DNA from: Spirochaetota bacterium
GTDB taxonomy: Bacteria > Spirochaetota > JAGLSM01 > JAKPMW01
Assembly (NCBI GenBank): GCA_031283155.1
Contig: JAITCI010000030.1
Location: forward strand, 1-63,413
Reading direction: 5' to 3'
Length of the DNA stretch: 63,413 bases
The notes beneath the pieces are model-generated. The model searched no databases, was not told the origin of the DNA, and worked only from the letters and a program-made list of their open reading frames with translations. Made by a program: the position numbers and the translations under genes. How positions within the stretch are numbered: the first letter of the stretch is position 1; every line of letters begins with the position of its first letter. Positions 1-63,413 of the stretch are shown piece by piece.

Positions 1-512
1 AAGTGATCCTGAAAGCGGATATAAGCGGACTGGGGGAAGAGGGGGATATCAAGGAAGTCGCCAACGGCTACGGGCGCAATTTCCTTCTCCCGAAAGGCTT
101 CGCGATTCTGAAGACAAGCGCCAATCTCAAATGGCTTGCGCGCCAGCAGCAGGCCATAAAGCAGCGCAAGGACGAAAAGGCAAAAGACGCGCGCGGACTG
201 GCCGAAAAAATCGCCGATATGAGCGTTACCGTACACGCCAAGGTCTCCTCGGGAAACAGGCTCTATGGCTCGGTGCATGCGCAGGATATAGCGGCCGCGC
301 TGAAAAGCCTTGATCTGGAGATCGATCCGCGCAAGATCGAGGTGGGCGAACCCATCAAGCATCTCGGCGATTACAGTGTTACGATCAGGCTGTACGAAGG
401 GGTGCAAAGCAAGCTGCAGGTGCATGTACTCTCCGACCGCGACGCAGCGGAAAAAGAACCCGCAGGACACCAGGATGCGGCGCCTCTGCCTGCCGCCGCA
501 AACAAAGAATAA
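1..512 (+). CDS. rplI: 50S ribosomal protein L9 (5' end cut by window)
   Basis: This is bL9, a two-domain protein at the base of the L1 stalk. The visible frame opens VILKADISGLGEEG and continues GYGRNFLLPKGFAI, the conserved N-terminal RNA-binding fold, followed by the long connecting helix. The window begins inside codon 2: bL9 normally starts M-K-V-I-L and the first two bases complete a Lys codon, so the ATG lies just upstream. The GTG at position 3 is an internal Val, not the start. The C-terminus runs about 20 residues past the usual 150-residue length with an Ala/Pro/Glu-rich tail. dnaB follows after 10 bases, the classic rplI-dnaB pairing. Confidence 0.95.
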   Translation, partial: VILKADISGLGEEGDIKEVANGYGRNFLLPKGFAILKTSANLKWLARQQQAIKQRKDEKAKDARGLAEKIADMSVTVHAKVSSGNRLYGSVHAQDIAAALKSLDLEIDPRKIEVGEPIKHLGDYSVTIRLYEGVQSKLQVHVLSDRDAAEKEPAGHQDAAPLPAAANKE

Positions 513-522
513 CGGATACCCA

Positions 523-1878
523 ATGGAAACCTCGGAAACACCAAGCCGGGTGCTTCCTCATGATTCGGGTGCCGAGCAGGCTTTTCTTGGTGCCCTGCTT
601 ATTGATCCGGACGCCGCCGACAATGCGTTTACGCTCCTGCTGGAGAGTGATTTTTACGAGAGATCGCACACCCTCATATTCCGCGCGATGCGCAAGCTCT
701 ATGAGGAATCGAGCGCGATTGACACTGTTACCATAAACACCTGGCTCAAAAATCAGGGGTTTACCACAGACACGGGCGGCGTGGAATATCTGAACGAACT
801 GCTTGAGTCTACCCCCACCGCCGCGAATATTGCCTATTACGCAAAAATCGTCCGCGACAAATCCCTCCTGCGCAACCTCATCAAGGCTGCCGGCGATATC
901 GCGGGCATGGCCTTCCGCTCGGAGAAGGATATCGCGGCGATCTCCAATCATGCCGAAAATCTGCTCTTTGAGATTACAAACAGGAATATTACGCGATCCT
1001 ACGTGGATATAGAGCCGCTCATCAACACCAGTATGGGGATCATCCTCAAATTCCGCGAACACAGGGGGCATATTGGCCTCACAACCGGCTTCCGCGATCT
1101 GGACAATCTGACGGGCGGACTCGTCGGCGGACAGCTTTTTATTCTTGCAGGCAGACCGTCCATGGGCAAAACCGCCTTTTGTCTAAATATGGCCAGCCGA
1201 ACCGCCATCGAGACAAAGCGCCCCATCATTCTTTTTTCACTGGAAATGCAAAAGGAAGAACTCGGCATACGCCTCCTCTCCTCTGAGGCCAAGGTGAACA
1301 ATACGCACATCAAGCAGGGCAGCTACTCCTCCGAAGAAATGGATCAGCTTATCTGGGCCGCCGACCGGCTCTTCAAGACCCAATTGGTGATTGACGACAA
1401 GCCCAATATTACCGTCAACGAGATTCGCGCCAAATCGAGACGCATCATGAGCGAAAAGGGCGATCTCGCGCTCATCATTGTCGACTATATGCAGCTCATC
1501 GACGGTCCCGACGATATTCCCAAGTATGACCGCTATAACATCATCTCCGACGTTTCGCGTTCCCTGAAATATATGGCCAAGGAATTGAACGTCCCCGTTA
1601 TCGCGCTTTCACAGCTCTCGCGGAAAATAGAGGAACGTGCATCCAAGGATCGGCGCCCCCTGCTCTCCGACCTCCGCGAATCCGGCGCTATCGAGCAGGA
1701 TGCGGATATTGTTGCATTCATCCATCGAAATTATATTTATTCCGGGGATGAGAGCGAAAAGAATGTCGCCGAATTACTGGTTCGCAAGCACCGCAACGGA
1801 CCGCAGGGCGATATCCCGCTCTATTTCAGGGGTGAATGTACCCGTTTTGAAGATGGCATTAAAGGGCAGGCGACATGA
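523..1878 (+). CDS. dnaB: Replicative DNA helicase DnaB
   Basis: Hexameric replicative helicase of the RecA-like DnaB superfamily that unwinds DNA at the replication fork. The 451-residue protein has the N-terminal DnaB domain (from about residue 15, GAEQAFLGALLI), a linker, and the C-terminal ATPase with Walker A GRPSMGKTAF near residue 210, Walker B in the LIIVDYMQLI segment, and the late motif SDLRESGAIEQDADIV. I chose the ATG at 523 because it lies just after the rplI stop and gives normal family length; the same frame is open further upstream but only as an overlap with rplI. The stop overlaps the next gene's ATG (ATGA), so translational coupling with the Mla-type genes is likely. Confidence 0.97.
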   Translation: METSETPSRVLPHDSGAEQAFLGALLIDPDAADNAFTLLLESDFYERSHTLIFRAMRKLYEESSAIDTVTINTWLKNQGFTTDTGGVEYLNELLESTPTAANIAYYAKIVRDKSLLRNLIKAAGDIAGMAFRSEKDIAAISNHAENLLFEITNRNITRSYVDIEPLINTSMGIILKFREHRGHIGLTTGFRDLDNLTGGLVGGQLFILAGRPSMGKTAFCLNMASRTAIETKRPIILFSLEMQKEELGIRLLSSEAKVNNTHIKQGSYSSEEMDQLIWAADRLFKTQLVIDDKPNITVNEIRAKSRRIMSEKGDLALIIVDYMQLIDGPDDIPKYDRYNIISDVSRSLKYMAKELNVPVIALSQLSRKIEERASKDRRPLLSDLRESGAIEQDADIVAFIHRNYIYSGDESEKNVAELLVRKHRNGPQGDIPLYFRGECTRFEDGIKGQAT

Positions 1879-2651
1879 TACGAGCCGTGGGTTCCGTCAC
1901 GATCAGTTTTTTCTCCCAGATCGGGGAAATTTCCATCCTGCTTGCGGAAACAGCACGCAACATATTCCGCCGCCCCTTCCCAAAAAGAAATTTCTTTGAA
2001 CAGATTGTCAAGATCGGCTGGAGTTCGCTTCCCGTCACCTTTTTCACCGCTGTGTCCACCGGGGCAATCCTGGCTTTGCAAACAGGCTATGCCATGATGA
2101 GCATGGTTAAGGGTACGGAGCATTACGTCGGCGGGATTGTCGCCCTGTCGGTGGTGCGCGAACTCGGCCCGGTACTCTGCGCCATCATGATAGCCGGCCG
2201 CGCCGGAAGCGGCATAACCGCCGAGATCGGCACCATGAAAGTGACCGAGCAGATCGACGCCCTGATCACACTATCGAGCAACCCCGTACACTATCTGATC
2301 GTGCCGCGCGTTCTCGCGGGAATAGTCGTTTTGCCGATCCTCACGCTCTTTACGGATGTTGTGGCCATTCTGGGCGGGATGGCCGTGGCTTTCTTTGAAC
2401 TCGGAATGAACGAAATGCAGTACATCGATACCACCATCGATATGGTCTCGATGACCGATATAAATGTCGGCGTTGTAAAATCGGTTGTGTTTGGTGTGCT
2501 GATTACGCTCATCGCGAGTTTTCAGGGTTTTCGGACGCAGGGCGGCGCGGAGGGCGTCGGTAAATCCACAACGCGCTCAGTCGTCCTGATATGTATGTCC
2601 ATACTCTTTTTCGATTATATCCTCTCGTCAGTCATGACGACCGGCATCTGA
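1875..2651 (+). CDS. mlaE: MlaE-family ABC transporter permease
   Basis: Inner-membrane permease of an MCE-type lipid ABC transporter (MlaE/YrbE family), which moves phospholipid between inner and outer membranes. The 258 residues contain about five hydrophobic segments and the family's characteristic loop EIGTMKVTEQIDAL, with a preceding RELGPVLCAIMIAGRAGSG stretch. The start overlaps the dnaB stop by four bases, and mlaF follows 17 bases later, so the three Mla-type genes form one unit. No mlaB or mlaC is seen here. Whether it imports or exports lipid in this organism cannot be read from the sequence. Confidence 0.92.
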   Translation: MIRAVGSVTISFFSQIGEISILLAETARNIFRRPFPKRNFFEQIVKIGWSSLPVTFFTAVSTGAILALQTGYAMMSMVKGTEHYVGGIVALSVVRELGPVLCAIMIAGRAGSGITAEIGTMKVTEQIDALITLSSNPVHYLIVPRVLAGIVVLPILTLFTDVVAILGGMAVAFFELGMNEMQYIDTTIDMVSMTDINVGVVKSVVFGVLITLIASFQGFRTQGGAEGVGKSTTRSVVLICMSILFFDYILSSVMTTGI

Positions 2652-2668
2652 AAGAGAGGGGAAGCGTC

Positions 2669-3469
2669 ATGACCGCCAGAGCGCCGGATTGCGCGATTGA
2701 GGTACGCGGATTACATAAAACACTCGCCGAAAAATATGTCCTGAAAGGGGTGGATCTTCCGATCTATCGCGGGGAAACCCTTGTCATCATCGGGCAGAGC
2801 GGCTGCGGAAAATCCGTTTTGCTCAAGCACATTATTGGCCTGCATTTTCCCGACACCGGGGATATATTCATAAACGGAGAACCCTTAAACGAGGTGAGCG
2901 CAGGCAAGCGCCGGGAGATACTCGCCTCCTTTGGAATGCTCTTTCAGGGTGCCGCGCTCTTTGACTCGCTGACGGTGGGGGAAAATGTCGTTTTTCGCCA
3001 TATCCAGTCCAGGCGGTATTCAAAAAAGGAAATGGATCGCATTGTTGCGGAAAAACTGGATATGGTCGGACTTCCCGGTACAGCCAATCTCAAGCCTGCG
3101 GAGTTATCCGGAGGTATGCAAAAGCGGGTCGGTCTTGCGCGCGCGATTGCCGCTGATCCCGAGGTTATCCTTTATGACGAACCCACAACGGGGCTGGATC
3201 CGATCATGGCCGACCAGATCAATGATCTCATCCTGCACATGAAAAAAATGCTGAAGGTAACGTCCATCGCCGTAACGCATGATATGGTCAGCGCCTATAA
3301 AATAGCCGACCGCATCAGTATGCTCTACAACGGGCAGGTCATTGAAACCGGTACCCCCAGGCAGATACAAACGACGTCAAATCCGTATGTAAAGCAGTTC
3401 ATTCATGGCGACGCCTACGGTCCCATCACGACCGTGCGCTCTTTCGGACAAAACGGGAGAAGGAAATGA
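2669..3469 (+). CDS. mlaF: MlaF-family ABC transporter ATPase
   Basis: Cytoplasmic ATP-binding subunit that powers the MlaE permease. The 266-residue protein has Walker A GQSGCGKSV, the Q-loop in FGMLFQGAALFDSL, the signature ELSGGMQKR, Walker B VILYDEPTTGLDP and the switch His in VTHDM. The ATG at 2669 is preceded by a strong purine-rich ribosome site (GAGAGGGGA); the frame also stays open upstream inside mlaE, which I treat as accidental. Its stop overlaps the mlaD start by four bases. Confidence 0.95.
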   Translation: MTARAPDCAIEVRGLHKTLAEKYVLKGVDLPIYRGETLVIIGQSGCGKSVLLKHIIGLHFPDTGDIFINGEPLNEVSAGKRREILASFGMLFQGAALFDSLTVGENVVFRHIQSRRYSKKEMDRIVAEKLDMVGLPGTANLKPAELSGGMQKRVGLARAIAADPEVILYDEPTTGLDPIMADQINDLILHMKKMLKVTSIAVTHDMVSAYKIADRISMLYNGQVIETGTPRQIQTTSNPYVKQFIHGDAYGPITTVRSFGQNGRRK

Positions 3470-4344
3470 AGCGACCCAACGAATTCAAAACCGGCCTTCT
3501 TGTTCTCGGAGGCTTTGCGATAATCATCCTTGTCAACATAATCATACGCGGGGTCAACATTTCCCAGGATGGCTATACCGTATATGTGCGCTTTCCCGCC
3601 GTGTCCGGCATTGAACCCGGCAGCGACGTACGCATGGGCGAGGGCGAAAAGATAGGCAAGGTCGTCAATATTGTGGCCGCCGAAAATTCAACCATCGTAG
3701 AGACGCGCATCAGCAGAGCAATAGAACTTACCACGGAGAGCCGGGGAGATATAACCAGCTCAACATTCCTAAGCGGAAATTTTGTCTCCATCAGTTCCGG
3801 CAAGGGGTTGGGTACAAGGCTCATGGGCGGCGAAACCATTGATGGCGAAGCTCCGATGTCCATGGTGGATGGGATCCGCGAGTTTGGTCTGCTTATGAAA
3901 AATCTGAACAGCCTCATCTCCACAACCGGGGAGAATTCCATCTTCCGCGAGATCACCGATGTTGTGCATAACGCGGCAACCAATCTGGGACGGGTGATCA
4001 ACAGCAGCGGCGGCGACATAAGCGCCACCTTTACCTCCCTTCGCGGAAGCGCGGCGAGGCTTGACCGCCTGGTAGCTGAACTCCAGGGCGGCGGTGACAA
4101 AGCCCAGGCGGTTCTGTCACTGCTGAAGGATCAGCTTCCCGCGATCATGGCAAATCTGAACGCAGCCAGCGCAAATCTCGCGAAACTGGCCGAGCTTGCC
4201 GCGAGCGGCCAGGGGAGTCTCTCGCTTTTACTGACGGACAAAAAGCTCTATGCCGATCTCCTGATAATAGCCGACAACATGAAGGTCTTCTCAACAAAAC
4301 TCAGAAATGATCCATCTATCCTTATTTGGCGGGACGGCAAATAG
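3466..4344 (+). CDS. mlaD: MCE-domain protein, MlaD family
   Basis: Periplasm-facing lipid-binding subunit of the MCE transport system. It opens with a short cytoplasmic stretch and one transmembrane helix (about residues 10-28, rich in Ile/Val/Leu), followed by the MCE beta-barrel domain (GYTVYVRFPAVSGIEPGSDV) to about residue 115. A long helical region follows (residues about 130-290), as in MCE proteins that form a hexameric tube. The 292 residues exceed the 183 of E. coli MlaD, as is common outside Proteobacteria. It is coupled to mlaF by an ATGA overlap, and radA begins on the next base after its stop. Confidence 0.9.
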   Translation: MKRPNEFKTGLLVLGGFAIIILVNIIIRGVNISQDGYTVYVRFPAVSGIEPGSDVRMGEGEKIGKVVNIVAAENSTIVETRISRAIELTTESRGDITSSTFLSGNFVSISSGKGLGTRLMGGETIDGEAPMSMVDGIREFGLLMKNLNSLISTTGENSIFREITDVVHNAATNLGRVINSSGGDISATFTSLRGSAARLDRLVAELQGGGDKAQAVLSLLKDQLPAIMANLNAASANLAKLAELAASGQGSLSLLLTDKKLYADLLIIADNMKVFSTKLRNDPSILIWRDGK

Positions 4345-5820
4345 GTGGCAAAAACGCCATCCGGTTCCATTTTTGTCTGCGCTTCGTGCGGCTGCGAGAG
4401 TACGCGCTGGCTTGGGCGCTGCCCCAACTGCCTGGAGTGGAACACACTCAGGGAGGAAGCCCGCACACACTCCGGTGCGCTCAAAAATACGCCGAAAGGC
4501 ACCCCAAAAGACACGTATATACAATCGCAGGCTCTCTCGGCTATCGACGCGCGCAATGAAGAACGAATCAAAACAGGGTATTCGGAATTCGATATAGTCA
4601 TTGGCGGTGGGCTTGTGCAGGGCGCGGCCATCCTGCTTGGCGGCGAACCCGGGATTGGTAAATCCACCCTACTCCTGCAGCTTGCCTCTGCTTTTGCCTC
4701 CCTCCCCGGGCAAAACGCTTCCTCCGTATTGTACGTGGGCGCGGAGGAGTCGGCAAACCAGATAGCGATGCGCGCCGCGCGGATCGCGCGCGATGAAAAA
4801 ACCCCGGATATGCAAATTCTCAGCACGGGCGCGCTTGAGGATATAACAAACGCGATAACTGCCCTTTCCCCCAGACTGGTGATCATCGATTCCATTCAGG
4901 CGGTATACACAAGCGCCTTACACGCAAGCCCGGGCAGCTTAAGCCAGGTACGCGAGTGTGCCTGGATGCTCACCGAGGAGTGTCGCGCGCGCGCGGGTAC
5001 ACTCATCGTAAGCGGACACGTCACCAAGGATGGTACGCTTGCGGGGCCGAAGATCCTGGAGCATCTGGTCGATACGGTACTCTACTTCGAGGGTTCGCGC
5101 GACAGGGAACTGCGTATCCTGCGCAGCGTCAAGAACCGTTTCGGCGGCGTAAACGAGATAGCCGTTTTTACCATGGGCGAGAAGGGCCTGCACGAGATCG
5201 CCGATCCGGGAGGGGTATTCATTGAGGGAATGCCCAAAATCGGATCGCATGGGCCCGGCTCCATCTTAACGGCGGCGCTCGAGGGCAATCGTGTGCTGCT
5301 CGCCGAGGTGCAGGCTTTGGTAACGCCGCGCGTCTCGGGAAGCATCGTCCGCACCACCGACGGCGTGGACGCCAATCGTGTGCAGCGTGTGCGCGCGATC
5401 CTCGAGAGCCAACTCGGCATGAATCTCGGCGATCAGGATACCTTTGTGAATGTTACCGGCGGACTCGAGATCAATGAACCCGCCGTGGAACTCGCAATCG
5501 CGGCGGCGATCTACGGCAGCGCGCGCGGACTTTGCCCCGACTCGCGGCTCATTGTGGCCGGAGAACTCGGCCTTCTCGGAGACCTCCGGCGTATTCCGCA
5601 GGCGGAGAAGCGCGCGGCGCAGGCCCGCAAATTCGGCATGGATGCATGCATCCTGCCGGAGGCAAATAGCGGCGAGTTCCGGCGCGCCGACGAAGGCAAA
5701 GAGACGTCCGTGCTGTTCGCAGCCCCGAGTTCGTCGCCATCCATGGCTACTCGGGACGCTCACGTCCTGTTCGCGGCAAACTTGCGCGACGCGCTTGCGA
5801 TTATTTTTCCGGAGAACTGA
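4345..5820 (+). CDS. radA: DNA repair protein RadA
   Basis: RecA-related ATPase that promotes branch migration and processing of recombination intermediates. The N-terminal zinc finger has Cys12, Cys15, Cys26 and Cys29 (CASC and CPNC). Next come Walker A GGEPGIGKST near residue 100, the RadA-specific KNRFG motif near residue 256, and a C-terminal Lon-protease-like domain without the Ser-Lys dyad (GDQDTFVNVTGGL onwards). Length is 491 residues, slightly above the usual 455. The start is GTG immediately after the mlaD stop; RadA proteins typically begin MAK, which supports it. It is the last plus-strand gene and faces sppA. Confidence 0.95.
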   Translation: MAKTPSGSIFVCASCGCESTRWLGRCPNCLEWNTLREEARTHSGALKNTPKGTPKDTYIQSQALSAIDARNEERIKTGYSEFDIVIGGGLVQGAAILLGGEPGIGKSTLLLQLASAFASLPGQNASSVLYVGAEESANQIAMRAARIARDEKTPDMQILSTGALEDITNAITALSPRLVIIDSIQAVYTSALHASPGSLSQVRECAWMLTEECRARAGTLIVSGHVTKDGTLAGPKILEHLVDTVLYFEGSRDRELRILRSVKNRFGGVNEIAVFTMGEKGLHEIADPGGVFIEGMPKIGSHGPGSILTAALEGNRVLLAEVQALVTPRVSGSIVRTTDGVDANRVQRVRAILESQLGMNLGDQDTFVNVTGGLEINEPAVELAIAAAIYGSARGLCPDSRLIVAGELGLLGDLRRIPQAEKRAAQARKFGMDACILPEANSGEFRRADEGKETSVLFAAPSSSPSMATRDAHVLFAANLRDALAIIFPEN

Positions 5821-5827
5821 TAATCAA

Positions 5828-5959
5828 TTGATTAGGGCGTGTCCCTAATGTATCACTTGGCAATATTTTTGTCATTGTTTATGCCCCCTGTGGGTATCAC
5901 GTTCTTTCAGAACGTTCGCAATGACGAAAAAAACCACTTTAGGGACACACCCTAATCAA
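5828..5959. repeat. Nested inverted-repeat (MITE/REP-like) element at convergent junction
   Basis: The outer arms, 5828-5848 and 5939-5959, are 21-base inverted copies with one mismatch (core TTAGGGxGTGTCCCTAA). Inside lie a second inverted pair, GTCATTG (5871-5877) and CAATGAC (5918-5924), and a third hairpin, ACGTTC TTTCA GAACGT, around 5899-5915. The inner part read on the minus strand (CGTCATTGCGAACGTTCT) resembles a dispersed palindromic repeat type common in environmental bacteria. The right outer arm contains the stop codon of sppA, so the element supplies that gene's end. In place it could act as a bidirectional terminator for radA and sppA. No transposase is present. Confidence 0.75.
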
Positions 5960-8282
5960 AAACAGGATTCCAGGGCAAGAGGGCGAGCGCGCGGCCGCTC
6001 CCGAGAATACCCGGCCAGTCGTCCGGATCGCTGAAGCTCGCCATGATGGTTCCCAGCCCGGTTGGGATAAGATTGGCGAGATCAAAACGCTCCTTTGGAT
6101 ATTCCACAAGATCGCAGCGCAGGGGATCGCCGCGAAGACCATAAAGAAGCGCCGCATACGCCCCCAGGAGACCCGCGTTGCGATCCACGAGTCCGAATTC
6201 CCCGGCGTCTTCGCCTGTCCACACCCGTCCACCGGCGCTTTTCAAAACTTTGTCGCGCGGCATACGCCGTCCTTCGGCGACAAGATCCACGAACTGCGCG
6301 TACCAATAATCAAGCATCTTATTTATCAGGGCGCGCTGTTCCGGCGTAAAGCCCTTCTCGTCGGCGTAGAGATTTGCGTTGGGATCCCCGAGTCGTTCGC
6401 TCGCGATCCCAAGATGGGCGCGGAGCTTCTCGGTGGAAACCTTGCCCGCGAATACCCCAATCGATCCGGTTAAGCTCAGCGATCCGGCGAATATTTGCAG
6501 CCTGGTTCCCGCATCGCCGCAGGCAAGCCAGAACCCGCCCGAGGCGGCCAAGTCTCCCATGGAAATGACAAGGGGCTTTCTTTTGGCCGCGCTTATGATG
6601 GCTTCGCGGATGCGCGCCGAGGCCAGGATGTCGCCGCCCCCGGACTCCACCCGGATGATGATCCCGCGAACACGCTTCTCAAGGAGCGCTTCGCGCAATG
6701 CGGCAATGATCGTATCCGCGCCCGCTGATTTTCCCAGAAAAGGAATGGAGAAATTGCGGCTTTTCCCGTTGACTATGGTTCCCTCAATAGTGACGACAGC
6801 GATGGCGTCGTTTGCCGTAAAGCCCTGCGGAAGATCCAGGAAGGATCCCAGGGATTGCGGCGCAAGCGAGAGCCGCGCGAGGGTTCGCCCGAGACCCGCA
6901 TAGCTCCCCAGATGCGTGACGACTCCTTCACGCAGAGCCTCTTCCGGGGTCATCAGTCCCTTTGCACACCAGGAGGCGACGCGCTCCGGCGTCAGCCCTC
7001 GATTCGCGGCAATGAGGACAAAGACGCGATCCCGTATGCGATCAAGAATATGGATTGCCGATTCCCTGTGCGCCGGGGTCATCTCCGGTTCGGTATAGCT
7101 CTGCGGCGCGGTTTTATAGACGTCCCGCGCAAAAAATTCCGCATCGATCCCAAGCTTGTCGAAAAAGCCCTTATAAAATGCCACAGTCATGGCGGGACCC
7201 GCAATCTCAAGCTGCACATTCGGATCCATATACATCTCATTCGCCGCTGAAGCGATAAGCAGATTGCGCAGGCCGCCCTTCTCGATTACCGCGATAATTT
7301 TTTTGCCCTCGCGGCGCAGCGCAAGAAGCGCTTCCATCAATTCCTCGCTGCGCGCGTACCCCAGGGAATTTTCAGAGAGGCGGACCACAACCAATTTGAG
7401 CGAAGGCTCGTGCGCGGCGCGATAGAGCGCAAAGAGGCGCGCGGCAAAACCGGGGGAATCTTTTTGGCCAAAGAGAAGATTGCCTTCCCTGGCCTGCCCG
7501 CTTATGGAGGCATTCACAACGACCTCAAGCAAGGTATTCTCGCGCGCAAGCAAATCGCCATGATCATGATCGCCCAGAACAACCGAGGCCGATACTGTAT
7601 TTTTGTTTTTGTTATGGCTGAACCCCGCGCGCTCGAAAATATTCCCGAGTGCCACGCCTATTCCGGCACCGAGGCAAAGTTCGCTCTGCGCATAGCCGAG
7701 GCTCGCGGAAAATTCCAGACCGCTTGCCGGACGGAAAAAGAGCTTTGCGCCCAGATTATATTCGCCGCCCCGCGCCGCGAGCGAAAAGAAACCCTCCAGC
7801 GTAAAAAGCGCATCCTGCGCGCCGAGATAGAAAGCGAGATCATACTGCGGCATGACGCGCCCGCCTGCATCCCGCGAGAGCACAATATCGCGGATCTGCA
7901 GCTCCGTCAGAAAATGCCGCGAGAACCCGTAGCCCAAACCGAGCGTGGCCGTGGTATCCGTATAGCCGTCGCCTGCAAACAGGTTGAGAGCCGCGCCGCC
8001 CAAAAAGGAAGACCCCCCGGGCAGACCAAAGGAAAATTGCCAGTGATGGACATCATCCTCGCGCGCGAGGGCGGCGGCAACAGACTTCCACCGCGCGGCG
8101 AAAAAGAGCGACTCCGCAAAATTTTCATGATCCAAAAAGCCAATTTCCGCAGCAAGCCCGCCGCCAAGCCCGAGCGCCCAGGGATGCGCGCCATAGGACG
8201 CAGGCAGGCTGGGAAGCGTATGCACTGCGGATGCAAGGCAAAAAAAGAAGAGAATGAGCAGTAAAAGAATCCAATGCCGCAC
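5952..8282 (-). CDS. sppA: SppA-like S49 signal peptide peptidase with extra barrel-like N-terminal region
   Basis: Membrane-associated serine peptidase of family S49 that degrades cleaved signal peptides. Residues about 1-20 form a hydrophobic signal or anchor. Residues about 25-260 are Gly/aromatic-rich alternating strands (for example FSFGLPGGSSFLGGAAL) that look like an outer-membrane barrel or autotransporter-like domain and are not part of standard SppA. Two S49 repeats follow: the first holds the general-base Lys390 (VYKTA), the second the nucleophile Ser581 (GDLAASGGFW), matching E. coli SppA Lys209 and Ser409. At 776 residues it is about 160 longer than E. coli SppA. The GTG start has a GGAGGG ribosome site three to nine bases inside the preceding gene's end. 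The last codons lie in the inverted-repeat arm. Confidence 0.9.
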   Translation of the reverse strand: MRHWILLLLILFFFCLASAVHTLPSLPASYGAHPWALGLGGGLAAEIGFLDHENFAESLFFAARWKSVAAALAREDDVHHWQFSFGLPGGSSFLGGAALNLFAGDGYTDTTATLGLGYGFSRHFLTELQIRDIVLSRDAGGRVMPQYDLAFYLGAQDALFTLEGFFSLAARGGEYNLGAKLFFRPASGLEFSASLGYAQSELCLGAGIGVALGNIFERAGFSHNKNKNTVSASVVLGDHDHGDLLARENTLLEVVVNASISGQAREGNLLFGQKDSPGFAARLFALYRAAHEPSLKLVVVRLSENSLGYARSEELMEALLALRREGKKIIAVIEKGGLRNLLIASAANEMYMDPNVQLEIAGPAMTVAFYKGFFDKLGIDAEFFARDVYKTAPQSYTEPEMTPAHRESAIHILDRIRDRVFVLIAANRGLTPERVASWCAKGLMTPEEALREGVVTHLGSYAGLGRTLARLSLAPQSLGSFLDLPQGFTANDAIAVVTIEGTIVNGKSRNFSIPFLGKSAGADTIIAALREALLEKRVRGIIIRVESGGGDILASARIREAIISAAKRKPLVISMGDLAASGGFWLACGDAGTRLQIFAGSLSLTGSIGVFAGKVSTEKLRAHLGIASERLGDPNANLYADEKGFTPEQRALINKMLDYWYAQFVDLVAEGRRMPRDKVLKSAGGRVWTGEDAGEFGLVDRNAGLLGAYAALLYGLRGDPLRCDLVEYPKERFDLANLIPTGLGTIMASFSDPDDWPGILGSGRALALLPWNPVFD

Positions 8283-8285
8283 AGC

Positions 8286-9035
8286 TTACGCCCCTCCCTG
8301 CGGGCATTGCCCGTGGGCGGCAGCCAGTTCCGCAAAGGAACAGAGTTCATACCCGGGCGACTCCAGGCTCCGCCGGAAAGCCTCGTCGGCAAGAAGAGCA
8401 TACTCGCGAAGGCGCGATTTCTGCTCGGCAGCGGCGGGGAGCGCAATATGTACCATAACCTCGGCGGAGCAGGCGAGTTCCGGAGCGGGCAGATGCGGTC
8501 CATCTGTAAAAATTTTGGTAGAGATAAGCGCATTCTGCTCAAGCAGATCGCGGATCGCGGCTGCCTGCGGGGGATCGGCGTAAAAACTCGGAAAAAAACG
8601 AATACATGGAATGGAGTGCTCTTTGAGAAACGGCATCATGAGTTCGAGTACAGGCGGAAAGAGATGCACATGGCGGTGCCCGTTCAGATGATCCGGCACC
8701 CTGCCCGTCATTTCGCGAAAAAGACCGAATTGCCGCGCAAGCTGCTCGCGGATCGCGCTGCGCACCTCTTCCTGATCAAAAAAAATGTCGGGAACAAGGA
8801 AGCGGCCATGATCGTCTTTCCCGAATCCTGCCGAGGAAAAAACCATATCGAGATCAAGATGCAGCCCGGCACCAAAGCGCGCGTTTTTCGCGAGAAAAGC
8901 CGCCGCATCCCCGGCGGAGCTGCCTGTGACCATAAGGGAAGCGCTCGTGACGACACCGATCTGCAGAAGATGTTCCACGGCCGCGTCAATCGCGGGACGC
9001 ATACCATAATCGTCTGCGTTGATGATCAGCTTCAT
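8286..9035 (-). CDS. ChbG/YdjC-family carbohydrate deacetylase
   Basis: Metal-dependent deacetylase of the YdjC/ChbG fold, which removes acetyl groups from N-acetylated sugars such as chitooligosaccharides; the substrate here is unknown. The 249-residue protein starts KLIINADDYGM, the family's opening with the metal-binding Asp. It has GAGLHLDLDM (catalytic His region) and HLNGHRHVHLFP, the metal-binding His cluster. I chose the ATG giving MKLIIN rather than a GTG four codons upstream. sppA begins three bases after its stop, and an MFS transporter lies 39 bases upstream, so uptake and deacetylation of an amino-sugar compound is a reasonable inference. Confidence 0.85.
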   Translation of the reverse strand: MKLIINADDYGMRPAIDAAVEHLLQIGVVTSASLMVTGSSAGDAAAFLAKNARFGAGLHLDLDMVFSSAGFGKDDHGRFLVPDIFFDQEEVRSAIREQLARQFGLFREMTGRVPDHLNGHRHVHLFPPVLELMMPFLKEHSIPCIRFFPSFYADPPQAAAIRDLLEQNALISTKIFTDGPHLPAPELACSAEVMVHIALPAAAEQKSRLREYALLADEAFRRSLESPGYELCSFAELAAAHGQCPQGGA

Positions 9036-9074
9036 TGCCCGCCCCACCCCCGCTAAACTTCATGAATTCAAAGA

Positions 9075-10268
9075 TCATCTTTCCCGGGGCAAAATACAAG
9101 CGTCTTTCAAGCCGACGTGCCGACGCTCCTCTCTTTTTATAAGGCAATGCGCCGGAATCAGCAGGATCGCGCAAAAAGGCACAATAACGAGTCCCCAGCG
9201 AATCGTTAAAAGATCCCCGAACACCCCGACCATAAAAGGAAAGAACGCAATACCAAAATGGGTGACAAGGATAAAAACCGCGCCTGCTCCGGCGGCTTTG
9301 CAAAGATGCGCAACCTTATAATAGTAGGTGGGAAAATAGATGGAGCAGCAGAGCCCCGCGAGCGCAAAAAGCCAGGGGTGTACCTGCATATACACAATCG
9401 CAAGAATACACAAACCCGCCTGCAGAATCGCTATCGGAAGAAGCAAGCCCTCCAGCTTATTGCGCCGCGCGAGCATACTCCCGCAGGCGCGGCCAAGCGC
9501 GAGGCACCCAAAAAAGAGCGCGAGCAAGAGAACAGCAAAATCAACCGTCGTCCCTGCCCCATCCTCAAGAACGTAGACAAGCCAGCAGGAAATACAGTTC
9601 TCAAGCCCTGTGGCAAATATGCCGGCCAGCGCGACTTTTTGAAAGAGCGGATCGCGGAGTGCGCCCGAAAATTCCACATTTTCCGGGCGGCGCGCGCCCT
9701 CCGGCGGCCTGAAGCGGTAAAAAGGAAGCCACGCAAGAACAAGCACCAGGAGAAAGGCCAGCATGGTGAATAACCCGCGCCAGCCCGGACCGGATTCCAT
9801 TCCGGCGAGAAAACAGGCGAGCGCCGCGAAACATGACCCGAGACCATAAAAAACATGCATCAGATTGAGTTTAGCGCCGCCGTCGCCCGCGAATGCCGCC
9901 GCCACAAGAGAGTTCCCTGAAATATTCTGCCCGGTGGTAAACCCCGTTATTAAAAAAGCGGCTGTAATGAAAATTATATACAGACCGCTCATTGCCTGGG
10001 TGAAAAGCATGAGCGCCGCGCCCAGTATGCTTATCGTAAAAACAGTGCGCATACCAATATGCTTTGCGAGTTTTCCAACAATGAGAGTCGCGGCAATAAC
10101 GCTTAATAATCCCACAAGAAAAATAATCCCGCTCTCCGTATAGCCAACGCCGAAATCTTCCGAGATTTGCCGGAGCAGAATGGAGCGCAGGGTAATATGC
10201 AGCCCGTAGAAAAAAAGAGAGGTAAAAACCACCAGGCTGATTGAGAATTTTCCGATTCGGGTGTGCAT
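9075..10268 (-). CDS. MFS transporter
   Basis: Major facilitator superfamily permease of the inner membrane. The 397 residues show about twelve hydrophobic helices. The loop between helices 2 and 3 has GKLAKHIGMRT, a variant of the MFS G-x-x-x-D/G-R motif, and a charged central loop separates the two six-helix halves (around residue 185-200, RPPEGARRPENVE). The general look is of sugar-transporting MFS proteins (FucP/FHS-like), but the substrate cannot be named. It starts at an ATG 15 bases after csrA and precedes a ChbG-type deacetylase, suggesting co-transcription with both the flagellar regulators and carbohydrate genes. Confidence 0.85.
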   Translation of the reverse strand: MHTRIGKFSISLVVFTSLFFYGLHITLRSILLRQISEDFGVGYTESGIIFLVGLLSVIAATLIVGKLAKHIGMRTVFTISILGAALMLFTQAMSGLYIIFITAAFLITGFTTGQNISGNSLVAAAFAGDGGAKLNLMHVFYGLGSCFAALACFLAGMESGPGWRGLFTMLAFLLVLVLAWLPFYRFRPPEGARRPENVEFSGALRDPLFQKVALAGIFATGLENCISCWLVYVLEDGAGTTVDFAVLLLALFFGCLALGRACGSMLARRNKLEGLLLPIAILQAGLCILAIVYMQVHPWLFALAGLCCSIYFPTYYYKVAHLCKAAGAGAVFILVTHFGIAFFPFMVGVFGDLLTIRWGLVIVPFCAILLIPAHCLIKREERRHVGLKDACILPRER

Positions 10269-10283
10269 AGGCGGAGGCTTTGG

Positions 10284-10550
10284 CTATTGCCCCCCGTTAT
10301 CCTGAAGGTCAAGCCCGTTTTTTTTATTGGCACCAAGCGATGGCAGTTTTGCGGGATCAATGCTTCCGGCTGCGGCAGCTTTCAGGTTTTGCGCCTTGAT
10401 CTCTTCGAGTACCTCTTTGCGGTAGATGGATACATTTTTCGGAGCGTCAATCCCTATCTTGACCTGATCGCCCTTAATATCGACTATACATAACTCAATA
10501 CCATCGCCAATTATTATTGACTGATTGATCTTGCGCGAGAGAACCAGCAT
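10284..10550 (-). CDS. csrA: Carbon storage regulator CsrA, long form
   Basis: Dimeric RNA-binding regulator that recognises GGA motifs, usually in hairpin loops over ribosome sites. It opens MLVLSRKINQSIIIGDGIEL, with the conserved Arg of strand 1, and the core includes VKIGIDAPKNVSIYRKEV with the RNA-contacting Arg of strand 5. The core ends near residue 60; a further 28 residues extend it to 88, compared with 61 in E. coli. Such tails are seen in flagellar CsrA of spirochaetes and Firmicutes. It begins directly at the base after the fliW stop, so translation of the two antagonists is coupled. Confidence 0.97.
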   Translation of the reverse strand: MLVLSRKINQSIIIGDGIELCIVDIKGDQVKIGIDAPKNVSIYRKEVLEEIKAQNLKAAAAGSIDPAKLPSLGANKKNGLDLQDNGGQ

Positions 10551-11003
10551 TTATGCGCCCCCCCGGTTTTTCTCCTGCAGCGCCGCAAGAATGGGGTGCT
10601 TGGTGCAAAACTCTTCATTCAGACTGATGGCCTGCCGCGCGATGCGCGTCTTTCGGTTGACAATCAGGGGGCCCTGAAGATTGGCCGTCATATCCGCAGG
10701 GTTTTCGGGGACTGTGACAATCGCGAAATCGAGCAGGTCCTCTTTTTGTTCCAGTCCGAGAAGCTCCATATCCGCATTGCTGATACTCAACCGGTAATCC
10801 TTCATAAAGGTTTCGGGCTGGATAAGCACAAAGGCAATCTCGGCCTCGCCCGCAGCCTGGAGCGAATAAAAGGGGCTGTCCCCTATGTCCAGAAGATAAT
10901 ACTCCCTGATAAACTCAAAGCCCAGTATGCCGTCCGGAAATTTGATGAGCTGCTTTTCGGAAACCTCAATTTCACCAAAAACTCTCGACTTAATGGTTTG
11001 CAA
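10551..11003 (-). CDS. fliW: Flagellar assembly factor FliW
   Basis: FliW is a protein antagonist of CsrA and a flagellin chaperone: when flagellin is scarce FliW is occupied, and when flagellin accumulates in the cell CsrA is freed to block translation of its targets, as worked out in Bacillus subtilis. The 150 residues begin MQTIKSRVFGEIEVSEKQLI and continue with FPDGILGF, the family hallmark. The start is TTG at 11001-11003; a GGAG ribosome site sits upstream and homologues begin at the same place. It lies between flgL and csrA, the usual partner arrangement. Confidence 0.95.
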   Translation of the reverse strand: MQTIKSRVFGEIEVSEKQLIKFPDGILGFEFIREYYLLDIGDSPFYSLQAAGEAEIAFVLIQPETFMKDYRLSISNADMELLGLEQKEDLLDFAIVTVPENPADMTANLQGPLIVNRKTRIARQAISLNEEFCTKHPILAALQEKNRGGA

Positions 11004-11086
11004 GTTGTTACTCCTCGTGTATTTCTGCCCCTGCCCCGCGCACTACCGCGCCTGCTCTGCACGCTACGCGCCGTGGCGCTGCGCGG

Positions 11087-11107
11087 GATAGAACTTCCTG
11101 TTCTATC
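11087..11107 (-). promoter_or_regulatory. Candidate CsrA-binding hairpin at the flgL stop / fliW leader
   Basis: On the minus strand, GATAGAAC and GTTCTATC form a perfect eight-base stem with the five-base loop AGGAA. The loop and its closing bases give ACAGGA, close to the known CsrA target (ACA then GGA exposed in a loop). The stem overlaps the flgL stop codon (11103-11105) and stands about 85 bases before the fliW start, whose ribosome site also contains GGA. A bifunctional intercistronic control site is inferred. There is no T-run, so it is not a typical terminator. Confidence 0.55.
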
Positions 11108-12353
11108 TCAAAAAGTCAAGCAGCGTCTGCGGAACGACGCGCGCACCAATCTGCATCGCAGCCCGCTCCACGTTTTCAAACATACGCAGTTCGGTAATGG
11201 CCTGCGCCATATCCACATCTTCGCAGCGCGAGAGTACGTCCGTAATATTCACCTGATCGGTCGCGAGGCGGCGCTTTACCGAATCCAGGCGGGCATCAAG
11301 CGCGCCCACCTCGCCGCGGTACCGGCTGATGTGCCTGATCGCGCCGTCTATCTTGCCGAGGTGCAATGAACCAATATCTCCCGCATTATCCGCGAGCAAA
11401 GCGTTCCGAAACGCGATCACCTGATCAAAGAGCGATCCGCCGTACACCCGCGCGGTCGGTGAAAAATTATTCGGAGGAAGGAAACTCCCCCTGCCAATGA
11501 TACCCAGATCCTGCATGACGCTTCCGCCCTGGAGATCCTCCACCCAGAGCTGATGCGGATCGGTGGTCTCGAGAACAAGAAGATTGGTTCCGCGCGTATT
11601 GTCTATCGAGGCATGGACCGGCATATTCGCGGCGTTTATCTTCTGGACGATCACCGGCAGGGTGTCGCCGGCTCTGACGTCAATCTCAATCCCGTTTACC
11701 CTGAACACCTGATCACGCACCGCATTATAATCGGTTCCAGGAATTGTTGACGAAACATACATATCATCTCCCCAGAAAACCCTGTTCCCCGGAATATTTA
11801 TGCCCACGTATTGCTGCTGCTCGATCTCGCGCTTTTGGATCCCAATGTCCCCGTGATATTCCACCTTGTTGATGAGCGCATAGGGCGCATTCGGGACTTT
11901 TTCATAGATCCCGCGGAATGGATCTTCGGAAACCTTGAACCCGCTGAAGATGGTCTCATTGCGGTAGCGCGTGTTGGCGATCTCAATAAGTTGATGCAGA
12001 AGCGCGTCCACCTCCAGGGCGGTTATTTCGCGGTCGTTCGCGTTATAGGTTCCATGTGCAAGCTGCACCGCGAGTTCCTTCATGCGCGTCATGATACTCC
12101 CGGCGGACTCAAGCGCCGTATCATAAAAGCGCAGGCGCGACTCGCCGTCGTCGATATTACGCTGAAATTCCTTGAGTTCGGTTATGCGTGATTTATAGAG
12201 CATGGAATTGATGATACCCGTGGGATCCTGATGGGGAAACTCCGCTTTCTTGCCCGTCTCGATCTGCGTCTGGGCGATATTCATCTCGCGGTGCGCAGCC
12301 CCGAGGTTATAGAGCATGGTATCCTTTAACATCCCTGTTGTAACCCGAAACAT
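11103..12353 (-). CDS. flgL: Flagellar hook-associated protein 3 (FlgL)
   Basis: Junction protein between hook and filament, exported by the flagellar type III apparatus. The N-terminus MFRVTTGMLKDTMLYNLG and the C-terminus (VNITDVLSRCEDVDMAQAI followed by LRMFENVERAA) are the paired helical D0/D1 regions conserved with flagellin. The 416 residues contain a variable central domain (about 140-310), typical of spirochaete FlgL, longer than the 317 residues of E. coli. The ATG is 12 bases after flgK. A candidate CsrA hairpin overlaps its stop. Confidence 0.94.
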   Translation of the reverse strand: MFRVTTGMLKDTMLYNLGAAHREMNIAQTQIETGKKAEFPHQDPTGIINSMLYKSRITELKEFQRNIDDGESRLRFYDTALESAGSIMTRMKELAVQLAHGTYNANDREITALEVDALLHQLIEIANTRYRNETIFSGFKVSEDPFRGIYEKVPNAPYALINKVEYHGDIGIQKREIEQQQYVGINIPGNRVFWGDDMYVSSTIPGTDYNAVRDQVFRVNGIEIDVRAGDTLPVIVQKINAANMPVHASIDNTRGTNLLVLETTDPHQLWVEDLQGGSVMQDLGIIGRGSFLPPNNFSPTARVYGGSLFDQVIAFRNALLADNAGDIGSLHLGKIDGAIRHISRYRGEVGALDARLDSVKRRLATDQVNITDVLSRCEDVDMAQAITELRMFENVERAAMQIGARVVPQTLLDFLR

Positions 12354-12365
12354 TATGCGGCCTCC

Positions 12366-14273
12366 TTAAGCGTGCAGCCTGTTGATCAGGGTATCCAGCA
12401 TGGAATCCAGTGTGCGGATGAGCCTGGCCGATGCGTTATACCCATGCTGGAACATGAGCATCGCCGAGAGCTCTTCATCTTCACTCACGCCCGAAAGCGA
12501 TTTTCTGTTATTCTCAAGATGCTTCATCACGAGCGCGCTCTTTTCCATATGCGTTTTGGCGTCGCGCGATGCGCTCCCAAGCCGGCCTATGATCGATGTG
12601 AAAAATTCATCAAAGGTGGCATTATCGCCAATCATTCCGGCACCATAGCGGTAGCCCGCAATCACAAGCGCGTTATTGCCGTCGCCAAAGCCGTTTGATT
12701 TATTGAAACGATCATCACCGGTGGTATCGATCCCCTGCGCGGCGGCGATGCTGTTCAGGTCGCGCTTGATCGCGATATCCACATCCATCCACCGGCTCAG
12801 GTGATATTGCGGCGTAATCGCAAAATCCTTTTCGCTGCCCTCAAATTTACTGACCTGATCAATCGATCTCCAGTCAAAAGCGCCCGCCTGCCCGCGCTCG
12901 CGCAATATACCGGTAATGCCCACAAGAAAATCGCCGGAATCCTCAATATGGCGGATCACGTAATTCTCATTGCGCCTGTCCATGGGGAGATTCGCCTTCA
13001 GCGCTATACGCCCCCTGTGGTTCGCGTAGGCCACAACCCCTGTGTCGTTTCTGTTGATGCGATCAATGATCTCGCGAACCGTATCGCGGGCTGTGTAGCT
13101 GATGATTGTATCTTCGCCGTCGGGATGCTCCGGTCCGAAATTGAGCTGCCCCTCGCTTCCGATCTCCCTGTCAAGATCAACAGCCTTTGTACCGGAAACA
13201 CGAAACACCATGCTGTGCGTCTCGCGGCCAATGCCATTATAGTCGTAATTCGCGTTTCGGTTCTGGGTTCGGTATACCTCCTGGAAAAAATTGATCCCCG
13301 TTTTGAAATTTAACCCAAACCCGTCGCGGTGTACCTCGTTCACGAGATCCGTGAGGTTCAGCGTAAAATTATCCATCTCCCTGATCTGATCCGCTATGGT
13401 CACGTCGCGCAGCTCAAGCAAAGCCGCTATCCCGCCATGCCCGATCTTCACGGCGCTCCTGTCATCGTCCCATTTAACGTCCACAAACCCGTCATTCATG
13501 GGATTGCCCACGCCCGCAAGCCTGCGGAACTTCGAACCCTGCACAAGATACTGACTCCCGATATACACCATATATTCCTCGGGATTGCTGCGCACCACAT
13601 TGACGTTAATAATCGAGCTGAGCTTTTCCACAAGCAGATCGCGTTTATCCCAGAGATCGTTCGGATTATCGCCAATCTGCTCCGACTTGCGAATCTGATC
13701 GCTTAACTCCGCAATCTGCCGCGCGAAGGCATTGATCTCCTCAATCTTGATCTGTATCTCGGTATCGATATTCGTTTGCAGATTAAACAGCCTGTCAAAA
13801 TTTTTGGAGATGCTGCGCGAGAGCGTGATGCCCGTTTCACGCACAACCGCGCGCGTGGCATGATCGTCGGGGTTGATGTTCAGCTTCTCCCATGACTTCC
13901 AGAATTGATCCAAATCGTTTCGGATGGTTTCTTCCGAGGATTCATTATGGAGCTGCTCGATCTGATGCAGGCGATCATAGGTGATCTGCCAGTACCCAAG
14001 ATTCGAGGTCTCCTCCATGATCCTGTCGTCAATGAATTCGTTCCGCACCCTCGTGATCGACTGCACAACGCCGCCCATGCCTATCTGTCCAGGAGTTTCC
14101 TCGCGCGACAAGCCCGGAACAAACAGCGGCTGCATCGCCTCAAAAGTGATTCTCTGCCGGGAATATCCCTCAGTATTCATGTTGGCGATATTGTGTTCGA
14201 CGACGTGCAGCCCCTGCTGGTGCGTTTGCAGGCCGCGTTTGCCCACCTCAATACCGTGAAACGTAGACAGCAT
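12366..14273 (-). CDS. flgK: Flagellar hook-associated protein 1 (FlgK)
   Basis: First hook-filament junction protein. The N-terminus has the axial-protein pattern (STFHGIEVGKRGLQTHQQG, then HNIANMNTEGYSRQ), and the last residues (ELSAMLMFQHGYNASARLI) match the C-terminal D0 helix of FlgK. Length is 635 residues, longer than the 547 of E. coli because of the central exposed domains. It starts 14 bases after the flgN stop and is followed by flgL, the conserved order that lets both junction proteins be made with their chaperone. Confidence 0.95.
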   Translation of the reverse strand: MLSTFHGIEVGKRGLQTHQQGLHVVEHNIANMNTEGYSRQRITFEAMQPLFVPGLSREETPGQIGMGGVVQSITRVRNEFIDDRIMEETSNLGYWQITYDRLHQIEQLHNESSEETIRNDLDQFWKSWEKLNINPDDHATRAVVRETGITLSRSISKNFDRLFNLQTNIDTEIQIKIEEINAFARQIAELSDQIRKSEQIGDNPNDLWDKRDLLVEKLSSIINVNVVRSNPEEYMVYIGSQYLVQGSKFRRLAGVGNPMNDGFVDVKWDDDRSAVKIGHGGIAALLELRDVTIADQIREMDNFTLNLTDLVNEVHRDGFGLNFKTGINFFQEVYRTQNRNANYDYNGIGRETHSMVFRVSGTKAVDLDREIGSEGQLNFGPEHPDGEDTIISYTARDTVREIIDRINRNDTGVVAYANHRGRIALKANLPMDRRNENYVIRHIEDSGDFLVGITGILRERGQAGAFDWRSIDQVSKFEGSEKDFAITPQYHLSRWMDVDIAIKRDLNSIAAAQGIDTTGDDRFNKSNGFGDGNNALVIAGYRYGAGMIGDNATFDEFFTSIIGRLGSASRDAKTHMEKSALVMKHLENNRKSLSGVSEDEELSAMLMFQHGYNASARLIRTLDSMLDTLINRLHA

Positions 14274-14287
14274 ATAGCCTCCTTGCC

Positions 14288-14785
14288 CTAAATCTTACGG
14301 CTGAATAATATCGAAGCCGTTCCTGTGTTTACCTCGCGCATCGTTCCATCCTCGGTATACTCGCCCTGCCCGCTCTCCCCCTTCGCCGCCGCGAGCGCCA
14401 TATCCGCAAGCGCCTTCTTGTCGCGCATGATCGCCTCGGATACCGATTTCAGGAATTGCAGCCGCTGGATGACCGCCGTCATGTCGTTGCGAAGCTGGAC
14501 AAGGCTCTCGCGATCCTCGGGCTGCACTACGGCTATCAGCGCGCTTAGGGTATCGGGATTATTGGTGTGCAGCATCCGGCTCCCGGCAAAAAGGCGCTCC
14601 TTCTCCAGCGCATATACCTGATCCATGACTGTGCAGATCTCCGCTTCGATAGCCTCCAACTTTGGCCAGTTACTCTCTTCAAGAAGCCGCAATCGGTACT
14701 CCTCAAACGCAGCCAGCTGCTCCAGACTGCGTTTTTCATCCTGCAAAATCTCGGTTATCCTGTCGAATGTATCCTTATCGTACAT
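14288..14785 (-). CDS. flgN: FlgN-like flagellar export chaperone
   Basis: Small, almost entirely helical protein of 165 residues that would hold FlgK and FlgL ready for export. It shows long coiled-coil stretches (EILQDEKRSLEQLAAFEEY and RNDMTAVIQRLQFLKSV), while the last 35 residues are polar and probably flexible, as where FlgN binds its clients. Assignment rests on size, predicted fold and position directly before flgK; FlgN family sequence conservation is weak. The ATG follows a GGGG ribosome site, and a G-rich hairpin lies 18 bases upstream of the start. Confidence 0.8.
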   Translation of the reverse strand: MYDKDTFDRITEILQDEKRSLEQLAAFEEYRLRLLEESNWPKLEAIEAEICTVMDQVYALEKERLFAGSRMLHTNNPDTLSALIAVVQPEDRESLVQLRNDMTAVIQRLQFLKSVSEAIMRDKKALADMALAAAKGESGQGEYTEDGTMREVNTGTASILFSRKI

Positions 14786-14802
14786 GGCGCACCCCTTTGG
14801 CA

Positions 14803-14823
14803 GACAATCTCCCCCCGATTGTC
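14803..14823 (-). promoter_or_regulatory. G-rich hairpin in the flgN leader, possible CsrA site
   Basis: On the minus strand, GACAATC and GATTGTC form a seven-base stem enclosing the loop GGGGGGA, so a GGA is exposed at the loop edge. The stem ends 18 bases before the flgN ATG, next to the ribosome site. In an operon that ends with csrA, this is where a CsrA-controlled hairpin would be expected. The stem is short and the ACA part of the consensus is missing. Confidence 0.35.
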
Positions 14824-15108
14824 GACAATTTTTTGAGTATGGTTAAGCCGAAAAGCCGCGCGGGAGCGGCGAATCATGGTAAATTTTTTTCTTTGGGAAC
14901 ATACTGCGACATGGCGCGAAGCGTGCAAGGCAACGGCGCGTCCCGAGCAGCGGCATGGACGCCGCACGTTTTTGCGAGGGAGCGCTTACGGGAGTAGATC
15001 AAAATGCCGGTATTGTATTGAGAAGTGTTCTGCCGTTCCGCCTGAGAACCGAAGCAAATTCTCTCAGAATAACCGTCCCGCCGGTGCAGAAAAAACTAAA
15101 AACATTTG

Positions 15109-15286
15109 AGCCACGAATCACGCGAAAAAAAGCTCGAATGAAAACCAAAAAGACAAGAATGGGGGTTAAAGACCAAAAGAAAAAAAGCCATTGGCCATTG
15201 AAAAAGTAGTTTGGTCTTGTTTCTGTATTTACCCCAAGTTTGTTTTTTGCCTTATTCGATCTTTTATTCGGTCTTTTTCGTGGCCA
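15109..15286. repeat. Long imperfect inverted repeat (MITE-like remnant)
   Basis: The left arm (about 15109-15178) starts AGCCACGAATCACGCGAA and the right arm (about 15211-15286) ends TTTTTCGTGGCC. Blocks GCCACGAA, CGAAT, TGGGGT-TAAA and AGACCAAA recur in inverted order, around a centre containing GCCATTGGCCATTG. The outer motif resembles the dispersed CCACGAAT-type repeats found in many environmental genomes. It may terminate the lipoprotein transcript upstream. Degeneracy of the arms suggests an old insertion. Confidence 0.5.
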
Positions 15287-15318
15287 AATGTTTTGTATTC
15301 GCTGTATTCACGGCATCC

Positions 15319-16239
15319 TCATTGCGGAGGACTTTCATCTTTTTCGGCCTCTGCGCGCCGGATCTGTCCGCTCTTCGCGGCCTCTTTAATCCGCTCCAAA
15401 TCATGGATGCGCGATTTCGCGGCCTCAAGATATTCCGCATACATATCGCCGCCCGTCCTGACCGCGCGTTCATACCAGGGAACGCCCTTGCGTATCGCCT
15501 CCAGCGCCTTGTCAAAGCGCTCGGCCTGTTCTTCGCGTTCGGAGAGCGCGTAATAAAAATGCCCGAGTGTCCCAGACGCGCGGGATTCCTCCGGTTTCAA
15601 GTCCGCCGCGCGCTGCATACGCCGCATCGCGAGATCATATTTTTTTAATTCGTTATAAACGTCCGCGATATAATAATTCACCAGGAAATCGTCTGCGTTC
15701 GCCTTCTCCATCCAGTTGGCGGCCTCGGCGTAGCGCGCAAGCCGCCGGAGAGCCATGCCCATGCTGTAATAAATATCGCTTTTCCTGCCGCCCGCGCCTG
15801 TCTCTGCGGCGGCGAGGGCGCGCTCATAGCGTCCTAAAGCCATCGCGTAGTCTTCTGCGCGAAAATCCATATTTCCCAGCGTGATCCAGAGTTCGGGGTT
15901 CGCGCGATGCCCGGGATAAAAAGCCGCGAGATCGGAAGCCGCATCCAGAAGTAAAGCGCGCGCCTCTTCGGTCTTGCCCTGCTGCGCGAGTACCACGCCA
16001 TAGCGATAGAGCGCGAGCGGATCGCGGCAGCCCTGCTGATACGCAGCGTCAAGCTGCAGGGCTGCAGCATCAGCGTCGCGCGCATCGAATGCCGCAAATC
16101 CCTGCAGAAGCGCAGCCATCCAGCTTACCTGTTCGCCGCGATAGCGCTCCTGAATGAGGGCTATATCATCCGCCTTATCGCTCTTCGCGCATCCGCATAT
16201 ACCGGCGAAGAGAAGAACCGCTCCCAGTATCATCCGCAT
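15319..16239 (-). CDS. TPR-containing lipoprotein
   Basis: Unnamed envelope lipoprotein with tetratricopeptide repeats. The N-terminal signal MILGAVLLFAGIC-GC has a lipobox-like AGIC with the acylated Cys at the end, followed by a charged linker and helical pairs typical of TPRs (for example DPLALYRYGVVLAQQGKTEE, and LKKYDLAMRRMQRAADLKP) over about residues 35-290. I chose the ATG at 16237-16239, which has GGGAG at the best spacing; an alternative ATG at 16231-16233 would form an ATGA overlap with the ABC-F gene. It overlaps the ABC-F stop either way, so the two are co-expressed. It probably scaffolds protein complexes at the membrane. Confidence 0.8.
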   Translation of the reverse strand: MRMILGAVLLFAGICGCAKSDKADDIALIQERYRGEQVSWMAALLQGFAAFDARDADAAALQLDAAYQQGCRDPLALYRYGVVLAQQGKTEEARALLLDAASDLAAFYPGHRANPELWITLGNMDFRAEDYAMALGRYERALAAAETGAGGRKSDIYYSMGMALRRLARYAEAANWMEKANADDFLVNYYIADVYNELKKYDLAMRRMQRAADLKPEESRASGTLGHFYYALSEREEQAERFDKALEAIRKGVPWYERAVRTGGDMYAEYLEAAKSRIHDLERIKEAAKSGQIRRAEAEKDESPPQ

Positions 16240-18104
16240 ATTGTCTCCCATTCCGCATACCTCGTATGCAGTTGTTCTGATAATTCGGTGTGCCGTAATT
16301 TCAGCCCGGCATAGATCCGCCCGTCGCGCAGGGCATTCGGGCGCAGCATCTCTTCCTGCAGGATGTTCAGCTCCTGCTCCAAATCTGCAATTTCTTTTTC
16401 TATTTTTTCCATGCGGAACTTATTGGCACCGCGCGAATACAGGGACGATTTCGCCCCAGGTGTACGCGGAGCCGCCCGGGACGCTTCTTCCGGATCTTTA
16501 TTTGCGCTGCCTGATTTTTTCTCACCGTATAAACGCTCTTCATTATCGCGGATATTGCCTTCGTACCGCGTGAGCCTGCCGCCCCGAATATCCCAGATGG
16601 AAGTCGCAATCGCGTCAATAAAGGCTCGATCATGCGAAACAAAAATGAGGCTCCCGTCATATTCCATCAGCGCGTTCTCGAGCAATATGCGCGATTCGAG
16701 ATCCAGGTGATTCGTCACCTCGTCCATGATAAGCAGATTTGGCTGACGCAAAAACAGCCTGGCGAGAAGCAGGCGACTTTTCTCGCCCCCGCTTAAATCT
16801 GCGACGCGCGTATGCACATGATCGCCCGAAAAGAGAAACCCGCCCAGCATGGAGCGCATCTCTTCTTCGCCGGCAAGAGGCGCATCAGACATAATTTCCT
16901 CAAGCACTGTTTTTTCGGGATCCAGTCCGCCGCCCTCCTGCGGAAAATAGCCGATGGCAAGTTTTGGATCAAGATACAGTTCTCCGGTACTCTCTGCCCC
17001 TGCCCCGAGGAGCGTTTTGAGCAGAGTGGATTTCCCGGAACCGTTCGCGCCGATCACGGCTATCTTCTCGCCCCTGTACACCGCAAAAGAAATGGAGTCC
17101 AGTATCACTGCATCCTGATAGCGGACGGAGAGATTTTCGGCGCGCGCGAGTTCGCTGGACTCCTGCTTCGCCCTGGCGAGCTTAAGCCGCCAATGGGGAT
17201 CCCGCTCCGGAGTTTTCAGCCGCTCTACGCGCATAAGCATACGGCGTCTGGCCTGCGCCTGCTTTGTTTTCTGGCCTGCGAGATTTTTGCGTATAAAATC
17301 TTCGGTGCGCTCAATAAATTCCTGCTGCGCCTTCCACTGCTTACGTTCAATAGCGCGCCGCTGCATACGCTCTTCGCGAAACGCCGCAAAGGGCGCGGGA
17401 TACCGTTCCAGGCTGCCGCCTTTAAGTTCCGCAATCTCGTCGGCGAGCGCGTCAATGAGACGCCTGTCGTGGGTGATAATGAGCGTGGTCTTCCGGCGCG
17501 CCGCGAGCCAGCGCTCAAGCCACGCGGCTGCCTCGAGATCCAGATGATTGCTCGGTTCATCCAGCAGGAGGCAGTCCGGTTCCAGGAGCAGCGCGCGCGC
17601 CAGGAGGGCGCGGCGTCTTTCTCCGCCCGAAAAGGAACGCACCCCGCGCGCAAAATCTTCCTCGCAAAAATGTAACCCTTCAAGAACCTTGCGCACCTCA
17701 CGCCGCCAATCGTAGCCGCCATCGCGCTCATACGCTTCACGAAGCGCTGCGTAGCGCATTTGGCCGACCTCGCAAAGCCCGGAAAAATTCTCTTCGTACT
17801 GCGCAAGTTCCCTTTCGCGCCCGGCAAGATGCGCGCAGGCGTCCGCTGCGGTATCAAACAAAGTGGCACCGGCCAGGCGCGGCGGAAACTCCTGCTCCAG
17901 CAGTGCCAGGCTGCCCTTATCCCGAATTACACGACCGGCGTCCGCCTCAAGCGAACCCGCGATAAGCGCAAAGAGAGTGGATTTACCGCAGCCATTCCGG
18001 CCCAAAAGAACTGTTTTTTTGCCCGAACGGAATTCAAAGGAATCAATACCGATGATTCTCTGACCGGCGTATTCTTTTATGAGTCCATCAAGAACGATCT
18101 TCAT
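16230..18104 (-). CDS. ABC-F family ATPase (Uup-like)
   Basis: Soluble duplicated ABC ATPase without membrane helices; ABC-F proteins act on the ribosome (translation factors) or in DNA-related processes (Uup). The first domain has Walker A GRNGCGKST, signature FSGGERRR and Walker B LLLDEPSNHLD. A charged linker of arginines and lysines follows (residues about 235-300), then the second domain with GANGSGKST, LSGGEKSR and IMDEVTNHLD. The C-terminus is a coiled coil (KIEKEIADLEQELNILQEEM), as in Uup. I start at the ATG giving MKIVLDGLIKEY (624 residues); a GTG 39 bases upstream is possible but adds an unconserved stretch. Confidence 0.9.
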   Translation of the reverse strand: MKIVLDGLIKEYAGQRIIGIDSFEFRSGKKTVLLGRNGCGKSTLFALIAGSLEADAGRVIRDKGSLALLEQEFPPRLAGATLFDTAADACAHLAGRERELAQYEENFSGLCEVGQMRYAALREAYERDGGYDWRREVRKVLEGLHFCEEDFARGVRSFSGGERRRALLARALLLEPDCLLLDEPSNHLDLEAAAWLERWLAARRKTTLIITHDRRLIDALADEIAELKGGSLERYPAPFAAFREERMQRRAIERKQWKAQQEFIERTEDFIRKNLAGQKTKQAQARRRMLMRVERLKTPERDPHWRLKLARAKQESSELARAENLSVRYQDAVILDSISFAVYRGEKIAVIGANGSGKSTLLKTLLGAGAESTGELYLDPKLAIGYFPQEGGGLDPEKTVLEEIMSDAPLAGEEEMRSMLGGFLFSGDHVHTRVADLSGGEKSRLLLARLFLRQPNLLIMDEVTNHLDLESRILLENALMEYDGSLIFVSHDRAFIDAIATSIWDIRGGRLTRYEGNIRDNEERLYGEKKSGSANKDPEEASRAAPRTPGAKSSLYSRGANKFRMEKIEKEIADLEQELNILQEEMLRPNALRDGRIYAGLKLRHTELSEQLHTRYAEWETICG

Positions 18105-18155
18105 TATGGCAGAAAGATACTGCTTTCTGTATTTCCAATACACGGTGCCGGATGG

Positions 18156-19148
18156 TTATTCTATCGTCCCCGCCATATACTCGCGCAGCACCACATCAAG
18201 AAAACCGGACGCCTTTTTGAACTCTTCCCTGATTTCATACTCAAAGAGATCCCCAAGAAGAATATTATCTTTCCCGTCGAAGGCCTGAATGATCTCCTGC
18301 CCGATATGGGTGATCTTTTCAAGCCACTCCGAGATTTCCCCATCCTCGCTTCGGATATTGTCAAGATTGATGAGGGAACGGCGGTGCATCTTCTCCATGA
18401 GAGAGACAAATTCCTCAAGCAAAACTACTGTTTTCTGGATTTGCGCGAGAGCGCGTACTTCTTTGCCCGTTTGTAAATCAGACGCGACTGTTTCAATGGC
18501 CTGCGCCTGCTGCGCAAAACTCTTCTTCAGTTTTTCTATCTGCGCGGCAAAATCTTCATTACTCTCAATGTTTTTATTGACTTGAAGCAAAATTTCACAG
18601 GCCTGCGCCGTAAGCGGCTTGAGAGTTTGCAGTAAAACCTCGCGATACCGCTCCTTGTGCCGCACATCCGAAGGCGATGTCTCCAGATCCAAAACCCCTT
18701 GTTCAAGCGCAAACATGATTTTTGCAAGCGAATTTTCCCGGCTCGGGCAGGATTCCAGATCGATATGGTGCAATCCCGCCAATAGGCGGATGCTTCCCAT
18801 AACCCAGCGCAGCCCCTCGCGCGCCTCGGGCGAATATATTTCATCGCTCCCGCCGGCAAGCGCCTCTCCAAAGCGCGAGAGGTAGTGCATAATTTCAACG
18901 CAATTTTCACCCTCGATCAAGGCAAGGGGACTGGCGGTGAGACTGATCTTTTGGACAGAGGATACCGGCCGCTCGGCAAGATAGACGCGGTTTGAGGGAT
19001 CGATAACCTGCCCATCCACCTCGATTGCGGTACACACAAGATCCCGCTCTCCGAGCCAGCGCTCCAGTGAAGCAACAATTTCGTTCAGGGTTTTCTCATG
19101 TTCAAACGCGGCGTCTATTGGTTCGTTATTGATAAGGACTGTAAGCAT
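18156..19148 (-). CDS. Conserved-looking hypothetical protein, helical
   Basis: I do not recognise this family. The 330 residues divide into an N-terminal beta-rich part (1-80, MLTVLINNEPIDAAFEHEKT, looking like a small ubiquitin- or S4-like fold) and a mainly helical remainder with coiled-coil stretches (EKLKKSFAQQAQAIETVASD; QKTVVLLEEFVSLMEKMH). There is no signal peptide or membrane segment, so it is probably cytoplasmic. It sits between a TPR lipoprotein (42 bases upstream) and an ABC-F ATPase and shares their orientation. The clean frame and good ribosome spacing support a real gene. Confidence 0.75.
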   Translation of the reverse strand: MLTVLINNEPIDAAFEHEKTLNEIVASLERWLGERDLVCTAIEVDGQVIDPSNRVYLAERPVSSVQKISLTASPLALIEGENCVEIMHYLSRFGEALAGGSDEIYSPEAREGLRWVMGSIRLLAGLHHIDLESCPSRENSLAKIMFALEQGVLDLETSPSDVRHKERYREVLLQTLKPLTAQACEILLQVNKNIESNEDFAAQIEKLKKSFAQQAQAIETVASDLQTGKEVRALAQIQKTVVLLEEFVSLMEKMHRRSLINLDNIRSEDGEISEWLEKITHIGQEIIQAFDGKDNILLGDLFEYEIREEFKKASGFLDVVLREYMAGTIE

Positions 19149-19190
19149 TCTGTTCCCCCTGCGCCGATTGTCGGCAGGAAACGTGAAACG

Positions 19191-20507
19191 CTAAAGCATA
19201 CGGCGGATAACGTCGGCGCGCGTATCATCTTTTAATTCCACAAGCGCCCCGTAAAGATAGCGCAGCATGAGTCTGTTTTTGGGTTCATCGCTGCGATGCG
19301 GCCAGAGATATTTCACCGCGCTTTCGGGGCTGCGTTTTGTCAGATCTTCGTTCATGATATGCGAGAGGCCGGTAATCACCTCGGCCTCGCCGAGTTCCTT
19401 CTTTGTACCCGGCAGAGCCAGCCTCTTTTCGCCATAGACTGCGGCCTTATCGTAATATCCCTGTTGAAAATATGTGCGCATGAGTCCGTCCAGGATGCGT
19501 GGATCCTCGGGGAAAGAACCCGAAAGCACGGAGAGCCGATCGCGGGCGTCATCCATACGCTTCAGCGCGAAAAGCGCGTCCACCTCGCGCAGAGCGGCTT
19601 CCTTTCGGGTATAGTCAACCGCAGCAGCCCGCGCAAAGCGCGTATACGCCAGCTCGTATTGCTCCTTTTTTGCGGCAATCTCGCCCAGAATAAGCAAGCC
19701 ATTATAGCTGTCCGGAAAGAGAGCCAGATGCGCGGATAAGGCGGTTTCTGCTTCCGCAAGACGATTATTCCTGAAATCGAGTTCCGCCTTCAAGAGATCC
19801 ACCTGCCAGCCCATGGTATCCAGATCGCGTACCGTGTTCAGCGCAGCGAGCGCTTCGGCATTTTTGTCCAGTTTCATAAAATTGCGGCACTGCATGATAT
19901 ATATACGAAGTTCATCGGGGCTGTATTCCGCCGCTTTGCTGAAATTTTGCGCTGCGGCCGTATAATCCCCGCTCTCAAACTGGAGCATACCGAGGTTGAA
20001 AAATATGCGCCCGTCTTCGGATTTGTTTCCCTTTTGAAGGATCCGCGCGGCGTCCCTCTCCTTGCCCTCTTCAGCAAGCGCAGCCGCATGGGATATCAAA
20101 GCCTGCGTCATCCCGGGGTCGAGCGCCCAGGCATAGGTAAAACAGGAATAGGCTTTTGCGCGCTCCTTGATCTGCAGATAGGTCAGGCCAAGATTACACC
20201 AGGCAGGGGCGTTATTGGTATTCCCGATAAGCCCCCGGATATAACTTTCGCGGGCGTCCTCCCAGCTTTTTTTGAACGAATATGTGTTTCCGAGATTGAA
20301 GAGCGAGGATCTATGATCGGGATCCTGCTTCAGGGCTTCAAGGTAGGCATTCTTCGCCTCATCGATCTTTCCATCCCGTTCCGCCTGTACCCCAAGCGCA
20401 TGATAATAGGCTACATCCTTGGCACCGCATGCCAAAAAGCTAAGAATCAGGATCAAAATCCAGAGATACGCCGTGGTTTTCAAGAATTTTTGTGATTTCT
20501 CTCTCAT
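19191..20507 (-). CDS. TPR-repeat lipoprotein
   Basis: Predicted lipoprotein of 438 residues: basic N-terminus, hydrophobic segment and lipobox LSFLAC (acylated Cys near residue 27), followed by about ten TPR-like helical pairs (for example KNAYLEALKQDPDHRSSLFN, SCFTYAWALDPG, AAQNFSKAAEYSPDELR). The start ATG gives MREKSQKFLK; a longer frame begins 48 bases upstream without a plausible signal. The gene begins 68 bases inside the 3' end of the preceding gene, in another frame. The role is unknown, presumably a protein-interaction scaffold facing the periplasm. Confidence 0.8.
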   Translation of the reverse strand: MREKSQKFLKTTAYLWILILILSFLACGAKDVAYYHALGVQAERDGKIDEAKNAYLEALKQDPDHRSSLFNLGNTYSFKKSWEDARESYIRGLIGNTNNAPAWCNLGLTYLQIKERAKAYSCFTYAWALDPGMTQALISHAAALAEEGKERDAARILQKGNKSEDGRIFFNLGMLQFESGDYTAAAQNFSKAAEYSPDELRIYIMQCRNFMKLDKNAEALAALNTVRDLDTMGWQVDLLKAELDFRNNRLAEAETALSAHLALFPDSYNGLLILGEIAAKKEQYELAYTRFARAAAVDYTRKEAALREVDALFALKRMDDARDRLSVLSGSFPEDPRILDGLMRTYFQQGYYDKAAVYGEKRLALPGTKKELGEAEVITGLSHIMNEDLTKRSPESAVKYLWPHRSDEPKNRLMLRYLYGALVELKDDTRADVIRRML

Positions 20508-22062
20508 TACAGTCACCAAGAATAATATCGTTTGATCCGGCGCGATGGTCAACAAACTTCAAAAAGACCGGATCGTGCATGATCTCATCCGCCCGCTCTT
20601 CACTGATATGCAGAATCAGCGATTTGCGCACCGTAGCGCCGGTACGCGAGAGAACCCAGTCCCGCAGGGTAAAGACCAGATTCTGCGGCAGAGCTTTTGC
20701 GCTTATGCGCTCAAGATGCCTAAGGAATATCAGGCCGTCATAGCCTGCCGCAAGACCTTCGGCAAAGAGCTTTTCGGAAAAACGCGCGCGGATAACGCCG
20801 CTGTCGAGCTCAATCTTTGCGAATGCGGCAAGATACAGCCGGGTAAGCGGCGATATCTCGCTTTCCGCAATGACGAGGGACATATCCCCGGCAATGACGA
20901 TCTTGCCGTCTGTGCATACTATATGTTCTTCGAGACCGGCGGGAGCAATTTTTTGCACACTCTCTTCATTACAATGGAGCGAGACGACACCGCATGCCCA
21001 ATAAAAAGCAAGAAGCTGCATACGTTCCCGGAGCAAATCAAAATACCCGCAGTAGTCCGCAATATCCTCAAGTTTCTTTTTCACGCCCTTGCTTAAAAAA
21101 GTTTGCACATTCTGCGCGCGGCCATTTGGAGAAACGACCCCATCCTTCTCTGCGTATTTACAAAGTATGCCAAAACGCTGTTCCATACCGGCGCGAAGCC
21201 ATGCGCGCGCTGTTTTTTCGGGAATCAGAATATTTTCATGGACAGATATCCAGCCGTTTTGCGCAAGCCATGAAAAGCATCCGCCAAGTTCGGATACGTT
21301 TAGCCCCCGCGCATTCGCAAAAGCGGTTATCTCGCGTTTTCCGGGCATCAGACTTTCACTTGCGCGAAAACGCTTGCGCGCAATACCTTTTACAGCCAGC
21401 GCAAGCATCGCCTGCCCGTCCAGCCTGTACAGTATTTTTCTCGCGTACCCGGAGTGCGCAGCATCCTGTTCGTCTTCGCTGCATATAACCTTCCTGAAAC
21501 CCTGCGGAAAAGCAGCAAGCGCCCGCCGAAGCGCAGTATCGTATTGTATGGTATATTGCCCGTCGATAGCCTCCTCGGGAAAAACGCCGCCGGTTGACTG
21601 CACAAGGGCACGCAGCCTGAGGCAAAGCTCTCCGTTTTCAAGCGTAAGCTGCGGCGGATTATAATGCTGAGGACCGGAAACAATCAGCCGCGCTTCACTC
21701 AGAGTACGAAATATCTCTTCATTCATGACCACACGGTCGGCGGAGTTATTCAAACGGGAGCGGTTCTTCAGGATATACGCGAGACCAATATCCGCAAGAC
21801 CCTTCAGGATGGGATCGAGCAGTTCCGCTTCGAGATGTAATTTTGACAGAAGGAATGACCGCGGCTGATTTCCGCCATTTTGATATAAAACATTATAAAC
21901 CCGGCTCTCCTCAGCGTTTAACCGCTGCAGAGCCGCTTCCAGCGCCTCTGTGTTTGTAAAACGGGACGCAAGCTCCTCCTGCCATCTGACGGACGCAAAA
22001 GGAACCTCCCAGAATTCGAGGCAGCGCATCCTCGATCCATTGTCAACCTGATCCAACCGCAT
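20440..22062 (-). CDS. Helicase_C_3-domain (XPB/Ssl2-like accessory) protein without a helicase motor
   Basis: The 540-residue protein lacks Walker motifs. Its C-terminal half (about 385-510) resembles the helicase-associated Helicase_C_3 domain (PF13625): IVIAGDMSLVIAES, then PLTRLYLAAFAKIELDSG and ALPQNLVFTLRDWVLSRTG. The N-terminal half is helical and winged-helix-like (ESRVYNVLYQNGGNQPRSFL). In other bacteria this domain occurs upstream of, or fused to, XPB-type helicases; none is in this window. The ATG follows GGAGAGG; an in-frame extension upstream is rejected because it lacks conserved features. A DNA-binding or repair role is inferred only from the domain. Confidence 0.7.
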   Translation of the reverse strand: MRLDQVDNGSRMRCLEFWEVPFASVRWQEELASRFTNTEALEAALQRLNAEESRVYNVLYQNGGNQPRSFLLSKLHLEAELLDPILKGLADIGLAYILKNRSRLNNSADRVVMNEEIFRTLSEARLIVSGPQHYNPPQLTLENGELCLRLRALVQSTGGVFPEEAIDGQYTIQYDTALRRALAAFPQGFRKVICSEDEQDAAHSGYARKILYRLDGQAMLALAVKGIARKRFRASESLMPGKREITAFANARGLNVSELGGCFSWLAQNGWISVHENILIPEKTARAWLRAGMEQRFGILCKYAEKDGVVSPNGRAQNVQTFLSKGVKKKLEDIADYCGYFDLLRERMQLLAFYWACGVVSLHCNEESVQKIAPAGLEEHIVCTDGKIVIAGDMSLVIAESEISPLTRLYLAAFAKIELDSGVIRARFSEKLFAEGLAAGYDGLIFLRHLERISAKALPQNLVFTLRDWVLSRTGATVRKSLILHISEERADEIMHDPVFLKFVDHRAGSNDIILGDCNEREITKILENHGVSLDFDPDS

Positions 22063-22152
22063 TGCCTCTCCGCTTCTGTTTGAGACGCGCTTCTTTGAAC
22101 AGTGTACAATGACTCCCGGTCGGCAGACAAGGGGGAATCGAGCCCACGCCAA

Positions 22153-23577
22153 TCACCTGTGCCCGATCGCGAGAAGCAGGCCAAAAACCGCCTTCGGATT
22201 GGGGGACTGCGCGGAAAATTCTATTGTGTCGAGCGTATACTGCGCCTGGCTGTGCGGAATAAAATTGTGCCCGACGGCTCTGGCCACGCGCGCGGGAAAG
22301 GCGCCCTTCTCATTCGCAAAGCGTGTTTCGATTGCGGCAATATCGAGCGCCTCCTTGGAATAAAGTACCACAAGATAATCCGTGCCGATCTTTTCATCCA
22401 TTCGTATCCATTTGGTTTCGCCGGGCCAGGCGACGGTACTCCCGGAATAATCCATAACCGGCGAGACGCCCTTTGACGGGAAAATATGCGTGACGTCCGG
22501 GGTGGCGCTGTCCGCCGAAAAAGCGTATACGTACGCGGGGTATTTATTGGTCATCAAAAAACGGAAATCGGTTCCGGTTGGATACGACGAGAGGGTGGAA
22601 TAAAAACCCGCCGGATTATAGCGCACCGGCATATTCGCTTTGGACAGGAATATTTCTGTTTTGATGGCAGCGCCGTATTGCGCGGAATTTTTGAAATTGG
22701 AGAGATTTTCTATTATCTCGTAGGCTTCCACAACCCAAACCGCAAAATCCGCGTACCGTATCCAGAAATATCCGCCATCGCCCCAGAAGGTTCCCCAGCT
22801 ATTTTGTACTTCGAATGCGCCGCCGAATTTATCATCATCGTAACCCACAACGCACATCGCGTGCCCGTTCAAATTCCTGTTAAAGCTCTCCTGCGGTATC
22901 CAGACGTCTTTGATTCTGGGTGCCCATGGAAATGGCGACGTGAATGACGGCGGGCAGAGCATAGAGATGATGACCGGTTTACCCTCGGCAATGCTTTTCT
23001 TGACCGGTCTCGCCTTTTCTTCCATAGCTCCGGAACCCCACCGGAGAAACACCCTGACAAAATCCGAGATGGGATACCGCCTGTTCGTCGTGAACAGGCT
23101 CAAAGAAATATCCCTGAAATCGATTTTTTCTTCAACGGGTAATCGCTTTACGATGCCTTCGTGTTTCATCAGGCGCATCGCGGAGTCGATGTATGTTCCG
23201 GAGCGGCACGTCGGATCATTGGATATGCTTTTATACAGAAACGCCGGAGAAAATACATTTTCTGTGATCAGAGTCCGATTGGTACGCCCGAGCGCTATCG
23301 ACTCCAGGATGGTGCGCGCCGCATAGGCGTTCGCCCAGGCATTGCATGTGCCGTATTGCCCCTGGTTGCCCGGGAAAGGGCTGTAGTGTTTCAGCGAGTG
23401 CGCTTTGGGCAAGGTTACATAGTCCCTGGTCAGCAAAACCGGCTTCTGATCGATACTTTCATAGAGATCCGGATCCATAAGCGCGCCCTGTCCATATTCA
23501 TCGGGTTCATCGCCGGAGATAGAGAGAGCTGTCAAAAGCAGAAACGCAATACTGAGGATCCGTATATATGGAGTCAT
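22153..23577 (-). CDS. Secreted C1A papain-like cysteine peptidase with DUF4384-like C-terminus
   Basis: Exported cysteine peptidase of 474 residues. A signal peptide (about 1-22) precedes the papain fold, with catalytic Cys78 in NQGQYGTCNAWANAY, oxyanion Gln72, His239 in NGHAMCVVGYD and Asn259 in VQNSWGTFWGDGGYFWI. There is little room for an inhibitory propeptide, only about 40 residues before the active-site motif. Residues about 300-420 (FRFLMTNKYPAYVYAFSADS, then THIFPSKG) resemble DUF4384, a beta domain often attached to surface or secretion-linked enzymes. It starts 18 bases after the caspase-like gene with a GGAG ribosome site, so the two peptidases are probably made together. Confidence 0.9.
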   Translation of the reverse strand: MTPYIRILSIAFLLLTALSISGDEPDEYGQGALMDPDLYESIDQKPVLLTRDYVTLPKAHSLKHYSPFPGNQGQYGTCNAWANAYAARTILESIALGRTNRTLITENVFSPAFLYKSISNDPTCRSGTYIDSAMRLMKHEGIVKRLPVEEKIDFRDISLSLFTTNRRYPISDFVRVFLRWGSGAMEEKARPVKKSIAEGKPVIISMLCPPSFTSPFPWAPRIKDVWIPQESFNRNLNGHAMCVVGYDDDKFGGAFEVQNSWGTFWGDGGYFWIRYADFAVWVVEAYEIIENLSNFKNSAQYGAAIKTEIFLSKANMPVRYNPAGFYSTLSSYPTGTDFRFLMTNKYPAYVYAFSADSATPDVTHIFPSKGVSPVMDYSGSTVAWPGETKWIRMDEKIGTDYLVVLYSKEALDIAAIETRFANEKGAFPARVARAVGHNFIPHSQAQYTLDTIEFSAQSPNPKAVFGLLLAIGHR

Positions 23578-23595
23578 GCTTTTCTCCGTTTCGGG

Positions 23596-25110
23596 TTATT
23601 CGTCATTCTGCTGTTCGCTGAGTTTTTCGCGGGCTATTCGCAGTGCATCTTTCGTCTCGGGATTTTCCGGCTGGAGACGGACTGCCTCGGCATAATCGGC
23701 TGCGGCTTCGGCGTACGCGGCTCTGTTGAAATGAAGGGTGCCTCTCGTCCGGTAATACTGCGCGTTTTCCGGCGACAACACTATCGCCTGGGTATAATCC
23801 ATCAAGGCATAGGAAAAATATGCACTGCTTCCATACAGCTCATACGCAAGCCCGCGCTCATAATACAACTGCGCGTCGTCCGGCGAAAGGTGTATCGCCT
23901 GGTTGTAATCCGCTATGGCTTCATTGATCATTCGCCCGTTATGATTTGAACTTTTGCTGTATACATTTGCCCTGCTGCTGTACCATTTCGGGTTGCTCGG
24001 ATCCAGGCGTATCGCCTCGGTATAATCTTCGATGGCCTTGCCGGGAATATGCATAACAACAAAGTATAAGCGCCCCCGCAAAGAATACAACTCCGCGTTT
24101 TTCGGCGAAAGGCGTATCGCTTCGCTGTAATCAGCCAAAATCTCCTGCGGATCGGCGTTATACATCAGATTATATGTGCCGCGCGCGATATAGTACGCCG
24201 TGTCCGCCGGCGCCAGCCGCAATGCCTCGTTGATCGCGTTTATGGCTGCGGGAAAATTCTCATTATTCGCATATTCCTGAGACTGGGTAAAATATCTCAG
24301 GGCTTCCGCTTTGGGATCTGCCTGCGAGGCGGGCTTATCGGCATGAGGGCGCGAGCCGAGATAGGCCTCGCCGAAATACTGATAATACACAGCCGGAACC
24401 TGGGCATTCCTGCTCTCGCGCATCACGTCCGCGCCGGTTCGCCGAATAACCTGCTGGAGTTCGAGACCGGGTACCTTCAGGTTCTTCAGAAGCTGGCTTG
24501 TAAAGAGACCGTTCCGCCCTTCGCCGTCCAGAGCCGCCTGCCCCGCCGCAGTCGCGTATACAATGACGCTCCCGGCGGGAACATGATCCACCACCGCAAG
24601 CCCGCGGCTTCCGCTCCGGCTCCAGCCGAAGGGATTATTGCGGCATGAATCGAGAACTATCACATTCAGATCATTCCCGGCCTCTTCCAGCTCAAAAATC
24701 AGGGTCTGCACGGCCATCGCTCGTTCGCGCAGCATACTCTCGCCGGGTATCCTGGCGTCAACCGGAATCAGATAGTTGTTTCCTTTGGATTCTACCGCAT
24801 GACCGGCGTAATAAAAAAAGCCGTAGGAATTTCTGGACGCGATGAGCCTGCGCTTGAGATTGATGACCGCCGTTTCCATTTGCTCCAGGGTGCCGTTTCG
24901 CACAATTTCCACCTGAAAGCCGAGTCCCTTGAGTATTGCCTCCATGTCGCTTGCGTCATTGAGCGGATTCTGCAGCGCCGCGACCCCTGTATAGTCCGCG
25001 TTGCCCACCACAAGCGCAAATTTGAGCGGAGCGGCTTCCTGCGCGGCGGCCGGAAGAGGGAGGAAAAGAGCAATAATGATGTATATTTTTGTGCATAAAC
25101 GAATTGGCAT
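23596..25110 (-). CDS. Secreted caspase-like (C14/metacaspase) peptidase with TPR repeats
   Basis: Exported clan CD cysteine peptidase of 504 residues. The signal peptide ends near PAAAQEAA (about residue 24). The p20-like domain starts KFALVVGNADY; the catalytic dyad is His104 (YYAGHAVE) and Cys156 (VLDSCRNNPF), followed by LFTSQLLKNL. Residues about 275-500 form about six TPRs (for example AINAINEALRLAP, AIEDYTEAIRLDP, AIADYNQAIHLSP). I chose the ATG at 25108-25110 preceded by GGGGGCT; the longer frame adds a non-signal stretch. It is first in a two-peptidase unit with its own promoter-like sequence. Its substrates are unknown; TPRs may recruit partners. Confidence 0.92.
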   Translation of the reverse strand: MPIRLCTKIYIIIALFLPLPAAAQEAAPLKFALVVGNADYTGVAALQNPLNDASDMEAILKGLGFQVEIVRNGTLEQMETAVINLKRRLIASRNSYGFFYYAGHAVESKGNNYLIPVDARIPGESMLRERAMAVQTLIFELEEAGNDLNVIVLDSCRNNPFGWSRSGSRGLAVVDHVPAGSVIVYATAAGQAALDGEGRNGLFTSQLLKNLKVPGLELQQVIRRTGADVMRESRNAQVPAVYYQYFGEAYLGSRPHADKPASQADPKAEALRYFTQSQEYANNENFPAAINAINEALRLAPADTAYYIARGTYNLMYNADPQEILADYSEAIRLSPKNAELYSLRGRLYFVVMHIPGKAIEDYTEAIRLDPSNPKWYSSRANVYSKSSNHNGRMINEAIADYNQAIHLSPDDAQLYYERGLAYELYGSSAYFSYALMDYTQAIVLSPENAQYYRTRGTLHFNRAAYAEAAADYAEAVRLQPENPETKDALRIAREKLSEQQNDE

Positions 25111-25168
25111 ATAGCCCCCTGTTTTCTCCCGGCGCTTCAGCGGCAAATATACAATAAAGACACAGTAT

Positions 25169-25197
25169 TTATTATATAGCATATCTTAAAAATTCAA
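25169..25197 (-). promoter_or_regulatory. Promoter-like sequence before the caspase/papain gene pair
   Basis: On the minus strand TTGAAT (25192-25197) is followed after 17 bases by TAATAA (25169-25174); an overlapping perfect TATAAT (25171-25176) has 15-base spacing. The start codon is about 60 bases downstream. This AT-rich patch stands out from its surroundings and separates the peptidase pair from the genes upstream. Confidence 0.55.
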
Positions 25198-25253
25198 GCT
25201 GAATTTGCCGCGCGAAGTGCGCAAGGCCGCATATAAGCGAGGGGAGTGTCGCG

Positions 25254-25949
25254 TCAGTGCGCGGGACAGAGAAAGAGAAACAGGGCGCACCCCATCCAGA
25301 ACAGGCAGAACCCGGTCTGCGCAAAGAGGCGCGCTGTATTCCGCCGTGCAGGTACGCCCAACCGCGTTTTGGTACCGTGCAGGCGCGCCAGATCAAGAAT
25401 ATCCAATCGGCGCTTTTTCAGCATTTCGGTAAGGCGCGGAAGAATGAGCGGCATGAGGCCTAAGGTGCGATACAATACGCGCGCGGCGGCGGTGCCGGAT
25501 ACGCCAAACACGCGGAGCGGAGCGAGCAGGATGGCGAGTGCGCGCAGCACGGTACTCTGCCCAAAACGATGCAGGCTTGCCTGCGAGGCTAGCCCCAAAA
25601 AGGTAAACCGGAGCAGAAGAAGGATCGCTTCCGTAAGACCTTCGCTGTAGATCAATCCGGCGACAAGTTCCCTGCCGTTTTGGTTGGCAATAAGCGCGGC
25701 AAGCGAGAAAACAGCGCTTCCAAACAAAAGCCCTTTCAGAGCTTTCAGAAAAGCGCGAAGCGGAACAGATGTGAGCAGAATATCCGCGCAGAATACCGGA
25801 AGAATCCAGATATATTGAAGTGGATCGCGCAGCCTAAAGATGACGGCGCTTTGGGCGATGAGAATAAGTATGATGAGCCAGGCGGAAGCGTTCTTTTTGA
25901 AAGATGTTCGGTGGCTGCCTGCCGCATCCGGCTCGCGCGGGACTTGCAT
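25254..25949 (-). CDS. EcfT/CbiQ-like membrane protein, orphan
   Basis: Polytopic inner-membrane protein resembling the transmembrane coupling subunit (EcfT/CbiQ) of energy-coupling-factor vitamin or metal transporters. It has about five hydrophobic segments, a central ILLAPLRVFGVSGT followed by LMPLILPRLTEMLKKRR, and an Ala-Arg pair (DLARLHG) like the coupling-helix signature. No EcfA ATPase or S component is nearby. The start is uncertain: the ATG at 25949 has no clear ribosome site, and another at 26066 would add 39 polar residues; the frame beyond 26125 overlaps rplQ and is not coding. It could instead be a different small permease. Confidence 0.5.
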   Translation of the reverse strand: MQVPREPDAAGSHRTSFKKNASAWLIILILIAQSAVIFRLRDPLQYIWILPVFCADILLTSVPLRAFLKALKGLLFGSAVFSLAALIANQNGRELVAGLIYSEGLTEAILLLLRFTFLGLASQASLHRFGQSTVLRALAILLAPLRVFGVSGTAAARVLYRTLGLMPLILPRLTEMLKKRRLDILDLARLHGTKTRLGVPARRNTARLFAQTGFCLFWMGCALFLFLCPAH

Positions 25950-26124
25950 ATTCGATGTACTATTTTTGCCAGAACAGGCCGCAAAATGGATGTTGCACGT
26001 CTGGCGAGGGCCGGTGCTATTATCTCTGCGTATGCTCTTTGCCTGCGCTATATTCGGATTTTCCATAAGCAGAGTCAAATACGCCAAAGGGTATATACTA
26101 TTTGCCAGTTTGCGAGCGAATGGT

Positions 26125-26544
26125 TTAGCCCGCCGACGGGGCTTTGCTCTTTTTATCCTTCTTTTTGACGTCCTTCTTTTTTTTGCTCTCCTGCACAACA
26201 AGCTCTATCAGGGCGCGTTCCGCTGCGTCGCCCGGCCTGAAACCCAGGCGCATGATGCGTGTATAGCCGCCCGGGCGCTCCTTAAAACGCGGGCCGATAT
26301 CGTCAAAGAGCTTAATGAGAACATTGCGATCATGTATGCGTTTCGCGGCCTCGCGCTTATTGTGTACGCTGTCCTCTTTGGCTCTTGTGATCAGCTTTTC
26401 CACGTATGGCCGTACTGCTTTGGCCTTGTCGATGGTGGTGAGCATCCGCTCTCTTTTGAGAAGGTTGGTAGCCAAATTTTGCAATAAGGCCTTTCGATGC
26501 GCACTGGGTCTGCCCAGCTTGACTATTTTTTTCCCGTGTCTCAT
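26125..26544 (-). CDS. rplQ: 50S ribosomal protein L17
   Basis: bL17, last gene of the alpha operon. The core GRPSAHRKALLQNLATNLL and YVEKLITRAKEDSVHNKR is standard. The protein is 139 residues, about 20 beyond typical, ending in a Lys-rich tail (KKKDVKKKDKKSKAPSAG) that could contact rRNA. It starts 29 bases after rpoA, and no clear terminator follows. Confidence 0.97.
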   Translation of the reverse strand: MRHGKKIVKLGRPSAHRKALLQNLATNLLKRERMLTTIDKAKAVRPYVEKLITRAKEDSVHNKREAAKRIHDRNVLIKLFDDIGPRFKERPGGYTRIMRLGFRPGDAAERALIELVVQESKKKKDVKKKDKKSKAPSAG

Positions 26545-26573
26545 TGCCCGTACCTATTTAATCTTTCTTGCCG

Positions 26574-27608
26574 CTATTTCCTGTTCAACTGTGCCTTGAG
26601 CTGTCTGAGGCTGATATCCTTGGTACCGAGAACAAGGTTATAGCTCTTCAGTTTATTTTGTATCTCAGCCAGGGATTTTTTGCCAAAATTTTTTGTTTTG
26701 ACCATTTCCTCTTCCGAACGCTGCACCAGATCCCCAATGGTTTGGATATTGGCCATCTTCAGGCAATTTGAGGAACGTACCGAGAGTTCAAGTTCCTCAA
26801 CCGGAGTACTCAGTATCTTGCGCAAGCGTTCCTCAATCTCATCGCCCTCGCCGGTGTCAAATTCGGTTTCTTCATCAAAATTGATGAAGCAGGTCAGACA
26901 TTCCTTCACGATCTTTGCCGCCATTGCAAGAGCGTCTTCCGGTCTGACCGTGCCATCCGTGGCTATCTTCAGAAGCACCTGATCATAATCGCCGCGCTGA
27001 CCAACACGCGCATTCTTCAGGGTGAAAGCAACATTTTTAATGGGCGAAAAGATGGCGTCGATAGGAATGGCGCCAACCGTTTCGATAATCTCTTCGCTGA
27101 TCTTTTCCGCGCTCATATAGCCGCGCCCAACCTCGACCTGGAGATCGATGGCAAAATTGGCGTCATCATCCAGATTTGCGATAACCAAATCGGGATTGGC
27201 GACATATATCGCGTTATCCACCGCCAGATCGCCCGCCGTAAACTGCCCGGCACCCTTTTTTTCAATCGTGATGAGGCGGGATTCCTGATTATCCTCAAGG
27301 CGCAGGGCAACCTGCTTCAGATTGGCGATTACATCAATCGTATCCTCGCGCACACCCGCGATACTTTCAAACTCATTGGTTAACGGTATTTTTTTGGACT
27401 TTTCTATAAACTCAATCTTTATCGCTGTAACCGCATACCCGGGCACGGAAGAGAGGAGGGTTCTTCGCAGTGCATTCGCGATGGTGACTCCAAAACCCTT
27501 CTCGAAGGGCCCGGCGGAATACTCGCCATAGCAGGCATCCTGCCGCTCTTTTTTTAAGCTCACGCCCTTTGGTTTTTTGAAACCTCTGAGCAGATTGGGG
27601 CTACTCAT
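26574..27608 (-). CDS. rpoA: RNA polymerase subunit alpha
   Basis: Alpha subunit that nucleates RNA polymerase assembly. The N-terminal domain (about 1-235) contains [20 protein letters not shown], which binds beta and beta'. A linker follows, then the C-terminal domain (about 265-344; [34 protein letters not shown]) that touches UP elements and activators. Length is 344 residues, with a short N-terminal extension compared with E. coli (329). It lies between rpsD and rplQ as in most bacteria. Confidence 0.98.
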
Positions 27609-27640
27609 TTATGCCTCCACTGTATCATTCAGCATATACA

Positions 27641-28267
27641 TCACTTCGAATAGAGTTCGATGATAAGCTGCGGCTTGACGTCGATCTCCAGATCACGCAC
27701 CTCGGGCAAAGAAGAGAGCCGCCCTGTAAATGCGGCATTATCCACTTCAAGCCAATGCGAATTGGAACACTTCAAAAGTTTTATCGCATTCGCGACGGAC
27801 GCAAGTTCCCTGGATTTTACCTCAACCGTATCGCCAACGCGCAAGATACGCGAAGGGATGGTTTCCTTGCGGCCATTCACGAGGATATGCCCCAAAACCA
27901 CCAGTTGGCGCGCTTCCTTGCGTGAACTCGCAAAATTCATGCGATATACAAGATTGTCGAGACGGCGCTCCAGAAGATGCACCAGATTCAAACCGCTCAC
28001 GCCGGGCATCCGGGTCGCTTCTCTATAATACATTCTGAATTGCTTCTCCAGAATACCGTAGAGCCGCTTTACCTTTTGCTTCTCGCGAAGCTGGGTTGCG
28101 TAATCGGAGAGCTTTTTCTTGCGCTTGCGCGTCACGCCGCCCTTTTTGCCCGGATCGCGGAGCTTAATAACAGGGCATTTCGACGAGAGACAGCGCGCCC
28201 CTTTGAGCATCAATTTTTCGCCTTCGGCTTTACATTGCTTGCAGGATGGTTTGAGATTTTTAGACAT
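27641..28267 (-). CDS. rpsD: 30S ribosomal protein S4
   Basis: uS4, a primary 16S rRNA binder that initiates 30S assembly and helps the ribosome unwind mRNA. The N-terminus carries a possible zinc-type Cys cluster (CKQC, CLSSKC), followed by the S4 RNA-binding domain (LERRLDNLVYRMNFASSRKE to about residue 160). The 208 residues match the family. In E. coli S4 represses the alpha operon; no pseudoknot was recognised here. It lies 32 bases upstream of rpoA. Confidence 0.97.
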   Translation of the reverse strand: MSKNLKPSCKQCKAEGEKLMLKGARCLSSKCPVIKLRDPGKKGGVTRKRKKKLSDYATQLREKQKVKRLYGILEKQFRMYYREATRMPGVSGLNLVHLLERRLDNLVYRMNFASSRKEARQLVVLGHILVNGRKETIPSRILRVGDTVEVKSRELASVANAIKLLKCSNSHWLEVDNAAFTGRLSSLPEVRDLEIDVKPQLIIELYSK

Positions 28268-28305
28268 ACCTTGCTCTTCCTCGCAGATGATTCATCTGAA
28301 CTTAA

Positions 28306-28701
28306 TTACACCCGCCGTCTTTTGGGCGGGCGGCAGCCGTTATGCGGAATGGGTGTGACATCGCGTATCAGAGTAACCACAACATCCGCCGCCTGCACCG
28401 CGCGAATGGCGGACTCGCGCCCGCTCCCCGGTCCCTTGACGTATACCTCCGCCTCATGCAAGCCATGTTCGACCGCCTTCCGCACGGCGGCGTCTGCGGT
28501 GATCTGCGCCGCATAGGGGGTGGATTTTTTTGCACCCTTAAACCCCTGACCGCCGGCGCTTGCCCAGGAAATGACGTTGCCATGCCTGTCGGTAATAGTC
28601 ACAATCGTGTTATTGAAAGTTGCCTGCACCTTGACAATACCGGCAGGAATATTCTTTTTTTCTTTCTTTTTGGTTTTTGTCTTTGCCTTGGTTGTCGCCA
28701 C
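28306..28701 (-). CDS. rpsK: 30S ribosomal protein S11
   Basis: uS11, part of the platform that holds mRNA in the exit region. Recognised by [37 protein letters not shown] and the terminal [13 protein letters not shown]. The 131 residues include a Lys-rich N-terminus (KTKKKEKKN). It sits between rpsM and rpsD. Confidence 0.98.
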
Positions 28702-28720
28702 GATACCACCCTTTTAAGAA

Positions 28721-29095
28721 TTATTTCTTTTTATTTTTTCCAATAACATTTTTACGCACTCCGCGGCGGGTTCGCGAATTGGTATGGGTTCTCTGTCCGC
28801 GCACAGGCAGGCCTTTCCGGTGCCGGATCCCCCTGTAGCAGCCAATATCCATGAGCCGCTTGATATTCATCTGCACCTCGGTACGCAGATCGCCCTCAAC
28901 TTTATACTTTTTTTCAATCTCGCTGCGCAAAAGGGTGATCTCATCGTCCACAAGATCGCGTACCCGCGTACCCGGGTTGACGCCTGTTTTTTCACAGATA
29001 TCCGCCGCGCTTGGCCGCCCGATACCGAATATGTAGGTTAAAGCGATATCGATTCTTTTATTTGCCGGCAGATCTATACTGGCTATGCGCGCCAC
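28721..29095 (-). CDS. rpsM: 30S ribosomal protein S13
   Basis: uS13, at the head of the small subunit, contacts 5S/L5 and the P-site tRNA. The 124-residue frame starts at GTG (29093-29095) with a GAGGA ribosome site, giving [14 protein letters not shown], the family's usual N-terminus. A longer open frame upstream would overlap rpmJ and is rejected. The C-terminal basic tail [17 protein letters not shown] is normal. It lies 10 bases after rpmJ. Confidence 0.97.
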
Positions 29096-29105
29096 GTTTG
29101 TATCC

Positions 29106-29219
29106 TCATTTCTGCTTTTGCTTGTGCCTGGGATTCTCGCAGAGCACACGCAAAACATTTTTTCGCTTGATTATTCTGCACTTATCGCAGATTTTCTTTA
29201 CCGATGCACGAACCTTCAT
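29106..29219 (-). CDS. rpmJ: 50S ribosomal protein L36
   Basis: bL36 of 37 residues, found by translating the gap between infA and rpsM: it begins [19 protein letters not shown] and ends NPRHKQKQK. The zinc ribbon has Cys11, Cys14 and Cys27 plus His32, so it is the zinc-binding type. The ATG follows GAGGGTAAGG. Position after infA and before rpsM is standard. Confidence 0.96.
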
Positions 29220-29246
29220 ATCCTTACCCTCAAATACTTTTTGCTG

Positions 29247-29465
29247 CTACTTATACCGGTACACGATTCGTCCCCGCGTTAAATCATAGGGCGAGAATTC
29301 GATCGTGACCTTATCCCCCGGCAATATCCGTATATAATGCTGGCGCATCTTTCCGGATATATGCGCAAGCACTACGTGTCCATTCTCAAGCTCAACCCGA
29401 AACATGGCGTTTGGCAGGGCTTCCTTGACCGTCCCCGCCACCTCTATGGCGTCAGCCTTGCCCAC
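29247..29465 (-). CDS. infA: Translation initiation factor IF-1
   Basis: IF-1 occupies the ribosomal A site during initiation. The 72-residue protein has the OB-fold sequence [38 protein letters not shown] and the ending [15 protein letters not shown]. The start is the GTG at 29463-29465, which gives exactly the usual length and has a GGAAGTGGAG ribosome site; it overlaps the adk stop by 14 bases. The longer open frame is only the adk overlap. Confidence 0.95.
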
Positions 29466-30114
29466 AGAGTTTCTCCACTTCCTGCCGCAGCCTTGAATAA
29501 ATTTCATCGGCAGCCTGCTCGCCGTCTATTTCGGCGTAGAGTCCCTTTCCGCGATAATAGTTTACCAGAGGCTGCGTCTGGTTTTGGTAAACAAGAAAAC
29601 GCTCGCGTATCGTTTCTTCGTTGTCATCCTTGCGCTGCTCAAGCTGCGCGCCGCATACGTCGCATACGCCTTCCTGGGCGGGCGGGTTAAAATATACGTT
29701 AAAATTGGCACCGCATGCCGGACACTTCCTGCGCCCCAAAAGACGCTTAATCAGTATATCCTCGGCTACTACAATGTTAATAACGGCGCTCAGGCTTTTT
29801 CCACTTTTCTGGAGCATCTCGCCGAGCTTATCGGCCTGTTCCACCGTGCGCGGAAAGCCATCAAGGATAAAGCCTGCGGCACAGTCTTTTTCGGCGAACC
29901 GCTTCTCCACCATGCGGATCACCAGATCGTCCGGGACGAGCTTGCCGGAGTCCATATACCCCGCCGCTTCCTGGCCGAGCGCGCTCTGGCTTTTCCGTTC
30001 GCTTCGCAGAAGATCACCGGTGGAGATCTGCGGAATGCCGTATTCCGCAACGAGCCTTTCGGATTGCGTTCCCTTGCCTGCGCCCGGAGCGCCCAAAAGT
30101 ATGATATTCTTCAT
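29452..30114 (-). CDS. adk: Adenylate kinase
   Basis: Interconverts ATP + AMP and 2 ADP. The 220 residues begin [19 protein letters not shown] (P-loop), with AMP-binding QISTGDLLR, the DGFPRTVEQ motif and a long-type LID domain carrying four zinc-binding cysteines (CPACG and CDVCG, about residues 130-155). I start at the ATG at 30112-30114, with ribosome site GAGGA; the upstream frame runs into secY. Its 3' end overlaps infA. Adjacent secY-adk is typical; map is absent between adk and infA. Confidence 0.97.
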
Positions 30115-30121
30115 GCTTTCC

Positions 30122-31471
30122 TCACAATCCGCGCGGCTTGGGTCCGCGCAAGCGGGTGCGGCCAAAGAATCCGTCGTAATGCCGCATCAGGAGATAGGAT
30201 TCAATGCGCTTCATAATATCCAGATCCACCGAGACAATGATAATCAGCGAGGTGCCTCCCATAAGGTAAATCAGACTGGGCGGTACGTTCGCAAATATCG
30301 GAAAGAGGAGCAGGAGGCTTGGAAAGAGCGCTATCCCCGAAAGGAAAAGCGAACCCGGCAAGGTTATCCGGCTTAATACCTTATGGATAAACTCCGCCGT
30401 TGTTGGGCCGGGGCGGATGCCCGGAATAAAGCCGCCCTGCTTCTGGAGATTGTCCGCAATCTCGTTCGGGTTGTACTGAATCGACGTATAAAAATACGCG
30501 AAGAAAATGACAAGCATGGTATAACAAAAATAATAGAACCATGATTGGCGTGGATCCAGGATGCGCTGAAGCCAGACCATGAGTTCACTATCTCCGGCAA
30601 ACTGCGCTATCTGCGCCGGAAAGAGAATAACGGATGACGCAAAGATGATCGGAATAACGCCCGATGGATTGATCTTGAACGGGATATGGGTGCTTTGCCC
30701 CTGCATGACGCGCCGCCCTACCACGCGCTTCGCGTACTGAACCGGGATCTTGCGCGTACCTGTCTGCTCATACACAACCAGGCCAATCACCACCATCAGG
30801 ATACCCAGGAGAAGCAGCACAACCACAGGATTAACAACATTATGGCTCACCAGGGTAAAGGTTTGGTAAAACGCCTCAGGCATACGCGCCGCGATACCGG
30901 CAAAGATAAGAACCGATATACCGTTTCCGAGACCCCTCTCGGTTATTTGTTCGCCAATCCACATCAGAAAAACCGTACCCGTAACCACAGTCGCAATAAA
31001 ACCAATCATAAAAATGGGATCGCCTATATAGGGGCAGAGAGCCGGGTTACGCATCACAAGACCGCGCAGGATCACGAGATACCCGTATCCCTGCACTGCC
31101 GAAACCAAAATCGTACCATAGCGCGTATAGGACTGAATCTTTTTGCGTCCTGCGTCGCCCTCGCGCTGCAGCCGCGCAAGCGATGGAATCACAACCACCA
31201 AAAGCTGCATAATGATCGAACTGGTGATATAGGGCATGATGCCCAATCCAAAAAGCGAGAAACGCAATAACGCGCCGCCGGAAAAGAGATCAATAAGACC
31301 AAGGAGTCCGCCCTGCTGTCCGGAACGCAAAACCTCATCCATGGCGGAAAGATCGATCCCGGGTACAGGGATATGCGCCCCCATTCGGAAAACAAAGAGC
31401 ATCGCAACGGTAAAAAAGATCCTCTTACGGAGTTCCTGGATGGTAAAAATGTTTTTGAAAATTCCAGCCAT
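30122..31471 (-). CDS. secY: Protein translocase subunit SecY
   Basis: Central channel of the Sec translocon in the inner membrane. The 449 residues contain ten transmembrane helices, the conserved N-terminal stretch FTIQELRKRIFFTV, the plug region after GAHIPVPGIDL, the cytoplasmic loop with ASVILFPAQIAQF, and the C-terminal loop KQGGFIPGIRPG with the Arg needed for SecA function. It lies 43 bases after rplO and just before adk. Confidence 0.98.
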   Translation of the reverse strand: MAGIFKNIFTIQELRKRIFFTVAMLFVFRMGAHIPVPGIDLSAMDEVLRSGQQGGLLGLIDLFSGGALLRFSLFGLGIMPYITSSIIMQLLVVVIPSLARLQREGDAGRKKIQSYTRYGTILVSAVQGYGYLVILRGLVMRNPALCPYIGDPIFMIGFIATVVTGTVFLMWIGEQITERGLGNGISVLIFAGIAARMPEAFYQTFTLVSHNVVNPVVVLLLLGILMVVIGLVVYEQTGTRKIPVQYAKRVVGRRVMQGQSTHIPFKINPSGVIPIIFASSVILFPAQIAQFAGDSELMVWLQRILDPRQSWFYYFCYTMLVIFFAYFYTSIQYNPNEIADNLQKQGGFIPGIRPGPTTAEFIHKVLSRITLPGSLFLSGIALFPSLLLLFPIFANVPPSLIYLMGGTSLIIIVSVDLDIMKRIESYLLMRHYDGFFGRTRLRGPKPRGL

Positions 31472-31514
31472 ATCGATTCCTTACCCACGCCCGGGTTTTA
31501 TCCCTCAGGCGGTT

Positions 31515-32000
31515 TTACTTCTTTTCCCGAACAGCCTTTGGGCGAATGAATTTTTTCTTTTCTATTTTTGTGAAACTCCCGCCAACGGCGGCGATCTTTT
31601 CCTGAGCCGATTTGGATGCGCCATCAGCCGTAATGGAGAGCTTTTTGGTCAGCGCGCCATCCCCAAGAATTTTAACCAAAGCGGTTTTGCTCCTGACAAG
31701 CCCTATCTCATAGAGAAGTTCGCTTGTAACCACCGCCCCGTTATCAAGGACTTCGAGCTGCTCAACATTAACGATCTCGTACTCGCTGCGAAAGACATTG
31801 TTGAAACCGCGCTTGGGCAATCGGCGCTGAAGCGGCATTTGTCCGCCCTCAAACCACGCGCGATGCTTCGCGCCGCTGCGCGCAAGCTGCCCATTCGATC
31901 CCTTGCCGGCAGTACATCCCTGTCCGGAACCCGGTCCGCGCCCAACCCGCTTGGCTTTTTTGCGCGAATTCGGCGCAGGCTGCAATAAAAAATCACTCAT
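31515..32000 (-). CDS. rplO: 50S ribosomal protein L15
   Basis: uL15, a late-assembly component near the peptidyl-transferase region. It shows KAKRVGRGPGSGQG, a glycine-rich RNA-penetrating arm, and FEGGQMPLQRRLPKRGF. The start chosen is the ATG of MSDFLLQP (161 residues), preceded at good spacing by AGGTGAG; a GTG two codons upstream is less likely. It follows rpmD by 11 bases. Confidence 0.96.
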   Translation of the reverse strand: MSDFLLQPAPNSRKKAKRVGRGPGSGQGCTAGKGSNGQLARSGAKHRAWFEGGQMPLQRRLPKRGFNNVFRSEYEIVNVEQLEVLDNGAVVTSELLYEIGLVRSKTALVKILGDGALTKKLSITADGASKSAQEKIAAVGGSFTKIEKKKFIRPKAVREKK

Positions 32001-32011
32001 ATGCACTCACC

Positions 32012-32221
32012 TCAATTATTCGGCGCATCCTGAACGCTTATCAGATGCGCCACCTTAACAAGCATCCCCTCGATCTGCGGGTTCAGGGTATGTACCCTGC
32101 TTGCCCCAACACGCCGGAGTCCAAGCGAACGCAGAGTGTTAATCTGCGTTTCGGTGGAACCGATCATGCTGCGTACCAGCCTGACCTCTATCTTTTTTTG
32201 CGTCTGCTGTTCCGCACTCAT
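32012..32221 (-). CDS. rpmD: 50S ribosomal protein L30
   Basis: uL30, a small protein of 69 residues with the family core IEVRLVRSMIGSTETQINTL and LRRVGASRVHTL. It starts three bases after the rpsE stop and precedes rplO, the standard spc-operon order. Confidence 0.95.
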   Translation of the reverse strand: MSAEQQTQKKIEVRLVRSMIGSTETQINTLRSLGLRRVGASRVHTLNPQIEGMLVKVAHLISVQDAPNN

Positions 32222-32224
32222 AAG

Positions 32225-32824
32225 CTACTCCTTTGCAGCTGCGTCAGAAGCATTTACGCTGGCTGCATCAACCGTTCCATCGGAAGCGCCCTCATTCTCG
32301 GCCACACGTAATGCTGCCTCGCCAATCAGAAAATCGGAGAGCTTTTTGCCCCTGCGCTGCGCCACGGTTTTCAGATCCATCATCGATTTGAGGGCAAGAA
32401 AAGTGGCCTTCGCGACGTTGACGGGATTGGAGGATCCAATCTTTTTGGAGAGTACATCCTGCACCCCCGCAAGTTCAAGAACAGCGCGCGCGGCGCTTCC
32501 GGCGATGATACCGGAACCCTCGGTCGCGGGTTTCAGGAGAACCGACGAACTCGCGAATTTTACCTGTATCTGCTGCGGGATGGTTCCCCTCTTGAGCTTA
32601 ACCGTAATAACATTCTTGCGCGCGTTTTCAACCGCCTTGCGGATGGCTTCGGGTACCTCGCTCGCCTTGCCGTAACCGAGCCCGACATGCCCCCGCCTGT
32701 CGCCAACGGCAACCAGCGCGCAGAGAGCAAAACGGCGTCCGCCCTTCACCACCTTGGCAACGCGGTTCATGGCGACGACCTTCTCTTCGAACTCCTCCAT
32801 ATTCACCTTCCGTGAAGCCTGCAT
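32225..32824 (-). CDS. rpsE: 30S ribosomal protein S5
   Basis: uS5 sits near the mRNA entry channel and influences decoding fidelity. The double-stranded-RNA-binding N-terminal fold (EFEEKVVAMNRVAKVVKGG) is followed by VGDRRGHVGLGYGKASEVP and the C-terminal domain GIIAGSAARAVLELAGV. The 199-residue form starts at the ATG with GGAG upstream; a GTG six codons earlier overlaps the rplR stop. A short acidic/Ala tail (DAASVNASDAAAKE) follows the core. Confidence 0.96.
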   Translation of the reverse strand: MQASRKVNMEEFEEKVVAMNRVAKVVKGGRRFALCALVAVGDRRGHVGLGYGKASEVPEAIRKAVENARKNVITVKLKRGTIPQQIQVKFASSSVLLKPATEGSGIIAGSAARAVLELAGVQDVLSKKIGSSNPVNVAKATFLALKSMMDLKTVAQRRGKKLSDFLIGEAALRVAENEGASDGTVDAASVNASDAAAKE

Positions 32825-32838
32825 CGTCGTTTTCTCCT

Positions 32839-33201
32839 TCACACGCTGATACCTTTGGCGCGCAAACCCTCGGCAACCGCCGCCACCTGTCCATGATACA
32901 AAAAGCCGTTTCGATCATACACAACACGGGTGATCGAAAGCTCGCTCAGTTTAGCGGCAAGTTCCTCGCCCAGAGATTTGGCAATCGCGACAGTACAGGT
33001 CTTTACCTTTTTGCTTTGCGAACCCACGGCGCAGAGAGTGCGCCCTGCGGTGTCGTCAATGACCTGCACAAAAACATGCTTATTGCTTCGGAATACGCTC
33101 ACTCGCGGACGTTCAGCGGTTCCGGAAAGGGTATTCCGGATGCGTATCTTGCGTACAAGCCTCTTTCTGGCTTTTTCGCTTCCTGCTTTTCTTCTTAACA
33201 T
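32839..33201 (-). CDS. rplR: 50S ribosomal protein L18
   Basis: uL18 binds 5S rRNA in the central protuberance. The 120 residues include the basic N-terminus KARKRLVRKIRIRNTLSGT, RPRVSVFRSNKHVFVQVIDD and the end VYDRNGFLYHGQVAAVAEGL. It lies between rplF and rpsE. Confidence 0.97.
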   Translation of the reverse strand: MLRRKAGSEKARKRLVRKIRIRNTLSGTAERPRVSVFRSNKHVFVQVIDDTAGRTLCAVGSQSKKVKTCTVAIAKSLGEELAAKLSELSITRVVYDRNGFLYHGQVAAVAEGLRAKGISV

Positions 33202-33228
33202 GACCCATCTACCTTATTATGTCCTGAA

Positions 33229-33816
33229 TTATTTGCTGCCGGCTTTTCCGGCCTTACCGGCTTTCTTTATGACACGCTCGCCCTGATAGCGCACACCCTT
33301 ACCCTTATACGGCTCCACCGGACGGAATGCCCGGATCTCGCTGCTGATCTGCCCAACCTTTGCCTTATCGCTGCCGATCACCCGAATAATGTTTTCCTTG
33401 GCCTCATATTCGATAGAAATACCTTTTGGAATGGGATAGCTGATGGGATTGGAATACCCGAGTGAGAGTTCAAGAAGTCCTTCCTTGAGCGCCGCCCTGT
33501 ACCCCACTCCTTCGATTTTGAGAACCTTGGTGAAACCCTGCGTGACGCCTGTAACCATATTTGCGAGCAGCGCGCGCGCCAATCCATGAAAACATTTATC
33601 CTTTTTAAGCTGCGTCTTGCTCTTCACGCGAATCGTGTTTCCCTCTTGTTCAACAGCGATACAATCCGGAATCTTTTCACTTAAAATCCCCTTTGGCCCG
33701 CTGATGACAAGAACCGCGCCCTCCTGCTTCATGGTGACGCCCGCAGGCAGGACTATCGGCATATCCCCTATCCGCGAAGTAAGGCGTATTCGCTTGACTC
33801 GTGCCGCGTTTTCCAT
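33229..33816 (-). CDS. rplF: 50S ribosomal protein L6
   Basis: uL6, near the sarcin-ricin loop and factor-binding site. Two repeated alpha/beta domains are seen (GVTMKQEGAVLVISGPKG and FTKVLKIEGVGYRAALK), with the typical EPYKGKGVRYQGE near the C-terminus. The 195-residue protein starts at ATG 33814-33816; a TTG two codons upstream is less likely. A short basic/Gly tail (KKAGKAGKAGSK) extends the C-terminus. Confidence 0.96.
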   Translation of the reverse strand: MENAARVKRIRLTSRIGDMPIVLPAGVTMKQEGAVLVISGPKGILSEKIPDCIAVEQEGNTIRVKSKTQLKKDKCFHGLARALLANMVTGVTQGFTKVLKIEGVGYRAALKEGLLELSLGYSNPISYPIPKGISIEYEAKENIIRVIGSDKAKVGQISSEIRAFRPVEPYKGKGVRYQGERVIKKAGKAGKAGSK

Positions 33817-33841
33817 AATCAATAACCCTTTCTTCCAGGCC

Positions 33842-34246
33842 TTACCAGATGTAACAGACTATCTCGCCGCCAACACCCTGCTCGCGCGCTCTGCGATCAG
33901 TTAATACTCCGCACGAGGTGGAAACAATGACCGTCCCCATACCGTTAAAAAGCCTGGGCATTTCTTTTTTGCCGGTATACTTTCGCAAGCCCGGTTTCGA
34001 GATGCGCGTCAGGCCGCGAATGACCGGGGTTTTCGTTTGATCCGCTTCGTATTTGAGAAAGATGCGGATCCCCCCCTGCTTTTTATCCTCAAGCAGCTTA
34101 AAGTTTTTTATATAGCCTTCATTCTTGAAAATCTTGACGATCTCGATTTTCATTTTCGAAGCGGGCACGTCCACCTTTTCATGGCGCGCGCTGGAAGCAT
34201 TCCGCACCTTCGTCAACATATCAGCAATGGGATCAGATATACTCAA
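33842..34246 (-). CDS. rpsH: 30S ribosomal protein S8
   Basis: uS8 binds the central domain of 16S rRNA and in E. coli represses the spc operon. The protein has SDPIADMLTKVRNAS, the middle region KTPVIRGLTRISKPGLRKYT and the highly conserved GMGTVIVSTSCGVLTDRRA. The start is TTG at 34244-34246 with an AGGAG site nine bases upstream; no ATG fits the conserved N-terminus. 134 residues. Confidence 0.96.
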   Translation of the reverse strand: MSISDPIADMLTKVRNASSARHEKVDVPASKMKIEIVKIFKNEGYIKNFKLLEDKKQGGIRIFLKYEADQTKTPVIRGLTRISKPGLRKYTGKKEMPRLFNGMGTVIVSTSCGVLTDRRAREQGVGGEIVCYIW

Positions 34247-34268
34247 GTTCAGACTCCTGTCTTCAGAT

Positions 34269-34454
34269 TTACCAGCTCGACTTGCGTACGCCGGGAATAA
34301 GCCCCTCGCTCGCGAGCTTGCGGAAACAGATACGGCACATCTGAAAATCTCGCATATATCCGCGGGGGCGGCCGCATATCTTGCAGCGGCTGTATCTGCG
34401 CGATGAAAATTTAGGCGGTCTCTTTTGCTTTACGACCAGAGATTTTTTTGCCAT
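34269..34454 (-). CDS. rpsN: 30S ribosomal protein S14, zinc-binding type
   Basis: uS14 of the short zinc form (type Z), 61 residues. The zinc ribbon is CKIC near residue 24 and CRIC near residue 40, with all four cysteines present; the terminal [11 protein letters not shown] is standard. It helps assemble the 30S head. It lies between rplE and rpsH. Confidence 0.97.
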
Positions 34455-34466
34455 TCTTCACTCCCC

Positions 34467-35018
34467 TCAGTTGGCCGCTCGGCGGAAAGGCATACCAAAA
34501 GCCTTAAAAAGCGCGAGCGCCCTTGCGTCTTCTTTCGCGTTTGTGGAGAAACAGATATCCAAACCGCGGATGCGATCCACCTTGTCGTAGCGGATCTCGG
34601 GAAAGATGATGTGCTCCTTGACGCCAAGCGTATAATTTCCGCGCCCGTCAAAGCTCCGCGTTGGGACGCCGCGAAAGTCACGCACACGGGGCAGCGCGAT
34701 ATTGATCAGGCGATCAAGAAATTCATACATCCGGTTGCCGCGCAGCGTTACCCGTACCCCAATCGCCATTCCTTCGCGAATCTTGAAGTTGGATATCGAC
34801 TTGCGCGCATAGGTTTTTTGCGCCTTTTGCCCCGCAAGCAGGGTTAAATCGTTTGCGGCGGATTCAACCTCGTTCTTGTTCTCAACGGCCTCGCCAACGC
34901 CCATGTTAAGCGTGATTTTCATGAGTTTGGGTACAGCCATAACAGAGGTACACCCCAGCTCTTTCATGAGCGCGGGAATGATCTCCTCTTTATACTTCGT
35001 TTTGTAGCGTGGTTCCAT
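34467..35018 (-). CDS. rplE: 50S ribosomal protein L5
   Basis: uL5 binds 5S rRNA and touches the P-site tRNA. The 183 residues contain [18 protein letters not shown], the basic [20 protein letters not shown] and the C-terminal [15 protein letters not shown]. It follows rplX by 20 bases. Confidence 0.97.
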
Positions 35019-35038
35019 TTCGCATTAACCCCTGTTCG

Positions 35039-35374
35039 TCAAACAGCCTTACCACTTTTTTTGGCAATCCGCGTTTTCTTTCCGTCCTCAAAACGCATAC
35101 CAATACGGGTCGGTTTGTTTGTCTTTGTGTCCAGAAGCATCACATTGGAAATGTGCATGGACGCCTCTATCTCAATAATGCCGCCCTTTTGACTCTCGGC
35201 GCTCGCGCGCTTTGTCTTTTTGACGACATTTACCTTTTCAACTATTACCCTGCCTTTTTCCAGATCGATATGGATGATCTTGCCGGACTTGCCCCTGTCG
35301 CGCCCCGCGATAACCTGAACAAGATCGCCCTTTTTCAATTTTGTCTTGGTCCTGGACGTAATCTTCTGAGCCAT
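35039..35374 (-). CDS. rplX: 50S ribosomal protein L24
   Basis: uL24, an assembly initiator near the peptide exit. The KOW motif KKGDLVQVIAGRDRGKSGKI is clear, followed by EGGIIE-like EASMHISNVML. The ATG at 35372-35374 has GGAGAGTG just upstream, preferred over a GTG one codon earlier. 111 residues. Confidence 0.96.
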   Translation of the reverse strand: MAQKITSRTKTKLKKGDLVQVIAGRDRGKSGKIIHIDLEKGRVIVEKVNVVKKTKRASAESQKGGIIEIEASMHISNVMLLDTKTNKPTRIGMRFEDGKKTRIAKKSGKAV

Positions 35375-35383
35375 CACTCTCTC

Positions 35384-35752
35384 CTAAATCACTTCCGGGG
35401 CAAGGCTTATGATTTTCATAAAATCCCTGTCCCGGAGTTCGCGCGCGACAGGTCCGAAAATGCGTGTGCCGCGCGGATTTTTTTGGGCGTCGATGATAAC
35501 CGCCGAGTTGCAGTCAAAACCGATTGTGGAGCCATCGGCGCGGCGGTATTCCTTTTTTGTGCGCACAATCACGGCAAGAACCACTTCACCCTTTTTTACG
35601 CTGCCATTGGGCAAAGCCTCTTTGACCGCAGCCTTGATCAGATCGCCGACATGGGCATATTTGCGCTTGCTTCCGCCCAAAACCTTAATGCACTGAATTT
35701 TTTTTGCGCCGGTGTTATCGGCAACATCCAGAAATGTTTCTGTTTGAATCAT
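35384..35752 (-). CDS. rplN: 50S ribosomal protein L14
   Basis: uL14 forms intersubunit bridges with 16S rRNA. The protein starts [19 protein letters not shown], the invariant N-terminus, giving exactly 122 residues. [14 protein letters not shown] and [19 protein letters not shown] are also typical. The open frame continues about 40 codons upstream but lacks conservation. A GAAAGG site precedes. The 59-base gap to rpsQ is the largest in this stretch of the cluster. Confidence 0.97.
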
Positions 35753-35811
35753 AACCATAAACCTTTCTTCTGTATCCTTTCCCGGGACTATGCACCGGGA
35801 AACCGCCTGCA

Positions 35812-36078
35812 TTACTTCGCGCGTTCCACAAGCTCCAGGAGCCGCCAGCACTTTTCCTTCGAAAGCGGACGGCACTCTATCACACGCACCACGTCATTAA
35901 GATGGCACTCATTCCGCTCGTCGTGCGCTTTTACTTTTTTTGACTTGCGGATGATCTTCCCATACAGGGGGTGGCGCGAGAGTTCACTCACCTTGACAAC
36001 AATGGTTTTATCCATTTTGTTGCTGACCACCACACCCGTCAGAATTTTTTTATGGGTAATTTTTTTTGTTTGTTCCAT
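35812..36078 (-). CDS. rpsQ: 30S ribosomal protein S17
   Basis: uS17, an early 16S rRNA binder with an OB fold. Recognised by [20 protein letters not shown] and [20 protein letters not shown]. The 88-residue form begins at the ATG of MEQTKK; a GTG four codons upstream overlaps rpmC. Confidence 0.96.
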
Positions 36079-36086
36079 AAATGCTT

Positions 36087-36296
36087 TCACCCTTCCGGCT
36101 GCTTGCGCTTGCCCGTTTTGTACTCATGCAGTATGGTTTTCGCACGCGCGATTGATCGCCTTAAGATGCGCTTTCGCACAGGGTTGTTGAGTTCGCCCAC
36201 AACGGCGCGGAAACGCAAATCGCGCAATTCCAGTACGAGATCATCACGCACCTCTTCGAGTTCGCTCATCCTGAATTTTCTGAAATCGTTCTTCAT
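36087..36296 (-). CDS. rpmC: 50S ribosomal protein L29
   Basis: uL29, a two-helix protein at the exit tunnel near the SRP and trigger-factor docking site. The 69 residues contain [20 protein letters not shown] and [19 protein letters not shown]. It lies between rplP and rpsQ. Confidence 0.95.
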
Positions 36297-36312
36297 TCCT
36301 CAATCTCCATAA

Positions 36313-36729
36313 CTACATCGCGATATCCCGCGAAACAAACTTCGTGCGCACCGGCAATTTATGCGCAGCAAGAAGCAATGCCTCGCGGGCAAGCTGCTCA
36401 TCCACGCCGGAGAGTTCAAACATAACCCTGCCCGGTTTAACCGGAGCCACCCAGCCCTCAACAGCGCCTTTGCCCTTGCCCTGACGGGTTTCCGCCGGCT
36501 TTTTTGTATAGGGTTTATCGGGAAAGATATTTATCCACACCTTGCCCTTACGCTTGATATGGCGCATGATCGCAACGCGCGCGGCTTCTATCTGACGCGC
36601 GTTTATCCACGCAGTTTCCAGCGTGGAAAGCCCATACTCGCCAAAGTGCAGATCTGTTCCGCGTTTGGCGGCACCCTTCATCACGTTGCGCATCTGCTTG
36701 CGAAACTTTGTTCTCTTTGGCATCAACAT
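36313..36729 (-). CDS. rplP: 50S ribosomal protein L16
   Basis: uL16 organises the A-site/elongator region of the large subunit. It starts [14 protein letters not shown], the canonical N-terminus, and has the RNA-contacting [20 protein letters not shown]. 138 residues, the standard length. It follows rpsC by 27 bases. Confidence 0.97.
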
Positions 36730-36756
36730 ACTGTAACTCCTGCTTCCTGTTTGCGC

Positions 36757-37443
36757 TTAGTTCCTGCCCTTTTTGACAAGCAGGGTACCGGCGTCTTCAA
36801 CCGGATTGCGCTCAAAAACATCCCCTTTATATATCCATACCTTAACGCCTATCACACCATAAGTCGTCACTATATCCTCATGGGCGTAGTCAATATCCGC
36901 GCGCAGGGTATGCAGCGGAACCCGCCCTTCCTTATACAGTTCTGTGCGCTTCATTTCCGCGCCCCCAAGCCGCCCGGAGCACATGATCTTGATGCCCTTC
37001 GCTCCGCTTTCAATCGCGCGCTGCTGGGCGCGTTTCATCGCGTTTTTATAGGAGCGCCTTCCCACGATCTGCCGCCCCACGTTTAAGGCAACCACGCGCG
37101 CGGTCGTGTCGGGATTGGCAATTTCCTTTATATTGAGATGCACCGTTTTATCTGTAAATTTCTTCAACTGATTTTCAAGAACCTCTATATTGGCACCCTT
37201 TTGTCCTATAACGGCACCCGGACGCGCGGTATAGATATTGACCAGCGCCTTGCCTGGGTACCGAATGATCTCGATGCGTGAAACGTCGGCTTCCTTTTCG
37301 CGAAGGATCTTCATAAGATACGCGCGGATACGAATATCCTCATGAAGGGTATCCGCATACTCCTTCTTTGAGGCAAACCACTTGGAATCCCATGTCTTAT
37401 GAACGCCAATACGCAGACCGATGGGATTAACCTTTTGTCCCAT
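36757..37443 (-). CDS. rpsC: 30S ribosomal protein S3
   Basis: uS3 lines the mRNA entry channel and contributes to mRNA helicase activity. N-terminus MGQKVNPIGLRIGVHKTW, a KH domain with GAVIGQKGANIEVLENQL, and the C-terminal YGVIGVKVWIYKGDVF are all present. 228 residues. It starts four bases after the rplV stop. Confidence 0.98.
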   Translation of the reverse strand: MGQKVNPIGLRIGVHKTWDSKWFASKKEYADTLHEDIRIRAYLMKILREKEADVSRIEIIRYPGKALVNIYTARPGAVIGQKGANIEVLENQLKKFTDKTVHLNIKEIANPDTTARVVALNVGRQIVGRRSYKNAMKRAQQRAIESGAKGIKIMCSGRLGGAEMKRTELYKEGRVPLHTLRADIDYAHEDIVTTYGVIGVKVWIYKGDVFERNPVEDAGTLLVKKGRN

Positions 37444-37447
37444 ATCC

Positions 37448-37798
37448 TTAGCCTTTCTTTATTTTTTCGTCAGTAAGCACAACGCTTATATGCGAGGTGC
37501 GCTTGAGAACACGATCCGCGCGCCCCCGCGCCCGCGGACTGATGCGTTTCAATACAGGTCCCGCGCTGACCAAAACTTCCTTGATATAGAGATCATCCGT
37601 GCTGATATCGGGATTCTTAACCGACGCGTTCGCGCTTGCCGAGAGTATAACGCGGCGCAAATTCACAGCCCCCATATTCGGCAAATGCTCAAGATACGCC
37701 ACCGCGTCCGAAACAAGCATACTGCGCACCTCGTTTGCGATAGGGCGAATCTTTTTCGGGGATCGGCGTATATATTTCGCGACTGCCCTGCTCTCCAT
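37448..37798 (-). CDS. rplV: 50S ribosomal protein L22
   Basis: uL22, whose beta hairpin narrows the peptide exit tunnel. The 116 residues include YIRRSPKKIRPIANEVR, the helix SDAVAYLEHLPNM and the hairpin PVLKRISPRARGRADRVLKR. Changes in this hairpin cause macrolide resistance in other species; it looks ordinary here. Confidence 0.97.
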   Translation of the reverse strand: MESRAVAKYIRRSPKKIRPIANEVRSMLVSDAVAYLEHLPNMGAVNLRRVILSASANASVKNPDISTDDLYIKEVLVSAGPVLKRISPRARGRADRVLKRTSHISVVLTDEKIKKG

Positions 37799-37810
37799 AA
37801 TTCCCGGCTC

Positions 37811-38089
37811 CTACTTTTTCTTGGCCTTTTTATCGCCTGCATGCCCGCGGAAGGTGCGCGTGGGGGAAAACTCCCCGAGCTTATGCCCAACCAGATTCTC
37901 GCTGATGTATACAGGAATGAAAACTTTTCCATTATGCACATTGATGGTATGCCCAACCATTTCCGGAAATATCGTTGAGCAGCGCGACCAGGTTTTCAGC
38001 GGTTTCTTCTGACCGGAATTATTCATTTCGACAATCCGATCATAGAGCTTCTTGCTGACGAAGGGACCCTTTTTGAGCGATCTCGACAT
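37811..38089 (-). CDS. rpsS: 30S ribosomal protein S19
   Basis: uS19 in the 30S head contacts the large subunit through bridge B1. [19 protein letters not shown], the conserved [20 protein letters not shown] and [12 protein letters not shown] are typical. 92 residues. It follows rplB by 11 bases. Confidence 0.98.
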
Positions 38090-38100
38090 TGCGTATTCCC

Positions 38101-38934
38101 CTACTTCTTGCTATGGCGCGATTTGACTATAAAGCGCCCGCTTGTTTTTTTCTTGCTGCGCGTACGATATCCCTTGGTTGGAATCCCCCAGGGAGTCACC
38201 GGATGCCTTCCGCCGGAACTCTTGCCCTCGCCGCCGCCATGCGGGTGATCGTGCGGATTCATGACAACGCCGCGTACCTTTGGCCGTCGGCCAAGCCAGC
38301 GCGAAGCCCCCGCTTTGCCGAGCGAGACATTCATGTGTTCCAGATTACCGATCTGCCCAACGGTAGCATAATTTTCGCAATGCACCAGGCGCACCTCGCC
38401 TGACGGCAAACGCAGGGTGCAGTAATCTCCCTCGCGCGCCACAAGCTGCGCTCCGCCGCCCGCCGAGCGGACTATCTGCCCGCCCCGATTGCGTGAAAGC
38501 TCAATATTGTGTACGGTTGTACCCACGGGAATCACTTTTAAGGGGAGCGCATTCCCGGGAGTGATCCGCGCGCTCTCGCCGGCCAGCACCTCCGCGCCTA
38601 CCTTCAACCCCTCGGGCCAAAGGATGTAGCGCTTATCGCCGTCACGATACGAAATCAGGGCTATACGCGCGGTTCTGTTGGGATCATATTCGATGGACTC
38701 TACCTTGCCGGGAATACCGATTTTGTTGCGCTTAAAATCAATCTCGCGGTAGAGGCGCTTATGTCCGCCGCCTCGCCGACGCATGGTGACACGCCCATAC
38801 GAATTACGCCCCGATATACGCTTTTTCCCTGTTACCAGAGGCTTATGCGGGCTGTCGGTCGTGAGTTCCTCAAAGGAAGAGACGCTTCGCCCGCGCTGTC
38901 CGGGAGTGGTTGGTTTCAGAATCTTGATGCTCAC
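38101..38934 (-). CDS. rplB: 50S ribosomal protein L2
   Basis: uL2 is needed for subunit association and peptidyl-transferase function. The 277 residues contain [19 protein letters not shown], the RNA-binding core and the invariant [18 protein letters not shown] with the essential His, then [15 protein letters not shown] at the end. It lies 24 bases after rplW. Confidence 0.98.
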
Positions 38935-38958
38935 GGCTCTCGCCTTTCTTTTGTCATA

Positions 38959-39255
38959 TCAAACGCCGTCAAAGAAGGGGAATTTCTGCCCTTCCTTGAG
39001 CGTGACTATTGCCTTTTTGCAGGCCGCAGTAAATCCATAGTGGTATCGCACACGCTTTTTCTTCCCATGAACATTAATGATGTTCACCTTCACAACCTGA
39101 ACCTCGGGATAGAGTTTGGCGATAGCGGCCGCAACCTGCGCCTTGTTTGCTTTTACGCTTACCTCAAAAACAAATTTCGATTCATCTTTGAGATCGGTGG
39201 CTTTTTCGGTGATGATTGGCCGAATGATAAGATTTTCCGGGGCTATGCTTTTCAT
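38959..39255 (-). CDS. rplW: 50S ribosomal protein L23
   Basis: uL23 at the tunnel exit docks trigger factor and SRP. The 98 residues have NLIIRPIITEKATDLK, the pattern FEVSVKANKAQVAAAIAKLY and VVKVNIINVHGKKKR. Its ATG overlaps the rplD stop by four bases. Confidence 0.96.
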   Translation of the reverse strand: MKSIAPENLIIRPIITEKATDLKDESKFVFEVSVKANKAQVAAAIAKLYPEVQVVKVNIINVHGKKKRVRYHYGFTAACKKAIVTLKEGQKFPFFDGV

Positions 39256-39920
39256 GCTTCTTCAACCTTTTCCGATTCTCCGGCTCGCATGGCGGCAGCG
39301 CCGTAATGCGCTTCAATATCCGCGAGAGCGGACTCTGTCAGGATGATTTCCCTGGCGTAGAAGATATCTTTATAAACAAGGCGCGCGCTGTCGTAGGTGC
39401 GCAGCCAGGGGATATTGCGCAGGGCTCTTCGTGTTGGCGCGCCCGCGTTATGCATGATCAAAACCACACGATCGCCTTTTGAAAGCGCAAGCATGGCCTT
39501 ATGGGCTTCCTTTGTTTTTCCGCTCGCGATCTCAAAATCCTCAACAACGCGCAGATTTTGCTGCGCTGTTTTCAGCGATAAAAGGGAAAGCATGGCGGCA
39601 TGGCGGACGCGCTTCGAAAGATGAATGCGGTAATCGCGCGGGCGCGGTCCAAAAACCACGCCGCCGCCAACGCGGATGGGCGATTGGCTGTATCCCGCGC
39701 GGGCGCGGCCTGTGCCCTTTTGCCTATAGAGTTTGCTTCTGCTGCCGCTGACCTCGGATCGCGCCTTGGCCATAGCGGTACCCTGGCGGGCATTCGCGAG
39801 TTCCGCGCGAACCGCTTCGTACACAAGATGATTATTCACCTTTGCGCCAAAAATACCGTCCGCGAGTTCAACGCTGCCCTGCACCGACGCAGTAGTAAAG
39901 GAATAGAGATCGGATTTCAT
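39252..39920 (-). CDS. rplD: 50S ribosomal protein L4
   Basis: uL4 has an extended loop in the exit tunnel and in E. coli represses the S10 operon by attenuation. The loop [20 protein letters not shown] then [16 protein letters not shown] is present, and [17 protein letters not shown] is typical. 222 residues; four-base overlaps on both sides couple it to rplC and rplW. Confidence 0.97.
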
Positions 39921-40624
39921 TTGCCGAGCGCTCCCTTCTTCCGAACAGACTTCTGGATAACAAGAAGGGAATTTTTGCTTCCCGGCACCGACCCTTTGAC
40001 GAGTAAAATATTTTTTTCGGGATCAATGCCCACCACGCGCAGATTTTGCATCGTGACTTTATCCACACCCATGTGTCCGGGCATTCTTTTGCCTTTAAGC
40101 ACCTTGCCCGGATAGGTATTCATACCGATGGAACCGGGGGCGCGCACCGAATTGGAGCCATGCGCCTTTGGCCCGCAGGAAAAACCGTGGCGCTTAATAA
40201 CACCCTGAAAACCGCGCCCCTTGGAGATGCCGGTGATATCAACGAAACCGGCGTCCTGGAAAAAATCTACCTTGAGTATCGTGCCGACGCTGATGTCTTC
40301 GCCCTCATCAAGCCTGAACTCACGAATATGTTTCTGAGGCGCGATCCCTTCGGGATAATGCCCTTTTTCGGATTTCAACACGCCCTTTTTCTTGTCGAGA
40401 AAACCGATCTGGGCGGCATTATATCCATCTGATTTGCGAACCTTGACCTCGATGAGAGAACCGTTTTTCATGCGAATCTTTTTTCCGCGCTCGGTTATAT
40501 CCGCTGTTTTGCGTTGAATAACCGGACAAGGACCCGCCTGAATAACAGTTATCGGTACGACAAGCCCATTCTCATCGAAGATCTGGGTCATCCCAATCTT
40601 CTTGCCTATCAATCCGAGAGCCAT
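39917..40624 (-). CDS. rplC: 50S ribosomal protein L3
   Basis: uL3, an early assembly protein whose extension reaches the peptidyl-transferase centre. The 235 residues begin MALGLIGKKIGMTQIF and include SKGRGFQGVIKRHGF and SIGMNTYPGKVLKGKRMPGH. The start is the ATG at 40622-40624 with AAGGTG upstream. The frame stays open another 56 codons but that sequence is not L3-like and is part of a leader. A 204-base gap separates it from rpsJ. Confidence 0.97.
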   Translation of the reverse strand: MALGLIGKKIGMTQIFDENGLVVPITVIQAGPCPVIQRKTADITERGKKIRMKNGSLIEVKVRKSDGYNAAQIGFLDKKKGVLKSEKGHYPEGIAPQKHIREFRLDEGEDISVGTILKVDFFQDAGFVDITGISKGRGFQGVIKRHGFSCGPKAHGSNSVRAPGSIGMNTYPGKVLKGKRMPGHMGVDKVTMQNLRVVGIDPEKNILLVKGSVPGSKNSLLVIQKSVRKKGALGK

Positions 40625-40828
40625 CACGATGCACCTTTTCCAACGTAAAAGAAAACCCAACCAGGACTCCCGGCTGAGCCGCCCTTTCTTCTTTCCAAAT
40701 ACAGCTATCGACTGCATGGATGCACACACACCCACGAGACCTGGCACACCCAAAGAAAGCCAAGCCGTCGAAAAATAACAAATATAGTACAAAAAGAAAA
40801 ATTTTATTTCGCAGACGATAGCAAATTC
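40625..40828 (-). promoter_or_regulatory. 204-base untranslated leader before rplC inside the S10 operon
   Basis: This unusual spacer between rpsJ and rplC contains an AT-rich patch with TATATT (near 40780), a GC stem CGGC-TCA-GCCG near 40670-40682, and stretches of T and G-rich sequence. It has no separate conserved gene. It may hold an internal promoter or an autoregulatory structure; neither is proven by eye. Confidence 0.4.
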
Positions 40829-41140
40829 TCAGCCGATTTTAAGATCAACCTCAACACCGGCGGGGAGTTCCAGCTTTTCGAGCGCTTCTATTGTGTCCTT
40901 TGAGGGTTCGCTGATATCGATAAGCCTCTTATGGACACGCATCTCGAATTGTTCGCGCGATTTTTTGTTAACATGGGGTGAGCGCAAAACGGTGTATTTG
41001 CGTATTCGCGTTGGCAAGGGAACCGGTCCGCAGACATTGGCGCCGGTTCGCTTGACTGAATTTACGATCGACTCTGCCGATTGATCAATCAATTTACAGT
41101 CGAACGAGCGAAGGCGCACACGGATCTTTGACTTTGCCAT
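40829..41140 (-). CDS. rpsJ: 30S ribosomal protein S10
   Basis: uS10, in the 30S head and also part of the NusB-NusE antitermination complex. The 103 residues contain [40 protein letters not shown] and [14 protein letters not shown]. It follows tuf after a strong hairpin. Confidence 0.98.
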
Positions 41141-41176
41141 AAGAACTTCCTTTCATGCCGCGAAAAAATCATCCAA

Positions 41177-41207
41177 CGGGCGGGAAAAGTACAACCTCTC
41201 CCGCCCG
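41177..41207 (-). terminator. Strong GC hairpin between tuf and rpsJ, partial terminator or attenuator
   Basis: On the minus strand CGGGCGGGA (41199-41207) pairs perfectly with TCCCGCCCG (41177-41185) around a 13-base loop. A loose T-rich stretch (TTGGATGATTTTTT) follows. It stands 13 bases after the tuf stop, at the str/S10 operon boundary, so partial termination or processing is likely. Confidence 0.6.
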
Positions 41208-41219
41208 CGATGGAAAAAC

Positions 41220-42413
<1,194 letters not shown>

Positions 42414-42448
42414 CTCATTCCTCCTGTACTTTCAGCCAATACGCAGAT

Positions 42449-42477
42449 GGTATATATAAAATAATAATTCCAGGCAA
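42449..42477 (-). promoter_or_regulatory. Promoter-like sequence before tuf
   Basis: On the minus strand TTGCCT (42472-42477) is followed after 17 bases by TATACC (42449-42454), in a markedly AT-rich spacer. A separate tuf promoter would raise EF-Tu above its operon neighbours, which is known in many bacteria. Confidence 0.5.
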
Positions 42478-42490
42478 GAAAATGTATTTA

Positions 42491-44575
42491 TTATTTGCCG
42501 CCGGAAACCCGGGCAACAATCTCATCCGCAATCGCCTTTGGAACCTCGCTGAAGTGATCAAACTGCATGGAATAGCTTGCCCTTCCCTGCGTCTTTGAGC
42601 GGAGGGCTGTGGCATACCCAAACATCTCGCCCATAGGGATATGCGCGGTGACGGCTTTCTGCCCCATTTGATCATCCATACCAATAATACGCCCGCGGCG
42701 TGAATTGAGATCCCCAATCACGTCGCCCATATACTCCTCCGCCGTAACAACCTCTACCTTGGCGAGGGGTTCCAGCAAAACCGGATCCGCCTTCTTCGCG
42801 CCATCCTTAAAGGCCTTGGATGCGCATATCCGGAAAGCCATTTCGGATGAGTCTACCTCGTGGAAGGAGCCAAAGGTGAGCGTTACCTTGACGTCGACCA
42901 TGGGATTCCCGGCCAGGGGGCCGCTGTCGACCGCATCGCGCACACCCTTTTCAATAGCAGGAATATACTCCTTGGGGATCACGCCGCCGACTATCTTGTT
43001 CACAAATTCAAAGCCCTTGTTCTGCTCATTGGGTTCTATGGTCATCACCACGTGTGCGTATTGGCCATGCCCGCCGGTCTGCCGGACGTGCTTGTTCTCG
43101 ATCTCGGCCGATTTCCGCACCGTTTCGCGGTAGGCCACCAGCGGCTTGCCCACATTCGCCTCTACCTTAAATTCGCGCAGGAGCCGGTCAACGATGATCT
43201 CCAGATGCAGCTCGCCCATACCGGAGATAATGGTTTGCGCGGTCTCCGGATCGCTGTTGACCCTGAAGGTGGGATCCTCCTCCGCGAGTTTCGAAAGCGC
43301 AATCCCGATTTTATCCTGATCGGCTTTGGTTTTCGGCTCAATGGCGATATTGATCACCGGATCGGGAAACGTCATGGACTCCAGCACTATCGGCGCGCCT
43401 TCCTCGCATATGGTATCACCGGTTGTAAAATTTTTGAGTCCTGCCGCCGCCAGAATATCTCCCGCTCTGGCCTCGTCGCGATCCTCGCGGTTATTCGCAT
43501 GCATCTGGAGCAGGCGGCCAAGGCGTTCCTTCGTTCCCTTGCCTGCGTTATATACCTGGGAACCGGCGGCGATCCGTCCGGAATAGACACGAAAATAGCA
43601 GAGCTTCCCGACGTGCGGATCGGTTTGGATCTTGAACGCCAGAGCCGCGAACGGCTCGTCATCGGCGGCGCGGCGGGTGAGCGGGGTATCATTCTTTGGG
43701 TGTACCCCCTCTGCGGGCGGGATATCCAGCGGCGATGGAAGATAATCAACAATCGCGTCCAGGAGCTGCTGAATACCCTTATTCTTGAACGCGCTTCCGC
43801 ATACGACCGGAAAAATTTTCATGGCGCACACCGCGCGGCGAATACCCAGGGCGAGTTCCTCCTCGGTCGGATTGAGTCCCTCAAGATATTTCCCGATGAG
43901 ATCATCATCCGCCTCGCATATCAATTCCACCATATGCTCGCGCGCCTGTTTGGCCTCTTCCAGAAGGTCGGAAGGTATCTCGGACTCGGTAACCGCCTTG
44001 ATATCCTCTTCGCCCTTCCAGAGATATGCCTTCATTTTCAGAAGATCAATGACTCCCCGAAACTTGTCCTCCGCGCCAATCGGGATTTGGAGGGGAACAG
44101 GCGTTGTCTTCAGACGGTCGCGGATCATTTTGAGAACACGGTTAAAATCAGCGCCGACGCGATCCATTTTATTGATGAACACAAGGCGCGGAACCTTATG
44201 CCTGTTTGCCTGACGCCAGACGGTTTCGCTTTGCGGCTGCACCCCGCCGACCGCGCAAAAAACCGCGACTGCGGAGTCGAGTACGCGCAGCGAGCGTTCA
44301 ACCTCGGCGGTAAAATCGACGTGCCCGGGGGTATCGATGATGTTAATACTATGCTCCCGCCAGAAGCAGGTGGTCGCGGCGCTGGTTATGGTAATGCCGC
44401 GCTCCTTTTCCTGAAGCATATGATCCATGACAGCCGAGCCATCATGCACCTCGCCTATTTTATAGGTGCGCCCCGTAAAAAACAGAATACGCTCCGTGGC
44501 GGTTGTTTTGCCTGCGTCAATATGAGCCATGATGCCGATATTGCGAATTTTGTTTAATGCAATTTCCCTTGCCAA
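42491..44575 (-). CDS. fusA: Elongation factor G
   Basis: GTPase that drives translocation. The 694 residues have [16 protein letters not shown] (P-loop), [13 protein letters not shown] (switch I), [18 protein letters not shown] (switch II), [10 protein letters not shown] and the domain IV segment [19 protein letters not shown] that enters the decoding site. It follows rpsG; the 149-base spacer between them shows no obvious structure. Confidence 0.98.
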
Positions 44576-44724
44576 AATACTCCTCCATCATTAAACAGCG
44601 CGCTCACTGTATGCCCCATAAAATCCCTGCGAGGGAAAGTTTCGGGGGCAAGGGAGCATACGGGTAACGCGCGCTTTGCAGACGCGATAATCACCTGATG
44701 ATCCTGAATCAAGAGTGGGTTAGT

Positions 44725-45195
44725 TTACCAACGGAAATGAGAGAACGCCTTATTGGCCTCAGCCATGCGGTGTGTCTCTTCCTTCTTTTTTATGGTCGCC
44801 CCGGTATTCTTGAAAGCATCAATGATTTCATTTGCCAGCCTGAACTGCATTCCCTTTTCGCCGCGATTGCGCGCAAAACTGATGATCCAGCGAACCGCCA
44901 GGGCGTCGCGGCGCTCCGGCCGAATCTCTACCGGAACCTGATAGTTGGCACCGCCAACGCGCCGTGACTTGACCTCAACCGAGGGGCGCGCATTTTCAAG
45001 CGCCCTCGTAAAAACCACAAGCGGTTCTTCATCGATTTTTTCTTTTATGATATCCATAGCGGAATAGAAGATGCGCTCGGCAACGCTTTTCTTTCCCGCA
45101 TGCATAAGCTTATTAACGAATTTCGCAACCTGAAGCGAATTATAGCGCGAATCCGCTTCCAGCCAATTGTGTTTTTTATAGGATTTTCTGGGCAC
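44725..45195 (-). CDS. rpsG: 30S ribosomal protein S7
   Basis: uS7 nucleates assembly of the 30S head and in E. coli represses part of the str operon. [38 protein letters not shown] and the end [14 protein letters not shown] are typical. 156 residues. Confidence 0.98.
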
Positions 45196-45238
45196 TGTCT
45201 TTCTCCATAATCATTTGCTCCGGCTTTAAGCCAGAGGC

Positions 45239-45613
45239 TTAAGCCTTCGGCTTTTTCGCGCCGTATTTTGAACGTCCCTGGCAGCGACCCTTGACGCCAT
45301 GCGTATCCAGGGTGCCGCGCACGATATGATAGCGCACACCCGGAAGATCCTTGACGCGGCCGCCGCGAATAAGAACAACGGAGTGTTCCTGCAGGTTATG
45401 ATCAATCCCCGGAATATATGCGGTCACCTCTATGCCGTGCGTCAGACGAACGCGCGCCACCTTACGCATGGCCGAATTGGGCTTTTTGGGCGTAACCGTC
45501 ATAACGCGGGTACACACCCCCCGGCGCTGCGGACATGAACCCAGAGCCGGGGATTTCGTTTTTGAGTGCAGGGACTTTCGCCCCTTGCGGACAAGCTGAT
45601 TTACTGTGGGCAT
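45239..45613 (-). CDS. rpsL: 30S ribosomal protein S12
   Basis: uS12 at the decoding centre. The 124 residues include [40 protein letters not shown] (wild-type Lys43) and [17 protein letters not shown] with the second conserved Lys, so there is no sign of a streptomycin-resistance change. It is first in the str group and is preceded by a good promoter-like sequence. Confidence 0.98.
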
Positions 45614-45642
45614 CTTTTACCTTCTTAACATATATTGGGATG

Positions 45643-45671
45643 AATTTAGCAGGCTGCCGTGAAAAGGTCAA
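45643..45671 (-). promoter_or_regulatory. Sigma-70-type promoter before rpsL
   Basis: On the minus strand TTGACC (45666-45671), a 17-base spacer and TAAATT (45643-45648) make a near-consensus promoter. The predicted transcript start is about 25 bases before the rpsL ATG. It lies between the rpoC stop and rpsL and would let the str genes be read separately from rpoBC. Confidence 0.65.
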
Positions 45672-45688
45672 GCAGACTGGATTTCTGC

Positions 45689-48600
45689 TTATTCATCATC
45701 GGGTATATCGTCTCCATCAAGGGACTCGATATCATCCTCATCTTCGAGATCCGCGCTTCTGTCGTGATCCTCATCCTCAATAGTAAACCCGTTCTTCTCA
45801 AAGTCGTCAATGTTATATACGCCTATCTCCCTGCTCATGACATATTCATCATCCGAGCGTGTTTCATGTACAACATATTCCTCTTCCTGCGGCCACTCCA
45901 TCTCGATGCGGTCATAGATATCCATTCCTGTGCCGGCAGGGATTTTGTGCCCGATAATCACATTTTCCTTCAGCCCGCGCAGATTATCGATCTTGCCCTG
46001 GATCGCGGCATTCGTAAGCACCTTTGTGGTTTCCTGAAATGAAGCCGCCGAGAGAAAACTCTCGATAGAAATGGAAGCTTTCGTAAGTCCAAGAAGTATA
46101 GGTCTCGCCTGCGCCGGTTGCCCGCCCCGCTCAATCGTCTCGTCGTTTTTCTTTCTGAAGATCGTGCGGTTGACCTTTTGCTCAATTATAAAATCAGTAT
46201 CGCCGACGTCGGTGATCTCCACCTTGCGCAGCATCTGGCGGATGATAACACCAATATGCTTGTCGTGGATCTTGACGCCCTGGAGACGATAAACCTCCTG
46301 CACCTCGTTCATAAGATAGCGCATCAGTTCCTGTTCACCCTTGACCTCGAGAATATCATGCGGATCAATAGCGCCGTCGCAGAGCTGATCGCCCGCCTTA
46401 ACGTCATCTCCGTTACGCACCAGAAGATGCTTCCCAACCGGAATCGCGTATTTGTGGGTGGCGTCATCGGGGAAATTGTCTTCTTCATCGCGCTTGCCGT
46501 CATCCACCCAAACGATACGTTTGTTTTTGGATATCTGTGCGTCCACGATAATCGCGCCGTCGATCTTGGAGATAACCGCAGGATCCTTCGGACGGCGAGC
46601 CTCAAAGAGTTCCGCCACGCGGGGCAAACCGCCGGTGATATCCTTTGTTTTGGTTTGCTCGCGCGGGGTTCGCGCAATCGTGTCCCCAAGATTGATCGTT
46701 TTGCCTTCCTCGACCACCAAAATAGCGCCGCCCGGCATCATATACTCCCGCGATTCGCCCTCAGCCGGGGTAATCCGCACCCGAAGCTGCTCTTCTCCCT
46801 TTTTGCGCGCCTCAAGCGCGACAAGCTGCTTGCGTCCGGTTTTTTCGTCTATCGTCTCCTTGACATTCTGTCCGAGACGCATATTTTCATAATAGATTGT
46901 CCCCGCAAGCTCGGCGATAATCGGTTCGGAATAGGGATCAAATTTCGCGAATGGAGTTCCGGCCTTCACCTCTTCCCCCTCGGTAGCGAAAAGCAGCGAA
47001 CCCACCTTTAAGGGCAGGACGTTATCGGTGACGCTTGCAAGCACCATATGCGTTTTTTTCTCAAGAAGAATAACGGCATGCTGCGGTGCCCGCACCTCCC
47101 TGCCGTTTTCGTCAATCCCGATCACGTCACCGGCAATGACCGTATCCCCCTCACGCACACGCAGGGTTTGCCAGCGCGTCACGTTATAAGACGCTATGAT
47201 TCTCTGCACAACCATCTCGCTCTTGCGCGGCGTGATGCCGGTGAGCTTTTTATTGAGCGGATTGGAGAGCGGGATATAGTTATCGGGCAGAGCCCTGACG
47301 ATGGCGTCATATTTCAGCACAAGCGTATCTTCCCGGGTTTGCCCGGCAGCGATACCTCCGATATGGAAGGTGCGCATCGTGAGCTGCGTTCCGGGCTGAC
47401 CGATAGACTGCGCCGCGATCGTTCCGACCGCCTCGCCAAATTCGATCTTGCAATTGGTCGCAAGATTCCGCCCATAGCACATCGCGCAGATGCCATGCAC
47501 CGCTTCGCAGGTTAATACGGTACGGATGCGCACGGAATCGATCCCGCACTTCTCGATATGCTCCGCCTGTTCGTCGTTTATCTCTTCGTTTGCGCGGACG
47601 ATAATCTCGCCCGTTTTCGGATGAAAAACGTCATCGGTCGTCACGCGGCCTGTAATACGCTCCGCCAGGGTTTCGATGATCGTATCGCCTTCTTCAATGG
47701 CGCGCATCTCAATCCCGTTGACGGTACCGCAGTCCTGTTCGGTAATCATGACGTCCTGCGCAATATCCACAAGACGGCGGGTTAAATACCCCGCGTCGGC
47801 GGTTTTAAGCGCCGTATCCGCGAGACCCTTGCGCGCGCCATGGGTGGAAATGAAATACTCGAGAACATTCAACCCCTCTTTGAAGTTGGATATAATCGGA
47901 TATTCGATGATCTCCCCCGAGGGCTTGGCCATGAGACCGCGCATACCCGCGAGCTGCTTGATCTGCTGCTGACTTCCGCGCGCGCCCGAATCGGCCATGA
48001 TATAAATGGAATTAAACCCGTTTTTGTCTTCCTTGAGCATATGAAAGAGTACACTGGAGATTTTATTGTTTGCCTGAGTCCATTCGTTAATGATCATGTT
48101 ATAGCGTTCGGCATTGGTCAGATGCCCGCTTCGGTACATTTCATGCACATTCTCTACTTTTTTTTGCACCTCTTCGAGAATCGTGGCTTTTTCTTCCGGT
48201 ATCTTGAGATCGTCCACTCCAATCGTCACCCCAAAGAGCGTCGCATACCGGAAACCGAGATCCTTAATATCGTCGAGTATCGCCACCAGACGAGCCGCGC
48301 CGTATTTGTTGAACACATCGGCAATGATTGTGGAAATCTCTTTCTTGCGCAGCTCGTAATTGACAAAGACGTAATCGTCGGGAAGAAGTTCATTAAATAT
48401 TATCCGCCCGGGAGTGGTGATGAGATACCCATCATTATAACGAACCTTGATCGGCTCCTGTAAATGTATATCGCGGAACTCGAGCGCTATCATCACTTCC
48501 TGGAAATTCGCGAACGGGAGCTTGCGCGCTTTCGCGAGACGCGAGTCTTCCTTGGTGAGATAGCAGATACCAAGCACCATATCCTGGGTGGGTCCGACAA

Positions 48601-50062
48601 TGGGTTGCCCATTGGCGGGGTTCAGGAGATTTTTTGAGGAGAGCATCAGCACCCAGCATTCGATCTGCGCCTCGGGCGAGAGCGGCACATGTACCGCCAT
48701 CTGGTCGCCGTCAAAATCGGCGTTGAAGGCATGGCAAACCAGCGGATGCAGCTTGATAGCTTTCGTGTCCACAAGCACAGGCTCAAAGGCCTGGATGCCC
48801 AACCGGTGCAGCGTCGGCGCGCGGTTCAGCAAAACAGGATGCTCGCGCACAACCTCTTCAAGGACGCCCCACACCTCTTCCGACTCGCGCTCCACCATCT
48901 TTTTTGCGCTCTTCAGGTTATAAACGTGCCCCCTGTCGCTGAGCCGTTTCATCACAAAGGGTTTGAAGAGTTCAAGAGCCATTTTCTTCGGAAGGCCGCA
49001 CTGGTGCAGCTTTAATTCCGGGCCAACCACGATAACCGAGCGGCCGGAATAGTCCACGCGCTTGCCGAGAAGATTCTGGCGGAACCGCCCCTGCTTGCCC
49101 TTGAGCATATCGGAAAGCGATTTGAGCGGTCTGTTGCCGGGCCCCTTAACCATACGCTTGCGCTTGGAGTTGTCGAAGAGCGCGTCCACCGCTTCCTGCA
49201 GCATACGCTTCTCGTTGCGGATGATGATTTCCGGCGCGTAGAGTTCCTGTAACCTTTTCAAACGATTGTTGCGGTTGATGACCCTGCGATAGAGATCGTT
49301 CAGATCGGAAGTCGCGAAGCGCCCGCCGTCAAGCTGCACCATTGGCCGGAGTTCGGGCGGGATGACAGGAATGCGCGTCATGATCATCCACTCCGGTTTA
49401 TTGCCTGAATGGATGAAGTCGTCGATGATCTGCAGCCGCTTCAGGGTACGGGGATCGGTTTTCTGTCCGCGCTCAAGCATCCGATCATGCAGTTCCTTGC
49501 GCAAGGACTTTAAATCCAGCGAGGAGAGGAGCTTTAAAATCACGTCGGCACCAATACCCGCTTCAAAATTGTTCCCGTGCTTTTCCTTGAGTTCAAGATA
49601 CTCTTCCTCGGTGATAAGCGAAAACGGTTCAAGCGTCGATTCGCCGGGATCAATGACGATACACTTTTCAAAATAGATAACCGACCGCAAATCATTCATC
49701 GACATATCCAGCAAAAGTCCGATGCGGCTCGGCACAGATTTATAATACCAGATATGAGAAACCGGACTCGCGAGATCGATATGCCCCATGCGCTCGCGGC
49801 GAACCTTGAAATGCGAGACCTCCACCCCGCAGCGATCACAAACCACGCCCTTATAGCGGATGGACTTGAATTTTCCGCAATAACACTCCCACTCCTTGGT
49901 TGTGCCGAATATCTTTTCACAAAACAGGCCGTCCCGCTCGGGGCGAAGCGAACGATAGTTAATGGTTTCGGGTTTTTTCACCTCGCCGTAAGACCATTCA
50001 AGAATCCTCTCCGGCGAGGCAAGCTGAATCATGATTCTATCGAAATCACGGATGTTCTTCAT
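45689..50062 (-). CDS. rpoC: RNA polymerase subunit beta'
   Basis: Catalytic subunit of 1457 residues. The N-terminal zinc finger is [20 protein letters not shown], the active-site loop [12 protein letters not shown] holds the three Mg-binding Asp, and the second zinc site uses [16 protein letters not shown]. The bridge helix and trigger loop region reads [18 protein letters not shown]. The last 30 residues are strongly acidic ([20 protein letters not shown]), beyond the conserved C-terminus. It starts 29 bases after rpoB. Confidence 0.99.
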
Positions 50063-50091
50063 CGAACGCTCCTTATGGGATGCACGTAAGC

Positions 50092-53000
50092 TTAATTGGT
50101 GCCAACAACCCTCTCGGCTCTTTTGGGGTCAATCTTTTCATCTTTTCCGGCACCGACAACCCTCTCCGCCTTTTTGGCGTCAATAATCTTTTCATCTTTT
50201 TCGGTAAGCGCGATCTCCTGATCATCGCTGCCGTAGATACGCATATCCAGTCCGAGACCGCGCAGTTCCTGAACAAGCACATTGAAAGACTCCGGAATAG
50301 AGGGTGCCGCCTGATAATCTCCCTTAACGATGGCTTCGTATATCCGCGCGCGCCCCATCATATCGTCGCTCTTGACGGTCAGCAACTCCTGCAGGGTATT
50401 GGCGGCACCGTGTGCCTCAAGCGCCCAGACTTCCATTTCGCCAAACCGCTGACCTCCGAACTGCGCCTTTCCGCCGAGAGGCTGCTGCGTCACAAGCGAA
50501 TACGGCCCGGTTGAGCGCGCGTGCATCTTGTCGTCCACAAGATGCGAGAGCTTGAGCATATAGAGTACGCCGCATGTAACCTCATTCTCAAAGGGTTCCC
50601 CCGTAAGACCGTCAAAAAGCTGCACACGGCCAAACTCGGGCAGATCGGCGCTTTTCAGCGATTCGCGGATCTCGTCAAGAGTCGCTCCCGCAAACACCGG
50701 CGTTGCGACTGTTTCGCCGCGCTTGCGCGCTGCCCAGCCGAGAAGGGTTTCAAAAATTTGCCCGAGATTCATGCGCGAAGGCACCCCCAGAGGGTTCAGG
50801 ACTATATCCATCGGCGTACCGTCTTCAAGGAAGGGCATATCCTCGGCGGGAAGGATGCGCGCAACCACGCCCTTATTCCCGTGGCGGCCGGCCATTTTAT
50901 CGCCCTCGGAGAGTTTGCGCTTTGTGGCAACGTATACCTTTACACATTTCTCAACCCCGGCGGCGAGTTCGTCCTGGTTGTCGCGCGTGAAGATGCGCAC
51001 GTCAATAACCGTGCCGCTACAGCCATGCGCCATATAGAGCGAAGTGTCGCGCACATCACGCGATTTTTCGCCGAATATGGAATAAAGCAGCTTGAACTCG
51101 GGGGTAAGCTCCGTTTCGCCCTTGGGCGTAACGCGGCCAACCAGCATATCGCCGGGCTTGACCTTTGCGCCCACACGAATAATGCCGTCCTTGTCAAGAT
51201 TGCGGAACATCTCCTCGCCCACGTTGGGGATATCGCGCGTTATTTCTTCCTTGCCGAGCTTCGTCTCCCGCGCCTCAATGGAAAATTCGACGATGTGAAT
51301 GGAACTGAAAACGTCGGCCTTCACAAGATTTTCTGAAAGCAAAATGGCATCTTCGTAATTGTACCCGTTCCAGGTGGTAAACGCGACCAGCACATTGCAG
51401 CCCAGCGCGAGTTCGCCGTTATCACAGGCGGGACCGTCGGCGAGAATATCGCCCGCCTTGACCTCCTGCCCCTTATGGACAACGGTCTTTTGATTGATAC
51501 AGGTATCCTGGTTCGACCTGCGGTATTTTGTGAGCTTGTATATATCCAGATCATTTTTATTTTTGGGGGTCTTCGGCTCTACAATGATTTCGCAGGCTGT
51601 AGCGCGCGTAACAACACCATCACGCAAAGCCTGCACACACACCCGCGAATCCCGCGCGACGCGCTCCTCCAACCCCGTACCCACAACCGGCGACTCAGGG
51701 AACATCAGCGGAACAGCCTGGCGCTGCATATTGGAACCCATTAATGCGCGGTTCGCGTCGTCGTGTTCCAAAAACGGGATGAGCGCCGTGGAAACAGAGA
51801 TGAGCTGCTTTGGCGAAACGTCCATATAGTCCGCTTCGGAAGAAGTGATCAGAGGATATTCGCCCCGGTGGCGCACCGTCATAAATTCGTTTGTAAATCG
51901 TCCGCGCGCGTCTATCGCCTCGTTGGCCTGCGCAATCTTGTATAATTCTTCGCGAATCGCGTCGAGATACTCTATATGATCACTGACGCGCCCGTTGTCG
52001 CACTTTCGGTACGGAGTTTCCAGAAAGCCATAGGAGTTTACCTTGGCGTAGCAGGAGAGGGACATGATAAGACCAATATTCGGTCCTTCCGGAGTCTCAA
52101 TGGGACACATACGCCCATAGTGGGTATGGTGTACGTCGCGCACCTCAAAACCGGCGCGGTCGCGGGTTAAGCCTCCGGGACCAAGCGCGTTTAAGCGCCG
52201 CTTATGTGTTAATTCCGTTAATGGATTTGTCTGATCCATAAACTGCGAGAGCTGCGAGGAACCGAAAAATTCTTTAATAACAGCCGTGAGCGGTTTGATG
52301 GAAATGATCTTTTGCGGCTTCAGTTCCTCGCGATCATCACTCGACATACGTTCCTTGATGGAACGCTCCATGCGCATAAAACCGGTCTTCAGCTGATTCA
52401 TCAGAAGTTCGCCTATCGAGCGAATCCGCCGTGTACCGAGGTGATCGATATCGTCTATGCTCCCGATTCCGCGGTAGACTTTGATGAGGTAGCGCACAGT
52501 TTCGATGATGTCTTCACGGTTGAACACGTTCTCGACGCTGCGCGTGGTATCGTTATACAGTTTCAGATTGAATTTATACCGGCCAACCTCGCCAAGGTCA
52601 TAGCGTTTCGGATCGAAAAAGAGTTTGTTAATCTCCTTATCCGCATTCTCTATAGTAGACGGTTCGCCGGGTTTGATGACGTTATGTACGCGCGAGATCG
52701 CCTCTTCGCGGGTTTTCGCCTCTTCCTTTGTTTTGGCGAGAGTGTTCAGGAGACACTCGTCGTCCTTAAGCGCCGCGAGATCCAGAACCGGGATGGTCTT
52801 AATACCCATCCCCTGCATCTTTTCGATATCCTTGCTGAAGAGCTTTGAACCTGCGGGAAAGAGTACCGTTTGGCTTGCCGCAGGATCGGCGACATCCCGC
52901 GCGAGGCGGGCACCGTTTAAGAGTTCGCGCCCCTCGGCGTCGAGACCGGCAATCTTGCGATCAACCACATCATAGAAAAGCGCCATGATCTCGTCTTCGC

Positions 53001-53622
53001 GCGTATACCCGAGCGCCATGAGAAAAGTGGTAAAAAGAATTTTCCGCTTGCGGTCGATACGCACGTGAATCAATTCCTTTTTGTAATCAAGCTCAAACTC
53101 AAGCCAGGCACCCTTTTCGGGAATGATCTTGGCTTCGTAAACGCCCATGCGATCATTCCGGGAAAAAATGACGCCGGGAGACTTATGGATCTGGGATACA
53201 ACCACGCGCTCGGCACCGTTGATGATGAAGGTTCCGCGCTCGGTCATAAGCGGGAGATCGCCCATGTAAATTTCTTTTTCATGTATCTCGCCCGTATCCT
53301 TGAATACAAGCTGGAGCGTAGCCTTGAGCGGAATCGCGTAGGTTTGCCCCTTGTCGCGCGCCTGCGTTTCGGTATATTTTGATTCGCCCAGGGAATATTC
53401 CTTGAAATCGAGAATCACGTTGCCGTCATTGCTCTCGATGGGAAATATCTGCCTGAATACCGCCTGCAATCCCTGATTGGCTTTCTTTTTTGCGCTGCCC
53501 TGCAAAAACCATTCATAGGAATCCAGCTGGATGTCTATCAGGTTGGGTATCTCGAGCGCTTCCTTGAGCTTCCCGTAATTTTTGCGGCTCTTAGCGATAG
53601 TCTTGTTCGGCTTTGCCATCAT
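50092..53622 (-). CDS. rpoB: RNA polymerase subunit beta, Asn at Ser531-equivalent, duplicated C-terminal tail
   Basis: Beta subunit of 1176 residues. The rifampicin pocket reads [20 protein letters not shown] then [13 protein letters not shown]: the residue at E. coli Ser531 is Asn (residue 478 here, codon 52189-52191), a known basis of natural rifampicin resistance in spirochaetes. Downstream blocks [12 protein letters not shown] and [18 protein letters not shown] are standard. After the normal C-terminus the protein carries two near-identical charged repeats ([16 protein letters not shown] and [15 protein letters not shown]). The start is the first of two adjacent ATG codons (MMAKPNKT); a TTG five codons upstream is less likely. 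Confidence 0.98.
50098..50202 (-). repeat. Tandem 51-base duplication at the rpoB 3' end
   Basis: Two copies with a 51-base period (about 50098-50148 and 50149-50202), nearly identical except for a 3-base indel and scattered changes, encode the repeated tail of RpoB. The frame is kept in both. This appears to be an in-frame tandem duplication within the coding region. Confidence 0.85.
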
Positions 53623-53685
53623 CTGCCCCGGATACAAATTTCTGCCGCGAGTATGGCAGTCTACTATTGCACTACATTAGCAAGA

Positions 53686-53715
53686 AATATACCAAATTTG
53701 CAGAGAAAAACGCAA
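53686..53715 (-). promoter_or_regulatory. Promoter-like sequence before rpoB
   Basis: On the minus strand TTGCGT (53710-53715) is followed after 18 bases by TATATT (53686-53691). It lies just downstream of the rplL-rpoB hairpin and about 65 bases before the rpoB start, and could supplement read-through transcription. Confidence 0.45.
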
Positions 53716-53722
53716 AAAGACC

Positions 53723-53749
53723 GTTTCTGCCCCAAAACGGAGCAGAAAC
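53723..53749 (-). terminator. Rho-independent-type attenuator between rplL and rpoB
   Basis: On the minus strand GTTTCTGCTCC and GGGGCAGAAAC pair (eleven positions including one G-T) around the loop GTTTTG; GGTCTTTTTGCGTTTTT follows. It lies 34 bases after the rplL stop. An attenuator at this joint, limiting polymerase relative to L7/L12, is well known in E. coli. Confidence 0.75.
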
Positions 53750-53783
53750 AAATCCAATTTGCATTCCGAAATCCTGCGCCGGC

Positions 53784-54164
53784 TTATTTGAGAACAACAA
53801 CAGACCCCGCTTCTTCAATCTGTTTCTTCATGGCTTCCGCATCCGCTTTGGAGATATTCTCCTTGATGGCTCTGGATGTATCCTCAACCAGATCCTTGGC
53901 TTCCTTCAGACCAAGACCGGTAATCTCGCGGACAACCTTGATGACGTTGATCTTGTTGGTCACTTCTTTGAGGAAGACAGAAAACTCGGTCTGCTCCTCA
54001 ACCGCCGGAGCGGCAGCGGCAGCCGGACCGGCCATAACAACAGGCGCGGCACTCGCGGCTGTAACGTCAAACTTCTCTTCAAAGGCCTTCCGGAGTTCGT
54101 TCAGTTCGAGAACCGTCATCTCCGCAATAGCGTTCAGGATTTCCTCTTTGCTTAATTTTGCCAT
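53784..54164 (-). CDS. rplL: 50S ribosomal protein L7/L12
   Basis: bL12, the stalk protein present in several copies that recruits translation GTPases. The 126 residues have the N-terminal dimerisation part ([20 protein letters not shown]), an Ala/Pro hinge (about residues 38-55) and the C-terminal domain with [12 protein letters not shown]. The 130-base gap from rplJ contains paired sequences. Confidence 0.98.
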
Positions 54165-54195
54165 ATTATCTTCTCCTTTTTGGAATTTTTGCCGT

Positions 54196-54232
54196 TATCC
54201 ATTGCAGGCAAATGCAGCGAAGACAATGGATA
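54196..54232 (-). promoter_or_regulatory. Hairpin between rplJ and rplL
   Basis: Nine-base arms TATCCATTG and CAATGGATA are perfectly complementary around a 19-base loop; a second small GC stem (CCCGG/CCGGG) lies nearer rplJ, around 54258-54274. They occupy the rplJ-rplL spacer and may regulate or process the transcript so that L12 is made in excess over L10. Confidence 0.45.
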
Positions 54233-54294
54233 TTGCGGCGAATATTTTCACGCGCACCCGGGCTTTCGCCGGGAGCAAACGTAAAATACAAATT

Positions 54295-54816
54295 TTAACC
54301 GGCTGCCGCTTTCTTCTCCTCAAGCGCCTTGATCGAGAGCGCAAAGGTGGAAAGTACGCTCTGCATATCGCCCGCAAAAACGGAGAGTACGGAGACCATG
54401 GCGCCCGCAAGCTGCGAGAGCAGCACCGAACGCGAAGGGAGATAGGAGAGTTCCTTCGTTTCCTCCGCCCCGAAAAAACGCCCGCCCACATACGCCCCGC
54501 GCAGAACGAGCTTTGTTTTGCCCTGGTACTCAAGCAGTACCTTTGCGGCCGTGGGCGCATCGTCGCCCGCGAACGCAATGGAGATCGGGCCGGTAAAGTA
54601 CTGTTCGGCGTTTTTGACGCCAGTCTCGCCCAGCGCGATCAGCGCGAGATTATTTTTGACAACCTTAAAACTCATTCCGAATTCACGCAGCTTGCGCCTG
54701 AGCGAAGATATCTGCTCCACGGTAAGCCCTCGGTACTCGGCAATCACGAAGTCGGCACTCTTGCCAAACTTCGCCTTCAGTTCATCAACCTGCTGTATTT
54801 TTTCCGGTTTTGGCAT
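54295..54816 (-). CDS. rplJ: 50S ribosomal protein L10
   Basis: uL10, the base of the L12 stalk. The 173 residues contain FVIAEYRGLTVEQISSLRRK, VVKNNLALIAL and the C-terminal helix that binds L12 dimers (SVLSTFALSIKALEEKK). It starts 12 bases after rplA. Confidence 0.97.
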   Translation of the reverse strand: MPKPEKIQQVDELKAKFGKSADFVIAEYRGLTVEQISSLRRKLREFGMSFKVVKNNLALIALGETGVKNAEQYFTGPISIAFAGDDAPTAAKVLLEYQGKTKLVLRGAYVGGRFFGAEETKELSYLPSRSVLLSQLAGAMVSVLSVFAGDMQSVLSTFALSIKALEEKKAAAG

Positions 54817-54828
54817 CTCGTATTCCTT

Positions 54829-55509
54829 TCAGGAGAGGGACTTCCAGTCGATTCTGACCCCGGGACCCATCGTGGAAGTAAGGGTACAGTTGCGGATATA
54901 CTCCCCCTTGAGGTCAGAGGGGCGGCGGCGCAGGATCTCCCCGAAAAAAACGCGCGCGTTTTCGAGTAATTTATCCTCGTCCAGCGAGACGCGCCCAAGA
55001 CTGAGATTGATCACGCCCTTTTTATCCGCGCGGAATTCGGTGCGGCCTTTTTTGAATTCCGCAACGCCCTTCGCGACGTCCTGGGTAACAGTTCCGGTTT
55101 TGGGGTTGGGCATCAGCCCGCGCTTGCCGAGGTAGGGGCCAAGCTTCCCGAGATCCCGCATCATATCGGGAGTGGCGATAGCGACGTCAAAATCGTACCA
55201 GCCACCCTTGATTTTTTCAATCAGATCATCGCTGCCCACAAAATCCGCGCCCGCCGCTTCGGCCGCCTTCGCGAGATCGCCCTTCGCGAAAACAAGCACA
55301 CGCTTGGCCTTGCCGCTTTGATGCGGAAGCACAAAGGTATCGCGGATGGTATGTTTGGCAAGGATATTGAGGGTAATGGAAATATCAAAACTCTCGTCAA
55401 ATTTGGCTTTTGCATTTTCCCTGACAAGCGTTATCGCCTCTTTCGCGGAGTAGAGCCTGCCGCGTTCCACCCTGGTAAAGGCCGCAGAGAATCGTTTGCT
55501 GTGTTTCAT
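54829..55509 (-). CDS. rplA: 50S ribosomal protein L1
   Basis: uL1, the mobile stalk that handles deacylated tRNA and, in E. coli, represses its own operon. The 226 residues include [15 protein letters not shown]-like [33 protein letters not shown] and the conserved [15 protein letters not shown]. The ATG gives [11 protein letters not shown]; the longer open frame overlaps rplK. It starts 10 bases after rplK. Confidence 0.97.
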
Positions 55510-55519
55510 GCGGTTCCCC

Positions 55520-55948
55520 CTATTCCTGCACTTCAATGCCCATGCTGCGCGCGGTTCCCGCGATGATACGGCATGCGGCGTCCGTGTCGTTGGCATTCAA
55601 ATCGGGCATCTTTAACTCTGCGATCTCGCGAACCTTCGCTGCCGGAATTTTCGCGACCTTTTCCTTGGCGGACGAACTCGAACCCTTTGGAATCCCGCAC
55701 GCCTTGCGCAGCAGAACTGCAGCCGGCGGCGTTTTTGTGACAAAGGTAAACGAACGATCCTCAAACACCGTGATCACAGCAGGAATAACAAGATCCTTAT
55801 CCATTCCGCCGGTCTTCGCGTTGAAGGCCTTGCAGAATTCCATGATATTGATACCATGGGGACCCAGCGCAGAACCGACCGGCGGTGCCGGGGTTGCTGC
55901 TCCCGCTGCGATCTGGAGTTTGACTACTGCCTTAATCTTTTTGGCCAT
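55520..55948 (-). CDS. rplK: 50S ribosomal protein L11
   Basis: uL11 in the GTPase-associated centre, the thiostrepton-binding site. It starts [20 protein letters not shown] and continues [20 protein letters not shown], 142 residues in all. The ATG has GAGGTTGGAG upstream; the frame is open much further but unconserved. A promoter-like sequence stands 25 bases before the start. Confidence 0.97.
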
Positions 55949-55971
55949 AACTCCAACCTCGCAATAAGATT

Positions 55972-56000
55972 TATATAAACAGGACCTCATATAAACACAA
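55972..56000 (-). promoter_or_regulatory. Promoter-like sequence before rplK
   Basis: On the minus strand TTGTGT (55995-56000), a 17-base spacer and TATATA (55972-55977) match the sigma-70 pattern. It lies in the 137-base gap between nusG and rplK, where many bacteria have a main promoter for the L11-L1-L10-L12 group. A small hairpin CGGTA-TCCG-TACCG follows nusG near 56061-56074. Confidence 0.6.
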
Positions 56001-56085
56001 AGTGCTCGCATGAGTCCTTCGCGCCCGGACGGTATGCCCCGGCACTTCGGCATCCGGCGGTACGGATACCGATTTTCCAACAACC

Positions 56086-56646
56086 CTACGTCCTTTCGGC
56101 CTGGGTAAAACTGAGTTCAACCGGGGTAGAGCGCCCGAAGATCTCCACCTTCACGCGAATCGTACCCTTTTCCTGATTGATATCTTCCACAACACCCTTG
56201 AAATCCTTAAATGGCCCGTCGACCACGGTGACATGATCGCCTATCGAGAAATTGATCCGCACCGTAGGCTTTACCTCGGCGGATTTGATTTCTCCCATTT
56301 TGGTCAGAACGCGCAGCACATCCTCGGTAGCGATCGGGGATGGCCGGGTCATGCGCGTGGAACCCAAAAACCCTGTTACGCCGGTAATCGCGGCTATTTT
56401 CTGGCACGCCGCCTTCCAGAGCTGCTCCTCTTCGGGTATGTCCATCTCCACGAGAATATATCCGGGAAAAAATTTCTTTTTTGTTTCGCGTTTTTTCCCG
56501 GCGCGCATTTCGATGACGTTTTCGGTGGGGATCTTGACGTCGTACACCACTTCCGCGAGTTCCACCCGCGCGAGGCGATCAATGCCTTGTTTTACCTTAT
56601 TCTCATACCCCGAATAGGTATGCAGTATATACCAATGCCGAGCCAT
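56086..56646 (-). CDS. nusG: Transcription termination/antitermination factor NusG
   Basis: Binds RNA polymerase and couples it to ribosomes or Rho. The N-terminal NGN domain ([34 protein letters not shown]) and the C-terminal KOW domain ([20 protein letters not shown]) are complete in 186 residues. The ATG at 56644-56646 is two bases after the secE stop. Confidence 0.97.
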
Positions 56647-56648
56647 AC

Positions 56649-56834
56649 TCAGGTACCCACAAACAGCCGGATAACCAGGGTCAGGAAGAGATCCATGCCC
56701 CCCAAAATCAAGGAAACCACAAGAAGAGAGACAAGCACAACAACAGTGGAATTGATGACCTCGCTCTTGACAGGCCATTCCACCTTTTTGAGTTCAGCCC
56801 GCGCCTCGCGGATAAAATTGATGAAACGGTTCAC
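56649..56834 (-). CDS. secE: Protein translocase subunit SecE
   Basis: Essential clamp of the Sec channel. The 61-residue protein has the amphipathic helix FINFIREARAELKKVEWPVK and one transmembrane helix (about 30-55). The start is GTG at 56832-56834 with AAAGGTGGGG just upstream; the longer frame runs towards the tRNA gene and adds an unconserved hydrophobic stretch. Confidence 0.93.
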   Translation of the reverse strand: MNRFINFIREARAELKKVEWPVKSEVINSTVVVLVSLLVVSLILGGMDLFLTLVIRLFVGT

Positions 56835-56917
56835 AAACCCCACCTTTCCAATCAGGAACCATAAGACACAAAGCAAGTAAATATATACACGATCACGCCT
56901 TGCGCCCAGCAAAAAAA

Positions 56918-56990
56918 CGGGACAGGGAGGACTTGAACCCCCAGCCTAGTGATTTGGAGTCACCCGCTCTACCATTGGAGCTACTGTCCC
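56918..56990 (-). tRNA. tRNA-Trp (anticodon CCA)
   Basis: A full cloverleaf of 73 bases. The acceptor GGGACAG pairs with CTGTCCC, the anticodon stem GGTGA/TCACT holds CTCCAAA with CCA at 56955-56957, and the T arm has GTTCAAG. The discriminator is G and CCA is not encoded. It lies between rpmG and secE, a frequent location. Confidence 0.97.
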
Positions 56991-57047
56991 AAAAACTGAA
57001 AATTCCCTTGAGCACTGCGTATTCTCAGAGCTCCTGCGCACCCTGAC

Positions 57048-57209
57048 CTACTTCACTTCCTTATGCTGGGTATGCTTCCGATCCCAGGGACAATACTTGG
57101 AGAGCTCAATCTTGCCGGAGTGCAATTTTTTGTTTTTTGTCATGGCGTAATTGCGCCGCTTGCACTCCTGGCAGGCTAAATGGATCTTTTCCCGTACAGC
57201 CTTTGCCAT
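57048..57209 (-). CDS. rpmG: 50S ribosomal protein L33, one zinc ligand missing
   Basis: bL33 of 53 residues, found by translating the gap between the tRNA genes: it begins [20 protein letters not shown] and ends KHTQHKEVK. The first zinc pair (CQEC, Cys13 and Cys16) is intact, but the second reads YCPWDRKH, so the fourth Cys is Asp. The ATG is preceded by GGAAGGTG. rpmG beside secE-nusG and tRNA-Trp is a common arrangement. Confidence 0.94.
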
Positions 57210-57267
57210 AAATCACCTTCCTTTGGGACTCAAAATTTATGTTTCGCCCCGGTAATTCTCTTGCTTA

Positions 57268-57340
57268 AGCCCTCGACCAGAATCGAACTGGTGACCACTT
57301 GCTTACCATGCAAGTGCTCTACCGACTGAGCTACGAGGGC
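57268..57340 (-). tRNA. tRNA-Thr (anticodon GGT)
   Basis: A 73-base cloverleaf. The acceptor GCCCTCG pairs with CGAGGGC, the D arm is AGCTCAGTCGGTAGAGC, the anticodon stem CTTGC/GCAAG encloses ATGGTAA, and the T arm has GTTCGAT. The discriminator is T; CCA is not encoded. It reads Thr codons ACC and ACT. Confidence 0.97.
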
Positions 57341-57420
57341 GTCGAACGGACGCCGCAAAAATATACTCTTCATTCCGAAACCGGGCAAATAAATATACCA
57401 AAACGGCAAAAGAACGGCAC

Positions 57421-58824
57421 TCAATAACCGGAGGAGGCAAAAAGCGCGCCGGCAAGATAATCGCCCCAGATGATCTTGAGCAGAAACAATGCCGCGATAA
57501 CGTACATTGTAATACTCACGCTCCTGGATTTTCCGCACAATACCTTAATGAACACCCAGGAGAGAACCCCGAAGATCAGACCATCAGAAACACTGTAGGA
57601 GAAAGGCATCATAACGATGCACAGGAAAGCCGGAAACCCTTCCTCAAAATCGGTAAAATCGATCCTGCGAATGGCTTCTGTCATATACAGGCCAACGACG
57701 ATCAGGGCTGACGCCGTGGCGAAACCCGGAATCGCGCCGAATACCGGTGCCAAAAACAGCGCAAGCAAAAACAGGCTGCCGATGGTCAGAGCCGTCATCC
57801 CCGTACGCCCGCCCTCGGCTACCCCGGCGGCGCTTTCAACATAGGTTGTTACAGTGGAGGTTCCCAGAAAGGCACCCACAGTTGTACCGATGGCGTCGGA
57901 TAAAAGCGCCGGTTTAAGCCGGGGTAATCTGCCGCTGTCGTCGAGCATATTCGCCTTGTTGGATACGCCGAGCAGAGTGCCAATCGTGTCAAAAACATCC
58001 ACAAACAAAAACGCAAAGACTATCGGGATAAAATCCAGAATGCCTATATCACCGAGCCTGGCGCTGTCAAAGGCGGAGATCAGGTTAATATCCGCTATGG
58101 ACGGCGGCAGAGAGAATAAAGCAAATTCGCCTGCGGAATTAACCGGATAGAGGCTGAATTGCCCGGCATCCGGATCCGGAACATACAATCCGATAGACTG
58201 AAAAAATACACCAATGAGCCATGTGATGAGAATTCCCCAAAACAAGGCGCCTTTTACCCGTTTGATGAGCATAATAACCATGATGATCAGTCCCGCAATG
58301 CACAGCATGGTGGTCAGGCTGGTTATGGATCCGAGGGCAACCGAAGTCGCGGGGTTGGTGACGATAACGCCGCCATTTTTCAGTCCAATGAAACAGATAA
58401 AAAGCCCGATGCCCACGCTCACCGAGCTCTTCAGCGTTTGCGGAATGGAATTAAAGACGATCTCCCGCGCGTTCACAAAAGACAGCAAAATAAAGATAAC
58501 GCCTTCAATAAAGACCGCTATCAGCGCCGCTTCCCAGCCATATTTCGGGGCGACGGAATAGGCAAAGAAAGAATTTAAGCCCATGCCCGCCGCAAGCCCA
58601 AACGGCAGATTTGCGAAAAATGCCATACAGAGGGTTGCGATACCCGCAGACAACGCTGTTGCCGTAAAAACCGCGCCTGCGTCCATACCGGCATCCCCAA
58701 GGATATTGGGGTTAACGGCGAGTACGTACACCATGGTCATAAATGTGGTCACGCCGGCTATTATCTCGGCGGCGGGGGTGGTGTTATGCTCCCGCATTTT
58801 GAAGATTTTTTCAAAAAATTCCAT
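57421..58824 (-). CDS. NCS2-family purine permease (AzgA/PbuG-like)
   Basis: Inner-membrane proton-coupled importer of the hypoxanthine/guanine/adenine type (COG2252). The 467 residues have about twelve to fourteen hydrophobic segments, the signature LPFGLAAGMGLNSFFAYSV, and FLFVDVFDTIGTLLGVSNKA in the second half, typical of the AzgA group. The ATG of MEFFEKIFKMREH has GGAGGAAG upstream; nine extra codons at the N-terminus are possible. No purine riboswitch was recognised upstream. It precedes tRNA-Thr. Confidence 0.9.
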   Translation of the reverse strand: MEFFEKIFKMREHNTTPAAEIIAGVTTFMTMVYVLAVNPNILGDAGMDAGAVFTATALSAGIATLCMAFFANLPFGLAAGMGLNSFFAYSVAPKYGWEAALIAVFIEGVIFILLSFVNAREIVFNSIPQTLKSSVSVGIGLFICFIGLKNGGVIVTNPATSVALGSITSLTTMLCIAGLIIMVIMLIKRVKGALFWGILITWLIGVFFQSIGLYVPDPDAGQFSLYPVNSAGEFALFSLPPSIADINLISAFDSARLGDIGILDFIPIVFAFLFVDVFDTIGTLLGVSNKANMLDDSGRLPRLKPALLSDAIGTTVGAFLGTSTVTTYVESAAGVAEGGRTGMTALTIGSLFLLALFLAPVFGAIPGFATASALIVVGLYMTEAIRRIDFTDFEEGFPAFLCIVMMPFSYSVSDGLIFGVLSWVFIKVLCGKSRSVSITMYVIAALFLLKIIWGDYLAGALFASSGY

Positions 58825-58863
58825 GCACGCTTCCTCCATACTGCGAGACATTGCACGTGTTCT

Positions 58864-59058
58864 TTACGGAAAATACAATGTAGCATATATGGGCATTAAA
58901 TCAAAGCAAAGTGAATATCGCAATCCGACCGAAGACCGCGAAGTGTATCTGGGTGAATACAGGTAAAAACGATTATACCCCCGCCCAGCGTTCAGCCTTT
59001 TTGGCTTCCCCCGCCGTCCGGTACCCTTAAAAAGGCGGCATCCCTTCTCGAACCGCAA
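58864..59058 (-). pseudogene. Possible decayed C-terminal remnant of an FGE/SUMF1-type protein
   Basis: One minus frame reads GYNRFYLYSPRYTSRSSVGL then RYS, resembling the end of formylglycine-generating-enzyme (SUMF1) domains (R-x-Y..P..R....G-F/L-R). Just upstream, in another frame, RVPDGGGS resembles the preceding R-V-x-R-G-G-S-W motif, followed by a stop. If right, a frameshift and point changes destroyed the gene and only its last 50 or so codons remain. The match is by eye and short, so chance resemblance is quite possible. Confidence 0.25.
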
Positions 59059-59140
59059 TCCGGAGGCTTGCGCCGGAAACCCGACTCAGGACTTTCCCCG
59101 CCGAACCCGCTCCGTGAAACCCGACCAACACAGGACGCCG
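59029..59140 (-). ncRNA. Candidate structured RNA with closing stem and T-run
   Basis: On the minus strand CGGCGTCC (59133-59140) pairs with GGATGCCG (59036-59043), eight pairs with one G-T, enclosing about 90 bases; CCTTTTT follows directly, like a terminator end. Inside, GTCGGGTTTC occurs twice (around 59112-59125 and 59073-59085). Upstream CAGATT, 17 bases, TAAGAT gives a weak promoter. It does not match SRP RNA, RNase P, tmRNA or a riboswitch I know. It may be a small RNA, or a chance structure in a decayed region. Confidence 0.3.
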
Positions 59141-59216
59141 TACCCAACAGATCTTACCTAAGCGCATATTCCAAATCTGTACGCTGCGCACAATGATATA
59201 GCTGAGCGCATACGCC

Positions 59217-60437
59217 TTATATCTGATACGCCAGACTCAGCGTAAGCATTGCGGTAGGCGGCGTCCAGTCAAAGAGCGCGCGAAACGCCCAGGATTCGCC
59301 CGCGCCAAGCGAAAGCGAGTGCCGCCATTTCCAGTACGCCGCATCGGCTATCTGCGCGTGATACGCAAGCTCGGTTTGATATACCGCCCGCCGCCGCGAC
59401 AGCGATACGGCAAGCGCTGCATTGTGTTCCGGCAGCGCCGAAAAAACCGCGTCGTACCTGAGCATCGCGCGCACCCCGCCCGCCCAGGAATATTGGCATA
59501 CGGCCTGCACATCGACGATGGAAAGCGCAACGGATTCGCGGCGATACGTAATTTGGATATCGATTGCGCGCTTGCGCTTTGAATCGGATTCCGCGCCGAA
59601 GCGGCAAAACACAGAGGACGCGGATTCGGGCGACCATTCGCCGCCCGCGCTGAGCGAAAGGATCTGCGCGAAAACGGGCGCTTCCTCCAAAAGCCGTAGA
59701 CAGACGCGCGCGCATTGCGAACGGAAAGCGCCGAATGACTCGGAAGAACGATACACCTCATGGGAATAGTTCCAGGCGCATACGGAAAAGAGTACCCCCG
59801 ATATATCCAAACGCGATTCGCTTTCCGCCATGCCGTCTTCCGACCGCGTTTGCCGGTTGTACGAAAATAATGGAAGAAACTCTTCGCTGCTCGCGCCATA
59901 GATCGCCGTCTGCAAAACGCTGCCCTGCGCGGACAGCGAAACGCCGCCTGTCGCGGTCAGAGCGTACAGCGCATCCCGAAGCCCGAGGATATCGTTCAGC
60001 GAGAATCCCGCCTGTCCAAGAAACGCAGCGCCCCCCAAAAAATCGGCGCTGTAAGTAAGGCACCCCTCCAATTCAACGCCAAATGGAGCATACCAAATAA
60101 CGCTGCCCAATATGCGCGCGGGATCGGTCTCATACCGCAGCGCCGCGAGGATGTTTGTGGATGTATACACGGATTGAAGCGCGATCTGCGCGCTATCAAC
60201 GATCACGCCCATGCTGAGGTGCGGGGTGAGCGCGCCGGTGATCTCGGCTGCAAGACCCGCGATAAGACGCATCGCATCCGGGTCGCCCGAATCGAGAGAA
60301 CCGTCCAGCCGCAGCGACCCATGCGCGGAAAATTGCGGGTATGGATTGGGCGCAAAGGCATATATCGCAGTGGGAGAAAAAAAGAGTGCCGCGAGAAGAA
60401 AAATCGCGGGCTTGCCTGAACGAAACGATAGATACAC
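59217..60437 (-). CDS. Secreted beta-rich protein, probable outer-membrane barrel
   Basis: I do not recognise the family. The 406 residues begin with a clear signal peptide ending SPTAIYA-FAPNPY (about residue 27). The rest alternates polar and hydrophobic residues in short strands (GSLRLDGSL, GVELEGCLTYSAD, AMLRYDAVFSALP, LTLSLAYQI at the C-terminus), the pattern of an outer-membrane barrel, with few long helices. The start is GTG with GGAGGGT upstream. It lies 133 bases after atpC, so it is probably not part of the ATP synthase operon proper. Confidence 0.65.
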   Translation of the reverse strand: MYLSFRSGKPAIFLLAALFFSPTAIYAFAPNPYPQFSAHGSLRLDGSLDSGDPDAMRLIAGLAAEITGALTPHLSMGVIVDSAQIALQSVYTSTNILAALRYETDPARILGSVIWYAPFGVELEGCLTYSADFLGGAAFLGQAGFSLNDILGLRDALYALTATGGVSLSAQGSVLQTAIYGASSEEFLPLFSYNRQTRSEDGMAESESRLDISGVLFSVCAWNYSHEVYRSSESFGAFRSQCARVCLRLLEEAPVFAQILSLSAGGEWSPESASSVFCRFGAESDSKRKRAIDIQITYRRESVALSIVDVQAVCQYSWAGGVRAMLRYDAVFSALPEHNAALAVSLSRRRAVYQTELAYHAQIADAAYWKWRHSLSLGAGESWAFRALFDWTPPTAMLTLSLAYQI

Positions 60438-60570
60438 GCATGACCCTCCAATTATGGGTCAGCGGCATCCCCGACCCTTTCAACGCTTCCTGTAGAAAAG
60501 CGCGAAAGGGCGCGCAGGTTTCATTTTATGCTCACTTTTTTTCTCCGGTGATGGCTGTATACGCTGCGCC

Positions 60571-63160
<2,590 letters not shown>

Positions 63161-63183
<23 letters not shown>

Positions 63184-63413
63184 CTAAAAATTCCTTTTTG
63201 TATTCATCTATGAAAGCCCTGAGCTTGGCTTCGAGGGCAGTATCCAGCGCGCCCTTTTCGGCAATCTCGCTGCGCATGGAGGCGTATCTCTTTTCAAAAG
63301 CCGCGAGGAAACCCTTCTCAAACTCCGCGATGCGCTCCAGCGGGATCTCCATGATGAGCCCGTGCGTCCCCGCGTAGAGGATGAGTACCTGATCCGCGAA
63401 CTCCATGGGGCAA
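63161..63413 (-). CDS. atpA: F1F0 ATP synthase subunit alpha (C-terminal end only)
   Basis: Only the last 84 or so residues are in the window: PMEFADQVLILYAGTHGLIM and the helical EFLDVAPPRN-type C-terminus, matching the end of alpha (usual P-M-x-x-x-x-Q-V-x-I-L-Y-A). The internal ATG at 63404-63406 is not the start; the gene continues beyond the right edge. The order atpA-atpG-atpD-atpC is standard. Confidence 0.95.

Follow-up and report, generated by a model that had tools for sequence, protein, structure and literature searches.

A caspase-like protease and a papain-family DUF4384 peptidase form a conserved pair of neighboring, putatively exported proteins in five bacterial phyla

RESULTS

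Architecture of the gene pair

Two adjacent genes encoding cysteine proteases with signal-peptide-like N termini lie on the minus strand of a 63,413-nucleotide stretch of DNA from a Spirochaetota bacterium (contig JAITCI010000030.1), referred to here as the window. The gene adjoining the caspase gene encodes a papain-like C1 peptidase that carries a DUF4384 domain (C1-DUF4384). The features of the locus are listed below.

22153 to 23577, minus strand: gene for the papain-like C1 peptidase with DUF4384, 474 amino acids, signal-peptide-like start, the constant partner (open reading frame, PF00112, PF14326, AlphaFold2, fold search)
22351 to 22584, minus strand: DUF4384 domain, residues 332 to 409 (PF14326)
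22801 to 22803, minus strand: codon for catalytic Asn259 of the C1 peptidase (80 of 80 sequences)
22861 to 22863, minus strand: codon for catalytic His239 of the C1 peptidase (80 of 80 sequences)
23344 to 23346, minus strand: codon for catalytic Cys78 of the C1 peptidase (79 of 79 aligned)
23413 to 23514, minus strand: short, ordered pro-segment-like stretch of the C1 peptidase, approximately residues 22 to 55, ending in LLTR51DYVT before the papain domain (alignment; pLDDT of about 96 from residue 31 on)
23578 to 23595, no strand: intergenic gap of 18 bp (from the open reading frame positions)
23596 to 25110, minus strand: gene for the caspase-TPR protein (C14 plus TPRs), 504 amino acids, signal-peptide-like start, the variable partner (open reading frame, PF00656, TPR families, nearest solved structure MALT1 paracaspase)
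23641 to 24318, minus strand: TPR array, approximately residues 265 to 490 of the caspase protein, a position held by other modules in other genomes (Pfam TPR models, module tally)
24382 to 25023, minus strand: caspase (p20/p10-like) domain, residues 30 to 243 (PF00656; AlphaFold2)
24643 to 24645, minus strand: codon for catalytic Cys156 of the caspase (G103, H104, D154, and C156 invariant in partner caspases)
24799 to 24801, minus strand: codon for catalytic His104 of the caspase (invariant in 57 of 57 partner caspases)
25042 to 25110, minus strand: signal-peptide-like N terminus of the caspase, approximately residues 1 to 23, ending in LPLPAAA-QE (hydrophobicity heuristic)
25169 to 25197, minus strand: weak promoter-like sequence (TTGAAT, 15-nucleotide spacer, TATAAT), by direct reading and not above shuffled sequences

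The caspase protein matched Peptidase_C14 well above the curated Pfam cut-off (PF00656; E = 3.4e-33; 115.7 bits versus 21.4), and its neighbor matched Peptidase_C1 (PF00112; E = 4.2e-7; 30.7 bits versus 20.7) and, marginally, DUF4384 (PF14326; E = 3e-6; 27.7 bits versus 27). Genome-wide searches returned a single C14 match and a single C1 match, and these were the two genes described here. Open reading frames, called by a simple procedure, agreed with the positions and the 18-bp gap given in a first-pass annotation of this DNA, and the catalytic residues that it had listed (His104/Cys156 and Cys78/His239/Asn259) are present and coincide with the conserved catalytic positions of each family. 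Its assignment of signal peptides to both proteins was borne out to the extent that both N termini are signal-peptide-like by a hydrophobicity heuristic, the measure on which signal peptides were judged throughout. The shared promoter that it had placed at 25169–25197 drew no support above chance, as a sigma-70 scan missed this sequence and sites found in the region did not exceed those in shuffled sequences.

The nearest solved structure to the caspase domain by sequence was the MALT1 paracaspase, and a fold search agreed. The AlphaFold2 model of this protein was confident in the caspase domain only (pLDDT of about 95) and unreliable outside it. Caspase residues Asp52 and Asp154 align with the S1 pocket residues Asp365 and Asp462 of MALT1, giving the acidic S1 residues of a metacaspase/paracaspase-type enzyme; Asp154 lies two residues before Cys156 and is invariant. 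In MALT1, specificity for Arg is set by Asp365, Asp462, and Glu500 (PMC4357240). Since two of these three residues are matched, the caspase is predicted from sequence to prefer a basic P1 residue, with cleavage after Arg or Lys. The model of the C1-DUF4384 protein was confident (mean pLDDT of 93.9) and showed a papain fold, for which the best match was xylellain (PDB 3ois), followed by procathepsins.

The caspase adjoins C1-DUF4384 in diverse bacteria

When 84,980 species genomes were scanned with the C1 alignment, 563 relatives were obtained, and the best 80 of these, which are not a random sample, were taken as loci. They derive from Treponema MAGs and isolates, Bacteroidota, Chlorobiota, Sulfurovum, and Thiotrichaceae, and many of the carriers are gut or sediment bacteria, with a broad spread in free-living and gut species. 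Within this best 80 of 563, a caspase gene directly adjoined the C1-DUF4384 gene in 47 of the 79 usable loci and in 38 of the 56 in which both flanks were intact (at least 1.5 kb each), so that a caspase neighbor was missing for about 30% of the C1-DUF4384 genes whose flanks were intact. Paired loci were distributed over Spirochaetota, Bacteroidota, Chlorobiota, Campylobacterota, and Pseudomonadota, that is, at least four phyla beyond the spirochetes. Caspases made up 48 of 147 genes (33%) at a distance of one gene from C1-DUF4384 and 2 of 349 (0.6%) at a distance of four or more, a 57-fold local enrichment, and gene clustering identified the caspase as the sole broadly recurrent neighbor (54 loci, versus 8 for the next family). 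The genes of a pair were on the same strand in 43 of 48 cases, the window included, with a median same-strand gap of 15 bp.

Adjacency of the caspase and C1-DUF4384 genes is thus widely conserved. The first-pass annotation had proposed looking for the same adjacency in other spirochete genomes, and it was found both there and in other phyla: within the phylum (393 genomes), a caspase gene adjoins the closest C1 relatives in G358, G303, G319, G217, and G387. C1-DUF4384 is mostly single copy in Spirochaetota, where caspases number from 1 to 7 or more per genome.

Several loci differed from the common layout. Several of those scored as caspase negative are truncated; in two of the truncated loci (L090 and L092), the last fragment resembles the FGE portion of a neighboring gene. 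Four caspase-less Treponema loci (L093, L094, L096, and L101) instead carry a convergent gene for a secreted protein, which has a PPC domain where tested and reads as CsgG type. In five loci from Chlorobiota and Bacteroidales (L102, L103, L109, L119, and L138), with or without a caspase neighbor, the C1 gene is followed downstream by genes for a DUF6272/SiaC-domain protein, an Ion_trans_2 protein, and a polyphosphate-kinase-like protein, which suggests a stress-signaling context. In Treponema loci of the T. zioleckii type, an extra gene precedes the pair (L069, 5393–7273; L070, 10682–12013; L071, 11029–12843); this gene, which has SH3_3 and Sel1 matches in two cases, may be a third member.

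A constant peptidase and a caspase with exchangeable modules

The C1-DUF4384 architecture is fixed across loci, and the active-site residues Gln72, Cys78, His239, and Asn259 are kept in every sequence with a residue aligned there (79 to 80 of 80 for the Cys/His/Asn triad). A G-H and a D-x-C motif are invariant across the 57 partner caspases, all of which retain the catalytic dyad, so that the loss of catalytic residues in homologues that the first-pass annotation had named as evidence against a functional pair was seen in neither family. Hydrophobic N termini were present in 74 of 77 C1 proteins and in 49 of 57 caspases, several of the others being truncated at contig ends.

Outside the catalytic domain, the partner caspases carry TPR, FGE-sulfatase/C-type-lectin fold, MORN, Sel1, WG, WD40, and Glucodextran_B or Ig-like modules. 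The role of recruiter that had been proposed for the TPR part is affected accordingly: TPRs do occupy the module position in the window protein, but they are only one among many modules found there in partner caspases. In G303 and G351, the nearest relatives of the window caspase-TPR protein stand apart from the C1 gene, which in G303 has a caspase of different equipment as its partner. A related Treponema genome, G351, also has a cluster of six exported caspase genes spanning about 15 kb (L073, contig C22, 240–15617), with TPR, FGE, or unidentified C-terminal modules; its C1-DUF4384 gene is on another contig.

Rearrangement and history of the pair

In a caspase tree of 48 rows (IQ-TREE), gene order or orientation changed at least seven times with adjacency retained. 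The fully supported six-row clade that includes the window alone contains three arrangements (the caspase gene lying upstream or downstream on the same strand, or divergently). Two deeply separated caspase lineages share this one C1 family as their partner. The pairwise distances of the caspase and C1 proteins were correlated (r = 0.50, versus a maximum of 0.24 in 1,000 permutations), a correlation to which shared ancestry contributes. Adjacency in five phyla, conserved catalytic residues, operon-like spacing, and rearranged order with adjacency kept together strongly support the earlier proposal that the two exported peptidases are functionally paired.

RpoA encoded in the window is 83% identical to that of a congener, G002, and 47 to 49% identical to those of termite-type Treponema families. 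The window C1 protein is 49 to 56% identical to its closest members in these termite-type Treponema families and has no comparable relative in G002, where the genes at the orthologous site run rpoA, rplQ, a stretch that reads as a membrane protein, and then a Helicase_C_3 gene. Because the pair is absent from this site, either this lineage acquired it by transfer or G002 lost it, and transfer appears to be the simpler reading. A similar element, TATGCTATA(AT)AA, precedes the caspase gene (window 25169–25197) and the Helicase_C_3 gene of G002 (L176, contig C380, approximately 860–890); as it is common to both sites, insertion of the pair behind a pre-existing promoter is possible. Plasmid carriage was considered and set aside, since only weak matches (below 33% identity) were obtained.

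DISCUSSION

Our tentative reading, held at slightly less than even confidence, is that the pair constitutes a conserved exported two-protease module in which a variable caspase acts upstream of a constant C1-DUF4384 peptidase in the cell envelope. The caspase module would engage a ligand or client present in the envelope, whereupon the caspase would become active and, given its acidic S1 residues, may cut after Arg or Lys. It could then switch on the C1-DUF4384 peptidase, or prepare substrates for it, and the latter would perform the bulk of the cutting. Such a cascade, leading from a sensor-caspase to a papain-type executioner, is plausible. A stronger form, namely, an apoptosis-like two-step cascade outside the bacterial cytoplasm, with an initiator caspase bearing an exchangeable recognition module and a dedicated papain-family executioner, conserved in at least five phyla, seems to us somewhat unlikely.

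Papain-type enzymes are commonly zymogens. A precedent for trans-activation of a papain-family zymogen by a clan CD protease is legumain acting on Schistosoma cathepsin B (cited in PMC7720491). Together, the zymogen habit and this precedent favor placing the sensor-caspase upstream. The precedent is like the proposed arrangement in that a clan CD enzyme activates a clan CA papain-family zymogen; however, it belongs to a eukaryotic digestive cascade and legumain is an Asn-specific C13 peptidase, so it serves as an analogy only. A basic residue where the pro-segment meets the papain domain (Arg51 of the LLTR motif) is near universal in the C1-DUF4384 family and was considered as the site of activation by the caspase. 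Because 17 of 17 distant C1 peptidases, collected with no regard to caspases, have an Arg in the same stretch, Arg51 provides no support for caspase cleavage, and the order of action is one that we infer. Two Bacteroidota C1 proteins that are paired with second-lineage caspases (L130 and L134) are without a basic residue before the papain domain.

The main rival to a cascade is envelope protein quality control, in which both proteases would act in parallel on misfolded or mislocalized envelope proteins, with the modules as client scaffolds and without mutual activation. In favor of this explanation, the TPR, Sel1, MORN, and WD40 modules are repeats of a generic protein-binding kind, several Treponema have DUF4384 and PPC/CsgG-like envelope proteins near the C1 gene, and the distribution spans free-living and gut bacteria. 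It nevertheless leaves unexplained both the sharp differences in module between close relatives and the lectin-like and Ig-like modules, and we regard it as unlikely. Digestion of dietary or host protein by a secreted pair in gut or sediment habitats would suit the secretion of the proteases and the habitats of many carriers, but it is very improbable, as proteases of the caspase type are specific processing enzymes, neither strict pairing nor module swapping would be expected, and both genes are single copy in this genome. That the genes are neighbors by chance or hitch-hiking, with unrelated functions, is scarcely credible: the C1-DUF4384 genes with intact flanks and no caspase neighbor would accord with it, whereas the local enrichment, the repeated rearrangements with adjacency retained, and the spread over five phyla would not.

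A role in defense or inter-bacterial conflict would make the pair an extracytoplasmic counterpart of cytoplasmic caspase systems, with the module recognizing phage, rival, or self and the proteases destroying envelope targets. The coupling of a constant component to a caspase whose fused domain varies recalls the organization of the EACC1-associated caspase system (PMC7159879), presence is patchy, with the pair absent at the orthologous site of the congener, and FGE/C-type-lectin modules are typical sensors in conflict systems (PMC8195603). Against this, PADLOC gave only a generic weak caspase match to known defense systems, the window caspase scored 42.3 bits with the EACC1 caspase model (NF047832) against a cut-off of 140, and the window loci inspected had no defense-island context. 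A diversity-generating retroelement/FGE sensor system was likewise rejected, since this genome has no RVT_1 match, no reverse transcriptase was found in it or in most paired relatives, and the window caspase has TPRs rather than FGE. We consider a defense role quite improbable.

The resemblance to caspase-centered modular systems is one of layout, and we make no claim of a defense role from it. Like the EACC1-associated system (Kaur et al. 2020), the pair is a two-gene unit in which a constant component accompanies a caspase with many alternative fused domains. The constant component of EACC1, however, is a one-helix membrane domain and that system is located at or inside the membrane, whereas here it is a papain-like peptidase that is itself secreted, and signal-peptide-like N termini are present on both proteins. 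Orthocaspases with WD40, TPR, Sel1, and FGE-sulfatase accessory domains have been cataloged (PMC3501461), and they combine a caspase domain with the same set of modules; that catalog treats them as single proteins, and the passages covered here name no C1-DUF4384 partner. Assignment to the TPR pseudo-orthocaspases, which have a Phe-Ser dyad (PMC6426788), was rejected because the His-Cys dyad of the window caspase is intact. Direct fusions of DUF4384 to caspases are known from cyanobacteria and alphaproteobacteria (PMC6426788, PMC7475262) and support a functional link between the two; there, both share one polypeptide, whereas in the pair DUF4384 resides on a separate papain-like peptidase. A search of a largely open-access literature collection found no paper describing a C14/C1-DUF4384 pair, and the pair is apparently undescribed so far. 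Xylellain and the procathepsins, the best fold matches of the C1-DUF4384 protein, are themselves without DUF4384, and we know of no caspase partner for them.

Bacterial caspases have mostly been discussed as cytoplasmic cell death or defense effectors. The pair is present in cultured species, with Mucilaginibacter flavidus, Pedobacter ginsengisoli, and Flavihumibacter soli among the carriers, and is therefore open to direct testing. If our reading is correct, these genes would be candidates for a two-protease cascade in the bacterial envelope, and a widespread exported branch of caspases with a fixed papain-family partner would give many secreted bacterial caspases, as well as DUF4384, a concrete and testable function.
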